Origin: Chloroflexi bacterium OLB13
GTDB taxonomy: Bacteria; Chloroflexota; Anaerolineae; Aggregatilineales; Phototrophicaceae
DNA length: 64,000 nucleotides
Direction of reading: 5' to 3'
Assembly (NCBI GenBank): GCA_001567485.1
Contig: JZRA01000068.1
Coordinates: 248,001 to 312,000, forward strand
Shown one piece after another: positions 1 through 64,000 of the stretch. Each line of letters starts with the position of its first letter. Positions within the stretch are counted from its first letter, which is position 1. Both the position numbers and the translations under genes were made by a program. The notes beneath the pieces were generated by a model. It worked only from the letters and a program-made list of their open reading frames with translations. It searched no databases and was not told where the DNA came from.

Positions 1-2267
1 TGCCCGACATCGACGTCACGCGTAATTTGCGCAGCGCGTGTGTGTCATTTGCCGTCCCCGTGCCTGCGGATCCGTCGCGCCAACAGGCCCTCGCGGCGGT
101 CGCGCTAGGCTGGCCGCAGCTGCTGATGGCGGCGCTTGGCATGTTCGGCCTTCGGCGGATGGGTGCGCGGCTCGCGTGGCTGGCGATCCTGTCAGCCGCG
201 GCCATTGCGGGGACGGTGTTTATGACTACCCCTGCGTCGGAGGCGTTGTGGCGCGTTCTGCCCCTGATCGGCTACACCCAGTACCCGACGCGCCTGTTGG
301 GATTGGCGAGCCTGCTGCTTGGCGTGATGGCAGGCATTAGCGCAGCGGCCATCACCTCGCGCGCGGTTCGCTGGAACGGCAAAGTCGTCGCCGTTGTGAT
401 TCCGGTGGCTGCGATGGTGTTGTGGGCGCTTCCGATGACGACGCGCACCCCACTTCCTGAACATCAGCCGAAGTCGGTGGTTGACGCGCTCGATTTCGAG
501 GTGAATTCGGGCTTTGTCGGGTCATCGTCGTTCGGCGAATACGTGCCGGTTTGGACGGCCGAGTTTCCCGATCAAGGAGCGCTGCGTGACCGGTATGCGG
601 TGGATACGTTCATCTCACGGCTCACTGATGGCGACACGTATCACGTTGAGGCGGCGGAATGGCGGAATACATGGGGCCGCGTCACCGTGGAAGCGGAACG
701 ACCCACGACGCTGACATTCGACTGGCTGTACTTGCCGTATTGGCAGGCGACCGTCAACGGCGAATCCGCGGACGTGCGCCCGAGTCCCGAAGTTGGGCTG
801 GTGCAGGTCGACATCGAGGCTGGACGGTCGACGGTTGAGATCGGCTTGATGCCGTCGCGCACGCAGGTGATCGCGACGATTGCGAGCGCGGCCGCGATCC
901 TCGCCACCGTGGGCGTGTTGGGGCTGTGGCCCATCCTGCGTGGACGGCGCGCGGTAGTCTACGTGACACGGTTCGAGGCGGTGCGTGATGTGCAGCGAGC
1001 CGTGGCCGCCGCAGTGATCGCCGGAATACTCGGAATCGGCATCAAGCTCGCGTATGACCTGCTGCCTAATCCGCTGCGTTCGAGCCGGTATGACGGCCGT
1101 GTCCTCGCGGACGCCCATCTGGGACGCCCTGTCGAGTTTGCCGACGGGCTGCGGCTGTTGGACGCGCAGCTGGCCGATACGTCGGTTCCTGCCGGCGCGA
1201 GCACCTCGTTGACGTTGGCGTGGACGGCGGCTGACGCGGTGACGCCCAAGCTGATTCCGGTCGTCCGCGTGATGGACAGCGCTGGCCGGGACATCGCGCG
1301 TTCCAACGACGACCGGCCCGGCGGCCTCGAAACCCAACACTGGCGGCCAGAGCAGTACGTCATACAGCAGGTGGCGCTGATGGTTCCGGGTGGGACGCCC
1401 CCCGGACGTTACACCGTCGGGGTCGAGGTGTATGATCCTGCGTCGGGGCGTGCGCTCGATGTGCTTGACGTCGCGGGCGCACCTGCAGGCGTCACCATGA
1501 CCGTCGGCGAGGTCGAGGTCACGCGCGGCGAGTCGGCCCCCGTGCCGGAGTCGGCGGGGGTGTACGATCTCGACACCGTGAGCGTGGCGATTCTCAACGA
1601 TATGCCCGAAACCGCGACGTCCGGCGACACGATCGTAATTGATGCCGTGTGGACGGTTAACGTGCTGCCGGCCCCACCCGCGATCCGCGTGGAATGGCGC
1701 GCCGAATCCGGCGACAGCTTCGGGGACAGCACGCTCACGTTGGATCATCCATTTCCGGTGACTCAGTGGCGTATTGGAGACCGCTGGCGGCTGACTCATT
1801 CCATCGTCGTGCCGCCCCATGCCGTGGGGCGTGTCTCGGTGATGCTGGTCGGCGAGCGGAGCAGTGTCGAAATCGGCACACTGCAAGTCACCGCCCCGAC
1901 CAGAGTCCACAGCATGCCGCCGGACGCGATCAGCGATGGGGTGGAGTGGGCGAACGGGATCGCGCTGGAGGGGTACCAAGTCAGCGGCGGCGCGGTGACG
2001 TTCTACTGGTCGAACAGCGGCATTCTTCGCAGTGGATTGCGCCGCTTCGCACAAGTGATCGGCGAGTCCGGCGTGCCGCGCGTGATCGTCGATGGGAGTC
2101 CGGCGCGCGCCGTCACAAGCTGGCTGCCCGGAGAGATCGTGCCCGACACCGTGGAGCTTGAGGTGCAAGCGGGTGAGGAACTTCGCGTCGGGTGGGTCGA
2201 TCCGATCACCGGGAACCGTGTCGAATTGGCCGCCGGTGGCGACTTCGCCGCAGTGACGAGGCACTAG
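1..2267 (+). CDS. Large membrane protein, YfhO / 6-PTPS-related type (5' partial)
   Basis: The frame is open to the left edge, so the N-terminus lies outside; 754 residues are visible. The first ~140 residues hold several hydrophobic helices, including the stretch LPLIGYTQYPTRLLGLASL, which resembles the membrane repeats of YfhO-like and '6-pyruvoyl-tetrahydropterin synthase-related' polytopic proteins. Two more hydrophobic segments sit near residues 290 and 335, followed by a ~400-residue beta-rich, probably extracytoplasmic C-terminal part. Such proteins are usually linked to surface glycan assembly or lipid-linked sugar transfer. Two glycosyltransferase genes follow directly, which supports an envelope role. 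The exact reaction cannot be read from the sequence. Confidence 0.6.
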   Translation, partial: PDIDVTRNLRSACVSFAVPVPADPSRQQALAAVALGWPQLLMAALGMFGLRRMGARLAWLAILSAAAIAGTVFMTTPASEALWRVLPLIGYTQYPTRLLGLASLLLGVMAGISAAAITSRAVRWNGKVVAVVIPVAAMVLWALPMTTRTPLPEHQPKSVVDALDFEVNSGFVGSSSFGEYVPVWTAEFPDQGALRDRYAVDTFISRLTDGDTYHVEAAEWRNTWGRVTVEAERPTTLTFDWLYLPYWQATVNGESADVRPSPEVGLVQVDIEAGRSTVEIGLMPSRTQVIATIASAAAILATVGVLGLWPILRGRRAVVYVTRFEAVRDVQRAVAAAVIAGILGIGIKLAYDLLPNPLRSSRYDGRVLADAHLGRPVEFADGLRLLDAQLADTSVPAGASTSLTLAWTAADAVTPKLIPVVRVMDSAGRDIARSNDDRPGGLETQHWRPEQYVIQQVALMVPGGTPPGRYTVGVEVYDPASGRALDVLDVAGAPAGVTMTVGEVEVTRGESAPVPESAGVYDLDTVSVAILNDMPETATSGDTIVIDAVWTVNVLPAPPAIRVEWRAESGDSFGDSTLTLDHPFPVTQWRIGDRWRLTHSIVVPPHAVGRVSVMLVGERSSVEIGTLQVTAPTRVHSMPPDAISDGVEWANGIALEGYQVSGGAVTFYWSNSGILRSGLRRFAQVIGESGVPRVIVDGSPARAVTSWLPGEIVPDTVELEVQAGEELRVGWVDPITGNRVELAAGGDFAAVTRH

Positions 2268-2270
2268 CTC

Positions 2271-3230
2271 ATGGACATATCGTTGATCTCATCGCTTTAC
2301 CGTGCAGCGGCGTACATGCCGTCGTTTTTCGATGCCGCACGCACCGTTGAATCGGAAGTCCGCGAGGCGGGGTATTCGATCGAATTCGTGATCGTCGCGA
2401 ACGACGCACAGCCCGGCGAACGCGCCTTGATCGACGCGTTCATGCAATCGGTGCCGACTGCGCGCGTGCTGCACGTCGAACGCGAAAGTCTGTACGCGAG
2501 TTGGAATCGCGGTATCGAAGCCGCAGCCGGGTCGGTTATCGGCTTCTGGAACGCAGATGACGTGCGGTACAGCGGCGCAATGCTGGACGCCGTAGCTAGG
2601 GCACGCGGTGGACATATGTTCGTCGACTACCGTCTCGACCTCGAGTACCCCGATGGACGCCGGAGGGTCGTGCCCTACGGCACGCCGACGCGGGAGCGGC
2701 ACATGCAGCGCATGAGTGTCGGCCCCTTCTTCATGTTCACTCCCGAGCTGTATCGTCGCGTCGGCCCATTTGACCCGCGCTTCCGTGTCTTTGGAGATTG
2801 GGATTGGGTGCTTCGGGCCATGCCGTACACCGATCTCCGGCTGAGCGACGAGCTGGGCGGCCGGTTCGTGCTGCATGGCAGCAATCTGAGCGCCAGCGGC
2901 AGTCCCCGGCAGTATGTCGAGCATAATATTGTGTGCCTGCTTCACGGTCTCCTCGAAAGCATCACGCCAGCGCCGCCGGACGAGATGCGCGACGCGCTGG
3001 CGCAATGGGCTGATGAACTTCATCTCGCGCCTGACCTCGAGGCGCGGCTGATCGGGGAGGGCGCACACGAACGGTTCGTTGTTTGGGCGGCTGAGAGGGC
3101 CGCAAAGACCAAGGCCCTCGCCCGATCCGAAGTATGGCGCGCCCCGATTCGTCGCCTGATTGACCGTCTGCGGCTTCGCCGGTTTCTGCGCGCGATCAGG
3201 TTGGTCGGTTCGCCGGATACGCCCCGATGA
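2271..3230 (+). CDS. Glycosyltransferase, GT-A fold (family 2-like)
   Basis: A 319-residue protein starting MDISLISSLYRAAAYMPSFF, the opening strand of a GT-A nucleotide-sugar binding domain. A NADD motif near residue 93 fits the metal/UDP-binding DXD position. No signal peptide or clear membrane helix is visible; the C-terminal ~35 residues are strongly basic (RRLIDRLRLRRFLRAIRL), which may bind the membrane surface. It begins 4 bases after the upstream membrane-protein stop and overlaps the next gene by ATGA, so the three are probably one transcript. The likely role is sugar transfer onto an envelope glycan; donor and acceptor are unknown. Confidence 0.75.
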   Translation: MDISLISSLYRAAAYMPSFFDAARTVESEVREAGYSIEFVIVANDAQPGERALIDAFMQSVPTARVLHVERESLYASWNRGIEAAAGSVIGFWNADDVRYSGAMLDAVARARGGHMFVDYRLDLEYPDGRRRVVPYGTPTRERHMQRMSVGPFFMFTPELYRRVGPFDPRFRVFGDWDWVLRAMPYTDLRLSDELGGRFVLHGSNLSASGSPRQYVEHNIVCLLHGLLESITPAPPDEMRDALAQWADELHLAPDLEARLIGEGAHERFVVWAAERAAKTKALARSEVWRAPIRRLIDRLRLRRFLRAIRLVGSPDTPR

Positions 3231-4177
3231 CCGATCCGCGCGTCTCCATCGTCATTCCGGCTTATAACGCGCGCCGCACAATCGTGGACGCCGTCGATTC
3301 ATGCCTTGCGCAGACGTTCGCCGACTTCGAGATCATCGTGATCGACGACGGCTCGACGGATGACACTGCTGAATGGTTGACGGAGCACTACCCGCACGAG
3401 CCGCGCCTGCGGATCATCCGGCAGCCCAATGGGGGTGTGTCTGCGGCACGCAACGCTGGCATCCTCGCCGCGCGCGGCGAATTTGTGCATTTTCTTGATG
3501 CGGACGACAATCTGCTGCCGCGAAAGATCGAGAGAAGTCTTGAGATCGCCGACTCCGATCCCGCCATCGGCGTAGTCTACGGGCCGGGGCAGCCGGTCGA
3601 GGACGACGGCCGGACGCCGATCCCCTTCGAGTATCCTGAGCTTCCCAGCGGTGATGTGCTCAAGCACTGGCTGGCAGGCGTTATGGCGAACGGGACGTAC
3701 GGCGTGACTCCCAGCGTGATGGTGCGGCGGTCGTTGTTTGACACGGTGGGGCTGTTCTCGCCGATCCCGACGCCGACCGAAGATTGGGATATGTGGATCA
3801 GGTTGGCGACCGTGACTCATTTCGGCGCGCTCAAAGAGGTGCTCGTGCGCTACCGGCGGTTGGATACGGGCCTGAGTGCGCGCAAGTTAGCCGTGGCGTT
3901 AGGACGGCTGCGCACGATCCAGCGGGCGCGTGCTCTCCCTGAAGTTCAGCGGTTGTTCCCACAAGGCACGCTAGATCGTATGGAGGCCGGACGCTGGCAT
4001 ACCGCTGCGCTGGCCTACTGGAAGGACGGCGATCGCGCGTCCGCACACGACGCGTTCGAGCGCGCATGCCGCCTCGCGCCGTCGGCATCGCGGCGGCTGT
4101 ATGTGTGGGTGTCCCGCTACCTGCCGTTGTGGAGCGCCAATTTGCTTGGTTCCGTGTTACAACTACTCCGGCGGTAA
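3227..4177 (+). CDS. Glycosyltransferase family 2
   Basis: A 316-residue canonical GT2 protein. It opens with VSIVIPAYNARRTIVDAVDS and continues with VIDDGSTDDT, the nucleotide-binding signature, then NGGVSAARNAG and FLDADDN, which supplies the DXD metal site near residue 92. TEDWDMWIRL, near residue 186, matches the acceptor/catalytic base region (ED motif) of GT2 enzymes. The ATG overlaps the preceding stop by four bases, showing translational coupling. Together with its neighbour it forms a pair of inverting glycosyltransferases probably building a surface polysaccharide or glycolipid. Confidence 0.85.
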   Translation: MTDPRVSIVIPAYNARRTIVDAVDSCLAQTFADFEIIVIDDGSTDDTAEWLTEHYPHEPRLRIIRQPNGGVSAARNAGILAARGEFVHFLDADDNLLPRKIERSLEIADSDPAIGVVYGPGQPVEDDGRTPIPFEYPELPSGDVLKHWLAGVMANGTYGVTPSVMVRRSLFDTVGLFSPIPTPTEDWDMWIRLATVTHFGALKEVLVRYRRLDTGLSARKLAVALGRLRTIQRARALPEVQRLFPQGTLDRMEAGRWHTAALAYWKDGDRASAHDAFERACRLAPSASRRLYVWVSRYLPLWSANLLGSVLQLLRR

Positions 4178-4221
4178 AGCAATCGGGCACGCCGCTGTAC
4201 GCCGGGGCGAGGGCTGAGACC

Positions 4222-6720
4222 ATGAGCTTAAGCGGAAGACTGCGTGGAATGACTCGATCCGCGATCGAGCTGGACTTCGACCTGTACCGGACGTCGGTCG
4301 ATATCCCCGGCATCAACCATGCCACGATGAGCGTGATCGACATCCAACCGGAAGGCGTCGAGTCGACGCTGCTGTTCGTTCACGGCTATGCGGGCTGCGC
4401 CGATACGTGGGAATATCAGATTAACCATTTCGCCAAGTCGTATCGCGTGGTGGCGCCCGACCTGCGCGGACATGGCAACAGCGACGCGCCGTATTCTCAG
4501 TACACCATGCCGGAGATGGTGGGTGATCTCAAAGCGGTGGTCGACACCTTGCAGCTTCCGCCCCAGTTTGTGGTGGTCGGGCACTCGTTCGGCGGCTCGA
4601 TCTGTGTCGAGTTCGCGAATGCGTTTCCTGAACGTGTCGCCAAGCTCGTCCTGATCGCCACGGCAGGGGAGTATCCACTGCCACGGGCCGCGGCGATGTT
4701 GTTCCGGCTGCCGAATTGGGTTTACCGTCCGGTTTGGCGGTGGCGGCCGCGCTGGAACGCGGATATCCATGTGATGAAACGCATGTTCCTCAACAATATG
4801 CGGCGCTGGCGTGGATGGCCGCTGCTGCGCAACCTCTCGTGCGAGACGCTCGTCATCACCGGCGCGCGCGACAACTTCTTCCCGCGTTTCGTGTTCGACG
4901 ACATCGGGCGGATGATCCCGAACGCGGAGGTCGTCGACATCGGCACAGCTAAGCACCGCGTGCAGCTCGAACGCCACACGGCAGTCAACCGGGCGATTGA
5001 CCGCTTCATCTCGGACGATGGGCGCAAGTCGTCGTGGCGTGCGACGGGCGAGACTCCGCTTCAGCCGCGCCGTCCATGGCTCAGCAGCTACAGCGCGGGG
5101 ACGCCGCATTCCGTGCCGATCCCGAAGCAGCCTGTACACCGGTTCCTAGAGAGCGCCGCCAAGTGGCTGCCGAAGCGTGCCGCCGCGATCTCGCAGGGCG
5201 AGACGCTGACCTACGAGGCGCTCAATGACCAGTCGAATCGCTTGGCGCATGCGCTGGTCGGCATGGGCGTGGGCAGCGGCGACCGCGTGTGCGTCGTGCT
5301 GCCGACCTGCGCACAGTTCGTGGTGGCGTATTACGCGATCCTGAAAGCGGGCGGCGTGGTCGTCGTGCCGAATCCGGACGCACGCGGGCCGGAGGTGCAG
5401 GGCGCGATCACGTCAACCCAAGCGAAAGTGCTGGTGTCGCTGGTTGAATTTCTGCCGATGATTGACGCGATCCAGCCGGCCATTCCGGGAGTCACGATCG
5501 TGCTGGCTGAACTCGCCAAACAGGACATCCCGGCAGAACGGCGTCGTGAAATCCTGAAACGTGGCGCGTTCCTAGCGGATATTCTAAGTGACGCCGACGC
5601 CGTCGAGCGCGGGCCGGAGATCGACGTTGCGATGGACGATCTCGCGGCGATCGTGTTCACAAGCGGGACGACCAATCAGCCGAAAGGCGTGTGCCTGACT
5701 CATCGCAACCTCGTCGCCAATACGATGCAGCTGCGGCACTGGGTACCCGATCTCCAGTACGGCAAAGAAATCTTGCTGGCGGTGCTGCCCCTGTGCCACA
5801 GCTACGGGATGACCACCGCGATGAACCTGCCGATTGCGGTCGGCGCGACGATTGTGATGCTGCCCCGGTTCGACGTCGGCACGGTGCTGGAGGCGATCAA
5901 GCGGCACAAGCCGACGTTGTTCCCCGGCGTGCCGGCGATGTACACCGCGATCAACAACGCGCCGAATGTGCGCAGTTACGGCCTGAACACGATCAAGGCG
6001 TGCATCAGCGGGGCAGCGCCGCTTCCGGTGGAAGTGCAGGAAGCGTTCGAAAAGCTGACGCGCGGCCGGCTCGTCGAGGGGTATGGGTTGACCGAGGCGT
6101 CGCCGAGCACGCACGCCAATCCGCTGTACGGAACGCGCAAGGTCGGCTTCATCGGTGTGCCTCTGCCTAACACCGACGCAGACATCGTCGACCTGAGGAC
6201 GGGTGACGTGCTGCCGCCGGGGCAGATCGGTGAGCTTCGCGTGCGCGGGCCGCAGGTGATGCGCGGGTACTGGGATGAGGCCGGGGATCAATCCAGCGAT
6301 GATGAGTCGGTGCTGCGCGACGGCTGGCTCTATACGGGTGATCTGGCGCTGATGGACGCGGACGGATATTTCCAACTGGTGAGCCGGAAGAAGGACACGA
6401 TCTTCAGCGGGGCGTACAGCGTCTACCCGCGCGATGTCGAGGAAGTGCTGTACGAGAACAGCAAGGTGCTTGAGGCGGCGGTCGTCGGCGTGACGGTCGA
6501 GGGGGACGAGCACGGCGGCCAGCGTGTCAAAGCCTATGTCGTCCCCCGGCCGGGCACGCGCCTGACCGAAGACGAGCTTATCGCGTTGTGTCAGCGCCGG
6601 CTGGAGCCGCACGCCGTGCCGATCGAGATCGAGTTCCGCGACACGCTGCCGAAGTCGTTCGTGGGCAAGGTGCTGCGCCGGCTGTTGGTCGATCCGAACG
6701 ACGCGGGGAACCCGGCATGA
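4222..6720 (+). CDS. Alpha/beta hydrolase fused to long-chain acyl-CoA synthetase (AMP-binding)
   Basis: This 832-residue protein joins two enzymes. Residues ~1-270 are an alpha/beta hydrolase: oxyanion region FVHGYAGCADTW, DLRGHGNS, and nucleophile Ser122 in GHSFGG. Residues ~320-832 are an ANL-superfamily adenylating enzyme of FadD type: VFTSGTTNQPKG near 477, YGLTEASP, GWLYTGDLALMDADGY, a hinge SRKKD, and the C-terminal catalytic lysine near 816 in SFVGKVLRR. The family activates fatty acids to acyl-CoA through an acyl-adenylate. The hydrolase could release the fatty acid that the synthetase then activates (inference). I chose ATG 4222 because upstream starts in this frame overlap the preceding glycosyltransferase. 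A patatin follows with an ATGA overlap. Confidence 0.8.
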   Translation: MSLSGRLRGMTRSAIELDFDLYRTSVDIPGINHATMSVIDIQPEGVESTLLFVHGYAGCADTWEYQINHFAKSYRVVAPDLRGHGNSDAPYSQYTMPEMVGDLKAVVDTLQLPPQFVVVGHSFGGSICVEFANAFPERVAKLVLIATAGEYPLPRAAAMLFRLPNWVYRPVWRWRPRWNADIHVMKRMFLNNMRRWRGWPLLRNLSCETLVITGARDNFFPRFVFDDIGRMIPNAEVVDIGTAKHRVQLERHTAVNRAIDRFISDDGRKSSWRATGETPLQPRRPWLSSYSAGTPHSVPIPKQPVHRFLESAAKWLPKRAAAISQGETLTYEALNDQSNRLAHALVGMGVGSGDRVCVVLPTCAQFVVAYYAILKAGGVVVVPNPDARGPEVQGAITSTQAKVLVSLVEFLPMIDAIQPAIPGVTIVLAELAKQDIPAERRREILKRGAFLADILSDADAVERGPEIDVAMDDLAAIVFTSGTTNQPKGVCLTHRNLVANTMQLRHWVPDLQYGKEILLAVLPLCHSYGMTTAMNLPIAVGATIVMLPRFDVGTVLEAIKRHKPTLFPGVPAMYTAINNAPNVRSYGLNTIKACISGAAPLPVEVQEAFEKLTRGRLVEGYGLTEASPSTHANPLYGTRKVGFIGVPLPNTDADIVDLRTGDVLPPGQIGELRVRGPQVMRGYWDEAGDQSSDDESVLRDGWLYTGDLALMDADGYFQLVSRKKDTIFSGAYSVYPRDVEEVLYENSKVLEAAVVGVTVEGDEHGGQRVKAYVVPRPGTRLTEDELIALCQRRLEPHAVPIEIEFRDTLPKSFVGKVLRRLLVDPNDAGNPA

Positions 6721-7589
6721 CGCGCCCGAAAATCGCGCTGGTTCTTGGGGGAGGTGGAAGTCGCGGCATCGCGCATATCGGCGTGCTGCAAGTGCTGGCC
6801 CGCGAGCATATCCCGATCGACATCATCGTTGGCACGAGCATGGGCGCAATCGTCGGCGCGCTGTACGCGGCGGGAAATCCGCCCGAAGACCTCGCCGAGC
6901 GTTTGAGCGAGTTTCAAGGCACGCGGATCTTCTCTAACCCGTTCAGCGCGCGCTCACGGCAGAACCGGATCGCGGACGTGCTGCGCCATCAGCTAGGAAG
7001 CATCAAGTTTTCGCAGCTTAAGGTGCGCATGGCCGTCACGGCGGTGGATCTCATCTCCGGCCGGGAGGTCGTGATCGAGTCCGGCGAGGTCGTGCCAGCG
7101 CTGGTCGCATCGGCGGCGGTGCCGGGCGCGTTTCCGCCTGTCTCAAGGGACGGCATGCAGCTGGCGGATGGCGGCGTGATCGACAGCGTGGCGACCGGCG
7201 TCGCTTATGAACGCGGATTTTCGGCGAAGGACGGCGGGCGGATCATCGCCGTCGATGTGTATCCGCCGCTCAACCACGACCACTCGTGGGGTGATCCGCT
7301 CAGCCAGATCATGGGCATCGGCCTGCCGTTCCATCTGCCGACGCTGCGCTCAGGCAAGGATATGGAGCCCGGCGTCGGCGCGTCGCTGTGGCGGTCGTTT
7401 CGCGTGCTGGTCTGGTATACGCACGAGACCCGCCTCGCCAAGTTCCCGCCTGACGTGCTGATCCGCCCCGAACTGAAGGGGGCCGCATCGTTGAACTTCC
7501 GCGATCTGGAGCTGCCCCTCAAGGCCGGGTGCGAGGCTGCCGAGGCCGCGCTCCCCGCGATCAAGCGCCTGCTCGACGCCACCGGTTAG
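6717..7589 (+). CDS. Patatin-like phospholipase
   Basis: A 290-residue protein with the whole patatin signature: an N-terminal glycine-rich oxyanion loop (LGGGGSRGIAHIGVL), nucleophile Ser41 in GTSMG, and the dyad aspartate near residue 151 in ADGGVIDSV. Bacterial members of this RssA/YchK-like group are serine lipid acyl hydrolases. There is no signal peptide, so it is probably cytoplasmic or membrane-peripheral. The ATG overlaps the stop of the hydrolase/acyl-CoA synthetase fusion, so lipid deacylation and fatty-acid activation are probably co-expressed. Confidence 0.85.
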   Translation: MTRPKIALVLGGGGSRGIAHIGVLQVLAREHIPIDIIVGTSMGAIVGALYAAGNPPEDLAERLSEFQGTRIFSNPFSARSRQNRIADVLRHQLGSIKFSQLKVRMAVTAVDLISGREVVIESGEVVPALVASAAVPGAFPPVSRDGMQLADGGVIDSVATGVAYERGFSAKDGGRIIAVDVYPPLNHDHSWGDPLSQIMGIGLPFHLPTLRSGKDMEPGVGASLWRSFRVLVWYTHETRLAKFPPDVLIRPELKGAASLNFRDLELPLKAGCEAAEAALPAIKRLLDATG

Positions 7590-7624
7590 GGCGTGCGCCG
7601 CGAATCCGAGAGGCGCGCTGCCCT
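7588..7624. terminator. Stem-loop between convergent genes
   Basis: Between the patatin stop and the radical SAM stop, AGGGC..GCGCC can pair with GGCGC..GCCCT around a 12-base loop, with a small internal loop. It is symmetrical and suits both convergent genes, but there is no U-tract on either side. It may be a weak terminator or only an mRNA 3'-end structure. Confidence 0.3.
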
Positions 7625-8792
7625 ATGCGCCCGGAAACAAGGCGAGCTGCTGCGGCGGCCGGCACCCGTCCAGCAGGACATACGGCGCGAGGTCGTCAGG
7701 CCGTGAGATGCCCAATGCGCGAAGCTGCGTGAGGTCGACGATGCGCGCCTGCTGGCGCGCTTTGAGCAAGCGTTCCACCGCTTTCGGCCCGATGTGCGGG
7801 ACGCGCATCAGCTGTTCACGATCTGCGATCTGAAGATCAATCGGGGCGCTGCGCAGGACAGCATCGGCGTAAGCGCGCTTGGGATCGACGTTTTCGGGAA
7901 GAAACCCGCTGCCAGCGAAGCCGAGGTCTTCGACGCTCCAGCCGTAGTCGCGCAGCAAAAAGCTGGCCTGATACAACCGGCGCTGACGGGTTGCGCTGGC
8001 CGCGCTCACGTTTTCGAGCGGCGTATCGGAAACCGGCGAAAATGCAGAGTAGTAAACGCGGGCTAAACCGAGCTGGCGGTATAGATTCTCGCTCAGGCTG
8101 AGCAGTTCGAGGTCGGTGTCTCCCACCGCGCCGACGACGAACTGCGTGACCGTGCTCGCCCATTTCTGATGCGGGTCGGCGGCGCGGATTTCGTTGGCCC
8201 AGCGCAGCATTTGAAGCAGTTCGGTGAGGAACTCCTTCTTCGGGGCGAGGGCGGCGAGACGTTGTTCGGTCGGCGCTTCGAGGTTGACCGACACACGGTC
8301 GGCGATCCGCATCATGTGCGCCAACTGGTCGCGCTCGATACCGGGCATGACCTTGAGATGCACATATCCGCGGTAGTTGTACTTGCGGCGGACGATCTGC
8401 ACGGTGTCGATGAGCTTGTCCTGTGTCGTCACGCTGCCCTTGATGATGCCGGACGATAGGAACAAGCCATCGACCTTCTTGGCGCGCACCAGCGTGTCGA
8501 ACGCGCCGGCCATCGCGTCCGGAGTGAACGTCACGCGCGCCATCTTGCTGCGGCCCGCGCGAAACGGACAGTAGAAGCAGTTGCGCTCGCAGGCGGTCGT
8601 CACCATCGACTTCAAGACCGGTTTCGGCCCGCGTGGAGTCGATAAGTTCGTGATGCATTCGTCGAGCGAGTGCGACTGATAACGCGGCGCGCGCTTGCCG
8701 GTCGCCGTGGCTGCGCTGTCATGCTCGTGGCTCATCATGTCGCCATGGGTCGCCAGCGAGTCCAGAACTTGGGTGGGCTTGGAGAGTTCCAT
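7623..8792 (-). CDS. Radical SAM protein with helix-hairpin-helix (putative DNA modification/repair, TIGR03916-like)
   Basis: A 389-residue protein. The radical SAM iron-sulfur motif is the unusual C-x3-C-x2-C spacing seen in CERNCFYC (residues ~76-83), followed by FLSSGIIKG and a TIM-barrel-like core. Near residue 320, MRVPHIGPKAVERLLKAR is a helix-hairpin-helix DNA-binding motif. This architecture matches the 'putative DNA modification/repair radical SAM protein' family. A TTG start exists 12 codons upstream, but a -10 hexamer TATAAT ends 6 bases before ATG 8792, so I place the start here, on a probably leaderless mRNA. The usual uracil-DNA-glycosylase-like partner gene of this family is not adjacent. 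Confidence 0.8.
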   Translation of the reverse strand: MELSKPTQVLDSLATHGDMMSHEHDSAATATGKRAPRYQSHSLDECITNLSTPRGPKPVLKSMVTTACERNCFYCPFRAGRSKMARVTFTPDAMAGAFDTLVRAKKVDGLFLSSGIIKGSVTTQDKLIDTVQIVRRKYNYRGYVHLKVMPGIERDQLAHMMRIADRVSVNLEAPTEQRLAALAPKKEFLTELLQMLRWANEIRAADPHQKWASTVTQFVVGAVGDTDLELLSLSENLYRQLGLARVYYSAFSPVSDTPLENVSAASATRQRRLYQASFLLRDYGWSVEDLGFAGSGFLPENVDPKRAYADAVLRSAPIDLQIADREQLMRVPHIGPKAVERLLKARQQARIVDLTQLRALGISRPDDLAPYVLLDGCRPPQQLALFPGA

Positions 8793-8798
8793 GCCTTT

Positions 8799-8828
8799 AT
8801 TATATCGAACATACGTGCTATTCGTCAA
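8799..8828 (-). promoter_or_regulatory. Sigma70-type promoter for the radical SAM gene, leaderless
   Basis: On the minus strand TTGACG (8828-8823), an 18-base spacer and TATAAT (8804-8799) form a near-consensus promoter. Only six bases separate the -10 box from the ATG at 8792, so transcription should begin at or next to the start codon. No Shine-Dalgarno sequence can fit. The -35 box overlaps the end of the upstream glycosyltransferase gene. Confidence 0.65.
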
Positions 8829-10240
8829 TGAACGTCATCGCTGTTCGGCACGATGTAGCCAGCCTCGAACCAGTGGTCGAACTCGGCCGCCGCGATACCG
8901 GACTCGCGGGCTTGGCGGCGGCTGATGCCCGCGCGCTGTGCGATCAGCAGCCTGCCCAGCGCGCCCATGTCCGCATACGTCGCGTTGAAGTCGTGATATA
9001 CGCCGCGCACGGATGGCACGCACCACGGTGCGAGTCTAAAGGGCGTGTCGTCGTTCAGGACAGGGTGCCGATAAATCAGCGGCGTGCTGTGCTCGGCGTT
9101 CAGGATGACATTGGCATAGGCGTCGAGTTGACGCTGCACGCCGTAGTGAGTCCGCAGATAGTCCAGCGTTGCTTGCGATGTGCGCCGCCCCGTGCGCAGG
9201 ATATCGTCGACGAGGGCCGCGGCCGCTTCGGTGTCGGCATAATCCACTGTGTCGATCAGGTCGGGCGGCAGCAGCTCGCGGTGGGTGGTCACGCGCGCGA
9301 CGACCGCCGGCGTCCCGCACCCGAGCGACTCATACACCGAATTGCCGAAGGTCTCGGCAAAGCTGCCCAGCGACAACGACACGTCACCCATCGCGTAGTA
9401 CTCCGGCATCAGCGCGGACGGAACCCAGTCGTGAAAGATCACGTGTTCGGTCAAGCCGCGGCGGTCGATATCGGCCTGTACACGTGCGTAAAAGTCGAGC
9501 AGTTCGGGCGTATTCTGCGACTCAAGCCACTTCGGCGCCAGCACACGGAGCGTATCCCAGCCGCAGCGGTGGACAAGCAGATCGGCGACTGCAATCGTTT
9601 GCAACAGGCCCTTCGACTCTTCGGGCCGGTGCGGGTGAATGACGATCTTGTGCTTGGTCGGGTCGACCGGGATGACGCTCAGGATGTCTCGCGGCGGGGT
9701 AGGCCGGAACGTGTCCCAGTCGATGCCGTTGTGAATCACGACGATGCGCTCGCGCAGGGCCGGGAAGAAGCGCCCCATTGTGGCGAGGACGAACTTCCGC
9801 GAATACTCGCTGATCAGGATCAGACGGTGGCCGCGGAACAGGAACCCGCCGTGCAGTGTTTCGGGGTAGACGTTGTCGCGCAGGCTGACGACGGTGGGCA
9901 CGCGCTCGCTCAGGAACGGGAACAGCAGCTCGCCGTCGTGGACATAGAAGCGGTCGGCGTCGTGCAAGGCGTCCCCCATGAGCTGGACGACCTGCGCCAT
10001 GTCGTGTCCGCTGATCGCGTAGGGCTGCGGGAAGGGCTGCTTGAACGGCAGCACGGGATGCACTTCTACGTTCGGGTGCCATAGAAACCGCGTGTCGCTG
10101 CCTTCGATGCGCGTGCACATGATCCGCACGTGATGGCCCAATTCGCCCAAGTGGATAGCGACGGAACGCAGGTGTTTCGACGCTCCGCCCGTAATCACGT
10201 TGGGATAGAGCGGATTGATTGAGAACATGGTGATTCGCAT
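8825..10240 (-). CDS. Glycosyltransferase family 4
   Basis: A 471-residue GT-B protein. The N-terminal Rossmann domain starts MRITMFSINPLYPNVITGGASKHL, with the GGAS-x-H acceptor/donor loop typical of GT4 enzymes. The C-terminal domain contains HPHRPEESKGL and SLGSFAETFGNSVYESLGCGTPAVV, the E-x7-E nucleotide-sugar motif. The end carries an extra ~90-residue region unlike standard GT4. ATG 10240 is preceded by AAGGA at a good distance; earlier in-frame starts lack one. It stands alone rather than in the + strand glycosyltransferase cluster, and the retaining transferase substrate is unknown. Confidence 0.8.
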   Translation of the reverse strand: MRITMFSINPLYPNVITGGASKHLRSVAIHLGELGHHVRIMCTRIEGSDTRFLWHPNVEVHPVLPFKQPFPQPYAISGHDMAQVVQLMGDALHDADRFYVHDGELLFPFLSERVPTVVSLRDNVYPETLHGGFLFRGHRLILISEYSRKFVLATMGRFFPALRERIVVIHNGIDWDTFRPTPPRDILSVIPVDPTKHKIVIHPHRPEESKGLLQTIAVADLLVHRCGWDTLRVLAPKWLESQNTPELLDFYARVQADIDRRGLTEHVIFHDWVPSALMPEYYAMGDVSLSLGSFAETFGNSVYESLGCGTPAVVARVTTHRELLPPDLIDTVDYADTEAAAALVDDILRTGRRTSQATLDYLRTHYGVQRQLDAYANVILNAEHSTPLIYRHPVLNDDTPFRLAPWCVPSVRGVYHDFNATYADMGALGRLLIAQRAGISRRQARESGIAAAEFDHWFEAGYIVPNSDDVH

Positions 10241-10314
10241 GTGCGCGTCCTTGCGAGGCTGGAGTGCAGGCGGTACTTTAACGCGAGTTGCTGAGCAGAA
10301 CATAGGGAGGCGTT

Positions 10315-10710
10315 ATGCCGCTGCCAAAAATCGACTCGCAGATCACGTTTCTCTACACGCTCGACCTTGACGCCAGCGCGCACTTCTACGGCACAATCCT
10401 CGAACTGCCGCTGTGGCTCGATCAAGGCGGCTGTAAGATCTACCAGATCAATCCCGCGGCGTATGTCGGGATTTGCCGCGCGGGGACGATTGAGGCGCAG
10501 CGCGTGAGCCAACAGCCCAACGTGATCTTTACGCTCGTCACCGAGGATGTCGACGCCTTTTTCGCTGCGCTTGTCGAGCGTGGGGCGAGAGTTGAGCAGT
10601 GGCCCAAGGTGAACGAACGCTATGCGATTTATAATGGATTCGTGCGTGATCCTAGTGGCTATCTGATCGAGATTCAGCGCTTTCTGCCGCGTGACCCAGT
10701 GAGCAGCTGA
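10315..10710 (+). CDS. VOC-family (glyoxalase/bleomycin-resistance-like) protein
   Basis: A 131-residue single-domain protein. ITFLYTLDLDASAHFYGTILELPLW is the first beta-alpha-beta-beta-beta unit of the vicinal-oxygen-chelate fold, and RDPSGYLIEIQRF near the end carries the family's C-terminal glutamate strand. The usual first metal histidine is not obvious (FLYT), so catalytic metal binding is uncertain. It has a strong AGGGAGG Shine-Dalgarno sequence and is divergent from the GT4 gene. It could be a dioxygenase-like, isomerase-like or drug-binding member; the substrate cannot be inferred. Confidence 0.75.
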   Translation: MPLPKIDSQITFLYTLDLDASAHFYGTILELPLWLDQGGCKIYQINPAAYVGICRAGTIEAQRVSQQPNVIFTLVTEDVDAFFAALVERGARVEQWPKVNERYAIYNGFVRDPSGYLIEIQRFLPRDPVSS

Positions 10711-10818
10711 ACGTGCCGAGCGAAATGAGGTTGGCGCTTTCGCATCACTCACCACGTTCAACTTCTCCCGCTAGATAAGTGTTCGCTGCATGTTTCGTCT
10801 GCCGTCAGGTGATATGAC

Positions 10819-10824
10819 TATAAT
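10819..10824 (+). promoter_or_regulatory. -10 box upstream of the LON-domain gene
   Basis: A perfect TATAAT lies 28 bases before the ATG at 10853. No convincing -35 hexamer is found 16-18 bases upstream, so this is a candidate only. Confidence 0.4.
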
Positions 10825-10852
10825 GGCGGCGTAATTCCGGTGACGTGTGACC

Positions 10853-11517
10853 ATGTTCGACCTTCCGTTGTTTCCGCTGCAACTTGTGCTGTTTCCCTTG
10901 CAGTCGCTGGCGCTGCACATCTTCGAGGAACGCTACAAGGAAATGATCAATCACTGTATCGCCACCGACTCGCCGTTCGGGATCGTCTTGCTTGAGCAGG
11001 GAGCAGCCGAGGAGGGTCGGAGCCGCGTGGAGGCCAAACCGACGGTTGTGGGTACCACCGCCGCGATCACGCAGGTACAGCATTTGCCGGAAGGCGCATG
11101 AATATCATCGTCGTTGGCCGCGAGCGGTTCCGGGTCAGTGAGTTCAAGTACGGCCAGCCGTATCTGGTCGGATCGGTCGAGGCGGCGCCCATGCTTCATC
11201 CGGGGCAGTACGTCCGTCAAGAGTCGATCGACGGCCTTCAGCAAGGGATTACGCGTTATCTCAAGGTGCTGGAAGGCGCAGGCCGGATTCAGCCGGGCGC
11301 GCGCAGACTCCCGAACGATCCGCTGACACTGAGCAGTCTGGCGGCCGGCATTCTCCACGACATCAACGTAACACAGCGGCAGGCACTGCTTGAAGCCGAC
11401 AACTTGCAGGTGATGATCGACGACCTGCGCAGTCTGTACCGGCGTGAGATCGTCTTGCTTGAGGCGATGCTTGCCGAGCCACAGGATGACCATCTCGGTC
11501 CATTCTCCCCCAATTGA
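10853..11517 (+). CDS. LON substrate-binding-domain protein, frameshifted
   Basis: The gene encodes ~221 residues similar to stand-alone Lon N-terminal (LON/PUA-like) domain proteins: FDLPLFPLQLVLFPLQSLALHIFEERYKEM is the hallmark N-terminus. The frame breaks near 11096: the first part ends ..HLPEGA and the second resumes in the next frame at MNIIVVGRERFRV. Restoring one base in GGCGCATG (for example GGC CGC ATG) rejoins a normal domain. Both halves keep conserved residues, so an assembly error is more likely than a true pseudogene. Such proteins have no protease domain and their function is poorly defined. Confidence 0.75.
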
Positions 11518-11579
11518 GGCCTTCGCTGCTGTAAGATTCACGGATCTTCTCGCGTCAGGTGGTCGTTGAATTTGTTTCG

Positions 11580-12637
11580 ATGTTTGAATCGGGCATGGAC
11601 GTGTTTGCACCACAACTGGAGATCGGCTTGAAAATCGAAGTACACACGACGCCGGCGGCTTTCGCGCAGCTTGAGTCCGAATGGAATGCGTTGGTGCGGC
11701 AAAGCCCTACCGATACCGTGTTTCTGACGTGGGAATGGCAGTCGTTGTGGTGGGATGCGTATCAAGCCGGGGAACTGTCCCTCGTGACCATGCGCGGTGA
11801 ATCCGGAGCGCTGGTGGGCATCGCGCCGTGGTTTATCGAAACGGGCGAGGGGGGCGAGCGCGTCGTGCGCGGGATCGGCTGTGTCGACGTGACCGACTAC
11901 GTCGACATGATCTATGCCCCGGAATATGCGTCGCAGGTGTTCGCGGCCAGCGCGCACGTACTGTGTGAACACGCCGACCGTTTCGATCGCATCAACTTGT
12001 GCAACATCCGTGAAGAATCCGCGACACTTCCCGGACTGAGTCAGGCGCTGCGCACTGCCGGGTTTGAAGTCGAGCAGGTGTTTCAAGAGGTGTGTCCGGT
12101 TATCCGTTTGGGCGGGGCCTTCGAGAACTACATCGAAAGCCTTGACAAGAAGAACCGGCACGAGCTGCGGCGCAAGATGCGGATCGCGTACGGGACGCCC
12201 GACCTCGACTGGCACATCGTCACGCCTGAGGATGATCTCGACCGCGCGGCCGACCAGTTCCTCCGCTTGATGGCCGAAAGCACCCAAGACAAGGCAGTCT
12301 TCCTCGAAGACCCGCACAACGTTCGTTTCTTCCGTTCCCTGCTGCCTGCGATGCAGCGCAACGGGTGGCTTCAGCTCTCGTTCCTGACGCTGGCCGGGGA
12401 ACCGACCGCATCGTATTTCAACTTTGTCTACAACCGGCGGGTGATGGTCTATAACTCCGGAATCTCGGTAAGTCACGGCCAGCTCAGCCCCGGCATCATC
12501 TTGCTGTCTTATCTGATCCAGCACGCTGTCGAGCAGGGGTACACCGAGTTCGACTTCCTGCGCGGTAATCAGGATTACAAATATCGTATGGGCGCCGTCA
12601 GCGAGACGCTGTATATGCTGAAAGCGACCTTGCCGAA

Positions 12638-12641
<4 letters not shown>
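11580..12641 (+). CDS. GNAT-superfamily acetyltransferase, BioF2-like/FemAB-like
   Basis: A ~353-residue protein with TVFLTWEWQSLWWDAY near residue 45, DKKNRHELRRKMRIA in the middle and a C-terminal acyltransferase half ending GYTEFDFLRGNQDYKYRMG. This is the acetyltransferase_6 (BioF2-like, 'CelD/BcsL') pattern found in polysaccharide export and envelope-modification gene sets. The start is uncertain: ATG 11580, ATG 11595 and GTG 11559 are all in frame and none has a good ribosome-binding site. Its stop overlaps the ATG of the MshA-like glycosyltransferase, so the two are probably coupled. Confidence 0.7.
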
Positions 12642-13893
<1,252 letters not shown>

Positions 13894-13911
13894 GCCAGCA
13901 GCACGCAAAGA

Positions 13912-13932
13912 GGCGCGGTTTGCGTCCGCGCC
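13912..13932. terminator. Stem-loop between convergent genes
   Basis: GGCGCGG (13912-13918) pairs perfectly with CCGCGCC (13926-13932) around a 7-base loop. It lies between the end of the MshA-like gene and the stop of the convergent small gene. Flanking T/A tracts are weak (CCTTG and CAAAG), so termination is plausible but not certain. Confidence 0.4.
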
Positions 13933-13962
13933 CCTTGAGTCCTGTGCTTTGCAGGGGGTAAA

Positions 13963-14268
13963 TCAGCCGCCGTATGCGTTCGGGATGTCCGCAACGACCG
14001 CCGCGATATAGGGATCACGAGCCGTCACCTCGCTGACCATTTCGTCGTCGGCGACGGTCTGGCCCTTGTGATACAGCACGTCGTTGAACCCGTCGTACAG
14101 ATAACGCCGGTTGACCCACCCGTACAGGTTGTGCTGGAACAGTACGTTGAACTGAATGGATTCGTCAGAGGGAACCAGTTTCTCGTCGATGATCCACACC
14201 GGAGCATACTGGAGCAGGTGCGCGCGGACTTTCGCGTCGCGTTTGGTGAAGAGCCGGTCGGCCGCCAT
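13963..14268 (-). CDS. Small hypothetical protein
   Basis: A 101-residue soluble protein, no signal peptide or membrane helix, mixed charge, with a run rich in aromatic residues (VLFQHNLYGWVNRRYLYDGFNDVLYHKG). I do not recognise a family. Its protein-like composition, lack of a better + strand candidate in the same interval and a preceding GGGGA before ATG 14268 support coding. It is alone and convergent with the glycosyltransferase gene. Confidence 0.5.
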   Translation of the reverse strand: MAADRLFTKRDAKVRAHLLQYAPVWIIDEKLVPSDESIQFNVLFQHNLYGWVNRRYLYDGFNDVLYHKGQTVADDEMVSEVTARDPYIAAVVADIPNAYGG

Positions 14269-14597
14269 GAGTGTTCCCCGCAGTGTGATACAACGTCAAA
14301 CTACGGCTGAGATTGTACCCGTCATGGCGCGCCGCTGACAAGTGAGAGGCGCGGCCAATCCAGCGGCCCATCGTATTCCAGCCGTCAAGCGAGCGTCGGG
14401 AACGGTATGATACGCTAGAGGTAACGTGCGGCGGTGTCTTGTTCAATCCGCCGCGGAATGCTTACCAAAGAGCCGTGCTCATGGCCGGGATGTCATCGCG
14501 GAAACGCTGCCGTTTTCAGACGCCGCGCGAGCAAAGGGGGGTGATCGGCTCTCGCCACTTGTCTTTGTCACTTCCGACTTCTCATCAAGGAGGCCGT
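14269..14597 (+). other. Long intergenic region / structured 5' leader of the PA14-SH3b gene
   Basis: There is no protein-like frame. A TATGAT hexamer (14406-14411) could be a -10 box, giving a leader of about 180 nt. In it GCGGCGG (14428-14434) can pair with CCGCCGC (14448-14454). The leader does not show the conserved cores of riboswitch classes I know. Confidence 0.35.
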
Positions 14598-15971
14598 ATG
14601 CGTCGCTTCAAATTTCTCGTTGCCGCTGTGGCGTTGATGGTACTCAGCGCGGCGGTTGTGCCGACCGCGTCCGCCCAGAACACCGCCACGTGGAAGGCCC
14701 AGTTCTATAACAATCTGTTCCTCTCCGGTTTCAATCCCGCCTTTGAGACCACCTACACCAACGGACTGAACGTCGATTGGGGGGCGGGATCCCCCGATGC
14801 GTCGATTCAGGCCGATAACTTCTCGGCACGGTTCTCCACCGACGTGTTCTTCAACGCGAGCACGTACCGGTTCAGCATCCGCGCCGACGACGAGTTCCAA
14901 CTGCGGATCAACGACAACATCGTGCTGTCGACGATGAACGCCGGCCAGCCGAGCACCGTCCTCACCATCGACCTCAACCTCAGCGGGGCCACCAAGTTGC
15001 AAGTGGACTACCGCGAACGGACGGGGGGCGCGTCGATCTCGCTGACGTGGGCAGATCTGAACGTGGTCGAACAGCCCGTGCCAACCGGGACATGGCTCGC
15101 CGAATACTTCCCGAATACGTCCTTGGCACAGCCGGCCGCCGCGATCCTCAACGAGTCCAGCCCGACGCATAACTGGGGCTTTTCTGCGCCGCTGCCGAAT
15201 ATGCCGGCGGAGTACTGGACGGCGCGCTGGCGCACCTCGCAGGTGTTCGCCGGGGGAACCTATCGCTTCCGTGCCAAGGCTGATGATGGTGTGCGCGTGT
15301 TCGTAGACAACGTGGCGATCATTGACCGCTTCGTCGAGTCGCCGGGCGCCGAACACATCGTGGACTACGCGATTGGCGCGGGCACACACGTCATCACCGT
15401 GGAGTACCTCGAACTGTACAATAACGCGTTCATTGAGTTCTCGATCACGCAGTTGACCTCGACCGGCAGCCCGCAGCCACCGGCCGGCTCGCCGACGGCC
15501 ACCGTTCGCGCGTTCGTCCTGAATGTGCGCAGCGCGCCGTCTGCGGTGAACACGCTGGTGCTCAAGAAGATCAAGCTCGGTGAAACGTATCCGGTCGTCG
15601 GCCGCAACGCCGCGGGGACGTGGTTCAAGATCAACACGGGTGACGTGCAGGGCTGGGTCAGCGGCGGGTGGGTGATCACCGCCAATGTGTCCGGCGTGCC
15701 GGTGCTTTCCGAATCGACCGAGTCGGGGGTGCCGTCCAGCACCGTTCTGGTCGAAACGGTCGGCGTGCGGCTGAACTTCCGCGCCGGGCCGTCGACGGAC
15801 GCCGCAAGCCTCGGGCTGATCGCGCCGTTTTCGACGCTCAAGGTGCTGGGCCGTAATGCGGATGCGTCGTGGCTTCAGGTTGAGTACGCCGGGCAGGTCG
15901 GTTGGGTCGCGTTCGCGTTCGTGACAGCTTCCACGCCGGTGAACTTCTTCACACTACCGGTAACCGGCTGA
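14598..15971 (+). CDS. Secreted protein with two PA14 domains and two SH3b domains
   Basis: A 457-residue exported protein. Residues 1-27 are a signal peptide (RRFKF, hydrophobic core, then ASAQ cleavage). Two PA14 beta-barrel domains follow (about 30-155 and 165-290), recognisable by WKAQFYNNLFLSG and the matching TYRFSIRADDEFQLRIND and TYRFRAKADDGVRVFVDN blocks. The C-terminus has two bacterial SH3 domains (about 300-365 and 385-450), each with LNVRSAPS or LNFRAGPS and a W-x-K/Q-V core. PA14 domains usually bind carbohydrate and SH3b domains bind cell wall, so a wall-associated glycan binder is likely. ATG 14598 follows an AAGGAGG site. Confidence 0.8.
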   Translation: MRRFKFLVAAVALMVLSAAVVPTASAQNTATWKAQFYNNLFLSGFNPAFETTYTNGLNVDWGAGSPDASIQADNFSARFSTDVFFNASTYRFSIRADDEFQLRINDNIVLSTMNAGQPSTVLTIDLNLSGATKLQVDYRERTGGASISLTWADLNVVEQPVPTGTWLAEYFPNTSLAQPAAAILNESSPTHNWGFSAPLPNMPAEYWTARWRTSQVFAGGTYRFRAKADDGVRVFVDNVAIIDRFVESPGAEHIVDYAIGAGTHVITVEYLELYNNAFIEFSITQLTSTGSPQPPAGSPTATVRAFVLNVRSAPSAVNTLVLKKIKLGETYPVVGRNAAGTWFKINTGDVQGWVSGGWVITANVSGVPVLSESTESGVPSSTVLVETVGVRLNFRAGPSTDAASLGLIAPFSTLKVLGRNADASWLQVEYAGQVGWVAFAFVTASTPVNFFTLPVTG

Positions 15972-15984
15972 TCCAGACGCTTGG

Positions 15985-16022
15985 AATGCGCCGGCATGCA
16001 GGTCATCGTATGCCGGCGCGTT
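15985..16022 (+). terminator. Stem-loop after the PA14-SH3b gene
   Basis: GCGCCGGCAT (15988-15997) pairs perfectly with ATGCCGGCGC (16010-16019), and the stem can be lengthened by a T-G wobble and two A-T pairs. It sits 17 bases after the stop codon. The downstream tract (GTTGAATTT) is only moderately U-rich. Confidence 0.55.
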
Positions 16023-16107
16023 GAATTTGGAACGACTGGCGACGGAGATTCGTCGTACACTCACAAGTGATGAATGTGCCGCTTACCCAATGAGGGAGTT
16101 TGACACG

Positions 16108-17133
16108 ATGACTCGCAAATTTATCGTTACAGGTGGGATGCTGATCGCGGTGATGTTGTCTGTCGTGGGCGCTGCGTCTGCGCAAGCGACCGAAGTGCCG
16201 CCAAAACAGGCGCAGGTCGAGCGCGCGACCCTCACGGAGGGGACGATTACCGCGTTTCTGGAAGGGACGTCGACGTTCCCGTTTACGGCGGAGCTGGGCG
16301 AGGTGATCGCCTTCAGCTTGAACTCCTCGGCCTTTGATCCGTATCTTGAGATTCACAACGCTGACGGCGAAGTGATTGTCGGTGATGACGACTCAGGGCC
16401 GAGCACCAATTCGCTGCTGGTGTTCACTGCGCCGGAAAATGGCGACTACTCTGTTCTGGTGCGGCCGTTCTCGGAAGGGGCGACCGGTGAGTTCTCGCTC
16501 AGCATGATCAAGACGATCCCGGCGGTATCGCCCAATGAGCCGGTCACGGTTGAACTGAGCGGAACCACGCCCGTTGCTCGCACGCTGACCACGGCTGACG
16601 ATGCCTATTCGATTACGTTGAGCGGGGATGAAGCCTTCGATGCGGCGCTGCTGCTGTACGATTCCGCCGGCTTTATCGCTCAGCAGACGGAGTCCTATCA
16701 GGTGCAGACGCTGCAGCTGCCCAAGACGATGGTTGAAGCGGACCAGCACTACTATCTCGTGATCGTGCCGTATGAGGGGCAGGACGTATCGTTGACGCTC
16801 GAAGTCACACCGGCGCATTTCGTGACCCTCACGGCGGATCCGCAGCCCATCGAGTTCCTCGCCGATCAGTACGAGGACGCTACGATCATCAATGTCACTG
16901 AAGGTGAACGGTATCTGCTCACCGTATCTGCCGACTTCCCAGTTTCGGTGAGTGTCACGGTCGATGGGTACGAGATCAATACGTATGCCAGCCTTTCACT
17001 TTCCGAGGCGGAGGGCGGGAGCCTTATCTTCACTGCCGGCGCGACGGGGACGACGTTCGTTCGGATTAACAACAACTCGTACACCGAGGACGGTAGTCTG
17101 ATCATCTATTTGTCCATTCGCCCGATGGAGTGA
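16108..17133 (+). CDS. Secreted protein with pre-peptidase C-terminal (PPC)-like domains
   Basis: A 341-residue exported protein: a signal peptide (RKFIVTGGMLIAVMLSVVGAASAQA) precedes repeated beta-sandwich units. FDPYLEIHNADGEVIVGDDDSGPSTNSLLVFTAP.. and the phrase YSVLVRPFSEGATGEFSLSM are typical of PPC domains, which fold as jelly-rolls and often bind calcium or help secretion. At least two further related units follow. No catalytic domain is present. ATG 16108 is preceded by GAGGGAG. It is probably a surface or periplasm-equivalent protein expressed near the PA14-SH3b protein. Confidence 0.7.
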   Translation: MTRKFIVTGGMLIAVMLSVVGAASAQATEVPPKQAQVERATLTEGTITAFLEGTSTFPFTAELGEVIAFSLNSSAFDPYLEIHNADGEVIVGDDDSGPSTNSLLVFTAPENGDYSVLVRPFSEGATGEFSLSMIKTIPAVSPNEPVTVELSGTTPVARTLTTADDAYSITLSGDEAFDAALLLYDSAGFIAQQTESYQVQTLQLPKTMVEADQHYYLVIVPYEGQDVSLTLEVTPAHFVTLTADPQPIEFLADQYEDATIINVTEGERYLLTVSADFPVSVSVTVDGYEINTYASLSLSEAEGGSLIFTAGATGTTFVRINNNSYTEDGSLIIYLSIRPME

Positions 17134-17144
17134 GTCCAATACGC

Positions 17145-17172
17145 TTGACAAATGCGCCGGGCACGCTATCCT
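17145..17172 (+). promoter_or_regulatory. Sigma70-type promoter of the arg operon
   Basis: A perfect -35 box TTGACA (17145-17150), a 16-base spacer and TATCCT (17167-17172). Transcription should start near 17179, one or two bases before the ATG of the arginine leader peptide, so the leader peptide would be translated from an almost leaderless 5' end. Confidence 0.75.
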
Positions 17173-17180
17173 AGCGCGTT

Positions 17181-17252
17181 ATGTTGAGCGAACTGCGTTT
17201 CCGCGTGCGGCGAGGCCTGCGATCCAACTCCTTCCGGGTTCGGTTCGTTTGA
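17181..17252 (+). CDS. Arginine-rich attenuator leader peptide of argG
   Basis: A 23-codon ORF, MLSELRFRVRRGLRSNSFRV followed by RFV and TGA. Seven of 23 residues are arginine (codons CGT, CGC, CGG, CGA, CGA, CGG, CGG). It begins 8 bases after the -10 box of a strong promoter and ends 46 bases before an intrinsic terminator that precedes argG. Its position, size and composition match classical amino-acid leader peptides, in which ribosome stalling on codons for the end product controls termination. The last seven codons contain the sequence that can pair with the terminator's 5' arm. I regard the peptide itself as having no function beyond sensing. Confidence 0.75.
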   Translation: MLSELRFRVRRGLRSNSFRVRFV

Positions 17253-17325
17253 TGCTGCCGTCACGTGGCGACCAGCCACTTGATCAGGTCACACAGGCCC
17301 CGAACCGTGATGTTCGGGGTCTTTT
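17236..17325 (+). promoter_or_regulatory. Transcription attenuator of argG (antiterminator and intrinsic terminator)
   Basis: The terminator is CCCCGAAC (17298-17305), loop CGTGAT, GTTCGGGG (17312-17319), then TCTTTT. The repeated GGTTCGG / CGGTTCG (17237-17247), inside the end of the leader ORF, can pair with CCGAACC/CGAACCG (17300-17307), which would destroy the terminator stem. A third small hairpin, GTGGC/GCCAC (17265-17279), lies between. A ribosome stalled on the early Arg codons (17196-17222) leaves 17236-17247 free and allows antitermination; one that reaches the stop covers it and allows termination. Confidence 0.7.
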
Positions 17326-17345
17326 GGTTCTCAGGAGACATGGGC

Positions 17346-18608
17346 ATGAAGGACAGCGGCATCAAGAAGGCGATACTGGCGTACAGTGGTGGCTTAGACA
17401 CGTCGGTTGCCGTCCACTGGATCAAGCAGAACTACGGCTGTGAGGTCGTCTGCTTCTGCGCGGACATCGGGCAAGAGGAGGAACTCGACGGCCTTGAGGC
17501 GAAGGCGATCGCCAGCGGCGCAAGCAAACTGTATATTCGCGACCTGCGCGAGGAGTTTCTGCGCGATTTCGTGTTCCCGACCATGCAGGCCGGCGCAGTA
17601 TACGAGCGCGAATACCTGCTCGGCACCTCGTTTGCGCGCCCGCTGATCGCCAAGCACCTCGTTGAAATCGCTGAACTCGAAGGCGCCGACGCGATTGCGC
17701 ACGGCTGCACGGGCAAGGGCAACGATCAGGTGCGGTTTGAACTCACCGCGATGGCGCTCAATCCGAAGCTGAAGGTCATCGCCCCGTGGCGCGAGTGGGA
17801 CATCCGCAGCCGCGAAGACGCGCTGGCGTACGCCGAGGAGTTCGGGATTCCGGTCACGGCCACGATCAAGTCGATCTACAGCCGCGACCGCAACCTGTTC
17901 CATCTCAGCCACGAGGGCGGGCCGCTGGAGAATCCGTGGAACAGCCCCGAGCCGTCGATGTTCCAACTGTCGGTCGATCCTGAGAACGCTCCGAATGAAG
18001 GCGTAGAGGTCGAGATCGGCTTTGAGCAGGGCAATCCGGTCAGCTTCAACGGCGCGGAGATGAACCCGGTCGACCTGTTTGTCGCGCTCAACCGCTTGGC
18101 CGGCGCGCACGGGATCGGCCGCATCGACATCGTTGAGAACCGGCTGGTCGGGATGAAGTCGCGCGGCGTGTACGAGACTCCCGGCGGCACCGTGATCTAC
18201 AAGGCGCATCAGGCACTGGAGTCGATCTGCCTCGACAAGCACATCATGCACTACAAGGATTTCCTCGCGGTCAAGTACGCCGAGCTGGTGTACAACGGCC
18301 TGTGGTATACGCGGTTGCGCGAGGCGCTCGACGCGTTTATCGCCGTCACGCAGCAGCCCGTCACCGGCGTCGTCCGGCTCAAGCTGTACAAGGGCAACGT
18401 GACCGTCCTCGGCCGTCGCAGCCAATACAGCCTGTACCGCGAGGACTATGCGTCGTTTGGCGAAGAGGATGTGTACGACCAGAAGGATGCCGAAGGCTTC
18501 ATCCAGTTGTTCGGCCTGCCGATGAAGGTCGAGGCGATGCTTTCGCTGGAGGGCGGTGGTCAAAGCCGCTACCGCAAGCCGGATTACAGCAAGTTCAAGC
18601 GGGACTAG
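17346..18608 (+). CDS. argG: Argininosuccinate synthase
   Basis: A 420-residue enzyme that joins citrulline and aspartate with ATP hydrolysis to AMP and PPi, the penultimate step of arginine synthesis. [20 protein letters not shown] is the N-type ATP pyrophosphatase P-loop; [13 protein letters not shown] and [14 protein letters not shown] are ArgG signatures. The length is normal for the short bacterial type. ATG 17346 is chosen over ATG 17340 because AGGAG (17333-17337) is 8 bases before the former and only 2 before the latter. It is preceded by an arginine attenuator and followed, after a repeat-filled gap, by argH. Confidence 0.95.
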
Positions 18609-18632
18609 GGGTTTTGGGATCGAGGATCCAGC

Positions 18633-18842
18633 AGGCAGGATTCAGGTATCAGTGGACAGTGGACAGTGGGCAGTAGACAGTATAGGCAGTAGGCAGGATT
18701 CAGGTATCAGTGGACAGGAGTTGGTGTTCAGGACGGGTTAAACGCTCCACCTCAACTGTGCACTGATTCCTGCCACCTGCCACCTGACTCCTGCCAACTG
18801 TCTACTAACAACTGTCTACTGGCAACTGACAACTGTCTCCTG
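18633..18842. repeat. Direct and inverted short-repeat cluster between argG and argH
   Basis: A 27-base unit (core GGATTCAGGTATCAGTGGAC) occurs exactly at 18633-18659 and 18691-18717. Around it, degenerate CAGTGGACAG / CAGTAGACAG units fill the left half. The right half (about 18760-18842) carries the complementary form, ACTGTCTACT, CAACTGAC and CTGCCACCTG, so the two halves form a long imperfect inverted repeat. Composition differs sharply from flanking genes. I see no ORF, no spacer-repeat periodicity and no transposase. Confidence 0.7.
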
Positions 18843-18869
18843 CCAACTGACAGCTCAACGAGGTGATGT

Positions 18870-20240
18870 ATGACCCTGTGGGGCGGCGCGTTCAGCGAAC
18901 CGACAGATGACGATCTCCGGCGGCTCAATGACAGCCTACCGTTCGATCAGCGCATGGCGGCGGAGGATATTCGCGGCAGCATCGCGTGGGCGAACGGGTT
19001 GGCGCGCGCAGGAGTCATCACACGCGGCGAGGCCGAGACCCTCGTCGGCGGACTCAACGAGATCGCGCGGGAGTTCACGGCAGGCACGTTCGTGTTCGCG
19101 GAGGGGGATGAAGACATTCACACCGCGGTCGAGCGTCGGCTGACCGAACTCGTTGGGCCGGTCGGCGGCAAGCTGCATACCGGTCGCAGCCGTAACGATC
19201 AGGTTGCCACCGACTTCCGGCTGTGGGCGCGCGGCGCAGCGGTTGATCTGCTGGTGGCTGTCCGCCATCTGATGCGGGTACTGGCCGAACGCGCCGGTGA
19301 GCACGCCGATACCGTCATGCCGGGATTCACCCACCTTCAGCCCGCACAGCCGATCACAGCGGGCCACTGGCTGATGAGCGTGTTCTGGATGCTCGAACGC
19401 GACACGCAGCGGTTGACCGATACGATCTCGCGCATTGATGTGCTGCCGCTGGGGAGCGGCGCGCTGGCCGGCGTGCCGTTTCCTATTGATCGCGCCGCGC
19501 TGGCGTCGGAACTCGGCTTCGCGTCAATCAGCCCAAACAGCCTCGACGCAGTCAGCGATCGGGACTTCGTGGCGGAACTGCTTTTCGGGTGCGCGTTGTT
19601 GGGAGCGCACCTGAGCCGCCTTGCGGAAGACGTGATCCTGTTCAGCAATCCCGCCTTTGGCTACGTGACGCTGGCTGACCGCTACAGCACGGGATCAAGC
19701 CTGATGCCGCAGAAGCGCAACGCCGACCCGATGGAGCTGACTCGCGGCAAAGCCGGCCGGATCATCGGCGACCTGACGGGATTGTTGACGACGCTAAAGG
19801 GCCTGCCGACCGGCTACAACAAGGATTTGCAAGAGGACAAGGAACCGCTGTTCGACGCCATCGACACGCTCGGCCAACTGCTGCCTGTCGTGACCGGCGT
19901 CGTCCGCACGCTGACCTTCCATCCCGACCGGATGCGCGCGGGACTAGTCGCGGAGATGCTGGCGACCGACTTGGCTGAGTATCTCGTGCGCAAGGGCATG
20001 CCGTTTCGCGAGGCGCATCACACCGCAGGGCGGGCCGTGCGGATGGCGCGCGAGCGCGGTGTCCCGCTTGACCAACTGTCGCTCGACGATCTGCGCGGGC
20101 TGTCCGGCCTGATCGCCGACGATGTCGCGGCCGTCTTCGATTACGATGCGTCGGTGCGTTCGCGGTCGGCGCCGGGTGGCACCGCGCCGGAGAGCGTGCG
20201 GGCGCAGGTGGCGGCGGGCCTCGCGCTGCTCGCGGACTAG
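18870..20240 (+). CDS. argH: Argininosuccinate lyase
   Basis: A 456-residue enzyme of the fumarase/aspartase superfamily that splits argininosuccinate into arginine and fumarate. Conserved region 1 is HTGRSRNDQVATDFRLW, region 2 is MPGFTHLQPAQPITAGHWL, and region 3 the flexible signature loop TGSSLMPQKRNADPMEL, which bears the catalytic serine. The usual proline after KRN/KKN is alanine here, a mild departure. It follows argG by 261 bases of repeats on the same strand and has a GAGG site near ATG 18870. Its tail is four bases from comF. Confidence 0.95.
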   Translation: MTLWGGAFSEPTDDDLRRLNDSLPFDQRMAAEDIRGSIAWANGLARAGVITRGEAETLVGGLNEIAREFTAGTFVFAEGDEDIHTAVERRLTELVGPVGGKLHTGRSRNDQVATDFRLWARGAAVDLLVAVRHLMRVLAERAGEHADTVMPGFTHLQPAQPITAGHWLMSVFWMLERDTQRLTDTISRIDVLPLGSGALAGVPFPIDRAALASELGFASISPNSLDAVSDRDFVAELLFGCALLGAHLSRLAEDVILFSNPAFGYVTLADRYSTGSSLMPQKRNADPMELTRGKAGRIIGDLTGLLTTLKGLPTGYNKDLQEDKEPLFDAIDTLGQLLPVVTGVVRTLTFHPDRMRAGLVAEMLATDLAEYLVRKGMPFREAHHTAGRAVRMARERGVPLDQLSLDDLRGLSGLIADDVAAVFDYDASVRSRSAPGGTAPESVRAQVAAGLALLAD

Positions 20241-20243
20241 CCG

Positions 20244-20876
20244 ATGCTTCGGCAGGCGGTCGGATGGCTGCTCGATCTGCTGTACCCGCCGGCGTGCGCG
20301 CACTGTCAGCGGATCGGCGCGGCATGGTGCGAGTCATGCCGTGGTCGGCTCAACTCGCTCGGCGGCAGCGGCCTTGTCCGGGAGTTGACGCCGAATGTGC
20401 AAGCGGTGGCGGCGCACAAGTATGACGGCCTGATCCGCGATGCGGTGCTTGCGTTCAAGTTCCAGCGGGCGATCACCCTCGCTGAGACACTGGCGGCACA
20501 CATTGCAGCGACGATCACGGCGGCGAGTCTGCCCCACAGCGTGATCGTCCCGTCCCCTTCGCATCCTGACCGCGTGCGCTGGCGCGGCTACGATCATATC
20601 GCGCTGTTGGCGGAGTCCGTCGCGAATCGAACCGGACTGCCGTATGTGTATGCGCTAAAGCGAACGGCTTGGCGTGGGCCACAGGTCGGGCGTGATGCCG
20701 CGGAACGCCGGCGAGCCGTTCAGGGCGTGTTTGCGTTTTGCAGCGATCGCGTGCCGGCCTCGGTGATCCTTGTTGACGATGTGATTACGACCGGCGCGAC
20801 CATGACCGCGTGCGCGGACGCGCTGTTCAGCGCGGGCGTCGCTAATGTGGCATGCGCAGCGGTTTGCTTCGCGTGA
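20244..20876 (+). CDS. comF: ComF-family phosphoribosyltransferase-like protein
   Basis: A 210-residue protein. The N-terminus carries the ComF zinc ribbon CAHCQRIGAAWCESC (two CxxC pairs), then KYDGLIRDAVLAFKFQRA, the ComF signature helix. The PRPP-binding motif is VILVDDVITTGATMTACADAL near residue 170. Members take part in DNA uptake in Gram-positive bacteria or in unknown PRPP-dependent work elsewhere; no other competence gene is in the window. It begins four bases after argH and is probably its transcriptional passenger. Confidence 0.85.
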   Translation: MLRQAVGWLLDLLYPPACAHCQRIGAAWCESCRGRLNSLGGSGLVRELTPNVQAVAAHKYDGLIRDAVLAFKFQRAITLAETLAAHIAATITAASLPHSVIVPSPSHPDRVRWRGYDHIALLAESVANRTGLPYVYALKRTAWRGPQVGRDAAERRRAVQGVFAFCSDRVPASVILVDDVITTGATMTACADALFSAGVANVACAAVCFA

Positions 20877-20879
20877 ACG

Positions 20880-21857
20880 TCAATCGCCGGGATAGGTGAC
20901 GCCCCACTGTCTGCGCAGGTCGTCCATGATACGCGCAATCGTTAGCGTATCGTCGTGCGGCATTTGGGGCGATTCGGTGTGACCTTCGCGCAGGCAGCGA
21001 TGCACTTCCTCCAGCTCGTGCTGATAGCCCCAGTTTTGCCGTGGGATCGTGAGGTGTTCTTCGACGCCGTCGATCACGGTGGTCAGGTCGTTGGGACGCC
21101 AGAACGGCTCGTGCAAACGCGCGCGGCCCTTTGTCCCGTAGATGCGCGCGTCGTTCGACAACTGTGTGCGGATGGCGCACGTGATGTTTGCGACGGCCCC
21201 CGATGGAAAGCCCAAGATGATGGCGGCCTGCTCGTCCACGTTCGTCGCGCTGAGCTGAGCGAAGCCGGTCACACGATCCGGCGTGCCTAACAGCTTGACG
21301 GCGAGCGCCAGCGCATAGACGCCGAGGTCGAGCAGCGCGCCACCGCCCTTTGACGGATCGAATAAGCGGCTGACGGGATCGAACTGCGCGCGGAAGCCGA
21401 ACTCGGCATTGATCGCGCGGATTTCACCCAGCGCGCCCGTCCACGCCAGCTCATACAGCTTGCGATGGGCGGGGATGAAGCGCGACCAAATCGCCTCCAT
21501 CACAAACAGGTTGTGGCGCTCGGCATAGTCGATCATCTCCTGCGCCTGCCGGGCGTTCAGCGCGAACGGCTTCTCGCACAGCACCGGTTTGCCCGCCCGC
21601 AAACACGCCATCGTGTTCTGATAGTGCAGGTGATTGGGAGTTGCGACATAGATCACGTCGACGTTCGGATCGTGGATCAGCGCGTCATAACTGCCGTAAG
21701 CGTGTGGAACGCCGAATTCTTCTGCGAACGTGTTCGCGGCGGCCTGCGACCGGCTGCCGACCGCCGTGACGACCGCATCCTCCATGGTGTCGATGTCATG
21801 CGCCAATTTGCGGGCGATATTTCCAGTTGCCAGAATGCCCCAGCGGATCGGAGTCAC
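20880..21857 (-). CDS. Gfo/Idh/MocA-family NAD(P)-dependent oxidoreductase
   Basis: A 325-residue protein. The Rossmann domain opens RWGILATGNIARKLAHDI, and VLCEKPFALNARQAQEM holds the EKP motif whose lysine is catalytic in this family. The C-terminal domain is the usual alpha/beta sugar-binding fold (FGFRAQFDPVSRLFDPSKGGGALLDLGVY). These enzymes oxidise or reduce sugars and cyclitols, or cleave dihydrodiols. The start is GTG 21857, with TAGGAG upstream. It lies downstream of the EamA transporter on the same strand, 79 bases apart, so co-transcription and shared riboswitch control are possible. Confidence 0.85.
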   Translation of the reverse strand: MTPIRWGILATGNIARKLAHDIDTMEDAVVTAVGSRSQAAANTFAEEFGVPHAYGSYDALIHDPNVDVIYVATPNHLHYQNTMACLRAGKPVLCEKPFALNARQAQEMIDYAERHNLFVMEAIWSRFIPAHRKLYELAWTGALGEIRAINAEFGFRAQFDPVSRLFDPSKGGGALLDLGVYALALAVKLLGTPDRVTGFAQLSATNVDEQAAIILGFPSGAVANITCAIRTQLSNDARIYGTKGRARLHEPFWRPNDLTTVIDGVEEHLTIPRQNWGYQHELEEVHRCLREGHTESPQMPHDDTLTIARIMDDLRRQWGVTYPGD

Positions 21858-21936
21858 AAGCAGCTCCTAACGGCGCCGAAACGGCGGTGTTGTCTGACGT
21901 CGCGCGCTGATTTTAGCGCATCTGGCGATGGGTTCG

Positions 21937-22862
21937 TCACGCCGGTTGGTCTGTGGTCTGTGTGAGAGACGGCCGTGGTGCGCGACGCAGCCGGCGAACT
22001 TGCACGAGCAGAATGCCGGCCGCTGCGAGCAGCATGCCGGCAACTTCGCGTATCGACAGCGCGTCACCGAGGAAAATCCACGCCAGCGCCCCAATCTGGA
22101 TCAGCATGGTACTGTTGATCATGCTGGACTCCATGGCGGAAAGGGTTCGCTGCGTATGATTCCACAACGTGAACGCAAATGCCGTGTTGATTCCTGCCAG
22201 CCATACGATGAACCCGATCTCTCCCACCCCGAGCTGTGGCACGCCCTGCGTGAACAGCGCCGCAACGATCAACATCGCCGCGCCGACCCCCATGCTGATC
22301 GTGGTGATGAGCAGAGGAGACAGCGTCGCTGTCCGGTTGACGAAACGGCCCAACACGGCGGCGGCGGCATTGGCGAACACTTGAAACGTGGCTACTGCGA
22401 GACCGATCATCTGTGTGCCGGAGAAGTCCGCCTCTGCGAAGTACAGGGCGATACCGGCGAAAAACACAGTGATACCGGCGATTTGTAGGCGGGTCGGGTG
22501 TTCGGCGAGCCACACCGTGCCGAACACCAACACGACGGCAGACGTACCGTTCAGCATCATGCTGTGGGTGGCAGGCGGAAGATAATCGAGCGCGACGAAC
22601 TGCGCGCCTGTGTGAGCGTGTACATCACCAAACCGAGCGCGATGAGACGCCGCCAATCGGCACGGGTGAGGCGGGCGGTCATCCCTCGGCGGGACGTGCG
22701 CAGCGCCAGCGGAAGGAGAAACACAAATGCAAGGCTATAGCGCAGCCCTGCGAACGTTAGCGGCGGAAGCGTTTCAAGCCCGGTTTTAATCAGGATGACG
22801 GAGGTTGACCATAGGAACGTGACGAACAGCGCCTGCAATATACTGCGGACATGCGAAGGCAT
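21937..22862 (-). CDS. EamA/DMT-family transporter, frameshifted
   Basis: About 308 residues when repaired. There are ten predicted membrane helices in two EamA repeats, starting MPSHVRSILQALFVTFLWSTSVILIKTGL. The frame breaks near 22605: coding-strand CAGGCGCGCAGTTC should read CAG GGC GCG CAG TTC, restoring ..TLTQGAQFVALDYLPPATHSMM. One G has been lost in a G+C-rich run. Both halves keep typical DMT residues. EamA proteins export metabolites or drugs. The gene's 5' leader carries a ykkC-family riboswitch, which makes this a candidate exporter for the riboswitch ligand. AAAGGA precedes ATG 22862. Confidence 0.75.
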
Positions 22863-22907
22863 AGCCAATCCTTTCGGACGGTGACGGATAGAGACGCAAA
22901 AACGTCT

Positions 22908-23029
22908 CCAACCGCACTCCTCCGGGTTTCTTGCCTTTGAGATGCAGACCACGAAACGTGGTATTCCGCAGCGCTTGAACCAGTCCCGGCGTGTTTGCCG
23001 GCGGAACCCTAGCTGCCTCTATAGGTTGG
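22908..23029 (-). promoter_or_regulatory. ykkC-family riboswitch (guanidine-I-like; subtype unresolved)
   Basis: On the minus strand, P1 is CCAACC (23029-23024) with GGTTGG (22913-22908). Inside it stand the invariant CTAGGGTTCCG (23012-23002), a P2 hairpin CCGGC/GCCGG, ACTGGTTCAAG in the place of the family's CUGGUCCGAGAG, a P3 hairpin with ACCACG/CGTGGT, and AAGGCAAGAAACCCGGAGGAG-like 3' core (22944-22924), close to the GGAUAAAAGCCCGGGAGA element. Order and spacing match ykkC RNAs, which bind guanidine (subtype 1) or ppGpp/PRPP (subtype 2). It is 45 bases upstream of the transporter ATG. The expression platform is unclear; GAGACG-TTTTTG-CGTCTC follows the aptamer. Confidence 0.7.
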
Positions 23030-23036
23030 CCGCCTC

Positions 23037-23072
23037 ATTATAGCAGGCGTCCCCGGTCTGTGTGATGTCACA
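23037..23072 (-). promoter_or_regulatory. Extended -10 promoter and possible operator for the EamA transporter
   Basis: On the minus strand TGC-TATAAT (-10 at 23042-23037) forms an extended -10 box about 7 bases before the riboswitch. No good -35 hexamer is seen. At 23061-23072 the inverted repeat TGTGA-N2-TCACA covers the -35 region and could be an operator (inference). Confidence 0.5.
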
Positions 23073-23158
23073 ACACGGTACGGCGGCGGATATTTGGGCA
23101 ACGTGCAGCAGAATGCTTGGTCAGGTTAGACGAATTTCCGGCGTAATCCACGGATTCG

Positions 23159-23187
23159 TTGACAAGCGACAAAAATATGGTTAGCCT
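23159..23187 (+). promoter_or_regulatory. Sigma70-type promoter of the ilv-leu operon
   Basis: A perfect -35 TTGACA (23159-23164), a 17-base spacer and TAGCCT (23182-23187). The start would be near 23194, giving a ~32-base leader before the branched-chain leader peptide. The arg promoter in this window has the same layout (TTGACA / TATCCT). Confidence 0.7.
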
Positions 23188-23225
23188 TGTCGCAACTTGT
23201 GAACAAATCCACAGGGATCCATATC

Positions 23226-23300
23226 ATGCGCGAAGCCGCGCGTTCCGTAGTCATTAGCATTGCCCTCGTACTCGTCCTTATTATTGGGAACGGGCTTTAA
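23226..23300 (+). CDS. Branched-chain amino-acid attenuator leader peptide
   Basis: A 24-codon ORF beginning MREAARSVVISIALVLVLII and ending GNGL then TAA. Twelve of 24 residues are Val, Ile or Leu, eleven of them packed between residues 8 and 20 (codons GTA, GTC, ATT, CTC, CTT). An AGGGA site lies before ATG 23226. It sits 39 bases after a strong promoter and 48 bases before an intrinsic terminator in front of ilvE. This is the pattern of the ilvBN/ilvGMEDA leader peptides of other bacteria: ribosomes stall on Val/Ile/Leu codons when the charged tRNAs are scarce. Confidence 0.85.
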   Translation: MREAARSVVISIALVLVLIIGNGL

Positions 23301-23301
23301 T

Positions 23302-23379
23302 GGCTTGGGACGCGGACTGACGCCGCAAGTGAGCAGAACCTGCACACGAAAGCCCCCAAGCCGGGGGCTTTCGGCGTTT
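23302..23379 (+). promoter_or_regulatory. Transcription attenuator of the ilv-leu operon
   Basis: The terminator stem is GAAAGCCCCC (23348-23357) with GGGGGCTTTC (23363-23372), a 5-base loop and a short TTT (23377-23379). GGCTTGGG (23302-23309), two bases after the leader stop codon, is perfectly complementary to CCCAAGCC (23355-23362), which covers the end of the terminator's 5' arm and the whole loop. The two pairings exclude each other. A ribosome at the leader stop would mask 23302-23309 and permit termination; one stalled on the Val/Ile/Leu codons (23247-23285) would leave it free, giving antitermination. Confidence 0.8.
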
Positions 23380-23401
23380 AATGGGATGGAAAGGACGTGA
23401 G

Positions 23402-24322
23402 ATGAACTTTGGGACTTATGCATGGCGCAACGGCGAATGGGTCGCGTTCGAGGACTGCACCGTCCACGTCACCACCCATGCGCTGCACTACGGATCGAGC
23501 GTGTTCGAGGGTATTCGCGCCTACAGCACGCCGCAGGGGCCGGCGGTATTCCGGCTTCAGCCGCACACCAAACGGATGGTCAATTCGTGCAAGCTGGCGA
23601 AGATCGACCTGCCGTACAGCGCCGACCAAATCAACAGCGCGATTCTTGAGACGATCCGCCGCAATGGGCATGACTCGTGCTACGTCCGTCCGCTTGCCTT
23701 TCGCGGGCAGGGCGCGATGGGGCTTGAGGGCCGCAAGAACAGTACCGACCTTGTGATCCTCACGATGGAGTGGGGGAGATACCTCGGATCGGACGCCATC
23801 GAGAACGGCGTTGACGTGCAGATCAGCTCGTGGCGGCGAATGGCCCCCGGCACGGCGTCGAGCTGGGGCAAGATCGGCGGGCAGTACATCAACAGCCAGT
23901 TTATCAGCATGGAAGCGCACGACAATGGGTTCCACGAAGGGCTTGCGCTCGACATCAACGGCTATGTGAGCGAGGGCGCTGGTGAGAACGTGTTCGTGGT
24001 CGTTGACGGCGTCGTCATCACGCCGGGAAGCTGGGCGTCGATCCTGCTGGGCGTCACGCGGGACAGTGCGATCACGCTGCTGAAGGAGATGGGTGTCGAG
24101 GTGCGCTTCGAGCCGATCCCGCGCGACATGCTGTACTTGGCCGACGAGGTGTTCTTCACCGGCACGGCCGCCGAGATTACGCCGGTACGGTCGATTGACC
24201 GGATTCCGGTAGGCAGCGGCACGCGCGGCCCGATTACGAAAGCCGTACAGGATCGGTTCTTCGGGATCACATCAGGCGCGGTCGAGGACAAGTACGGCTG
24301 GCTGAGTTACGTGAATAAGTAA
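23402..24322 (+). CDS. ilvE: Branched-chain amino-acid aminotransferase
   Basis: A 306-residue fold-type IV PLP enzyme that transfers the amino group from glutamate to the 2-oxo acids of Val, Leu and Ile. HVTTHALHYGSSVFEGIRAY is the N-terminal signature; the PLP lysine is in WGKIGGQYINSQF; ALDINGYVSEGAGENVFVV is the class-IV motif. ATG 23402 follows AAAGGA; longer in-frame starts overlap the terminator. It is the first structural gene after the attenuator, so the last step of the pathway heads the operon. Confidence 0.95.
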   Translation: MNFGTYAWRNGEWVAFEDCTVHVTTHALHYGSSVFEGIRAYSTPQGPAVFRLQPHTKRMVNSCKLAKIDLPYSADQINSAILETIRRNGHDSCYVRPLAFRGQGAMGLEGRKNSTDLVILTMEWGRYLGSDAIENGVDVQISSWRRMAPGTASSWGKIGGQYINSQFISMEAHDNGFHEGLALDINGYVSEGAGENVFVVVDGVVITPGSWASILLGVTRDSAITLLKEMGVEVRFEPIPRDMLYLADEVFFTGTAAEITPVRSIDRIPVGSGTRGPITKAVQDRFFGITSGAVEDKYGWLSYVNK

Positions 24323-24391
24323 ACGATAGCGGGCGCGCAGCCCGCCCAAGCGTGAATGCGAACAGGTAGTGAGCGGGGAGACGAACCAACA

Positions 24392-26098
24392 ATGCTGCTG
24401 ACCGGCGCGGAAATCCTACTGGAGTGTCTCATCAAGGAAGGGGTCGAAGTCGTCTTCGGCTATCCGGGTGGCGCAATCCTCCCGACGTATGACTCGATGA
24501 CCAAGTACCCGCAGATTCGCCACGTCCTTGTTCGTCACGAGCAGGGCGCGAGCCACATGGCCGACGGATACGCGCGCGCGTCAGGGAAAGTCGGCGTGTG
24601 TATCGCCACCAGCGGGCCGGGCGCGACCAACCTCGTCACGGGCCTCGCTACCGCCTTGATGGACTCGGTGGGCATCGTCGCCATCACCGGTCAGGTCGCG
24701 CGCGGCTCCATCGGAACCGATGCGTTCCAAGAGACCGATGTCACGGGTGTGACTCTGCCGGTGACCAAGCACAACTACCTCGTGATGTCCGCGGCCGAAA
24801 TCCCGCTTGTCGTTGAGGAGGCGTTCCACATCGCCCGATCTGGCCGGCCCGGCCCGGTGCTGATCGACATTCCGAAGGATGTGCAAACGGAGAAGGCCGA
24901 ATTTGGCAGCTATCCGACCGGAAAGCTGCGGCTGCCGGGGTATAAAGTCGCCAGCAGCGCCGACGAGAACGACCTTGCCGAAGCGATCCGGCTGATCCAA
25001 GAGGCGGAGCGCCCGCTGATCCTCGCCGGTCACGGCCTCATCATGGGCAACGCCACGCAGCAGCTTCAAGAATTGGCGGAGATCGCGGGCATCCCCGTGA
25101 CGCTCACACTGCTCGGCAAGGGCGCGCTGCCCGAACAGCACCCGCTGTGCATCGGCATGATGGGCATGCACGGCCACGCCGCCAGCAACCACGCGATTCA
25201 AGAGGCCGATCTGCTCATCGCGCTCGGTATGCGGTTCGATGACCGCGTGACCGGCAACCTCAAGACGTATTCGCCGCTCTCGCGCAAGATCCACGTCGAC
25301 ATCGACCCCTCGGAGATCAACAAGAACGTGAAGGTCGACGTGGGCATCGTGGGCGATCTGCGCACCGTGCTGACTCAGATGCTCCCGCATGTGCCGCGTA
25401 AACAGCATCCGGAGTGGGTGCGCCGTATCCGTGATTGGCAGGAAGACGGCAGCGAGCGCGATATCGTCACGCATTACACCGGCTCTACACTGCTCGGCGC
25501 GCAGGTCATCAACGACCTATGGAAGTTCACTGATGGCAACGCGGTGACTGTGACGGATGTCGGACAGCATCAGATGTTGGAGGCGCAGTACTATCCGCAC
25601 CAGCGCCCGTCCACGCTGTTGACCAGCGGCGGGTTGGGGACGATGGGCTTCGGCTTTCCGGCCGCCATCGGCGCGAAGTTCGCCAAGCCTGACGAGGAAG
25701 TGTGGGCGATTGTCGGGGACGGTGGGTTCCAGATGACGCTGGCGGAGCTGGCGACCGCGCGGCAGGAGAACGTCGACGTGAATATCGCCATCCTGAACAA
25801 TGGATTCCTCGGCATGGTGCGCCAGTGGCAGGAAATCTTCTACGAACAGCGCTACCACGCCACCCCGATGGTCAATCCCGACTTCTGCAAACTGGCGGAA
25901 GCCTACGGGATCCCGTCAATGCGCGTGACCAGCCGCGATCAGATCAAAGAATCGGTCGACTTCGCGCGCAGTATCAAAGGCCCGGTGCTGATCGAGTACG
26001 TCATCCTCAAAGAGGAGATGGTGTATCCGATGGTGCCTTCTGGGGCCGATCTGGACAAGATGATCCGACGTCCGAAGTGGGGAGAGACACAGCCATGA
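24392..26098 (+). CDS. ilvB: Acetolactate synthase, large (catalytic) subunit
   Basis: A 568-residue ThDP- and FAD-dependent enzyme that condenses two pyruvates to acetolactate (or pyruvate with 2-oxobutyrate). VVFGYPGGAILPTYD opens the Pyr domain; the catalytic glutamate is in VRHEQGASHMADGYARASG; the ThDP motif runs GDGGFQMTLAELATARQEN.. to LNNGFLGMVRQWQE. ATG 24392 is preceded by GGGAG; an upstream in-frame ATG at 24356 lacks a ribosome-binding site and adds no conserved sequence. The stop overlaps ilvN by ATGA, consistent with subunit coupling. Confidence 0.95.
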   Translation: MLLTGAEILLECLIKEGVEVVFGYPGGAILPTYDSMTKYPQIRHVLVRHEQGASHMADGYARASGKVGVCIATSGPGATNLVTGLATALMDSVGIVAITGQVARGSIGTDAFQETDVTGVTLPVTKHNYLVMSAAEIPLVVEEAFHIARSGRPGPVLIDIPKDVQTEKAEFGSYPTGKLRLPGYKVASSADENDLAEAIRLIQEAERPLILAGHGLIMGNATQQLQELAEIAGIPVTLTLLGKGALPEQHPLCIGMMGMHGHAASNHAIQEADLLIALGMRFDDRVTGNLKTYSPLSRKIHVDIDPSEINKNVKVDVGIVGDLRTVLTQMLPHVPRKQHPEWVRRIRDWQEDGSERDIVTHYTGSTLLGAQVINDLWKFTDGNAVTVTDVGQHQMLEAQYYPHQRPSTLLTSGGLGTMGFGFPAAIGAKFAKPDEEVWAIVGDGGFQMTLAELATARQENVDVNIAILNNGFLGMVRQWQEIFYEQRYHATPMVNPDFCKLAEAYGIPSMRVTSRDQIKESVDFARSIKGPVLIEYVILKEEMVYPMVPSGADLDKMIRRPKWGETQP

Positions 26099-26664
26099 GC
26101 ACGAACGCAAACAAGAAGCACATCATCTCCGCGCTGGTCGAGAACAAGCCCGGCGTGCTCAACCGGCTCGTGAGTCTGTTCCGGCGGCGCAACTTCAATA
26201 TCGACAGCCTGACGGTCGGGCGCACCCACAAGCCGCACGTCAGCCGCATGACCATCGTGATCGACGGCCAGCGGCTCAACCCGCGCCAGATGGTCGCCAA
26301 TCTGTACAAGCTGGTGAACGTCATCGACGCCCGCATGATTAGCGAAGACCTGCATGTCGAACGCGATATGGCGCTGGTGAAGGTGCGCACGGACGACACC
26401 GAGAGCTTCAACGCCGTGACCGAGCTGTGCGAACGGTTCCCCGCCCGCATCATCGACATGGGGATGCAGGTCGCCATCGTGGAGATCACGGCGCGCACCG
26501 AGTTGGTCGAGGAATTTATCAACCAGCTCAAGCCGATCGGTATCGTCGAGCTGGTGCGTACCGGCGTCGTCGCGATGGGGCGCGGCGTGCGCACGCAGGA
26601 TACCGAGTACGAGCCGGCGTCGATTTCGATGAACGGCGGCGAACTTGAGCGTTACAGCGTCTAA
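26095..26664 (+). CDS. ilvN: Acetolactate synthase, small (regulatory) subunit
   Basis: A 189-residue protein with the N-terminal ACT domain ([34 protein letters not shown]), which binds valine for feedback inhibition, and the longer C-terminal domain ([36 protein letters not shown]) that activates the catalytic subunit. It has the length and layout of IlvH/IlvN. It is translationally coupled to ilvB. Confidence 0.95.
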
Positions 26665-26717
26665 TTACTGGGAGATCCGGGGAATTGGCCCCGACGTACG
26701 GAGGGAATGTCGCACTC

Positions 26718-27725
26718 ATGGCAACGATGTATTACGAAAACCACGCCGACCTGAACCTGCTGGCTGGCAAGACGATTGCAGTGATCGGGTACGGCAGTCA
26801 AGGGCACGCGCACGCTCTGAACTGCAAGGACAGCGGGCTGAACGTGGTCGTCGGCCTGCCTGCCAGCAGCAAGAGCCGCGCTAAGGCCGAGGCCGACGGT
26901 CTGACCGTCCTCACGCCGGCCGAGGCGACCAAGGCTGCCGATGTCATTATGATCGTCACGCCGGATACGGTGCAGGCTGATGTGTATAACGCAGAGATCG
27001 GCCCCAACTTGAAGGCCGGCGCGATGCTGATGTTCGCGCACGGGTTCAATATCCACTTCGGGACGATCGTGCCGCCGGCCAACGTCGACGTGACGATGGT
27101 CGCGCCCAAGTCACCCGGCCACCGCGTACGTGAGGTCTATCTCGACGGCGGCGGCGTGCCGGGTCTGGTCGCGGTGCATCAGGACGCGACCGGGCAGGCC
27201 AAGGCAAAGGCGCTGGCCTATGCGAAGGCGATTGGCTGCACACGCGCCGGCGTGATCGAGACCACGTTCAAAGAGGAAACCGAGACCGACCTCTTTGGTG
27301 AGCAGGTCGTCCTGTGCGGCGGCGTCACGGCGCTGATCCGCGCGAGCTTCGAGACGTTGGTCAAGGCCGGGTATCAGCCGGAGATCGCCTACTTCGAGTG
27401 CATGCACGAACTCAAACTGATTGTTGACCTGCTGTATCAAGGCGGCCTGAGCTATATGTGGTACAGCGTGAGCGACACGGCGGAGTACGGCGGCTACCTC
27501 GTCGGCGACTCGTTCGAGAGTATGGTCAAAGAGGAGATGGCCGGTGTGCTGTCCCGCATCCAGAGCGGCGAGTTCGCCCGTACATGGATCAAAGAGAACA
27601 AGGATGGCCGCCCGAATTTCGGCCCGCGCCGCCAGACCGAACACGATCTGCTGCTCGAAAAGGTCGGCGCCGAGCTGCGCGACATGATGCCGTTCCTGAA
27701 CGCCAAGCGGATCAAGCAGGGCTAA
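26718..27725 (+). CDS. ilvC: Ketol-acid reductoisomerase (NADP+)
   Basis: A 335-residue class I KARI, which isomerises and reduces acetolactate to 2,3-dihydroxy-isovalerate. The Rossmann motif is [33 protein letters not shown] is the loop that sets NADPH preference (serines and basic residue). The knotted C-terminal domain carries [14 protein letters not shown] and [16 protein letters not shown] with the magnesium-binding acidic residues. ATG 26718 gives the standard N-terminus; it is 53 bases from the ilvN stop. Confidence 0.95.
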
Positions 27726-27861
27726 CGGCGATGTCTGATGGGAGTGGCGTATCGCGTCCTGACGCGATCGGAGGAAAGGAGGTGAGTGGGGCAGAGGATG
27801 GCCTTAGCGACCTTAGCCCACAGCTTACCGCCCTTTCTAATCCGAGCAGAGGAGATTCGTG

Positions 27862-29466
27862 ATGCCCAAGCACCCTGAGAACCATGTATTGATCTTCGAT
27901 ACGACGCTGCGCGACGGCGAGCAAAGCCCCGGCGCTACGTTGACGAGCGCCGAGAAACTGGAGATCGCCCGTCAGCTCGCCAAGCTGGGCGTCGACATCA
28001 TCGAGGCGGGCTTCCCTGCCGCGTCACCGGATGACTTGGCGGCCGTTCAGCGTATCGCCCGCGAAGTCGGGACGCCGGACGGCCCCGTTATCACCGGCTT
28101 GGCGCGCGCGGTCGAGAGCGACATCCGCACCTGTTGGGAAGGCGTGAAGGACGCGGCCAAGCCGCGTATTCATACCTTCCTCGGCGTGTCCGACTATCAC
28201 ATGAACTACATCACGAAAACCACGAAGGCCGAAGCGCTGGAGATCGTGCGCAAGGCCGTGACGCTGGCGAAGAGCCTGTGTGACGATGTCGAGTTCAGCC
28301 CGATGGACGCGGGCCGCGCTGACCCGGCGTTTCTTGTCGAGGTGTGCGCGCTGGCGGTTCAGTGCGGCGCGACGACGCTCAACATCCCCGACACGGTCGG
28401 CTATGTCGCGCCGCAGGAGTGGTATGAGCTGATCCACGGCCTGATCCATGAGACACCGGGCGCTGGCCCCGGCTCAGGCATTATCTGGTCGGTACACTGC
28501 CACAACGACCTCGGCATGGCGACGGCGAACACGCTCGCGGGCGTGCAGGCGGGCGCGCGACAGGTCGAGGTGACGGTCAACGGCATCGGCGAGCGCGCGG
28601 GCAACACGAGCCTTGAAGAGGTGGTCATGGCGCTGCATACGCGGCCGCAGTATTACCACCTGTCGACCAGCATCAACACGCGCGAGATCGTCAAGACAAG
28701 CCGGATGGTGAGCAATTACACCGGGATGCCGGTGCAGCCGAATAAGGCGATTGTCGGCGCGAACGCATTCGCCCATGAGTCCGGCATCCATCAGGATGGG
28801 ATGCTCAAGAACGCGCAGACGTTCGAGATCATGACGCCGGAGACGGTCGGGCTGCACGAGTCGCGCTTGGTGCTCGGCAAGCACAGCGGGCGGCATGCGC
28901 TCAAGATCCGCTTGCAGGAACTGGGCTACACCTTCGAAGGCGACGAACTGAACCGTGTGTTCGCGCGATTCAAGGCGCTGGCCGACGCCAAGAAACACGT
29001 CACCGACGCCGATCTCGAAGCGCTGGTCGTCGACGAGACGCACAAGCCGCAGGAGATCTATGCACTGGTGGACTGCCAGATCACGTGCGGGACGATGGGC
29101 ATGCCAACGGCGACCCTCAAGATTCGCGGCGAGAACGGCGAGGAGAAGGTGTACGCGGCGGTCGGCACCGGGCCGGTGGATGCGGCGTACCGCGCCGTCG
29201 ACGCGATTGTGCGGGCGCCGAACACGCTGATTGAATACTCGGTACACGCCGTGACGGAAGGGATCGACGCGCTGGGCGAGGTGACGGTGCGCATTTCGCC
29301 GGCGGGCGACACGCGCACGTTCGGCGGCTACGGCGCTGAGCCGGATATCGTCGTCGCCAGCATCAAGGCGTATATGGCGGCGTTGAACCGTATGCTGGTT
29401 TCGCTCGGTCACGGTGACCTCAAGCCGGAAGGTGAGGCGGCCGCGGTGGGTATCCGGGGCGAGTAA
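27862..29466 (+). CDS. leuA: 2-isopropylmalate synthase
   Basis: A 534-residue enzyme that condenses acetyl-CoA with 2-oxoisovalerate, the committed step of leucine synthesis. [16 protein letters not shown] is the catalytic TIM-barrel start; [18 protein letters not shown] supplies the metal-binding histidines; [19 protein letters not shown] closes the barrel. The C-terminal regulatory domain (from about residue 390, [14 protein letters not shown]..) binds leucine for feedback inhibition. AGAGGAG precedes ATG 27862. A 136-base gap separates it from ilvC. Confidence 0.95.
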
Positions 29467-29468
29467 CG

Positions 29469-29726
29469 ATGGCAGCGACGCGATGGTTGTACGCTACAGT
29501 TGACTTCATCCGGGAGAAGGCGCAGGTCACGGTGCTGATGCCGAACGGAGATCACCGCGTGACTGCCGTCGAGTCTGAGGACGAAGCCTTCACCGTCATC
29601 GCACAGATGGGCAGTGAGGGCTGGGAGCTAACCGGCGCCGAACAGCAGGTGAGAACACGCGTGCTGATCGAGGCGACGTATACCGACTTTCGCCGGCTGT
29701 GGTTCAAGAAGCCGATAGACGGATAG
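29469..29726 (+). CDS. Small conserved-looking protein in the leu operon (DUF4177-like)
   Basis: An 85-residue protein located two bases after leuA and 15 before leuC, so it is certainly co-transcribed. The second half, MGSEGWELTGAEQQ..RRLWFKKPIDG, resembles DUF4177-type proteins (GWEL..V..FKRP), small beta-alpha-beta proteins of unknown function. There is no signal peptide or metal motif. The assignment is tentative; no role in leucine synthesis can be inferred beyond its position. Confidence 0.6.
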   Translation: MAATRWLYATVDFIREKAQVTVLMPNGDHRVTAVESEDEAFTVIAQMGSEGWELTGAEQQVRTRVLIEATYTDFRRLWFKKPIDG

Positions 29727-29741
29727 AGGAACAGAGGACGC

Positions 29742-31167
29742 ATGGCAGGAAAGACGCTGTTTGAGAAGGTATGGGACGCGCATCTGGTGCGGCCGCAGTC
29801 GGCCGATACGCCGGCCGTCCTGTACATCGACTTGCATCTGGTGCATGAGGTTACGTCGCCGCAGGCCTTCACGCTGCTGCGCGAGCGCGGCCTGAAGGTT
29901 CGCCGGCCCGACAAGACGCTGGCGACCATGGATCACAGCACGCCGACGACGCCGCGCGGGCCGGACGGCATCATTCCGGTGACGGATTCGCAGGCGGCGT
30001 ATCAACTGAATTACCTGACGCGCAACTGCGAGGAGTTCGGCATCCCGCTGTTCGCGCTCGGCACCGAGAATCAAGGTATCGTGCATGTGATCGGGCCGGA
30101 GCAGGGGCTAACTCAGCCCGGCATGACGATCGTATGCGGCGACAGCCACACCAGCACGCACGGCGCGTTTGGGGCGCTGGCCTTCGGTATCGGCACCAGC
30201 GAGGTCGGGCATGTGCTGGCGACTCAGACACTGCTTCAGAACAAGCCCAAGACGATGGCGATCAAGGTGGACGGTACGCTGTCGCCCGGCGTGACGGCGA
30301 AGGACATCATCCTCGCCATCATCGCCAAGATCGGCGTGGGCGGCGGCACCGGGCATGTCGTCGAATACATGGGCAGCGCCATCCGCGGCCTGTCGATGGA
30401 AGGACGCATGACGATCTGCAATATGTCCATTGAGGGCGGCGCGCGCGCTGGCATGGTGGCGCCTGACGAGACGACGTTCAACTACATCGAGGGGCGTCCG
30501 CGTGCGCCGAAGGGCGCGGACTGGGAGGCCGCGGTCGCGCACTGGCGGACACTACCCACCGACGACGACGCGGTGTTCGACGCGACGGTCGAGCTTGACG
30601 GGGACGCGCTCACGCCGATGATTACATACGGCACGAACCCCGGCATGGGGATGCGGATCACCGATCGCGTACCCGATCCGGATCAGCTCAGCGACGTTAG
30701 CGCGAAGGTGGCGCTCGACAAGGCGCTGCGATACATGGATCTTCAGCCGGGGCAGAGCCTGCTCGGCAAGCCGGTCAACGTCGTGTTCATCGGAAGCTGC
30801 ACGAACTCGCGCATCACCGACCTGCGTGAGGCGGCCAAATATCTGCAAGGCCGCAAAGTGTCGGAGAACATCCGGGTGATGGTTGTGCCCGGATCGCAGC
30901 AGGTGAAGAAGCAGGCCGAGGCCGAAGGGCTGGACGAGGTGTTCAAGGCGGCGGGCGCGGGAGTGGCGCGAGGCGGGCTGCTCGATGTGCATCGCCATGA
31001 ACGGCGATCAACTTGCTCCGGGCGAGTACGCGGTCAGCACGAGCAACCGGAACTTTGAGGGCCGGCAGGGCAAAGGTGGACGGACGTTCCTCGCCAGCCC
31101 GCTGACGGCCGCGGCCACGGCGATCACCGGCGTCGTCACCGATCCGCGGACGCTGTTGACGAACTAG
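29742..31167 (+). CDS. leuC: 3-isopropylmalate dehydratase, large subunit, frameshifted
   Basis: About 474 residues when repaired. With LeuD it isomerises 2- to 3-isopropylmalate, and citramalate to erythro-3-methylmalate, through a [4Fe-4S] cluster. [35 protein letters not shown] and [15 protein letters not shown] are aconitase-family signatures. The frame breaks at the GGG run 30959-30961: GGC GCG GGG AGT should be GGC GCG GAG TGG, i.e. one G too many. The other frame restores [18 protein letters not shown], with the last two cluster cysteines, and a proper C-terminus. An inserted base in the assembly is the simplest reading. Confidence 0.85.
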
Positions 31168-31175
31168 AGGACACG

Positions 31176-31811
31176 ATGCCTACCGACCGGCTCCACGCGA
31201 GGCTTCCAGATGGGCGACCCGTCGCGAGCACGTGGATACGTGGCGGCGGGACGCATGTCGCGCTGCTGCTGCCGGGCAGAGGCTACACCGCGCGGGGGCC
31301 GGTGCTGCATTATCCCGGCCTGTGGTTTGTCCAACACGGCTACGACGTGATCTCGGTGGACTACGTGTTCAGTGAGATGAGTTATCCGGACATGGTTGCC
31401 CATGCTGCTGCGTGCGCCGCTGCGGTATGGGCGACCGCCACGCGAAGCCACCGCTGCGACCATGTCGTGCTGGTCGGCAAGTCGCTTGGAACGCAGGCGA
31501 TGGCGCGCCTGATCGACCAGACGCCGGAACTGCGCTTGGCGCGCTGTGTGTGGCTCACTCCGATCTTCGCCGATAACGCGGTGATGGAGTCGATCGAGAA
31601 GCACAAGCCGCGCTCGCTGTTCGTCGGCGGCACGTCGGATGCGACGTTCGACAGTGAGCGGATGGAGCGCGCCCTCTCGGCGACGGGTGGCAGCAAGCTC
31701 GTGCTCGACGGCGCGAATCACAGCTTGGAACGGCCGGGTGATGTGCGGGCGTCGGTGGCGGCGATCTCGACACTGCTGGACGCGTTAGAACGTTTTATGA
31801 CGAAGGAATAA
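31176..31811 (+). CDS. Small alpha/beta hydrolase in the leu operon
   Basis: A 211-residue single-domain protein. ALLLPGRGYTARGPVLHYPG contains the oxyanion region, the nucleophile serine is in VLVGKSLGTQAMARL (GKSLG, near residue 110), and GANHSLE gives the catalytic histidine near residue 185. The acid residue is probably in GGTSDATFD. There is no signal peptide. It lies between leuC and leuD, subunits of one enzyme that are usually adjacent, with gaps of 8 and 9 bases. I cannot assign a substrate; an ester or thioester of a pathway intermediate is possible but unsupported. Confidence 0.75.
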   Translation: MPTDRLHARLPDGRPVASTWIRGGGTHVALLLPGRGYTARGPVLHYPGLWFVQHGYDVISVDYVFSEMSYPDMVAHAAACAAAVWATATRSHRCDHVVLVGKSLGTQAMARLIDQTPELRLARCVWLTPIFADNAVMESIEKHKPRSLFVGGTSDATFDSERMERALSATGGSKLVLDGANHSLERPGDVRASVAAISTLLDALERFMTKE

Positions 31812-31820
31812 GCGAGGACG

Positions 31821-32426
31821 ATGGAACCCTTCAAGCCATTCTCAGGCAGCATGGTGGCGCTGCCGATCAACGACATCGACACCGACCAAATCATCCCGGC
31901 GCGTTACCTCAAGGTGACCGATAAGGCCGGGTTGGGGCAGGCGGCGTTTAGCGATTGGCGCTACGACGCGGACGGCACGCCCAAGCCGGACTTTCCGCTG
32001 AATCAGCCGCAGTATCAAGGCGCGCAGGTGCTGGTCGCCGGCCATAACTTCGGCTGTGGGTCGAGCCGCGAACACGCCCCGTGGGCGCTGCTCGGCGCAG
32101 GCATCAAAGCAGTCGTCAGCACCGATTTCGCCGACATCTTCAAGAACAACTCGCTTAAGAACGGGCTGATTCCGATCATCGTTGACGAGGAGACGCAGCA
32201 GCAGTTGATCTCGTTGGCGCAGGAAGACCCGATGGCGAAGGTTCGCGTCGATCTAGAAGCACAGACGATCACGCTTCCCGATGGGCGCGCCGTGCCGTTC
32301 CCGATTGACGGATTCTCGCGTTACTGCCTGTTGAATGGAGTCGACCAGCTCGGGTTCCTACTGAGTCTGGAAGGCGAAGCCGCCGGCTATGAAGCCGCGC
32401 ATCCCGCGCCGATCACCACAATCTAG
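31821..32426 (+). CDS. leuD: 3-isopropylmalate dehydratase, small subunit
   Basis: A 201-residue swivel-domain subunit. [19 protein letters not shown] is the N-terminal signature; [26 protein letters not shown] is the substrate-recognition loop of Leu[11 protein letters not shown] and [30 protein letters not shown] complete it. The length is normal for the proteobacterial-type LeuD. It is split from leuC only by the small hydrolase and is followed 7 bases later by cimA. Confidence 0.95.
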
Positions 32427-32433
32427 GTTTCGC

Positions 32434-34019
32434 ATGACCCGCATCGCCATTTATGACACAACCCTTCGGGACGGCACCCAGCGCGAGGGCATTTCGCTCT
32501 CCGTTGCGGACAAGCTCAAGATCACCCGCATGCTGGATGATCTCGCGTGGCCTATATCGAAGGCGGTTGGCCGGGGAGCAATCCGAAGGACGCCGCGTAT
32601 TTCGAGCAGGTGCGCGGCGTACAGCTTCGCCATGCGAAGATCGCCGCCTTTGGGGCGACGTGTCGCAAGGGCGCGCGACCGGAGGAGGACGAAAACCTCA
32701 AGGCCTTGGTCGATGCACAGACGCCGGTCTGTACGGTGGTCGGAAAGACGTCGATGCTTCATGTGGTCGATGTGCTGCAAACTACCGCCGAAGAAAACCT
32801 GCGTATGATCCGCGAGAGCGTCGCGTATTTGAAGTCGCTCGGCAAGGAGGTTGTCTACGACGCCGAACACTTCTTCGATGGCGCCAAGCTGGATTTCGAG
32901 TACGCCTTTGAGACGCTGCGCGCGGCCTCTGACGGTGGGGCGGACGTGGTCGTGCTGTGCGACACCAACGGCGGCTCGCTGCCGTGGGAAGTGGCAGACT
33001 TCGTCGTGAAGGCGCGTGATGCGTTCCCAACCGTCCATTTCGGCATCCACACGCACAACGACGGCGAATTGGCCGTCGCCAACACGCTCGCAGCGGTGCA
33101 AGCGGGCGCAATCCATGTGCAAGGCACGATCAATGGCTACGGCGAACGCTGCGGCAACGCCAACTTGTGCAGCATCATCCCCGACTTGATGCTCAAGATG
33201 GGATACGACTGCGTACCAGACACGAACCTGCGTACGCTGGCGCGCCTAAGCTGGACGGTCGCCGAAGTGTGCAATCTCGCGCCGGATCAGCACTTGGCGT
33301 ATGTCGGCCGGTCGGCGTTCGCGCACAAGGGTGGCATTCACGTCGCGGCGATCCGGCGCAACGTCGACAGCTACCAGCATATCGACCCCAGCCTTGTCGG
33401 CAACGAGATGCGCGTGCTGATCAGCGACCTGAGTGGGCGCGGCAACGTGATGAGCAAGGCGGAGGAGTTCGGCCTCGACATCTCCAGCGCGGCGGCTGCG
33501 AAGGTACTCGACGAGATCAAATCGCTGGAGCATACCGGCTATGTGTTTGAAGGCGCTGAGGCGTCTGTGGCGATTCGGGTGCTGCGCGCCTCTCCGGAAT
33601 ACACGCCGGTGTTCTCGCTGGTGGACTTCACCTGCATTGTGGAGAACCGGCGCGGGCGCGGCGATCTGGCCGAGGCGATGGTCAAGATCGAGATGGACGG
33701 CGACATCGTGCACACCGCGGCGGAAGGCAACGGCCCGGTCAACGCGCTCGATCTCGCGCTGCGCAAGGCGCTCATCCCGCGTTACCCACAGGTGCGCGAC
33801 TTCCAGCTTGCCGACTACAAGGTGCGAATCCTCGACGGGGCAAACGGCACCGGCGCGATGACTCGCGTCTTGATCGACACGCAGAACCACAACCGGCGTT
33901 GGAGCACGGTCGGCGCGGGGACGAACATCATCATCGCGAGCTGGCTGGCGCTGGTCGACAGCATCGAATACGGTGTATTGCTCACCAACGGCGCACGCCA
34001 AGCGCGTCAACCGCAGTAA
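32434..34019 (+). CDS. cimA: (R)-citramalate synthase, frameshifted
   Basis: About 528 residues when repaired. It condenses pyruvate and acetyl-CoA to citramalate, the first step of the threonine-independent route to isoleucine. IYDTTLRDGTQREGISLSVADKLKI and GIHTHNDGELAVANTLAAVQAGA distinguish it from LeuA, which is present separately. The frame breaks near 32545: CTCGCGTGGCC lacks one G compared with CTC GGC GTG GCC, which restores DDLGVAYIEGGWPGSNPKD. The rest, with the C-terminal regulatory LeuA-dimer domain, is intact. Its place between leuD and leuB fits, since LeuCD and LeuB process citramalate onward. Confidence 0.85.
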
Positions 34020-34065
34020 TCGGGTAAGAGATCATTCGACATACGGTGAAAGGGAGCAGCCTTAC

Positions 34066-35133
34066 ATGAAGGCGAATATCGTACTACTGCCGGGAGACGG
34101 CATCGGGCCGGAAGTGATGAAGTCGGCCGTGGCTGTGTTGGATGCTATCGCGGCGAAGTTCGGCCACAACTTCGACTATGACGAGCAGCTGATCGGCGCG
34201 ATCGCCATCGAGACGACCGGATCGCCGCTGCCGGACGCGACGCTCCGCGCGGGCGAACAAGCCGATGCCATCCTGCTCGCCGCGGTTGGCTTGCCCAAAT
34301 ACGCCGACCCGACCGCGCCGGTACGCCCGGAGCAAGGGCTGCTCAAGATTCGGGCGCATTTCGGCCTCTTTGCCAATCTGCGCCCGGTCAAGACCTATCC
34401 CGCGCTGTACGGCTATGCGCCGCTGCGCGCCGAACTGCTCGAAGGTGTCGATATGCTGATCGTGCGCGAACTGACTGGCGGCCTGTATTTCGGCGCGCGC
34501 AAGGAGCAGGACGGGGACGACAACAGCTTCGACACGATGAACTACACCGTGGGCGAGGTCGAACGCGTCGCGCATGTCGCCTTCCGTGCCGCGCAGCAGC
34601 GGCGGGGCAAACTGACTTCGATCGACAAGGCCAACGTGCTGGCGTCGATGCGGCTGTGGCGGCGCACGGTGATGAAGGTGGCCGAGGATTATGGAGACAT
34701 TGCGCTCAACCACGAGTACGTGGATGCGGCGGCGATGTATTTGATGACCCGGCCTGCATCGTATGATGTGATCCTCGCCGAGAATATGTTCGGCGACATC
34801 CTGAGCGACGAGGCGTCGGTGCTGGCTGGATCGCTGGGGATGCTGCCATCCGCGTCGCTTGGCACGGGGACGTTTGGCCTGTACGAGCCGGTGCATGGCA
34901 GCGCGCCAGACATCGCGGGGCAGGGCAAAGCCAACCCGATCGGCCAATTGTTGAGCGCGGCGATGCTGCTGCGCTACAGTCTGGGGCTAGAGACCGAGGC
35001 CGCGGCCATCGAAGCGGCGGTCGAGGACGCGCTGGCGGACGGCGCGCGCACGGCGGACATCGCGCCGAAAGGCAGTGCCTTTGTCAGCACCGACGAGTTC
35101 ACGCAGACGGTTGTCGGGGCGCTCAAGGAGTAA
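34066..35133 (+). CDS. leuB: 3-isopropylmalate dehydrogenase
   Basis: A 355-residue NAD-dependent beta-decarboxylating dehydrogenase acting on 3-isopropylmalate and probably 3-methylmalate. IVLLPGDGIGPEVMKSAV is the N-terminal signature; the substrate loop is LRPVKTYPAL; RELTGGLYFGARKE has the catalytic tyrosine; DIDKANVLASMRLWRR-like SIDKANVLASM holds the catalytic lysine; NMFGDILSDEASVLAGSLGMLPSASLG binds Mg and NAD. ATG 34066 follows AAGGGAG; a longer in-frame extension overlaps cimA. Confidence 0.95.
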   Translation: MKANIVLLPGDGIGPEVMKSAVAVLDAIAAKFGHNFDYDEQLIGAIAIETTGSPLPDATLRAGEQADAILLAAVGLPKYADPTAPVRPEQGLLKIRAHFGLFANLRPVKTYPALYGYAPLRAELLEGVDMLIVRELTGGLYFGARKEQDGDDNSFDTMNYTVGEVERVAHVAFRAAQQRRGKLTSIDKANVLASMRLWRRTVMKVAEDYGDIALNHEYVDAAAMYLMTRPASYDVILAENMFGDILSDEASVLAGSLGMLPSASLGTGTFGLYEPVHGSAPDIAGQGKANPIGQLLSAAMLLRYSLGLETEAAAIEAAVEDALADGARTADIAPKGSAFVSTDEFTQTVVGALKE

Positions 35134-35179
35134 TAGACGCTGAGCCTCGCCCCGGCGGCCTCGCTAGGGAGATGATCCG

Positions 35180-35608
35180 ATGGTCAAGCCGCTTGCCGAA
35201 CGATTGTTGATTAAAGCTGGCCAGCATGTATGTGTTCTCAATGCGCCGGTTGGGCTTCTTGCGTCGCTTGACGGATTGCCGGATACCGCCGCTGTCTCCA
35301 TCGAGGCGGCGGAGTCCGCGGACGTATGGCTGGTCTTCGTCAACGATGCGGCGGCGGTCGCGGAACATGGCCCGGTGATTGCTAGCCGTGCCAAGCCCGG
35401 CGCTGTGGTGTGGTTCGCCTACCCGAAGAAATCCGGCGCCATCAAGACCGACATCAGCCGGGACAGCGGCTGGGGGCCGGTGGAATCGTTGGGCTGGGCG
35501 CCGGTCACGCAGATCTCGGTGAACGAAACGTGGTCGGCGCTGCGCTTCAAGCCCGTGGGCGACATCAAGACGATAACGCGCAAATTCGGCCCGCACGCCG
35601 CCGGCTAG
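35180..35608 (+). CDS. DUF3052-like protein
   Basis: A 142-residue protein. The pattern LLIKAGQHVCVLNAPVGLLASL ... DVWLVFVNDAAAV ... PGAVVWFAYPKKSGAIKTDISRDSGW ... SVNETWSALRFKPV matches DUF3052/YdeI-like small proteins with an alpha/beta fold. Their function is unknown; they are often single genes in soil bacteria. It follows leuB by 46 bases with a GGGAG site and is the last gene of the ilv-leu transcript; it overlaps the stop of the convergent solute-binding protein gene by four bases. Confidence 0.7.
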   Translation: MVKPLAERLLIKAGQHVCVLNAPVGLLASLDGLPDTAAVSIEAAESADVWLVFVNDAAAVAEHGPVIASRAKPGAVVWFAYPKKSGAIKTDISRDSGWGPVESLGWAPVTQISVNETWSALRFKPVGDIKTITRKFGPHAAG

Positions 35609-37314
35609 TCGATCACGTAGCCGAGGAACGTGTTCGGGCCGGGGACGATCTCGACCGGGATCGGCTCGTCCGATGGCAGTAGGCCGTTCCAGAGCTGCCT
35701 CAGCGTGCCGTCCTCTACCAGCGCCTGAATCGAGTAATCAACCAGCAGGCGGAAGTCCGCGTCGTTCAGCGGCAGCGCGACGGCGTAATACGCCCGGCTG
35801 TACCAGTCGTCAGTCAGGCGCAGGTCGTTCGGATATGCTTCGAGGTGCGGCATCAGCTTGAAGATGTCCGCATAGGCGACATCGGCGTTCGCGTCGTCGA
35901 GGATTTGCAACGCGAGGCTGGATTCATCGGTCTGGAAACCCTCGATGCGGGCGGTTGCGCGTTCGGCTTGGCGCACGGCGTCCGCCGCCGCGCCCGGCTC
36001 AGAGAACACGGTTGCGACCGTCCCGCCGCCGCGTAGTTCCTCGAAGCCGAAGATCTGGCTGTTCGACTTGACCATCAGCCGCATCCCATGCACGAGATAC
36101 GGTTCGCTGAAGTCGACCTGAGCGGCGAGGTTCCAGTCCGGTTCAAGGCCGACCGCCATGTCAGCGCCGCCCTCCGCGACCAGCCGTGCTGCCTCAACGG
36201 GGTTGGCGGTGATTAGCTCGACGGTCACGTTCCAGCTGCGGGTCAGCTGCGAGACGAAGTCGCGGTTGAAGCGGTCGAGCCGGCGCTCCGACTGCTGCGC
36301 CGAGGCCAGCGCGTCGCTGTCGAGAAACGGCCCCGCGATGCGGACGACTCCGCTAGACTGGAGCCGTGGGATGGTGTAGGTGGACGGGTAGGGGATGTCG
36401 GTCGAAAATGCCTGCGGGCTGGGTGACTCGGGGAGATTAGCCCAGATCGGCACAACGTTGAACGTGCCCTGATTGAAGTGATCGAGGCGAATCTGATCGA
36501 GCGAACCTTCGCGCTGCAAGTGCTGAAGCGATTGGTCGATCAGCCGCCGGAGGGGCAGGTCTTGACGGGGGACGACGACCGCATACGGCTCAGTCTGCAC
36601 CGGTTCGTCAAGGATGCGCACGGTGTCCGGAGCCAGCAGCGCGAGCTGTTCAAGCTGATGACGCGGCGCAGCGATAGCGTCGACTGCGGACGCGCCGAGT
36701 GCGCCGTACATCTGATCAACCGTGAGATAGGGTTCGATCCCGCCTGAGAAACCGGTCTCCGCCGCCCATGCCCGGATCGTATTTTCCGCCTCGGCGCCGA
36801 GCACCACACCGATTCGGCGCGATGCCAAGTCCGCAGGCGACTGCGCGCTGTCATCGACGCGTACCATCAGCGATTGGCTGCCGACGTAATACGCTTGGCT
36901 GTAGTCTACGGTGCGATCCAATTCGCGACGGTGAACCTGCGCGGCGATCAGCAGATCGACGTCGTTATCAAACAGCAGCTCGAACGCGGTCTGCCGCGTG
37001 ACTTGCCGCAGGCGCAGGTCGACGCCCCAAAGATCGGCGAAGGACTGCGCAAGCACGACATCGAGGCCGAGGATTTCGCCGCGCTCGGTGAACGTGCCGA
37101 ACGGCGGCTCGGTGTACAAGATCCCGATGCGAACGCGGCCCGTGTCCACGATCCGCTTTATCCTGCTTTCGGACAACGCGGTCTCGGAGGTCGCCGTGGT
37201 GTTATAGGGGACAGGCGTAGGCGGCACGAGCGTCGCCACGGGTTCGGGTTGCGCGGTGACGACGCCGAATGCGAGGCACAGCAGCGCCGCAGCGAAGCAT
37301 ATCGAGCGAATCAA
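35605..37314 (-). CDS. Extracellular solute-binding protein with two family-3 domains
   Basis: A 569-residue exported protein: a signal peptide (CFAAALLCLAFGVVTAQ) and a Pro/Thr-rich linker precede two SBP_bac_3-type domains, about residues 54-290 and 315-550. Domain 1 begins TGRVRIGILYTEPPFGTFTERGEILGLDVVLAQ and domain 2 VVRIAGPFLD..; each contains the hinge-region phrase (VDYSQAYYVGSQSLMV, VDFSEPYLVHGMRLMV). The family binds polar amino acids or acts as a sensor module. No ABC permease or ATPase gene is near. The start is TTG 37314, immediately after the nadD stop. A lipobox cysteine is not evident. Confidence 0.75.
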   Translation of the reverse strand: MIRSICFAAALLCLAFGVVTAQPEPVATLVPPTPVPYNTTATSETALSESRIKRIVDTGRVRIGILYTEPPFGTFTERGEILGLDVVLAQSFADLWGVDLRLRQVTRQTAFELLFDNDVDLLIAAQVHRRELDRTVDYSQAYYVGSQSLMVRVDDSAQSPADLASRRIGVVLGAEAENTIRAWAAETGFSGGIEPYLTVDQMYGALGASAVDAIAAPRHQLEQLALLAPDTVRILDEPVQTEPYAVVVPRQDLPLRRLIDQSLQHLQREGSLDQIRLDHFNQGTFNVVPIWANLPESPSPQAFSTDIPYPSTYTIPRLQSSGVVRIAGPFLDSDALASAQQSERRLDRFNRDFVSQLTRSWNVTVELITANPVEAARLVAEGGADMAVGLEPDWNLAAQVDFSEPYLVHGMRLMVKSNSQIFGFEELRGGGTVATVFSEPGAAADAVRQAERATARIEGFQTDESSLALQILDDANADVAYADIFKLMPHLEAYPNDLRLTDDWYSRAYYAVALPLNDADFRLLVDYSIQALVEDGTLRQLWNGLLPSDEPIPVEIVPGPNTFLGYVID

Positions 37315-37935
37315 CTAGACCTCCTGATACAGTCTGTTGTCCCTGATGTAGGCGAGCACGCGATCCTGCACGAGGTAGCGCACGCTTTCGCCATTCCGGA
37401 GCCGCCGCACGACGTCGGTCGATGAGATTTCGACCAAGGGCGACTTGAGCATGGTCACATTGTGGGCAAGCCCCGGCAGCTTGTCCTCGTGTTGATCGGC
37501 GCGCAGCACGCCGTGAACACCGAGCCGCCGCATGACCGCCACGCGCAAAGCGCCGCCGGTGAACAACCCTTCGGCGCGCTCCCACTGCGGCAGTTCCTTG
37601 AACATATCTTCGCCCATGATGAACGTGAACTCGGCGTCTGGATACGTCTCGCGGAGGATCGCCACGGTGTCCACCGTGTAATGCGGGCCGGGCCGATCGA
37701 GGTCGACGCGGCTCATCGTGAAGCGGTCGTTGTCCGAGATCGCGATCTCGGTCATGGCCGCGCGATGCGCCGCTGGTGTCCGCGTGCTTTCCTTATGGGG
37801 TGGTGTTCCCGCCGGGATATACAGCACTCTGTCGAGGTCTAGCTCCTCGAAGCCGTGTTCGCCCAGAATCATGTGAGCGATGTGCGGCGGATCGAACGTG
37901 CCGCCTACAATACCAATACGCCGAAAGTGGGTCAC
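37315..37935 (-). CDS. nadD: Nicotinate-nucleotide adenylyltransferase
   Basis: A 206-residue nucleotidyltransferase that makes deamido-NAD from nicotinate mononucleotide and ATP. GIVGGTFDPPHIAHMILGE holds the (H/T)xGH-type active site; YIPAGTPPHKE binds phosphate; VEISSTDVVRRLRNGESVRYLV is the ISSTxIR motif. Its ATG overlaps the obgE stop by four bases, and obgE-nadD adjacency is common in bacteria. Confidence 0.95.
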   Translation of the reverse strand: MTHFRRIGIVGGTFDPPHIAHMILGEHGFEELDLDRVLYIPAGTPPHKESTRTPAAHRAAMTEIAISDNDRFTMSRVDLDRPGPHYTVDTVAILRETYPDAEFTFIMGEDMFKELPQWERAEGLFTGGALRVAVMRRLGVHGVLRADQHEDKLPGLAHNVTMLKSPLVEISSTDVVRRLRNGESVRYLVQDRVLAYIRDNRLYQEV

Positions 37936-39197
37936 TCAGACCACTCCAATTCGTAGTCCCCGATAATGACGGTGTCTCCCACGCGAACGCCGCGCTCCTC
38001 CAGCGCCCGGCTCACGCCGAGCACCTCAAGGATCTCCTGAAAGCGCAGGATCGCTTCTTCATTGTCCCAATGAGTCATGGCGGCCGCGCGTTCAATGCGA
38101 TGCCCCGATACGCGGTAGGCGCCGTGCTCATCGACCGTGATCGTGAACGGAACCGCCGTGGCATCGGGTTCAGGGATCGCCGCCGAGATGACGTGCAGCG
38201 GCTCTTCATCGGGCAGCGTGTCGACCTTCGCAAACACCGCGTCGACAAGCTGTTGAACGTTGGCTTGCGTGGCCGCGCTGATCGGCAGCACGTCGATGCC
38301 GAGCCGTTCAAATTCCGGCTTGAGCGTCTCCCATTTCGCCTGAACGTCGGGCAGGTCGATCTTATTGAACGCGACGATCTGCGGCTTTGACGCCATGCGT
38401 TCGTCGTACAGCGCCAGCTCGCTGTTGATCTGGCTGAAGTCGGCCATCGGATCGTCCGACTCGCCGTTGATGAGGTGGATGAGCATTCGGGTGCGCTGGA
38501 CGTGACGTAGAAAGCTGTGGCCGAGTCCGACGCCCGCGTGCGCCCCTTCGATCAGGCCCGGAATGTCGGCGAAGACCAGATCGCGGTCGCCCTTGAGCAC
38601 GACGCCGAGGTTCGGTTCCAGCGTTGTGAACGGATAGTTGGCGATCTTGGGGCGGGCGTTGCTCACCACCGATAATAACGTCGACTTGCCGGCGTTCGGC
38701 ACGCCCACGATCCCGACATCGGCGATCAGCTTCAGCTCAAGGATGAGCCAGCGCTCATGGCCGGGCTCGCCCCGTTCCGCATAGCGCGGCGCCTGATTGC
38801 GGCTGTTGACGAAGCGCGCATTGCCACGCCCGCCGCGTCCGCCGGTGAACAGCACGACTTCCGCATCCCGTTCGACCAGATCGGCGAGCACCGCGCCCGT
38901 GTCCGCGTCCTTCACGACGGTGCCGGGTGGAACCTGTATGACCACGTTGTCGCCCGACGCGCCGGTCATGTTCTTGCCACCGCCGCGCTTGCCGTTCTGT
39001 GCCTTGAAGTGCGCCTTTTGCCCGAATGCGCTGAGCGTGTTCGCGCGGTGATTCACCCGGAACACCACGTCACCACCGCGTCCGCCGTCGCCGCCGGCAG
39101 GGCCGCCCATCGGCATGAACTTCTCACGCAGAAACGAGACGGCGCCGTCGCCTCCGTCTCCGCTGCGTACGAGTATCTTCACTTCGTCAAAGAACAT
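37932..39197 (-). CDS. obgE: GTPase Obg
   Basis: A 421-residue ribosome-assembly and stress GTPase. The glycine-rich Obg domain is at residues 1-160 (FDEVKILVRSGDGGDGAVSFLREKF). The G domain follows with GVPNAGKSTLLSVVSNA (G1, about 166), DIPGLIEGAHAGVGLGHSFLRHVQRT (G3) and NKIDLPD (G4). The C-terminal OCT domain (about 340-421) is present. It binds the large ribosomal subunit and is also linked to (p)ppGpp. Confidence 0.95.
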   Translation of the reverse strand: MFFDEVKILVRSGDGGDGAVSFLREKFMPMGGPAGGDGGRGGDVVFRVNHRANTLSAFGQKAHFKAQNGKRGGGKNMTGASGDNVVIQVPPGTVVKDADTGAVLADLVERDAEVVLFTGGRGGRGNARFVNSRNQAPRYAERGEPGHERWLILELKLIADVGIVGVPNAGKSTLLSVVSNARPKIANYPFTTLEPNLGVVLKGDRDLVFADIPGLIEGAHAGVGLGHSFLRHVQRTRMLIHLINGESDDPMADFSQINSELALYDERMASKPQIVAFNKIDLPDVQAKWETLKPEFERLGIDVLPISAATQANVQQLVDAVFAKVDTLPDEEPLHVISAAIPEPDATAVPFTITVDEHGAYRVSGHRIERAAAMTHWDNEEAILRFQEILEVLGVSRALEERGVRVGDTVIIGDYELEWSE

Positions 39198-39280
39198 ACG
39201 CGGGTACAGCCCCGTATCCGATTAGACCGGCGATCATTGTACCCGCAAGTTTTGAAGCGCGAATAGGTGCGCCTAGCCCA

Positions 39281-40624
39281 CTACAACTCGACGAAGTACG
39301 ACGAAGCCGCCTGATCGAGCAGTTCCGGCGTGAGTTCCGGGGGGCGCTGCTGATAATTCGCGATGTCCAGCAGCTGTGACAAGATATCGCGCGGATGGAC
39401 GGCGCGCAGGTCGCGTCCTTTATCGAGATACCACTTGCGCAGCAGATACTTGAGGCCGCCCTCGTCGTACGGAACCTTCATCACCTTACACATGACTTGG
39501 AAGATTTCACGGAACTGGTTCATGCTCGGGTTGCCGACCTCGATCTTGTGGCGAATACGGCGCAGGAACGCCTCGTCCACCAGATCCTTCGGGTCAAGGT
39601 TGGTCGAGAACACAACCAGCACGTTGAAGGGGATTTCGATTTTACGGCCGTTGTTCAGCGTGAGGAAGTCGACACGCTTTTCGAGCGGCACGATCCACCG
39701 GTTAAGCAGGTCGACGGCGCGTACCTGCTGCCGGCCGAAGTCGTCAATCAGGAACAGGCCGCCGTTAGCCTTCATCTGGAACGGGGCCTCGTAGAACCGG
39801 TTCGACTCATCGTAGGTCAGGTCAAGCCCTTGCAGCGTCAGCTCACCGCCGACCATGATCATCGGGCGTTTGATACATACCCAACGTTGATCCGCAACCA
39901 AGCCGGTCATGTAGCGAACGCGTTCCTGCGCGTCGGACAGCTCATGGTTGAGCGAATCGTAGATCTGGATGATCTGGCCGTCGACGTCGATTGAATACGG
40001 AATCCAGATGTCCTCGCCGAGCACCATACGGCCGACACGTTCGGCGATTGTCGTCTTGCCGTTGCCGGGCGGGCCGTACAGGAAGATCGAGCGTCCGCCG
40101 TTCACCGCCGGGCCTACGCGATTGAGCATCTCGTCGCTGATGACGAGCTGATCCATGACGCCGCGCAGCACTTCTTGAGTGACCAGCTTGCGTTCCCGGT
40201 TCTGCTCGTTGACCGAGGTGATGTACTGATCGAGGGGGACAGGAGCAGGGCCGGCGTACTGCGACCGCAGCAGGACTTCCTGCGCCTTTTCGGTGCCCTT
40301 CATCGAGATCAGGTAGCGGTAGGTCGCCTCGCTGTAACCCTGCGTAGCGCCGCGAACTTCGATGAACTTCTCGCGTTTAAGAAACTCAAAGACGCTGTCC
40401 AACACACCGGAAAACGGCAGCCGAATGCGATCCGCGACCTCTGAACCGGTTAAATCGCCACCGAAATAGAGGATCTTGAGGACGTGGTCGGCAACGTTGA
40501 GTTTCGTCAGCCCGGTGTCGTCAAGAGAAGACAAGGGCGGGGGAGACCAACGTCCGCCGGTTTGGGCGAATCGCTGTTGATCGCTCAGGCTTTGCAGCGA
40601 GCGTGGCCGTAGTGGTGTGGTCAT
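39281..40624 (-). CDS. AAA+ ATPase with N-terminal winged-helix-like region
   Basis: A 447-residue protein. Residues ~40-120 (LNVADHVLKILYFGGDLTGSEVADRIRLPFSGVLDSVFEFLKREKFIEV) look like a winged helix. The ATPase core has Walker A GPPGNGKTTIAERVG near residue 182, Walker B GGLFLIDDFGRQQV and sensor 1 VVFSTNL, then a C-terminal helical lid. Related proteins appear beside type IV/Flp pilus genes in Chloroflexota and Deinococcota, but no pilus genes are here. Its leader has CCAATT/AATTGG at 40635-40648, just upstream of a GGAG ribosome-binding site. Confidence 0.75.
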   Translation of the reverse strand: MTTPLRPRSLQSLSDQQRFAQTGGRWSPPPLSSLDDTGLTKLNVADHVLKILYFGGDLTGSEVADRIRLPFSGVLDSVFEFLKREKFIEVRGATQGYSEATYRYLISMKGTEKAQEVLLRSQYAGPAPVPLDQYITSVNEQNRERKLVTQEVLRGVMDQLVISDEMLNRVGPAVNGGRSIFLYGPPGNGKTTIAERVGRMVLGEDIWIPYSIDVDGQIIQIYDSLNHELSDAQERVRYMTGLVADQRWVCIKRPMIMVGGELTLQGLDLTYDESNRFYEAPFQMKANGGLFLIDDFGRQQVRAVDLLNRWIVPLEKRVDFLTLNNGRKIEIPFNVLVVFSTNLDPKDLVDEAFLRRIRHKIEVGNPSMNQFREIFQVMCKVMKVPYDEGGLKYLLRKWYLDKGRDLRAVHPRDILSQLLDIANYQQRPPELTPELLDQAASSYFVEL

Positions 40625-40893
40625 TTCACAGGCTCCAATTAAAATTGGCCTTTGGAATTAGTTCGAAACGATAGTACCACGGGTTTGTGTCATGGCGCAT
40701 TAGGACTGCGGTATTGGGTCAAGACATCTGATTGATCTGTGCGGGCCGGAGCACGCCGGAGATCCCGGAAGTGGTGCAGCGCGCGGTTATGATAACGGGA
40801 GCGCGCAGGGTAAACTCATTCATTCGACGGGGCGTTGACGACGCGGTATGGCTGCGCGATTCGCGATACACCGGTGAAAGAGACGCGTGATCC
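40625..40893. other. Divergent intergenic region between the AAA ATPase and ROK genes
   Basis: 269 bases without a credible ORF. It contains the hairpin CCAATT-AA-AATTGG (40635-40648), a minus-strand TACTAT that could serve as -10 for the AAA gene (about 40671-40676) and a plus-strand TATGAT (about 40793). None has a convincing -35 partner. Confidence 0.35.
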
Positions 40894-41875
40894 ATGACAC
40901 AGTACGGTTCTCTATTGGCGGTTGACTTGGGCGGGACACGGATTCGCGTGGCGCGGCTGAACCGGGCGCTCGAAGTCGAAGCCCGCGTCGAGGACTGGAC
41001 ACGGCCCGAACGCGGCCCGGACGACGCCATCGGCCGCATGGTTGACATGCTCCGGTCGGTGTGGCCGGACGGTCAGGCCGATGTCGCGATAGGTGTGGCA
41101 GCGCCGGGGCCGCTGAACCCGCACAACGGCGTGCTGCTGTCGCCGCCGAATCTCAAGTGGCAGAACGTTCCGCTCAAGGCGCAGCTCGAAGCCCGGTTCG
41201 GCGTGTCGGTATGGCTGGGCAACGACGCGGACGCCGCTGCGTTGGCGGAGGGAGGCGTCGGCGCTGGGCGCGGGTTCGATCACTTCGTCTATCTGACCGT
41301 GAGTACAGGCATTGGCAGCGGCGTGATCGTCGACGGGCGGCTTCACAACGGCGCGCGCGGGCTGGCGACCGAGGCCGGCCTCATCCCGATGCTCGTTGCG
41401 CCGGATGGCCCGGTGCAGACGCTGGAAGATCTCGCCGCCGGGCCGGACATGGTGCGCGCGTTTCAGATGCGTGTCGCTGCGGGGGAGGTCTCACGGCTCG
41501 CGGGCGAGCGGGGCCGACCTCACAACCGAGGCGATCGGGACGGCCGCGCGTGAAGGGGACGCGCTGGCGATCGACGTGATTGCGAAAGCAGGGCGCGTGT
41601 TCGGGCTGGGCGTCGTGACGCTGCTCCAGTTGTTCAACCCGCAGCGTGTCGTCGTGGGGGGCGGCGCGAGTCAGTTGGGCGATCTGTACTTCGAGCCGGC
41701 TTGGGACTCGATCCGGCGATACTGTGCCGATCCCGCTTTCTACGACGGCGTGGAGATGGTCGCGGCGGAGTGTGGCGCCGATGTCGGCCTGGTCGGGGCG
41801 GGTATGCTGGTGCTGAGCAGCGGGGGCAAGACGCGCCTGAGCGACACTGCCGCCTTGCTAGGCCGCGCGCCGTAA
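40894..41875 (+). CDS. ROK-family sugar kinase/regulator-like protein, frameshifted
   Basis: About 326 residues when repaired. The ATP-binding motif LLAVDLGGTRIRVARL and the sugar-site segment WLGNDADAAALAEGGVGAGRGF..YLTVSTGIGSG mark the ROK (glucokinase-like) family. The frame breaks at the GGGG run 41510-41513; removing one G gives GERADLTTEAIGTAAREGD and the normal ending (NPQRVVVGGGASQ..). The ROK zinc module is missing: where GEIGH and CxCGxxGCxE are expected, the sequence is TEAGLIPMLVAPDGPVQTLE. Kinase activity is likely but the sugar is uncertain. Confidence 0.75.
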
Positions 41876-41926
41876 GAACTGTCATAGAAATCCCGGCCGA
41901 CTGCGCGCTGCCAGCCGGCCCGATGC

Positions 41927-41932
41927 TACAAT
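41927..41932 (+). promoter_or_regulatory. -10 box of the histidine kinase gene, leaderless layout
   Basis: TACAAT ends six bases before the ATG at 41939, the same distance as at the radical SAM gene. There is no Shine-Dalgarno sequence in between. No clear -35 box is seen. Confidence 0.45.
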
Positions 41933-41938
41933 AGCGCT

Positions 41939-43519
41939 ATGTTGACGCTTCCTGATGTTCAAATCCGCCAGCGCGATTTCCTGTTGCAGATTTCGCGCGC
42001 GATCACCGCGCAGCTCGAACTTGACGAGGTGCTGCGGCGTGTGCTGCAAGCCTCTGTTGTGATGACCGCGGCGAAGGTCGGCTTAGTGGCGCTCAACGTC
42101 GAGCAGCGTTTCGTCGTTCGCGCCTACAGCGGGCTGGACGACGAGCAGGTCGCTACCGCCAATGCTCACCTCGAAAGCCTTGTCGAGAGCATCAGCCGCC
42201 ACGGAGACCCTGCGCTGTTGGATCGGGAGCTGAAGGCGCTCGCCGTTGCGATTGACCCGGCGTTGAGGCAGGCGCTTGCGCTGCCGCTGATCTTCGCTGG
42301 CGTCCCGCTCGGCCTGTTGATCGTGTTCCGCACGTACAGCACGGCGATCAGCCCGAACGACGTGCAAATGTTGCAGAGTTTTGCCGATCAAGCGGCGATT
42401 GCTGTCAAGAACGCGCAGTTGTACGCGGCGGTGTCTCAAGAACGCCAGCAGCTTCAGGCGATCCTCGATCACAGCGCGGACGGCGTGATGATCCTTGACC
42501 GCGATCTGACGATCCAGCAGTTCAACGAGGCGTTGGTGCGGATGACCGGCTGGAACCAGCGCGACGCCGTCGGGGCCGACCATGACGCGATTATCCGCTG
42601 GGCGCATGACGAGCACGCCGATCTGCGCGAGGTGATCGACCATGGTTATCCGTTCAACAGCCCCGTGGATCCCGCGCACAATACGCTGTACGTCGAAGGC
42701 GATTTGATCTGCAAGAACGGGCAGACGTTGAGCGTCGGCATTACCTACGCGCCGATGCTCACGCCGGAGAATACGCTGGCGAACGTCATCGCCAATGTGC
42801 GCGACATCACAACGTTCCGGCAGGCTCAAGAGGCCCAGAACACGTTCATCTCGGTGATCTCGCACGAGCTGAAAACGCCGGTCGCCATCATCAAGGGATA
42901 CGCCGCGACGCTCCGGCGCGAAGACGCGCAGTGGGACGAATCAACGGTGCGTGAGACGTTGGCGATCATCGAGGATGAGGCCGACCGGCTTGGGCTGTTG
43001 ATTCAGGATTTGCTGACGACCAGCAAGCTGCACGTCGAACGGCAGATCGCGCTCGACATCGGGGACGTGTGGCTGCCTGAACTGGTGAACCGGGTGGTCG
43101 AACGGTTCAAGACACAGACCGAACAGCATCATTTCACCGTCCGTTTCGCGCCGGGTTTTCCGTCAATTCACGGGGACGAGATGCGCTTGCGGCAGTTGAT
43201 CGAAAACTTGATCGGCAACGCGATCAAATACTCACCCGCCAGCGGAACGGTGGACATTAGCGGCAGGTTCGATGAGGACTGGATCGAGATCGAGATTCGG
43301 GACGAAGGGATCGGGATTTCGCAGACCGACCAAGCCCGCATCTTCGAGCGTTTCTACCGGGCCGAAGGCAGCCTGCGCCGATCGACGCAGGGCACCGGAT
43401 TGGGATTGTATCTGGCAAAAGCCATCGTCGACGCGCATCATGGAGTCATCGACGTGGAGAGCAAACTTGGGGAAGGATCGACGTTCTTCGTCCGCCTTCC
43501 GCGCAATCTGACCCTTTAG
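41939..43519 (+). CDS. Sensor histidine kinase (GAF-PAS-HisKA-HATPase)
   Basis: A 526-residue cytoplasmic kinase without membrane helices. A GAF domain occupies about residues 20-155, a PAS domain about 165-285 (ILDHSADGVMILDRDLTIQQFNEALVRMTGW), then HisKA with the phospho-accepting histidine near 308 in VISHELKTPVAIIKGY. The HATPase domain has N-box ENLIGNAIKYSPASG, G1 DEGIGIS, F-box IFERFYR and G2 GTGLGLYLAKAIV. No response regulator is adjacent, so it is an orphan kinase whose signal is probably a small ligand or redox state sensed by GAF/PAS. Confidence 0.9.
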   Translation: MLTLPDVQIRQRDFLLQISRAITAQLELDEVLRRVLQASVVMTAAKVGLVALNVEQRFVVRAYSGLDDEQVATANAHLESLVESISRHGDPALLDRELKALAVAIDPALRQALALPLIFAGVPLGLLIVFRTYSTAISPNDVQMLQSFADQAAIAVKNAQLYAAVSQERQQLQAILDHSADGVMILDRDLTIQQFNEALVRMTGWNQRDAVGADHDAIIRWAHDEHADLREVIDHGYPFNSPVDPAHNTLYVEGDLICKNGQTLSVGITYAPMLTPENTLANVIANVRDITTFRQAQEAQNTFISVISHELKTPVAIIKGYAATLRREDAQWDESTVRETLAIIEDEADRLGLLIQDLLTTSKLHVERQIALDIGDVWLPELVNRVVERFKTQTEQHHFTVRFAPGFPSIHGDEMRLRQLIENLIGNAIKYSPASGTVDISGRFDEDWIEIEIRDEGIGISQTDQARIFERFYRAEGSLRRSTQGTGLGLYLAKAIVDAHHGVIDVESKLGEGSTFFVRLPRNLTL

Positions 43520-43543
43520 CCCTGACTGAGGAGACACACCACA

Positions 43544-44890
43544 ATGCAGCAAGGCTCCGCAATCCGCTGCTCGAACTGCGGGCAGCCGTTTAACGCGCAC
43601 GTGTACTCATACATCGATGCGCAGAAAGACCCGCAGGCGAAGGGGCTGCTGGTCAATCAGCAGATCAACCGCTTCCAGTGCCCGAACTGCGGTAACGTGA
43701 ATGTCGTGCTTGCGCCGCTTCTGTATCACGACGCTGTGAAGGAGCTGCTGATCGCGTGTGTGCCGATGGAGCTGAACTTCAGCAAGGATCAGCAGGAACG
43801 GGTCATTGGCGACTTGATGAAGCAGCTTCCTAAAGAAGGCTTCAAGGCGTATATGTTCAACCCGAAGCGGGCGCTGACCATGAACGGGTTGATCGAAATG
43901 GTGCTGGGCGCCGACGGCGTCACGCCTGAGATGATTGACGAGGCTAAGAAGCGGACGGCCCGTGTCCAGAAATTCGTCGAGGCCAGCGACGCTGAACTCG
44001 ATGCGCTGATCGCCGCGCATGACAGCGAGATTGATCTGGCGTTCATCCAGACGTTCACATCGCTGGCGCAGCGGCTTGTTCAGGGCGGCCGGCCGGATAT
44101 GGCGCAGGCCGTGCTGGCGACGCAAGCGGTCGTCGTGCAGAAGTCGTCCTACGGCAAGGAGCTTCAGCAGCAGCAGGCCGAACAAGAGGCGGTCGTGCAA
44201 GACGTGGCCGACCGGCTTCAGGCGATGGGGGCCGGTGCGCGGCGTGAGGATCTCGCCGCGCTCGCGCTGGACTTTGTCGATGACGAGATGCGCCTGCAAG
44301 CGCTTGTCGGGCTGGTGCGGCCGGTTTTCGATGCCTCATTCTTCGACCTGCTCAAGCAAATGGAGAGCGATGCGCCGGACACGGAGAAACCGAAGTTTGC
44401 GCGGCTCAATACGCTGCTCTCGCAGTACATTATGCTGATCGACCAGCAGGCACAGCTGCGTGTATCGGCTGCCGTCTCCGTGCTTCAATCTATGCTTGAG
44501 GAACCGGACATTGACGCGGCGATCGCACGCAATGCACACGCGATTGACGAGACGCTGATCGCCGTGCTGAACGCCAACTTGCAGGAGGCGCAGCGCCGGC
44601 GTGACGTGCAGACCTCTGCCAAACTTAAGGCGATTTATGAGCGTGTCGTTGCGCTGATCCAGCAGTCCATGCCCGAAGAAGTGGTGCTGGTTGAGGAACT
44701 GCTGCAAGCGCCGAGCCTCGATGATGCGCGCGCCATCGTGATGGACGGCATGGCGCAGCACGGTGAAACGCTGATCGACGTGATGGCGACCATCGCCCAG
44801 CAGCTCGACGAGGAAGGCCGCACCGACCTTTCGGAACGGCTGCACATCCTGATCGCGGAAGCGCAGAGCGCGCTGGGGCCGAGCGCGTAG
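43544..44890 (+). CDS. CpXC-domain protein
   Basis: A 448-residue soluble protein. The N-terminal ~110 residues form a CpXC zinc-ribbon domain, with CSNCGQPFNAHVYSYID and FQCPNCGNVNVVLAPLLYHD supplying the two CxxC pairs. The remaining ~330 residues are predicted to be almost all helical, Gln/Glu-rich and low in aromatics, possibly coiled coil. The domain is common in Chloroflexota and Firmicutes but has no proven function. It follows the kinase gene by 24 bases, so they are probably co-transcribed. Confidence 0.75.
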   Translation: MQQGSAIRCSNCGQPFNAHVYSYIDAQKDPQAKGLLVNQQINRFQCPNCGNVNVVLAPLLYHDAVKELLIACVPMELNFSKDQQERVIGDLMKQLPKEGFKAYMFNPKRALTMNGLIEMVLGADGVTPEMIDEAKKRTARVQKFVEASDAELDALIAAHDSEIDLAFIQTFTSLAQRLVQGGRPDMAQAVLATQAVVVQKSSYGKELQQQQAEQEAVVQDVADRLQAMGAGARREDLAALALDFVDDEMRLQALVGLVRPVFDASFFDLLKQMESDAPDTEKPKFARLNTLLSQYIMLIDQQAQLRVSAAVSVLQSMLEEPDIDAAIARNAHAIDETLIAVLNANLQEAQRRRDVQTSAKLKAIYERVVALIQQSMPEEVVLVEELLQAPSLDDARAIVMDGMAQHGETLIDVMATIAQQLDEEGRTDLSERLHILIAEAQSALGPSA

Positions 44891-44948
44891 GGCCGCTGTA
44901 AATGACACTGAGCGAAGGCCGGGGTTCAAACGACACCGGCCTTTCGTT

Positions 44949-44954
44949 TATAAT
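44949..44954 (+). promoter_or_regulatory. -10 box upstream of the thioredoxin-like gene
   Basis: TATAAT with a weak -35 candidate TTCAAA (44925-44930) at 18-base spacing. Transcription would start near 44961, just ahead of the GGAG site used by GTG 44986. Confidence 0.45.
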
Positions 44955-44985
44955 CCGACGAAGTTGGTGCGCTGGAGCAAGTCCC

Positions 44986-45477
44986 GTGTATTTCCCGACG
45001 GTTCGCGGTTACAGCTTGGATGGTCATCACATGACCATACCGTTTACCTTAGAAGGGGAGTTCAACGTACTGCTTGTGGTGTTTGAACCCAGCCACCAAT
45101 TCTCGGTGCAGACGTGGCTCCGGCCGCTGAAGCGAATCCGCCAGCAGTACGAACGAGTCAAGTTCTACGAAATTCCCACGCTCGAAGTGCTTCCCCCCTC
45201 TGACCAACAGCTTCAAGATCAGAATCTGCGCGAGTCCTTCGTCATCGAAGATGAACTTTCGCTTGAGACCGTGGTCACCATCTACGTTCGCAAGCAGCAG
45301 TTCTGCACGATGCTCGACATTCCCCACGAAGACAATCTGTATGTGTTCTTGGTCGATAATGCCGGCGTTGTGCTGTGGCGCACCGAGGGGACGGCCAGCG
45401 TAGAGAAAGTCGATGAACTTACCCGCCTGCTAGACTCGGTAATCTCAACCGATATCCCGTGGTGGATGAGCGATTAG
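44986..45477 (+). CDS. Thioredoxin-fold-like protein, ATP10-like (tentative)
   Basis: A 163-residue protein from GTG 44986 (GGAG 9 bases upstream); ATG 45031 is an alternative. NVLLVVFEPSHQFSVQTWLRPLKRI resembles the first strand and helix of a thioredoxin fold, but without a CxxC. DNLYVFLVDNAGVVLWRTEGTAS matches the C-terminal strands of the ATP10/TlpA-like pattern. There is no signal peptide. I do not recognise a precise family; a non-redox thioredoxin-fold protein is the best guess. Confidence 0.5.
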   Translation: MYFPTVRGYSLDGHHMTIPFTLEGEFNVLLVVFEPSHQFSVQTWLRPLKRIRQQYERVKFYEIPTLEVLPPSDQQLQDQNLRESFVIEDELSLETVVTIYVRKQQFCTMLDIPHEDNLYVFLVDNAGVVLWRTEGTASVEKVDELTRLLDSVISTDIPWWMSD

Positions 45478-45570
45478 CGCACTCCATCACCAGAGCCTTC
45501 GACCTGCGACAGCGTTCGCGTGTGCGAGGGCGTAAGTTACAATCTTCCAAGACGAAGGGACACGGCGCTT

Positions 45571-45909
45571 ATGAGCACGATGCTCCGGCCGACTGGCATT
45601 ACGCTGGACAAGCAGCAAGGCGAACTCCGCATTAGCTGGCCTGATGGGCGTGAGTGCGTCTATCCACTGAGCCATCTCCGCGAGGCATGCCCGTGTGTGG
45701 AATGTCGTGGGGGGCACAGCCGCATGGGGCGCGAGTATGACCCGGACAACATCCTCAAGCTCGTGCCGAAGCGGTCGTACCAGATCAAGTCGATCGAACT
45801 GGTCGGGAATTACGCGCTGCAGCCCATTTGGGACGATGGACACTCATCCGGCATATACGCATGGGAATACCTGCGCCGGATTTGTCCGCCTGAGGAGCCG
45901 GCCAAATGA
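45571..45909 (+). CDS. DUF971-domain protein
   Basis: A 112-residue protein matching DUF971 (gamma-butyrobetaine hydroxylase N-terminal-like): LRISWPDGRECVYPLSHLREACPCVECRGGHS holds the conserved CxCxxC cluster, and IKSIELVGNYALQPIWDDGHSSGIYAWEYLR the second half. These small proteins are thought to bind zinc or take part in Fe-S cluster metabolism (Mrp/ApbC-associated). ATG 45571 follows GAAGGGA; TACAAT at 45538-45543 may be its -10 box. The stop overlaps the ATG of pyrB. Confidence 0.8.
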   Translation: MSTMLRPTGITLDKQQGELRISWPDGRECVYPLSHLREACPCVECRGGHSRMGREYDPDNILKLVPKRSYQIKSIELVGNYALQPIWDDGHSSGIYAWEYLRRICPPEEPAK

Positions 45910-46970
45910 GCGACGATGTCGCCGACCCGCGAACGAGCGTCCAGTTCCGCCACGTCTATACGCCGAAGCCGATTGCGGGCGATTTCGTCGGCAAGCACAT
46001 CATCACCGTCGAGCAGTTTGGCGCGGACGATCTTGAGCGCGTTATGCGTGCCGCCGGCGGTCTCCGTGAGCGTGTCCTCGCCCGTGATCGTAGTGTCGTG
46101 CGACTTTGTGAGGGGCGCATCATGGCCTCGCTGTTCTACGAAGCCAGCACGCGCACGGATATGTCGTTTCAAGCGGCTATGCGGCGGCTGGGCGGGTCGG
46201 TGGTCATGGCGAGCAACGGCGTGCAGTTCTCGTCGGTCTACAAAGGCGAGAACTTGGCGGATACCGTCCGCGCCGCGGGATGCTACGCCGATGTCATCAC
46301 GCTTCGGCACCCGATGGAAGGCTCGTCGTTTCAGGCGGCGTATTACATCGACCGGCTGAACGAGCGCATCCTCAAGCCGTGCTCGGTCGTCAGCGGCGGT
46401 GACGGGATCGGCGAACACCCGACACAGGGCTTGCTCGACCTGTTTACGATCCTCGACCAGAAACAGTCACTGGACGGCCTGACGATCACACTGGTCGGTG
46501 ACTTGCTGTACGGGCGCACGGTGCATTCGCTGGCGAAGCTGATCGCGCTGTATCACAAGGGATCGACGCGGCTGAACTTCGTTGCGCCGTCGGTGCTCCG
46601 CATGCCTGATGCTGTGCTGGATTACGTCACGGCGCGGGGAGTCCAAGTCCACGAGACCGAAGACCTGCGCGACGTCGTCAGCGAGACGGACGTAGTTTAC
46701 TGGACGCGCGTGCAGCAGGAGCGCTTCGAACACGTCGCCGACTACGAGGCCGTGCGTGACCAGTTCATCATGACGCCGGCGCTGCTCAACCAATTCCGGC
46801 GTGACGTGATCCTCATGCATCCGCTGCCACGTAAGCACGAGATGGGTTCGCTCGCCGATCACGACTTGCTCGACCAGAACCCGCGCGCCGTGTACTTTCA
46901 GGAGATGGAGAACGGCATGTTCGTCCGCATGGCGCTGCTGGCGCTCGTCCTCGGGGCGGATGTGGACTGA
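45906..46970 (+). CDS. pyrB: Aspartate carbamoyltransferase, catalytic chain
   Basis: A 354-residue enzyme, longer than the usual ~310 because of an N-terminal extension of ~30 residues. It makes carbamoyl-aspartate. The carbamoyl-phosphate motif is FYEASTRTDMSFQAA (usually STRTR; Arg to Asp at the last position). GDGIGEHPTQGLLDLFTI, TLVGDLLYGRTVHSL and MHPLPRKHEM are the remaining signatures. No pyrI regulatory chain gene is present. It is the first gene of the run pyrB-C-D-E-F, coupled by an ATGA overlap to DUF971. Confidence 0.9.
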   Translation: MSDDVADPRTSVQFRHVYTPKPIAGDFVGKHIITVEQFGADDLERVMRAAGGLRERVLARDRSVVRLCEGRIMASLFYEASTRTDMSFQAAMRRLGGSVVMASNGVQFSSVYKGENLADTVRAAGCYADVITLRHPMEGSSFQAAYYIDRLNERILKPCSVVSGGDGIGEHPTQGLLDLFTILDQKQSLDGLTITLVGDLLYGRTVHSLAKLIALYHKGSTRLNFVAPSVLRMPDAVLDYVTARGVQVHETEDLRDVVSETDVVYWTRVQQERFEHVADYEAVRDQFIMTPALLNQFRRDVILMHPLPRKHEMGSLADHDLLDQNPRAVYFQEMENGMFVRMALLALVLGADVD

Positions 46971-48028
46971 TGGGTCAACGGGTTGAACTGCCGGCCTTGA
47001 TCGACCTGCACGTGCATCTGCGTGGGATGCGGTGGTCGCACAAAGGCGACTTCTTATCCGAGACACTGGCGGCTGTGGCGGGCGGATACTGGCTCGTGTG
47101 CGATATGCCGAACACGCCGCCAGAGACGATTTCGCCCGATGCGCTCATGGCGAAGCAGGCCGAAATGGCCGCGCAGGCGGTTTGCGACTACGGCATTTAC
47201 TTCGGCGCGTCGGCCGCGGACAACACAGCGGCATATCCCGTCATCGCCGGCGCTGTGGCGGGCCTGAAGATCTTCTGCAACGAGACCACCGGCGACTTGC
47301 TGATCGCCGACCAAGCGATGCGCGAGCGCCATTTCGCCGCATGGGATATCGCTAAGCCGATCCTCGTCCACGCGGAGGGGGAGACCGTCGCCGACATCCT
47401 GACGCTGGTACGGGCCTACCGCCGCCCCACGCATTTTGTGCATATCTCGACGGCTTTTGAGATTGATCTGCTGCGCGCCGCTAAGGCGGAAGGGCTTCCG
47501 GTGACGCTCGGCGTGTGTCCGCATCACCTCTGGTTGACGGTGGACGATCTTCCACGGCTAGGAGCGTTGGGGCGCATGAAACCCGGCCTGAAGTCCCCGG
47601 CTGATCGGGCGGCGTTGTGGGACGCGATCGCGGATGGAACAGTCGATGTCGTCGAAAGCGATCACGCGCCGCACACGCTCGCCGAGAAGCAGAGCGAACG
47701 ACCGCCGTATGGCGTCCCCGGCCTGCCGACGACCGTCCCGCTGCTGCTGACGGCGGTGGGGGAGGGCCGGCTCTCGCTGCAACGGGCCGTCGAACTTCTG
47801 TCGGATGGCCCCGCGCGGGTGTTGGGCGTCGAGCGTCCGCATGATACGGGCTGCGTCGTCGAGATGGATACGCCGTGGGTGATCGACGGCGCGCGCCTGC
47901 TGGGACGGTGCGGATGGTCGCCGTATGATGGGATGCGCGTGACTGCCCGCGTGATCGAGACAACGATCCGAGGCGCGATAGTCTATGATGCGAGCGCGTT
48001 GTCGCGCTGCCGGGAACGGGGAGGGTGA
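46970..48028 (+). CDS. pyrC: Dihydroorotase
   Basis: A 352-residue amidohydrolase that cyclises carbamoyl-aspartate. LIDLHVHLRGMRWSHKGDF supplies the first metal histidines; GLKIFCNETTGD has the lysine expected to be carbamylated; LVHAEGE and FVHIST hold the third and fourth histidines; VESDHAPHT has the catalytic aspartate. It shares one base with the pyrB stop. CarAB is not in the window. Confidence 0.9.
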   Translation: MGQRVELPALIDLHVHLRGMRWSHKGDFLSETLAAVAGGYWLVCDMPNTPPETISPDALMAKQAEMAAQAVCDYGIYFGASAADNTAAYPVIAGAVAGLKIFCNETTGDLLIADQAMRERHFAAWDIAKPILVHAEGETVADILTLVRAYRRPTHFVHISTAFEIDLLRAAKAEGLPVTLGVCPHHLWLTVDDLPRLGALGRMKPGLKSPADRAALWDAIADGTVDVVESDHAPHTLAEKQSERPPYGVPGLPTTVPLLLTAVGEGRLSLQRAVELLSDGPARVLGVERPHDTGCVVEMDTPWVIDGARLLGRCGWSPYDGMRVTARVIETTIRGAIVYDASALSRCRERGG

Positions 48029-48029
48029 T

Positions 48030-49142
48030 GTGGCCGCAGCCAGCCGACGCCTAGCGCGTGCCCTCTACAGCGCGGTCGCCAAGCCGCTGCTGTTCGCTGC
48101 GTATCCTGACGATGCGCACAAATTGACCCTGCGTGCTGCGGGCCTCATGGATCGGCTGCCGTGGCTCGCCCGCGTGTTTGCGCAGGAGGAGCAGCCGCTT
48201 CGACCAACCACCGTCGGTGGCGTGACGCTGCCTCAGCCGGTGATCGTCGCGGCCGGGCTGGTGAAGGGGCAGGGATTCGAGACCGAGGACGCGGCGCTGT
48301 CCGCGGTGGGCCGTTCCAATGTGATCCCCGGCTGGCGATCCATTCCGCTGATGTGCGGGCCGGTCGAGTTCGGATCGTTCACGCTGGCGCCGCGTGTGGG
48401 TAATGCCGGAACAGTGCTGTGGCGCGACGTCAACGGCCTGACGACGATGAATCGGGTCGGCCTGAAGAATCCGGGATCGGCGGCGGCGGCGGAGTTCCTG
48501 TCGCGACAGCCCATTGACGGGACGTTCGGGATCAGCGTCGCCACCACGCCAGAGGTTGATGACCCCACGGTGCAGGCGGCCCACGTCGCGCAGGCAATCG
48601 GCCGGTTTATCGAGGAAGGCGTCCGGCCCGACTGGTTCACTGTCAACCTGAGCTGCCCGAACACCGAACAGGATCCCACGGCGACTCAGACCACCGCGCT
48701 GGCGTCGGCGGTGTGTGCGGCGACGGTCGAGCGCGCCGGGACGGTTCCGGTGTGGGTGAAAGTCAGCCCCGACCTCGGGGACACGCAGTATGATTCTCTG
48801 CTGGAGGTTTTCGAGGACAACGGCGTGCGCGCTGTCGTGGCGACCAACACGCTGCCGGGTATCGTGCCAAGCACAGATATCCGCGCGGGAGCAGGTGGCA
48901 AGCGCCTTTATGAACGCGCGCTGTCGGTGGTGCTGCGGCTGTACGCTGTTCGTGAGCGTCGAAGTTACAGTGTCGATATTGTCGGCTGTGGCGGGGTTAT
49001 GAATGGCGTCGACCTGCGGGCGTATCTTGATGCCGGTGCGCTGGCCGTGCAGGTATGGTCGGCGCTGGTGTTCCGGGGGCCGTTCGCGCCGGAAGACATA
49101 ACCCGCGAGTATCTGGAGATCCTGAAGGAAGGGCAATCGTGA
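48030..49142 (+). CDS. pyrD: Dihydroorotate dehydrogenase (class 2-like N-terminus, class 1-like active-site Cys)
   Basis: A 370-residue FMN enzyme oxidising dihydroorotate to orotate. The first ~45 residues (RRLARALYSAVAKPLLFAAYPDDAHKLTLRAAGLM) resemble the membrane-associating helices of class 2 quinone-dependent enzymes. PVIVAAGLVKGQGFET, LTTMNRVGLKNPGS and DIVGCGGVMNGVDLRAYLDAGA are FMN-site motifs. The catalytic loop reads VNLSCPNTEQD: class 2 enzymes have SSPNT with a serine base, whereas the cysteine form is typical of class 1. No pyrK is adjacent. GTG 48030 has GGGAGG upstream; the ATG at 48028 is out of frame. Confidence 0.85.
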   Translation: MAAASRRLARALYSAVAKPLLFAAYPDDAHKLTLRAAGLMDRLPWLARVFAQEEQPLRPTTVGGVTLPQPVIVAAGLVKGQGFETEDAALSAVGRSNVIPGWRSIPLMCGPVEFGSFTLAPRVGNAGTVLWRDVNGLTTMNRVGLKNPGSAAAAEFLSRQPIDGTFGISVATTPEVDDPTVQAAHVAQAIGRFIEEGVRPDWFTVNLSCPNTEQDPTATQTTALASAVCAATVERAGTVPVWVKVSPDLGDTQYDSLLEVFEDNGVRAVVATNTLPGIVPSTDIRAGAGGKRLYERALSVVLRLYAVRERRSYSVDIVGCGGVMNGVDLRAYLDAGALAVQVWSALVFRGPFAPEDITREYLEILKEGQS

Positions 49143-49777
49143 CATCGTGCTCCGCTGCTGCTGCGGCGCTGATCGACGCCGGGATCGTTGGGTTCGCGTT
49201 CGACTCACCGCGCACGTTTAAGTCCGGCCTGATCGCGCCGGTGTATCTCGACAATCGCAAGCTGATATTTCACCCGCAGGCGTGGCACGTGGTGATTGAC
49301 TGCCTCGCGGAGATGCTCGGCGAGCTGTATCCAGAGCGTGACATCGTCGTGGCCGGGGTGGAGACCGCAGGCATCCCACACAGTTCCGCCTTGGCGTTCG
49401 CGATGCGACTCCCGACGGTGTTCGTGCGCAAAGAGGCCAAAGGCCATGGTTTGCAGCGGCGTATTGAGGGCGGCAGCGTTGCGGGCCGGCGCGTCGTGCT
49501 GCTTGAGGATCAGATCACGACCGGCGAGAGCAGCTTGAGCGCGATCGCGGCGCTGCGTGCTGAGGGCGCTGACGTGGAGGCGTGCCTCGCCCTGACCAGC
49601 TATGGGTTCCCGGCGGCGCAGACTCGCTTTGAGCAGGCGGGTGTGGCGCTTCACGTATTGGCGCCGTTTCCGGTGCTGTTCGAACGCGTGCGCGGCACGC
49701 TCACGACGGAGGAACAGGCGTCGGTTGAGCGGTGGCTTTCCGATCCGGTGCGTTGGATGTCGGGGGGGATCGCATGA
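49139..49777 (+). CDS. pyrE: Orotate phosphoribosyltransferase
   Basis: A 212-residue enzyme that joins orotate and PRPP to give OMP. FKSGLIAPVYLDNRKLIFHP is the N-terminal OPRTase signature; VFVRKEAKGHG carries the flexible-loop lysines; VVLLEDQITTGESSLSAIAALRAEGADV is the PRPP-binding motif. GTG 49139 overlaps the pyrD stop and follows a GGAAGGG site; its own stop overlaps pyrF by ATGA. Confidence 0.9.
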   Translation: MTSCSAAAAALIDAGIVGFAFDSPRTFKSGLIAPVYLDNRKLIFHPQAWHVVIDCLAEMLGELYPERDIVVAGVETAGIPHSSALAFAMRLPTVFVRKEAKGHGLQRRIEGGSVAGRRVVLLEDQITTGESSLSAIAALRAEGADVEACLALTSYGFPAAQTRFEQAGVALHVLAPFPVLFERVRGTLTTEEQASVERWLSDPVRWMSGGIA

Positions 49778-50568
49778 CCGTGGGCAAGTTCGACGCGCGC
49801 GCCATCGCCATCAACTCGCTGCTGTGCGTCGGCCTTGATACCGATCCGGCGCGTATTCCGGCTGAGTTCCGATCCGATCCGTATCCACAGTTTGCGTTCA
49901 ACAAGCACATCATCGACCTGACAATGCCGTTTGCCGCCGCCTACAAGCCGAACATCGCCTTTTATGAGGGGCAGGGCGAGAACGGGATGCGCGCGCTGAG
50001 GATGACGGTCGACTACTTGCGCGAAGTGTGTCCGGACGCGCTGACGATCTGCGACGCGAAACGGGGCGACATCAGCACGACGAATGACGGATATGTGCGG
50101 GCGATCTTCGACGTGCTCGGCTTCGACGCGGTAACGCTCAACCCGTATTTGGGCGGCGAGGCGCTTAAACCGTTCCTCGACCGCGCGGACAAGACCTGTT
50201 TCATCCTGTGTCGCACGTCAAACCCCGGCAGCGGTGAGCTGCAATCACTCAGGGTCGAGGGGAAACCGTTCTGGCAGATCGTGGCGGAGAAAGTGCGAGA
50301 TCGGTGGAACGTCAACAACAACTGTATGCTCGTCATGGGCGCGACGTATCCCGACGAACTGCGCGACGTGCGCAGCCTCGTCGGGGATATGACGCTGCTG
50401 GTGCCGGGGATCGGAACGCAGGGCGGAAGTGTAGAACAAACCGTGCAGCTCGGCCGCGCTCAGAACGGCCGCGGCCTGATTATCAATGCGAGCCGGGGGA
50501 TCATGTACGCGGATGATCCGGCGAGCGCAGCCCTTCAACTTCGTGACGCGATCAATGCCTGCCGATAG
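49774..50568 (+). CDS. pyrF: Orotidine-5'-phosphate decarboxylase (subfamily 2)
   Basis: A 264-residue TIM-barrel decarboxylase producing UMP. LLCVGLDTDPARIP opens the barrel, ICDAKRGDISTTNDGYVRAIF contains the catalytic D-x-K-x-x-D, and LVPGIGTQGGSVEQ is the phosphate-binding loop of the longer subfamily 2 found in actinobacteria, mycobacteria and Chloroflexota. It completes the pathway to UMP within this gene run. Confidence 0.95.
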   Translation: MTVGKFDARAIAINSLLCVGLDTDPARIPAEFRSDPYPQFAFNKHIIDLTMPFAAAYKPNIAFYEGQGENGMRALRMTVDYLREVCPDALTICDAKRGDISTTNDGYVRAIFDVLGFDAVTLNPYLGGEALKPFLDRADKTCFILCRTSNPGSGELQSLRVEGKPFWQIVAEKVRDRWNVNNNCMLVMGATYPDELRDVRSLVGDMTLLVPGIGTQGGSVEQTVQLGRAQNGRGLIINASRGIMYADDPASAALQLRDAINACR

Positions 50569-50571
50569 CTG

Positions 50572-51189
50572 ATGATTGACCAGATTCAGTGGTTAGGATA
50601 TGGCGGATTCATCATTCATGGGCCGCCGCTGATCTACATCAACCCGTGGCGGCTCAGCCGGATTACGTTCACTGCCGACGTGATTCTCATCGGTCACGGC
50701 CACTTCGAGCACTTCTCGCCCAGCGATATCGAGAAAGTACGCGGCCCGGATACGCTCGTGCTGACCAACGCGGAGGTCGCCAGTCAGCTTCCGGGCGCCG
50801 AGGTGCTTCGCGAGTTCCAGAGTCGGGTCGTAGATCGCGCACGGATTACCGCGCTTCCGGCGTACTCGACGTCGAGCGCGGTTCATGCACGCGAGAACGG
50901 TGGGCTGGGATTTTTGATCTCCGTCAACTTGTTTGACGTGCTCTACGCGGGCGACACGGAAGTCACGCCGGAGATGCAGCGCGTCTCGCCAGATATCGCG
51001 ATCCTACCGATTGACGGCAACGGCACCATGTCGGTCGAAGTCGCGGCGCAGTATGTGGTTGAAACACGGCCGCGTTACGTCATTCCGTGTAACTGGGGCG
51101 CGGGGGGCATCACCGCCGCGGATGTCGACCGGTTCAAGACACTTGTCGGCGACCGCGCCATCGTGCACGTCCCGCCTCAGCCGAAATAA
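50572..51189 (+). CDS. MBL-fold metallo-hydrolase-like protein (UlaG-like)
   Basis: A 205-residue protein with the metallo-beta-lactamase fold as seen in UlaG-like proteins: IQWLGYGGFIIHG, DVILIGHGHFEHFSP and DVLYAGDTEVTPEM. The metal motif is HGHFEH, i.e. Glu in the position normally taken by Asp in HxHxDH, so metal occupancy may differ. It begins four bases after the pyrF stop. Its role is unknown; it may simply be a passenger in the pyr transcript. Confidence 0.7.
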   Translation: MIDQIQWLGYGGFIIHGPPLIYINPWRLSRITFTADVILIGHGHFEHFSPSDIEKVRGPDTLVLTNAEVASQLPGAEVLREFQSRVVDRARITALPAYSTSSAVHARENGGLGFLISVNLFDVLYAGDTEVTPEMQRVSPDIAILPIDGNGTMSVEVAAQYVVETRPRYVIPCNWGAGGITAADVDRFKTLVGDRAIVHVPPQPK

Positions 51190-51225
51190 AACGCCCCCGC
51201 GCTTCAAGGAGAAGGGCAGGGGCGG
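51188..51225 (-). terminator. Intrinsic terminator of the tig-clpP-clpX transcript
   Basis: Read on the minus strand, CGCCCC..(loop)..GGGGGCG is followed by TTTTATTT, a GC-rich stem and U-tract about 20 bases after the clpX stop. It could also act on the + strand pyr transcript, with less effect. Confidence 0.55.
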
Positions 51226-51243
51226 GTCGTGCTGAGAAACCGG

Positions 51244-52575
<1,332 letters not shown>

Positions 52576-52578
52576 GGA

Positions 52579-53193
52579 CTAACCCTTTCCGTTCGCGCTC
52601 TTGGCGTTCGGATTCAGCACCGAGTCGATCAATCCATACTCTACCGCCTGTTCGGCGCTAAAGTAAATATCGCGATCGGTATCACGCTCGATCTGCTCCA
52701 GCGCTTTGCCCGTGTGATGGACAAAAATCTGGTTCAGGCGGGTCTTGAGCCGGACGATTTCGTTGGCCTGAATCACGATGTCGGTGGCTTGACCCTGCGC
52801 GCCGCCTAACGGTTGGTGCATGTGAATGGTCGCGTTCGGGAGCGCCATACGATAGCCGGTTGTTCCGGCGGTCAGCAGAACGGTGCCGAAGCTGGCTGTC
52901 CAGCCTACGGCCGTCGTGCTCACGGGCGGATGAATGGCCTGCATCGTGTCGTAGATCGCCATGCCTGCGTACACGACGCCGCCCGGCGAATTGATATACA
53001 TCTGGATGGGCTTCTCGGCGTCCTCACGGTCAAGGAACAACAGTTGGGCGACGATCAGGTTGGCGACTTGATCGTTGACCGGCATCCCCATAAAGACGAT
53101 GCGCTCTTTGAGCAGGAGCGAATAGATGTCATAAGCCCGTTCGCCGCGGTTGCCCTGCTCGATCACCATTGGAACGATGTTGGAGACGTCCAT
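52579..53193 (-). CDS. clpP: ATP-dependent Clp protease, proteolytic subunit ClpP
   Basis: A 204-residue serine peptidase. The triad is Ser101 ([10 protein letters not shown]), His126 ([15 protein letters not shown]) and Asp171 ([12 protein letters not shown]). [14 protein letters not shown] and [20 protein letters not shown] are standard. The Ser motif ASFG replaces the usual ASMG and HMHQPLGG replaces MIHQPLGG, both mild changes. It lies between tig and clpX, the conserved order. Confidence 0.95.
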
Positions 53194-53229
53194 GCGTATT
53201 GGCGCGTGCTGCGCGCCGCTCCTTTCAGG

Positions 53230-54867
53230 TCACTGTTCGGTAGAAGATTCAGCTGCTTCGGGCGATGGATCTTGCTCGGGGGCTTCCTCGGCCTGCCCCA
53301 GTTCCGGTGCCTCTCCGCGTCCGATCGCGACCGCGCGCGCCTCGACCTTCTGCATCATGACGCTGCTGACCAAGCCCGACGCGAACTGCGGGTTGTTCAA
53401 CAGGTTGAGCGCCTCGACTGACTCCGCGCCGAATTCCGCCAAAATAGTGTTAAAGCGGGACATCAGATCCGATTCCGTGACGGAGATCTGTTCGGCCTTC
53501 GCGAATTCATGCACCGCCAACGTCCGATGGAGGTCGCGCTCGGCCGTTGGCCGATAGTCCGCGCGAAGATCGTCCATCGAGCGCCCCGTTGTCTTCAGGT
53601 AGAGATCGAGCGAAAGCCGGTTCTGCTTAAGGCGCTTCTCGAAATCCTGCACCATGTCGTCGATCTGCTGCTCAAGCGAGACCTCGTTATATACCACGGT
53701 CGAAGTCTTGACTATGTGATCGAGGACGGCGTTGGCGTAGGCTTTACGCGCCTCGTCCTTAATGCGCGTCTCAACGATATTGCGGACACGTTCACGAAGC
53801 TCCGCGAGATTGAACGGGCGAGCGTTTGGAGGAAACGTCTCGGAATCCTCCTCGGAGTCGGTATCGTCGGTGTCGGTATCGTCAGATGACGCATCGTCCC
53901 CGGTCTCTACACCAGCTTCTGCCGTTTCAACGGCTTCTGCTGCGTCGATAGCTGCGACCACTTCGGCCTCGTCTGAGGCGTCGCTTTCGGCTTCGGCATC
54001 CGCGGGAGACTCGATAGCCACGTCCCAGCCGTACTGTGCGCTGACTTGAGCGGCGAGTTCGTCGTTCAGTTCAGGCAATGTGACCTTTTCGACCTTCCGA
54101 ACCTCGACCACAAACTCGATCGTGCGGCCCACCAAGTTTTCGCTGACCTTGGGGTTATCAGTGGGGAAGGTAATGCGGAAGGTGCGCGTCTGACCCGCGA
54201 TAGCGCCGACCATCTGCGCCGTGAAGCCGATTGCAAACGGTTCGTCATCGTCTTCGAGGAGGTCGATCACTGCGCCGTGGCGATGGATATACGGCTCTTC
54301 TTCACGCTCGTGCACGTCGACTTCGCTATCGGTAGCTTCCGCATCGTCGGCGACGAAGAAGCTGTGAATATCCGCCGTGATGCGATCGCCGACCTCGACC
54401 GGGCCTTCGGTGTCCTGGGTCTCGGCGAAATTCCGCTGGAGCATACGAAGCTCGGAATCGACGTCAGCGTCTGTGGTTTCCGGTTCGTTGTAATCAAGGC
54501 GGAACGACCGGTAGTCACCGAGCGTGACCTCGGGGGCCAGCGGCACGGTGTAGGTGAACTTAATCTCAGGCTCCGGGGCAAAGTCGTCCATCGATCCCGG
54601 CGCGGCCGGTTCGATTCCAGCCGATTCAAGCGCCTCTTTGTAGACATCCTGCCCGAGAGTCTCCACGACCTCTTCGAGGATGTACGCTTCACCGACGTAC
54701 TTGACGATCATGCTGGGCGGAACCTTGCCCTTGCGGAAGCCGGGGATGTTGATCTTGCCGCCGATTTTCTTGATCACGGACGCGCGTGCTTGATCGAACC
54801 GTTCTTGAGTCACCACGACGGTCAACCGGATAGAATGATTCTCGAGCCGTTCAGTCTGGACGTTCAC
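53230..54867 (-). CDS. tig: Trigger factor with long acidic insertions
   Basis: A 545-residue ribosome-associated chaperone/prolyl isomerase, about 100 longer than usual. GFRKGKVPPSMIVKYVG near residue 47 is the ribosome-binding signature. The FKBP-type domain contains an acidic stretch (about residues 171-210, VHEREEEPYIHRHG..LLEDDDEPF). Between it and the rest of the C-terminal chaperone arm lies a ~65-residue insert (about 282-348) almost entirely Asp, Glu, Ser, Thr and Ala. The start is GTG 54867, with GAGGG 8 bases upstream; earlier in-frame starts lack homology. It heads the tig-clpP-clpX operon. Confidence 0.9.
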   Translation of the reverse strand: MNVQTERLENHSIRLTVVVTQERFDQARASVIKKIGGKINIPGFRKGKVPPSMIVKYVGEAYILEEVVETLGQDVYKEALESAGIEPAAPGSMDDFAPEPEIKFTYTVPLAPEVTLGDYRSFRLDYNEPETTDADVDSELRMLQRNFAETQDTEGPVEVGDRITADIHSFFVADDAEATDSEVDVHEREEEPYIHRHGAVIDLLEDDDEPFAIGFTAQMVGAIAGQTRTFRITFPTDNPKVSENLVGRTIEFVVEVRKVEKVTLPELNDELAAQVSAQYGWDVAIESPADAEAESDASDEAEVVAAIDAAEAVETAEAGVETGDDASSDDTDTDDTDSEEDSETFPPNARPFNLAELRERVRNIVETRIKDEARKAYANAVLDHIVKTSTVVYNEVSLEQQIDDMVQDFEKRLKQNRLSLDLYLKTTGRSMDDLRADYRPTAERDLHRTLAVHEFAKAEQISVTESDLMSRFNTILAEFGAESVEALNLLNNPQFASGLVSSVMMQKVEARAVAIGRGEAPELGQAEEAPEQDPSPEAAESSTEQ

Positions 54868-54934
54868 TGCTTTACCCTCACGTGTAGCGCGATTATAGCA
54901 CCCGGCCGAGAGGGCAGGGCGTAAATCTTTCATC

Positions 54935-54970
54935 AGAAAACACAACAAAGGCGTCTCGAATGTGGACGCC
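54935..54970 (-). terminator. Intrinsic terminator after tRNA-Leu
   Basis: On the minus strand GGCGTC (54970-54965) pairs with GACGCC (54955-54950), followed by TTTGTTGTGTTTT. It lies 16 bases after the tRNA 3' end. Confidence 0.65.
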
Positions 54971-54985
54971 CGAGGTGCCGACTTG

Positions 54986-55067
54986 TGGGGAAGGAGGGAC
55001 TCGAACCCTCACCTCGTGAGAGACATGATCCTAAGTCATGCGCGTCTGCCAGTTCCGCCACTCCCCC
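54986..55067 (-). tRNA. tRNA-Leu (anticodon TAG)
   Basis: An 82-base class II tRNA. The acceptor GGGGGAG pairs with CTTCCCC (one G-U), with discriminator A73. The anticodon stem CATGA/TCATG holds loop CTTAGGA, anticodon TAG (55033-55031), reading CUN leucine codons. The T-arm is GAGGG-TTCGAGT-CCCTC. The variable region is long, as expected for tRNA-Leu. The 3' CCA is not encoded. Confidence 0.9.
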
Positions 55068-55116
55068 ACGGCACGCGAATTATACGGGGATAAGCGCCGC
55101 TGTCACAAGGGCGGGG

Positions 55117-55797
55117 TCAGATCGACAGAGTCCACCAGTGATACAGGTCAACCCGTTGATAACCGGCCCGTTCGGCCCATCGCCCGGCATCGGACTCCGC
55201 CGGAAGCACGGCGCCAATCACGTGAGTCGAGTCCTGCGACAGCCCACGCGCCAACTCCAGCGCCGCCGCGTTCTGGGGATCTTCAATCCAAATACCCGCG
55301 TAGGTCAGGGTTGTGACAGAGATACAAATCGCCTTGACGTCTGCGGCGTGCGTCCGGGGGCTGTGCGGCTCAGCGACCCACAGCGCACGCAGGTCGCTCT
55401 TCGAGAAATGCAGCGCCGAAAAGACGGCCTGTGCCGCATAATTGTCGTGCCGCACCAATGCGCGTGCCACGCTCAACCCGCGATGTTTCGCCTCGGTGAC
55501 GGAGTCGTGGACGAGCATCCGCGCCAATCTTCTGCCGCGCGCTGATGGGACGACGCCAAGCAGGTCGATCTCCCAGCGCGATGTGCTGCCGGAGCGCGTC
55601 TCAAACGAATCACAGAAACCGTTTAAGCCGTCCGTGCCAAATGCACCGGCGACGTGATGAGCCTGCAGGGCTAAGAGTCGCTCGGTTTGAGTCCGGTCGA
55701 CATCGGTGTGCTCGTGCGCGAAAGCCGTATTGACGCAGGCGGCAAGATCGGCGGCATCGGTTATATTGAGACGTGCGATTCGAGTCGTTTGCGCCAT
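55117..55797 (-). CDS. GNAT-family N-acetyltransferase
   Basis: A 226-residue protein. The acetyl-CoA site is EIDLLGVVPSARGRRLARMLVHDSV (motif A, Q/R-x-x-G-x-G/A form), near residue 90, followed by VRHDNYAAQAVFSALHFSK, the alpha-helix of motif B. A less conserved ~80-residue C-terminal part follows. The substrate is unknown. ATG 55797 is preceded by GGGAG; the longer frame has no site. It is divergent from the spermidine-synthase-like gene, with overlapping -10 boxes between them. Confidence 0.75.
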   Translation of the reverse strand: MAQTTRIARLNITDAADLAACVNTAFAHEHTDVDRTQTERLLALQAHHVAGAFGTDGLNGFCDSFETRSGSTSRWEIDLLGVVPSARGRRLARMLVHDSVTEAKHRGLSVARALVRHDNYAAQAVFSALHFSKSDLRALWVAEPHSPRTHAADVKAICISVTTLTYAGIWIEDPQNAAALELARGLSQDSTHVIGAVLPAESDAGRWAERAGYQRVDLYHWWTLSI

Positions 55798-55828
55798 CAC
55801 TGTTCTCCCGGCTGCATGCCTACCGGGC

Positions 55829-55838
55829 ATGATACACT
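55829..55838. promoter_or_regulatory. Overlapping divergent -10 boxes
   Basis: ATGATACACT holds TACACT (55833-55838) for the + strand membrane protein and TATCAT (55834-55829, minus) for the GNAT gene. The two boxes share bases, so the polymerases would compete. -35 boxes are not clear. Confidence 0.35.
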
Positions 55839-55853
55839 AGCCGGCGAGTTGGA

Positions 55854-57455
55854 GTGGGGTACGAGGTGGTCTTGAAACACGTTTCGCCGCAGATTGACCG
55901 GCTTTCGCTTTATGTCACCGTGTTCGCCAGCGGGCTTGTGACCCTTGCAATCGAGCTGAGCGCGTCGCGCCTGCTGGGGAGCGTGTTCGGAACGAGCAAT
56001 CTCGTCTGGGCTAATATCATCGGCTTGATCTTGCTGTACCTGACGGCCGGGTATTTCATCGGCGGGCGCTGGGCGGATCGCTCGCCGTATCCGGCGACGC
56101 TGTTCCGTATTCTGCTGTGGGCCAGCTTTCTGTGTGCGCTGATCCCGCTGATTGCGCGCCCCGTCTTGCAGGCGGCGGCCCAAGCAGTCGTCGCGGCGCA
56201 GGCGGGCACAGCGATCGGGTCGTTTGTTGTGACGCTCGGCCTGTTCTCCGTACCGATCACCCTGCTGGGGTGTGTATCGCCGTTTGCGATCCGTCTCGCG
56301 GTGACGGATCCGAACGATGCGGGGCGCGTCAGCGGGACGATCTACGCGATCAGCACGCTCGGCAGTCTGGTCGGCACCTTTCTGCCGACGCTGGTGCTGC
56401 TTGGGGCCATCGGCACGACCGCGACTTTCCTCGTGCTGGCCGGATCGCTGTGGCTGATCGCGTTGATCCTGTTGGTGCGTGTCAGCGGGCGGCGCGCGCT
56501 GCGCTGGGCATGGATGCCGCTGCCCGTCGCCGCGCTGCTGCTGCTTGTGACCGGGCCGCTGCGCGCTGCACCGGAGGGCTTCACGCTGCTGGACGAACGT
56601 GAGAGCGCGTACAACTATATTCAAGTGCTTGAGAACCCGGCCGGCTTCCGGTCACTGGCGCTGAACGAGGGACAGGGCGTCCACAGTATCTATCACCCGA
56701 CGATCTTGCGTTACAACGGGACGTGGGACTACTTCTTGACCGCGCCGTTCTTCGTGCCCGACACGCGGCCGTCCGATGTGCGCTCGCTGGTCGTTATCGG
56801 GTTGGCGGCCGGAACGATCCCGCGTCAGTATCAGCACGTATTCGGTGATATTCGTATGGTCGGTTTCGAGATTGACCCGGAGATTATCGCAGTGGGCGAG
56901 GCGTACTTCGGTATGTCGGCCGATGAACTGCCGTCGCTTGAGGCCATCGCAGAGGATGGACGGCCCGGCTTGAGGGCGCTGTCCGGGACGTTCGATGTGA
57001 TCGCGCTGGATGCCTACCGGCCGCCGTACATCCCGTGGCAGCTCACGACGGTCGAGTTCTTCCGCGAGGTGCGCGCCAAGCTGACCGACCGCGGCGTCGT
57101 GGCGCTGAATGTCGGGCGGACGTCGACCGACCGCCGGCTTGTCGACGCGTTCAGCAACGTCTTGAGACAGGTCTTTCCGAGCGTGCACGCGATTGACGTC
57201 CCTCGTTCGTTCAACACGATCCTGTACGCGACAGTGATGCCGACCCATGAGGCCGATTTGCGTGCCAACGCCGCCAACTTGCCGAATGACGTACCCGCGC
57301 TGCTCCGCGACGTGCTTGAGGCAAGCCTCGACGCGCTGGCGCCGGTGACGCCCTCCGACGTGGTGTTCACCGACGACCGTGCGCCGGTCGAGGCGTTGTT
57401 CGATTCGCTGGTGCTCAACTTCCTGCTGTCGAATGATCTGGATGCGCTCCGATGA
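55854..57455 (+). CDS. Spermidine-synthase-like protein fused to a membrane domain
   Basis: A 533-residue protein. Residues ~15-230 hold about seven membrane helices (LYVTVFASGLVTLAIELSASRLLG, NLVWANIIGLILLYLTAGYFIGG..), and residues ~270-530 a Rossmann methyltransferase fold of the spermidine synthase family: SLVVIGLAAGTIPRQYQHVF (SAM/dcSAM loop), MVGFEIDPEIIAVG and FDVIALDAYRPPYIPWQLTTVEFF. This fusion ('fused MFS/spermidine synthase') is widespread but its reaction is unproven. The start is uncertain between GTG 55854 and GTG 55866. It overlaps the DUF1461 gene by ATGA. Confidence 0.8.
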   Translation: MGYEVVLKHVSPQIDRLSLYVTVFASGLVTLAIELSASRLLGSVFGTSNLVWANIIGLILLYLTAGYFIGGRWADRSPYPATLFRILLWASFLCALIPLIARPVLQAAAQAVVAAQAGTAIGSFVVTLGLFSVPITLLGCVSPFAIRLAVTDPNDAGRVSGTIYAISTLGSLVGTFLPTLVLLGAIGTTATFLVLAGSLWLIALILLVRVSGRRALRWAWMPLPVAALLLLVTGPLRAAPEGFTLLDERESAYNYIQVLENPAGFRSLALNEGQGVHSIYHPTILRYNGTWDYFLTAPFFVPDTRPSDVRSLVVIGLAAGTIPRQYQHVFGDIRMVGFEIDPEIIAVGEAYFGMSADELPSLEAIAEDGRPGLRALSGTFDVIALDAYRPPYIPWQLTTVEFFREVRAKLTDRGVVALNVGRTSTDRRLVDAFSNVLRQVFPSVHAIDVPRSFNTILYATVMPTHEADLRANAANLPNDVPALLRDVLEASLDALAPVTPSDVVFTDDRAPVEALFDSLVLNFLLSNDLDALR

Positions 57456-58188
57456 CACGACCCGGAATTGACCGATTTTTCGGCCTTGTCCTGACGCTGT
57501 TGACGCCGGTCATCCTCGTGCTCGGCAGCGTGCGGCTCATTATGTCGCCGGCGTTTCTGACGTTTGAGTATCAGCGCGCGGGGTTCCCGGCCGATGTCTA
57601 CGGGTTGACCACCGATGACCGGCTTCGCTGGGGGCCGCTGGGAATCAAGTACCTGCTGACGGATGCCGGGATCGACCTGCTGGCGGATTTGCGCTTCACG
57701 AACGGCGCGGCGCTGTTCACCCCCCGCGAACTGGAGCACATGGAGGACGTAAAGGCGGTGACGCGGATCGCGTTTGCTGTGCTCGCTGGCGTAATTGCGG
57801 CCGCTGCTGCCGCCGGCGCAGCCTGATCGTCCGGCGTCGGCGCGATGTCCTACTGGCGTCTCTAGCGCATGGCGGCCTGCTCGTGCTGGGGCTGATTGGC
57901 GCTGTCGTCGTCAGCGCTGTTGTGGCGTGGGACGCGTTCTTCACGCTGTTTCACCGCACGTTCTTTGCAGACGGCACATGGATCTTCCTGACCTCCGATA
58001 CACTGATCCGGCTGTATCCTGAGCAGTTCTGGTTTGACTGCGCCCTCGTCGTCGGCGCGCTGACGATTGGCGGCGCGCTGCTGCTCATCACGACGAACTG
58101 GCGGTATTCGCGCTCACACGCCGGCCGCGGTGATGGACGCGGCGAGCCGAGCGCATCCGAAGCCCTACGCGTTGGACAGGTGGACTAG
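57452..58188 (+). CDS. TIGR01906/DUF1461 integral membrane protein, frameshifted
   Basis: About 245 residues when repaired. The first part has a membrane helix (FFGLVLTLLTPVILVLGSVRLIM), a conserved extracytoplasmic block (RAGFPADVYGLTTDDRLRWGPLGIKYLL..ELEHMEDVKAV) and a second helix. The second part, in another frame, has LLVLGLIGAVVVSAVVAWDAFFTLFHRTFFADGTW..LIRLYPEQFW, the family's C-terminal signature. One base is missing around 57817: GCCGGCGCAGC read as GCC GGC CGC AGC joins the frames. The function is unknown. It lies between the spermidine-synthase-like and yvcK genes. Confidence 0.75.
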
Positions 58189-58189
58189 T

Positions 58190-60413
<2,224 letters not shown>

Positions 60414-60420
60414 TCTCTTG

Positions 60421-60454
60421 CGGAGCCTAGCGTGGGACGCAGAAGGCTCCGTTT
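60421..60454 (+). promoter_or_regulatory. Strong stem-loop between gapA and pgk
   Basis: CGGAGCCT (60421-60428) pairs perfectly with AGGCTCCG (60444-60451), with an inner GCGT-GGG-ACGC hairpin, then TTTC. It starts 7 bases after the gapA stop. It may terminate part of the transcripts or protect the gapA 3' end, which would make gapA more abundant than pgk. Confidence 0.5.
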
Positions 60455-60479
60455 CAATCTCGTGACTCAGGAGTGAGCG

Positions 60480-61670
60480 ATGAACAAACAGACAGTGCGT
60501 GATGTCAGCTTTGCGGGTAAGCGGGTGCTTGTCCGGGTCGACTTCAACGTGCCGCTGGACGGCCAGACCGTAACCGACGATACACGCGTGCGGGCCGCCG
60601 TGCCGACGATTAAGTATATCCTCGATCAGAAGCCGAAGGTCGTGCTGCTGATGAGTCATCTCGGCCGGCCCAAGGATGGCCCGGATCCCAAGTACTCCAT
60701 GGCGCCGGTCGCTCCGGTGCTGCAAGCTCACCTCGGCGCGCCGGTGACGTTCGTGGACGACTGCGTGGGGCCGAAGGTCGAGGCGGCGGTTGCTGCTGCC
60801 GCGCCGGGCGCCGTGCTTCTGCTGGAGAACACGCGTTTCTACAAGGGCGAGGAGAAGAACGACCCGGAACTGGCCGCGAAGATGGCCGCGTTCGGCGACG
60901 TGTTCGTCAATGACGCGTTCGGCACGGCGCACCGCGCACACGCCAGCAACGTCGGCGTGAGTTCGCATCTGCCCGCGGTGGCCGGCCTGCTGATGGAAAA
61001 AGAGATCGACTATCTGGCGACTGCGCTGGAAGACCCGGCACGGCCGTTCGTCGCCATCCTCGGCGGCGCGAAGGTCAGCGACAAGATCGCCGTGATCGAT
61101 GCGCTGATCGACAAGTGCGACGCGCTCATCATCGGCGGCGGCATGGCGAACACGTTCTTCCTCGCGCAGGGCGTGGCGCTCGGCAAATCGCTGGTTGAGG
61201 CGGACGCGGTCGAAACGGCTAAGGCGCTGCTAGCGCGCGGCCGGAGCAAGCTCGTGCTGCCCGTCGACGCGGTGATCGGTGACAAGTTCGCCGAGGACTC
61301 GGCGACGCAGACGGTCGATGTCGCGGCCGGCGTCCCCGATGGTTGGGCGATCTATGACATCGGCCCGAAGACTCAGGCGCTTTTTGCGGAGAAACTCACT
61401 GGCGCTAAGACCGTCGTGTGGAACGGCCCGATGGGCGTGTTCGAGATTGAAAAGTTCGCACACGGCACGTTCGCGGTCGCGAAAGCGCTGGCGAAGGCGA
61501 CCGAGGCGGGCGCAGTGTCGATTGTTGGCGGTGGCGACAGCGCCGCCGCTGTCGAGCAGAGCGGCTTGGCCGACAAGATCACGCACATCAGCACCGGCGG
61601 CGGGGCGAGCCTTGAGATGCTTGAGGGACAGGCGCTGCCGGGCGTCGTCGCATTGAAGGACAGAGTATAA
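60480..61670 (+). CDS. pgk: Phosphoglycerate kinase
   Basis: A 396-residue two-domain kinase that makes ATP from 1,3-bisphosphoglycerate. [81 protein letters not shown] and the C-terminal [26 protein letters not shown] nucleotide motif are intact. The length is normal. Its stop overlaps the tpiA ATG (ATAATGG). Confidence 0.95.
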
Positions 61671-62436
61671 TGGCGCGAACCCCGATCCTTGCTGGCAATT
61701 GGAAGATGCACTACACGCTGACGGAGTCGGTCGGCTTCGTCAAGCAGTTGATCGAGCCGCTGAGCGCATACCCGACGGTTGAACGCGTGGTTTGCCCGAC
61801 GTTCGTCGCGCTGGCCGCCGTGGCCGAGGCACTCAAGGGGACGCCGATCAAGGTCGCGCGCAGGACGTTCACTTTGCCGAGAAGGGCGCGTATACGTCCG
61901 AGATCGCGCCGGGGATGCTGGTGGGTTTGGCCGAGTACGTCATCATCGGCCACAGCGAAGTGCGCGCCTACCTCGGTGATACCGACGAACGCATCAACAA
62001 GAAGATCCACGCGGCGATTGCGGCGGGACTCAAGCCGATTTTCGCGGTGGGTGAGGTCGAAGCGGAGTATCGCGGCGGCGCGACCGCGGACGTCGTGACC
62101 CGGCAGGTCAAGGGCGGCCTCGCGGGCGTGACGGTCGAGCAGATGGCCGGCATGGTGATCGCGTATGAGCCGGTGTGGGCGATTGGCACCGGCCTGAACG
62201 CTGATCCTGAGTACGCCAACCGTACCATTGGACTGATCCGGGGCGTCGTGCGCGAGTTGTACGGTGATGCCACGGCTTCTGCGATCCGTATCCAGTACGG
62301 CGGAAGCGTCAAGCCGAACAACATGGCCGACTACATGGCGCAGCCCGAAATCGACGGCGCGTTGGTCGGCGGCGCGTCGCTTAAGGTCGACGACTTCACC
62401 GCGCTGGTGGCCGCTGCGGCCGCGGCAAAGGGATAA
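61670..62436 (+). CDS. tpiA: Triosephosphate isomerase, frameshifted
   Basis: About 255 residues when repaired. TPILAGNWKMHYTLTES carries the active-site Asn and Lys; YVIIGHSEVRAYLGDTD the electrophilic histidine; VIAYEPVWAIGTG the catalytic glutamate; IRIQYGGSVKPNN and VGGASLKV the phosphate loop. The frame breaks near 61858: GTCGCGCGCAGG should be GTC GGC GCG CAG GAC, restoring KVGAQDVHFAEKGAYTSEI. All catalytic residues remain and the gene is essential for glycolysis, so a lost G in the assembly is most likely. Confidence 0.9.
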
Positions 62437-62445
62437 CGATTCGAC

Positions 62446-63636
62446 GTGCTGGGGGTCGCCGTCACCGCCGCCGTCTTGTTTTGGATGCTGCGCTGGATGG
62501 AGCGTTGGCTTCAGCAGCATCTGTTCAAGGTCGGCTGGCTGGTGACGCGCGACTTCCGGCTGACGACCGTCCTCTACTACGTTTTCTTCCTGCCGGGCGT
62601 GCTGCTGCATGAATTCGCGCTGTGGCTGGTGGCCGGATTCCTCAACGTGCGCGCCGACCGGCACACGCAGTTTCCGCAGCCGCAGGAGACGCCCGAACTG
62701 CGCATGAACTTCGTGCGCGTGCATCCCCGCGCGCCAAGCTGGAAGCTTACACTCATTCAATTCGCGCCGGCGCTCGCGGGATTGATCGTGATCGAAATCC
62801 TCGCCAATGCCGTGCTTGACATCACGCCGGCGCTGCACATGATGCGAACGGGCGCCGTCACTGACGTGAGCGCCGGCCTAACGCTCCTGACGTCGCGACC
62901 GAATTTCTGGTTGTGGATGTACGTCATCTTCACGGTGGGCAACACGCTCACGCCCCGCCTCAGCGCGCCCCCAGACCGGAGGGTCGTGACAGTGCTGGGG
63001 GTTGCGCTGGTCGCCGTCTTCCTATTTGCCAGCACCGGTGATCCATCCGCCGCGTCGGTCGCAGCTGCGGTGACCGCAGCGATCAACACCGTCACCGCCG
63101 CGATCGGCGTCATTGTCGTGATCGATGCGATTGCGATCTTCGCGCTGGCAATCATTGAAAACACGATTGAGCGGATCACCGGCAGCAGCGCGTCGATCCG
63201 AAACGGCCGGCTGGTCGCCCGCAAGCGGTCGGAAATCCTCGCCGAGCGCGAACAGGAACGGCAGCGCGTCGAACGTGCCAAGCAAGAGGCGCGGGAACAT
63301 GGGCCGTCTCCGCTGGAAGGCATTCCATCAATCTACCGCATGCCGTTCCCGCTGCCGGATGCGTCCGCCGCGAAACGTCCGGTGATCGTAGCGCCCGAAG
63401 AACCGCCGTCGCTCGAATCCGGGGCGGGCGCGCCGCGTGGCCCGAGCGTCATCGAAGGCGCGCGGACAGCCCCAGCAATGCCACCACCGCCCCGGCCTCA
63501 GCCGCTTAGGCTGCCGTACGGCTCGGAGGGTGCGGAGGACGAGGACGGAGCCGACGAGTCCGTCCCTGCGGATCATCTGGCGAGGAGCGACGATCAGCCG
63601 GACGGCGATGACGATTCCGAGGACGACGCCGGCTGA
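62446..63636 (+). CDS. Membrane protein, M50-peptidase-like with degenerate HExxH
   Basis: A 396-residue protein with ~6 hydrophobic helices in residues 1-240 and a charged, Pro/Asp/Glu-rich cytoplasmic tail of ~150 residues (ending DDQPDGDDDSEDDAG). FLPGVLLHEFALWLVAGFLNV resembles the membrane HExxH segment of site-2-protease-type proteins, but the second histidine is leucine, so proteolysis is doubtful. A coiled-coil-like stretch (KRSEILAEREQERQRVERAKQEAREH) begins the tail. The start is GTG 62446. I do not recognise a defined family. Confidence 0.55.
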   Translation: MLGVAVTAAVLFWMLRWMERWLQQHLFKVGWLVTRDFRLTTVLYYVFFLPGVLLHEFALWLVAGFLNVRADRHTQFPQPQETPELRMNFVRVHPRAPSWKLTLIQFAPALAGLIVIEILANAVLDITPALHMMRTGAVTDVSAGLTLLTSRPNFWLWMYVIFTVGNTLTPRLSAPPDRRVVTVLGVALVAVFLFASTGDPSAASVAAAVTAAINTVTAAIGVIVVIDAIAIFALAIIENTIERITGSSASIRNGRLVARKRSEILAEREQERQRVERAKQEAREHGPSPLEGIPSIYRMPFPLPDASAAKRPVIVAPEEPPSLESGAGAPRGPSVIEGARTAPAMPPPPRPQPLRLPYGSEGAEDEDGADESVPADHLARSDDQPDGDDDSEDDAG

Positions 63637-64000
63637 GGCATGCGCGCAATCAGCGCGAAACTGGCGATGAGCAGCGCCACCATCACGCCCAGCGCGATGG
63701 CCTTGAAGACGGCGCTTTCAAGCAGCAGGGTGAGCGCGCCGAAGAATCCGCAGAACACATAGTACAGGCTGACCACGATACGCTGATCGACGCCGTGATC
63801 GAGGAGGCGGAAATGGAGATGCCCGCGGTCGCCGGACATCGGGTTGCGTCCCTCGCGAGTGCGCCTGAACACCTGCCATGCGAAGTCCATCAAGGGCAGG
63901 CCCATGACCATCAGGATCGTCGCCATCTTCGCCCCGCCGATGATGCTCAAGGTTCCGAGCAAGTAACCGAGCAGAGGGGCGCCGCTGCCCAAGAAGATAC
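63594..64000 (-). CDS. WecA/MraY-family UDP-sugar:undecaprenyl-phosphate transferase (5' partial)
   Basis: The C-terminal ~135 residues of a polytopic glycosyl-1-phosphate transferase; the frame runs off the right edge. IFLGSGAPLLGYLLGTLSIIGGAK is the family's luminal-to-membrane segment after the active-site loop, and GDRGHLHFRLLDHGVDQ is the WecA/TagO histidine motif (HLHxRL). Two to three membrane helices follow. Such enzymes start teichoic acid, O-antigen or other envelope glycans on undecaprenyl phosphate. Its 3' end overlaps the tail of the convergent membrane protein gene by 43 bases. Confidence 0.85.
   Translation of the reverse strand, partial: IFLGSGAPLLGYLLGTLSIIGGAKMATILMVMGLPLMDFAWQVFRRTREGRNPMSGDRGHLHFRLLDHGVDQRIVVSLYYVFCGFFGALTLLLESAVFKAIALGVMVALLIASFALIARMPQPASSSESSSPSG

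Follow-up and report, generated by a model that had tools for sequence, protein, structure and literature searches.

The window, by which we mean the whole stretch of 64,000 nucleotides analysed here, comes from a genome of the phylum Chloroflexota. The initial annotation described in it a twelve-gene ilv-leu operon, and twelve co-directional genes with short gaps can indeed be counted, in the order ilvE-ilvB-ilvN-ilvC-leuA-orf85-leuC-orf211-leuD-cimA-leuB-orf142:

23402..24322, + strand: ilvE, branched-chain aminotransferase, first gene (NF005146/TIGR01122 above cut-off)
24392..26098, + strand: ilvB, acetolactate synthase large subunit (TIGR00118 above cut-off)
26110..26664, start approximate, + strand: ilvN, acetolactate synthase small subunit (TIGR00119 above cut-off)
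26715..27725, start approximate, + strand: ilvC, ketol-acid reductoisomerase (TIGR00465 above cut-off)
27859..29466, + strand: leuA, 2-isopropylmalate synthase (TIGR00973 above cut-off)
29469..29726, + strand: 85-aa ORF, no family match
29742..31167, + strand: leuC, broken into two frames close to its 3' end in this assembly
31176..31811, + strand: 211-aa ORF, no family match, possibly an alpha/beta-hydrolase by eye only
31821..32426, + strand: leuD, isopropylmalate dehydratase small subunit (TIGR00171 above cut-off)
32434..34019, + strand: cimA-like citramalate synthase, broken into two frames close to its 5' end in this assembly
34066..35133, + strand: leuB, 3-isopropylmalate dehydrogenase (TIGR00169 above cut-off)
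35180..35608, + strand: 142-aa ORF, no family match, last gene of the presumed operon

The Aconitase domain of leuC stops at profile position 410 of 463, and its C-terminal part is found in the frame of the ORF 30985-31167. The frame shift reflects an indel in the assembly or else a genuine lesion. In the cimA-like gene, the HMGL-like domain begins at profile position 39, and the first part lies in the frame of the ORF 32389-32808. On the minus strand, at positions 21937-22952 of the window, what looks like an EamA-type transporter likewise occupies two overlapping ORFs that differ in frame, which suggests that this part of the assembly contains indel errors. Scans for promoters and terminators internal to the operon gave no excess over shuffled sequence. 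It is likely that the twelve genes share a common control.

The leader region upstream of ilvE

The region that precedes ilvE contains a short ORF and a set of complementary segments, some of which overlap:

23159..23187, + strand: predicted promoter (-35 TTGACA 23159-23164, 17-nt spacer, -10 TAGCCT 23182-23187)
23226..23300, + strand: leader-peptide ORF MREAARSVVISIALVLVLIIGNGL*, 24 codons, from ATG 23226 to TAA 23300
23239..23246, + strand: segment 1, CGCGTTCC, which pairs with GGGACGCG at 23307-23314 to form the protector helix
23262..23295, + strand: hairpin P1 in the regulatory codon run, a possible RNA polymerase pause hairpin
23302..23309, + strand: segment 2, GGCTTGGG, 5' half of the antiterminator, covarying with segment 3
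23347..23373, + strand: terminator hairpin (segments 3:4), CGAAAGCCCCC-AAGCC-GGGGGCTTTCG, 11 bp
23355..23362, + strand: segment 3, CCCAAGCC, antiterminator 3' half, which overlaps the arm and loop of the terminator

Of 59 non-redundant relatives, 53 have a best promoter-like site that opens with the exact hexamer TTGACA; among the 25 sites listed, most combine a 17-nt spacer with a -10 hexamer TAnnnT. The mean promoter score is 9.15, versus 7.88 in shuffles (sd 0.09). The fold of the leader is more stable than that of dinucleotide shuffles (z = -2.8).

A re-reading of positions 23226-23300 recovers the counts given for the ORF in the initial annotation: Val, Ile and Leu account for 12 of the 24 codons, 11 of them within 13 positions (residues 8-20). 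In the 64 kb window, whichever of the six frames is read, such a stretch of 11 out of 13 is unique to the leader ORF, a short ORF with a run of end-product codons 5' of the operon. One base separates its stop (23298-23300) from segment 2, and the 8-mer GGCTTGGG that had been singled out near the stop is the exact reverse complement of CCCAAGCC, that is, of the end of the 5' arm of the terminator and its loop.

The intrinsic terminator sits between the leader ORF and the first gene, with a weak U-tract in the window: its tail, GCGTTTAATG / GCGTTTAA, is among the poorest of all tails seen in relatives. Because of this poor U-tract, a consensus terminator scan of the window did not report the hairpin 23347-23373, and it is by comparison alone that it is recognised as a terminator. 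With such a tail, termination in the species of the window may be inefficient, and basal read-through may be high.

Folding simulations reproduce the alternative structures. Without masking, segment 1 pairs with segment 2, the 1:2 protector helix being found in the minimum-energy fold of the leader, and the terminator forms. Masking the 5' part, as a stalled ribosome would, with the RNA extended up to 23362, yields exactly the antiterminator; masking segment 2, or everything to just past the stop, yields the terminator. These correspond to the three states of a classical attenuator. The predicted energies are -12.9 kcal/mol for the antiterminator versus -21.2 for the terminator; the antiterminator, the weaker of the two, must win kinetically.

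The hairpin P1 lies within the regulatory codons themselves. Against synonymous controls, re-coded with codons sampled from the pool that the leaders use, the last 14 codons of the leaders fold at a mean of -8.3 versus -6.4 kcal/mol, a value reached by 0 of 100 sets, and class-wide relatives have hairpins of type GAGCTCCT..AGGAGCT at the same place, with covariation. Some of the codon conservation is explained by this hairpin, as is the GGL* with which the peptides of the family constantly end. From P1 to the CTT-G step in segment 2 there are about 11-12 nt, a spacing that we take to be like that of hairpin-stabilised pauses. Pausing of RNA polymerase at P1 would probably serve to keep ribosome and polymerase in step.

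Conservation and covariation in relatives

The DNA 5' of ilvE was taken from 61 genomes of relatives and from 76 named loci, which belong to metagenome assemblies of Anaerolineae; matches on the minus strand were oriented, and duplicates dropped. In 83 distinct leaders, all of the same GTDB family, an ORF rich in Ile, Leu and Val, a post-stop segment and a terminator precede ilvE: the hydrophobic codon run noted in the window is thus kept, and an arrangement that recurs in 83 distinct relatives is not due to chance. A hairpin with a mostly T-rich tail is present in 83 of 83, at 30-50 nt past the stop in nearly all. The segment CGGCTTGGG(T/C)GG comes directly after the stop in most of the 83 leaders; in three of them (L009, L012 and L075) it is found inside the last codons of the ORF instead. 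In all 62 loci where this could be tested, ilvB follows ilvE.

In 59 leaders, the hydrophobic residues comprise 782 Ile, Leu or Val versus 15 Phe and 1 Trp, and the peptides of the family end in much the same way (..VLVLII.GGL*). Codon choice is biased. Leu is encoded by CTT or CTC in 80% of cases, versus 25% in the relatives' ilvE, and by CTG in 8% versus 48%; ATT makes up 66% of Ile codons versus 37%, and Val codons avoid GTG. Structure, choice of isoacceptor, and avoidance of start-like NTG codons could all contribute.

The evidence for the antiterminator is compensatory. In an alignment of 50 leaders, its 7-bp core is paired in 97.7% of cells, and this proportion drops to 58-67% when the pairing is slid by one column. 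Double changes occur at 4 of the 7 pairs, in 8 cells versus 0.6 expected, and none of 500 shuffles reaches any of five covariation measures; the class-wide alignment agrees. Examples are GTTTGGG with CCCAAAC (L023, L033, L058) and TCTTGGG with CCCAAGA (L022, L032). In the congeneric species L034 and L035 the pair is TGCTGGGG with CCTCAGCA, which means that it was rebuilt within the genus. The complementary 8-mer of the initial annotation is therefore conserved, and changes together with its partner, in a helix that is mutually exclusive with the terminator. A check for covariation had also been proposed for the terminator helix; there it is weak in a fixed alignment, because the length of the loop varies, and the terminators of relatives were scored by per-sequence hairpin detection in place of fixed-column covariation.

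Another comparison exchanges partners between species. Own partners form better duplexes than swapped ones for both the 2:3 and the 1:2 pairings, with z about 5 each and 0 of 300 permutations reaching the observed value; for 1:2, the figures are z = 5.1 and 0 of 300. When sequence is shuffled within each leader as a control, the 1:2 score is 16.4, versus 19.1 observed. A protector pairing that involves the ORF is thus present, with weaker support than for 2:3.

Many relatives, among them part of the window's order, have a further ORF of 60-75 aa between the attenuator and ilvE, with the motif SPWTE(A)YQ ... PTHDALS.(I/V)YN; two genomes of another family have it before ilvB instead. The loci are L008, L011, L004, L007, L018, L042, L048, L055, L059, L075, L037-L041, L245 and L246. 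This second ORF has no Pfam match and is under purifying selection, with pN 0.08 and pS 0.43 for the pair L008/L011, and 0.15 and 0.64 for L038/L039. In most such loci its last codons, GACGCGCTTTCC, double as the 5' arm of a second terminator, and the stop is followed by the 3' arm and a T-run; some relatives keep the second hairpin without the ORF motif. The second ORF is absent from the window, and a search of the window's genome gave no copy. A ribosome that finishes it would block the second terminator, and could therefore couple expression of the operon to translation of this small protein, a hypothesis that we offer as such.

Leader composition and gene specificity

Two covariance models were used: R1, built from the leaders of the family, and R2, a class-wide model. 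R1 finds one copy in the genome of the window, and among 298 genomes of the class Anaerolineae, 63 contain a match. With R2, at E <= 1e-4, a match is present in 66 of the 400 genomes searched in the phylum, some of them from families that do not belong to the class. At the inspected loci, ORFs rich in Ile, Leu and Val precede ilvD (35), ilvB (31), leuS (3) and leuA. Since the models include the codon run, this content is partly by construction in distant matches; the downstream genes are independent of it.

The leaders of different genes do not have the same composition. Those of leuA and leuS contain 39 Leu versus 8 Ile or Val, and those of ilvB and ilvD, 420 versus 576 (Fisher p = 3e-8); the Leu-rich attenuators before leucyl-tRNA synthetase genes are at L151, L181 and L223. 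Outside the class, the leader MKNNFAPKYYYYYYFGRIKVRLGESL (L225:550-700) has six consecutive Tyr codons on the same scaffold, before a DAHP synthase gene. This tracking of gene function by leader composition is the strongest independent argument for charged tRNA as the signal. What comparison of sequences shows is the ORF and the codons it contains, the alternative pairings, their placement, and the gene specificity.

Matches of R1 or R2 that lack a fitting leader or gene (L222, L217, L218; L177/L178) were left out as due to chance or undecided, among them matches beside an acyl-CoA ligase or before threonine synthase. At L217 (around 606-723), a terminator with the same CCTCCC/GGGAGG core precedes an apparent threonine synthase, and the short ORF has no clear run of Thr or Ile. 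At L213, around 1501-1638 on the minus strand, a leader ORF rich in Tyr, Phe and Trp (MVIIIIMWVLYYFYYGKAPVFGW..) precedes an apparent substrate-binding protein of an ABC transporter.

Proposed mechanism and comparison with known systems

An arrangement that recurs across the phylum with compensatory mutations is very probably a classical attenuation switch: we are confident, on the comparative evidence, that the leader would act as a ribosome-mediated transcription attenuator sensing charged tRNA-Leu, tRNA-Val and tRNA-Ile. The start of transcription would lie some 35 nt 5' of the leader ORF. When amino acids are ample, the ribosome would cross the run of Val, Ile and Leu codons quickly, reach the stop at 23298-23300 and mask segment 2 (23302-23309); the terminator (23347-23373) would then form, and transcription end near 23377-23380. 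When Leu, Val or Ile is short, the ribosome would stall in the run, blocking segment 1 and freeing segment 2; the latter could pair with segment 3 (23355-23362) while the terminator still lacks its 3' arm, and the operon would be transcribed. Without translation, segment 1 would pair across segment 2, giving the terminator by default. The hairpin of regulatory codons, P1 (23262-23295), would probably pause the polymerase. It is from the sequences that we infer stalling, pausing, termination, and the control of the twelve genes.

Could something other than codon-dependent stalling operate the same RNA switch? A hydrophobic peptide, perhaps with a ligand, might stall the ribosome by nascent-peptide arrest, and the rather constant end of the peptide in the family would fit. 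Outside the family, however, the order of residues varies freely while the content in Ile, Leu and Val is kept; the constant GGL end coincides with the 3' arm of the run's hairpin; and composition tracks the amino acid of the gene, Leu for leuS and leuA, and Tyr for DAHP synthase. We regard arrest as improbable. The run is also hydrophobic enough for a membrane helix, and the ORF might encode a free-standing small membrane peptide, an sORF or toxin-like product, with the terminator belonging elsewhere, but the hydrophobic residues are almost only Ile, Leu and Val, and the ORF keeps a fixed geometry with antiterminator, terminator, promoter and downstream gene; moreover the genes upstream in the window are on the minus strand, which leaves the terminator without another obvious client. 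This second reading seems to us very improbable, and we give equally little credit to a non-translational regulation in which the ORF is accidental. Genes of the ilv and leu type are under the control of T-boxes or ppGpp riboswitches in other phyla, but no Rfam match is found here even at E up to 5, and an ORF with codon bias and a codon run is the most constant feature of the leaders.

There is also the possibility that the attenuator is real in relatives and has decayed in the species of the window, where a weak U-tract would make termination inefficient. The tail GCGTTTAA against the T-rich tails elsewhere, the consensus scan that misses the terminator, and the frameshifts of neighbouring genes in this assembly all point that way. 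However, promoter, ORF, codon run and all helices are intact, including a 1:2 helix specific to the species, and the congeneric L034 and L035 have normal tails: decay is unlikely, if less so than the three preceding readings. We retain attenuation by a translating ribosome. A broader conjecture, plausible to us without carrying conviction, is that the Chloroflexota have one old modular scaffold, re-coded for different operons with Val, Ile and Leu, with Leu alone, or with Tyr, and that part of the window's order adds to it the second, protein-coding ORF and second terminator, making two attenuators in series. The parts of the scaffold would be a hairpin of regulatory codons, a TTGGG-type segment after the stop or at the end of the ORF, and a terminator with CCCAA on its loop side.

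None of the Rfam covariance models searched (Leu_leader, Phe_leader, T-box, ppGpp riboswitch and others) reaches its gathering score in the leader region, and identity with a T-box, a riboswitch or a known Rfam leader was rejected for lack of a match; in distant relatives, Phe_leader scores remain sub-threshold, at 35 bits versus 55. The enterobacterial leader-peptide attenuators are those of the E. coli operons ilvGMEDA, ilvBN and leuABCD. The Chloroflexota leaders resemble them in the leader peptide rich in Ile, Leu and Val, or in Leu, in the mutually exclusive protector, antiterminator and terminator helices, and in the class of genes. They differ in that the Rfam leader models detect no similarity, in that segment 2 comes directly after the stop, and in that the regulatory codons form a separate hairpin.

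In Corynebacterium, the ilvB-II motif has a uORF rich in branched-chain amino acids (BCAA) before ilvB, a terminator and a complementary antiterminator, with reporter tests (PMC10272879, PMC11109978, PMC11857589). These three elements are shared by the leaders described here. However, ilvB-II is found in Actinobacteria only, and there the P1 loop is the partner of the right shoulder of the terminator stem (PMC10272879), whereas in the present leaders the post-stop segment pairs with the terminator's 5' arm and loop: judged from the published layout, the leader of the window does not have the helix layout of ilvB-II and would not be its homologue. Candidate attenuators before actinobacterial ilvB, leuS and trp genes comprise leader peptides with runs of Val, Ile and Leu, and terminators, with one leuS attenuator; parts are often missing, and codon substitutions before ilvB of S. 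coelicolor had no effect (PMC1262725). The leaders of the present phylum, a different one, share such runs and terminators, leuS included. The ilvB-OMG motif, with 41 representatives in various phyla, has a uORF rich in BCAA and Thr before ilvB (PMC10272879); the BCAA-rich uORF before ilvB is a likeness, and the difference is the lack of an Rfam match in the window, the sole comparison made. In S. aureus and Listeria, both Firmicutes, a BCAA leader peptide likewise attenuates the ilv operon, there in combination with CodY (PMC5794164, PMC5864092).

A survey of premature terminators from 2010 knew of no leader-peptide systems beyond Proteobacteria and Actinobacteria before its own cases in Firmicutes (PMC2965389), and leader-peptide attenuation has been described mainly from the first two phyla, and later from Firmicutes. 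The literature searched, which took in few subscription papers, held nothing relevant on leader peptides or attenuation in Chloroflexi or Anaerolineae. Such leader ORFs are below the size handled by ordinary gene callers, and have no Rfam entry. The proposed mechanism is of the classical ribosome-mediated kind, and known as such; what is new is a phylum-wide family without a record in Rfam or in the literature found. Its well over a hundred examples provide regulatory annotation for many uncultured genomes, and natural data for theories on the choice of regulatory codons, since CTG gives way to CTT and CTC, and the codons are shaped by RNA structure.
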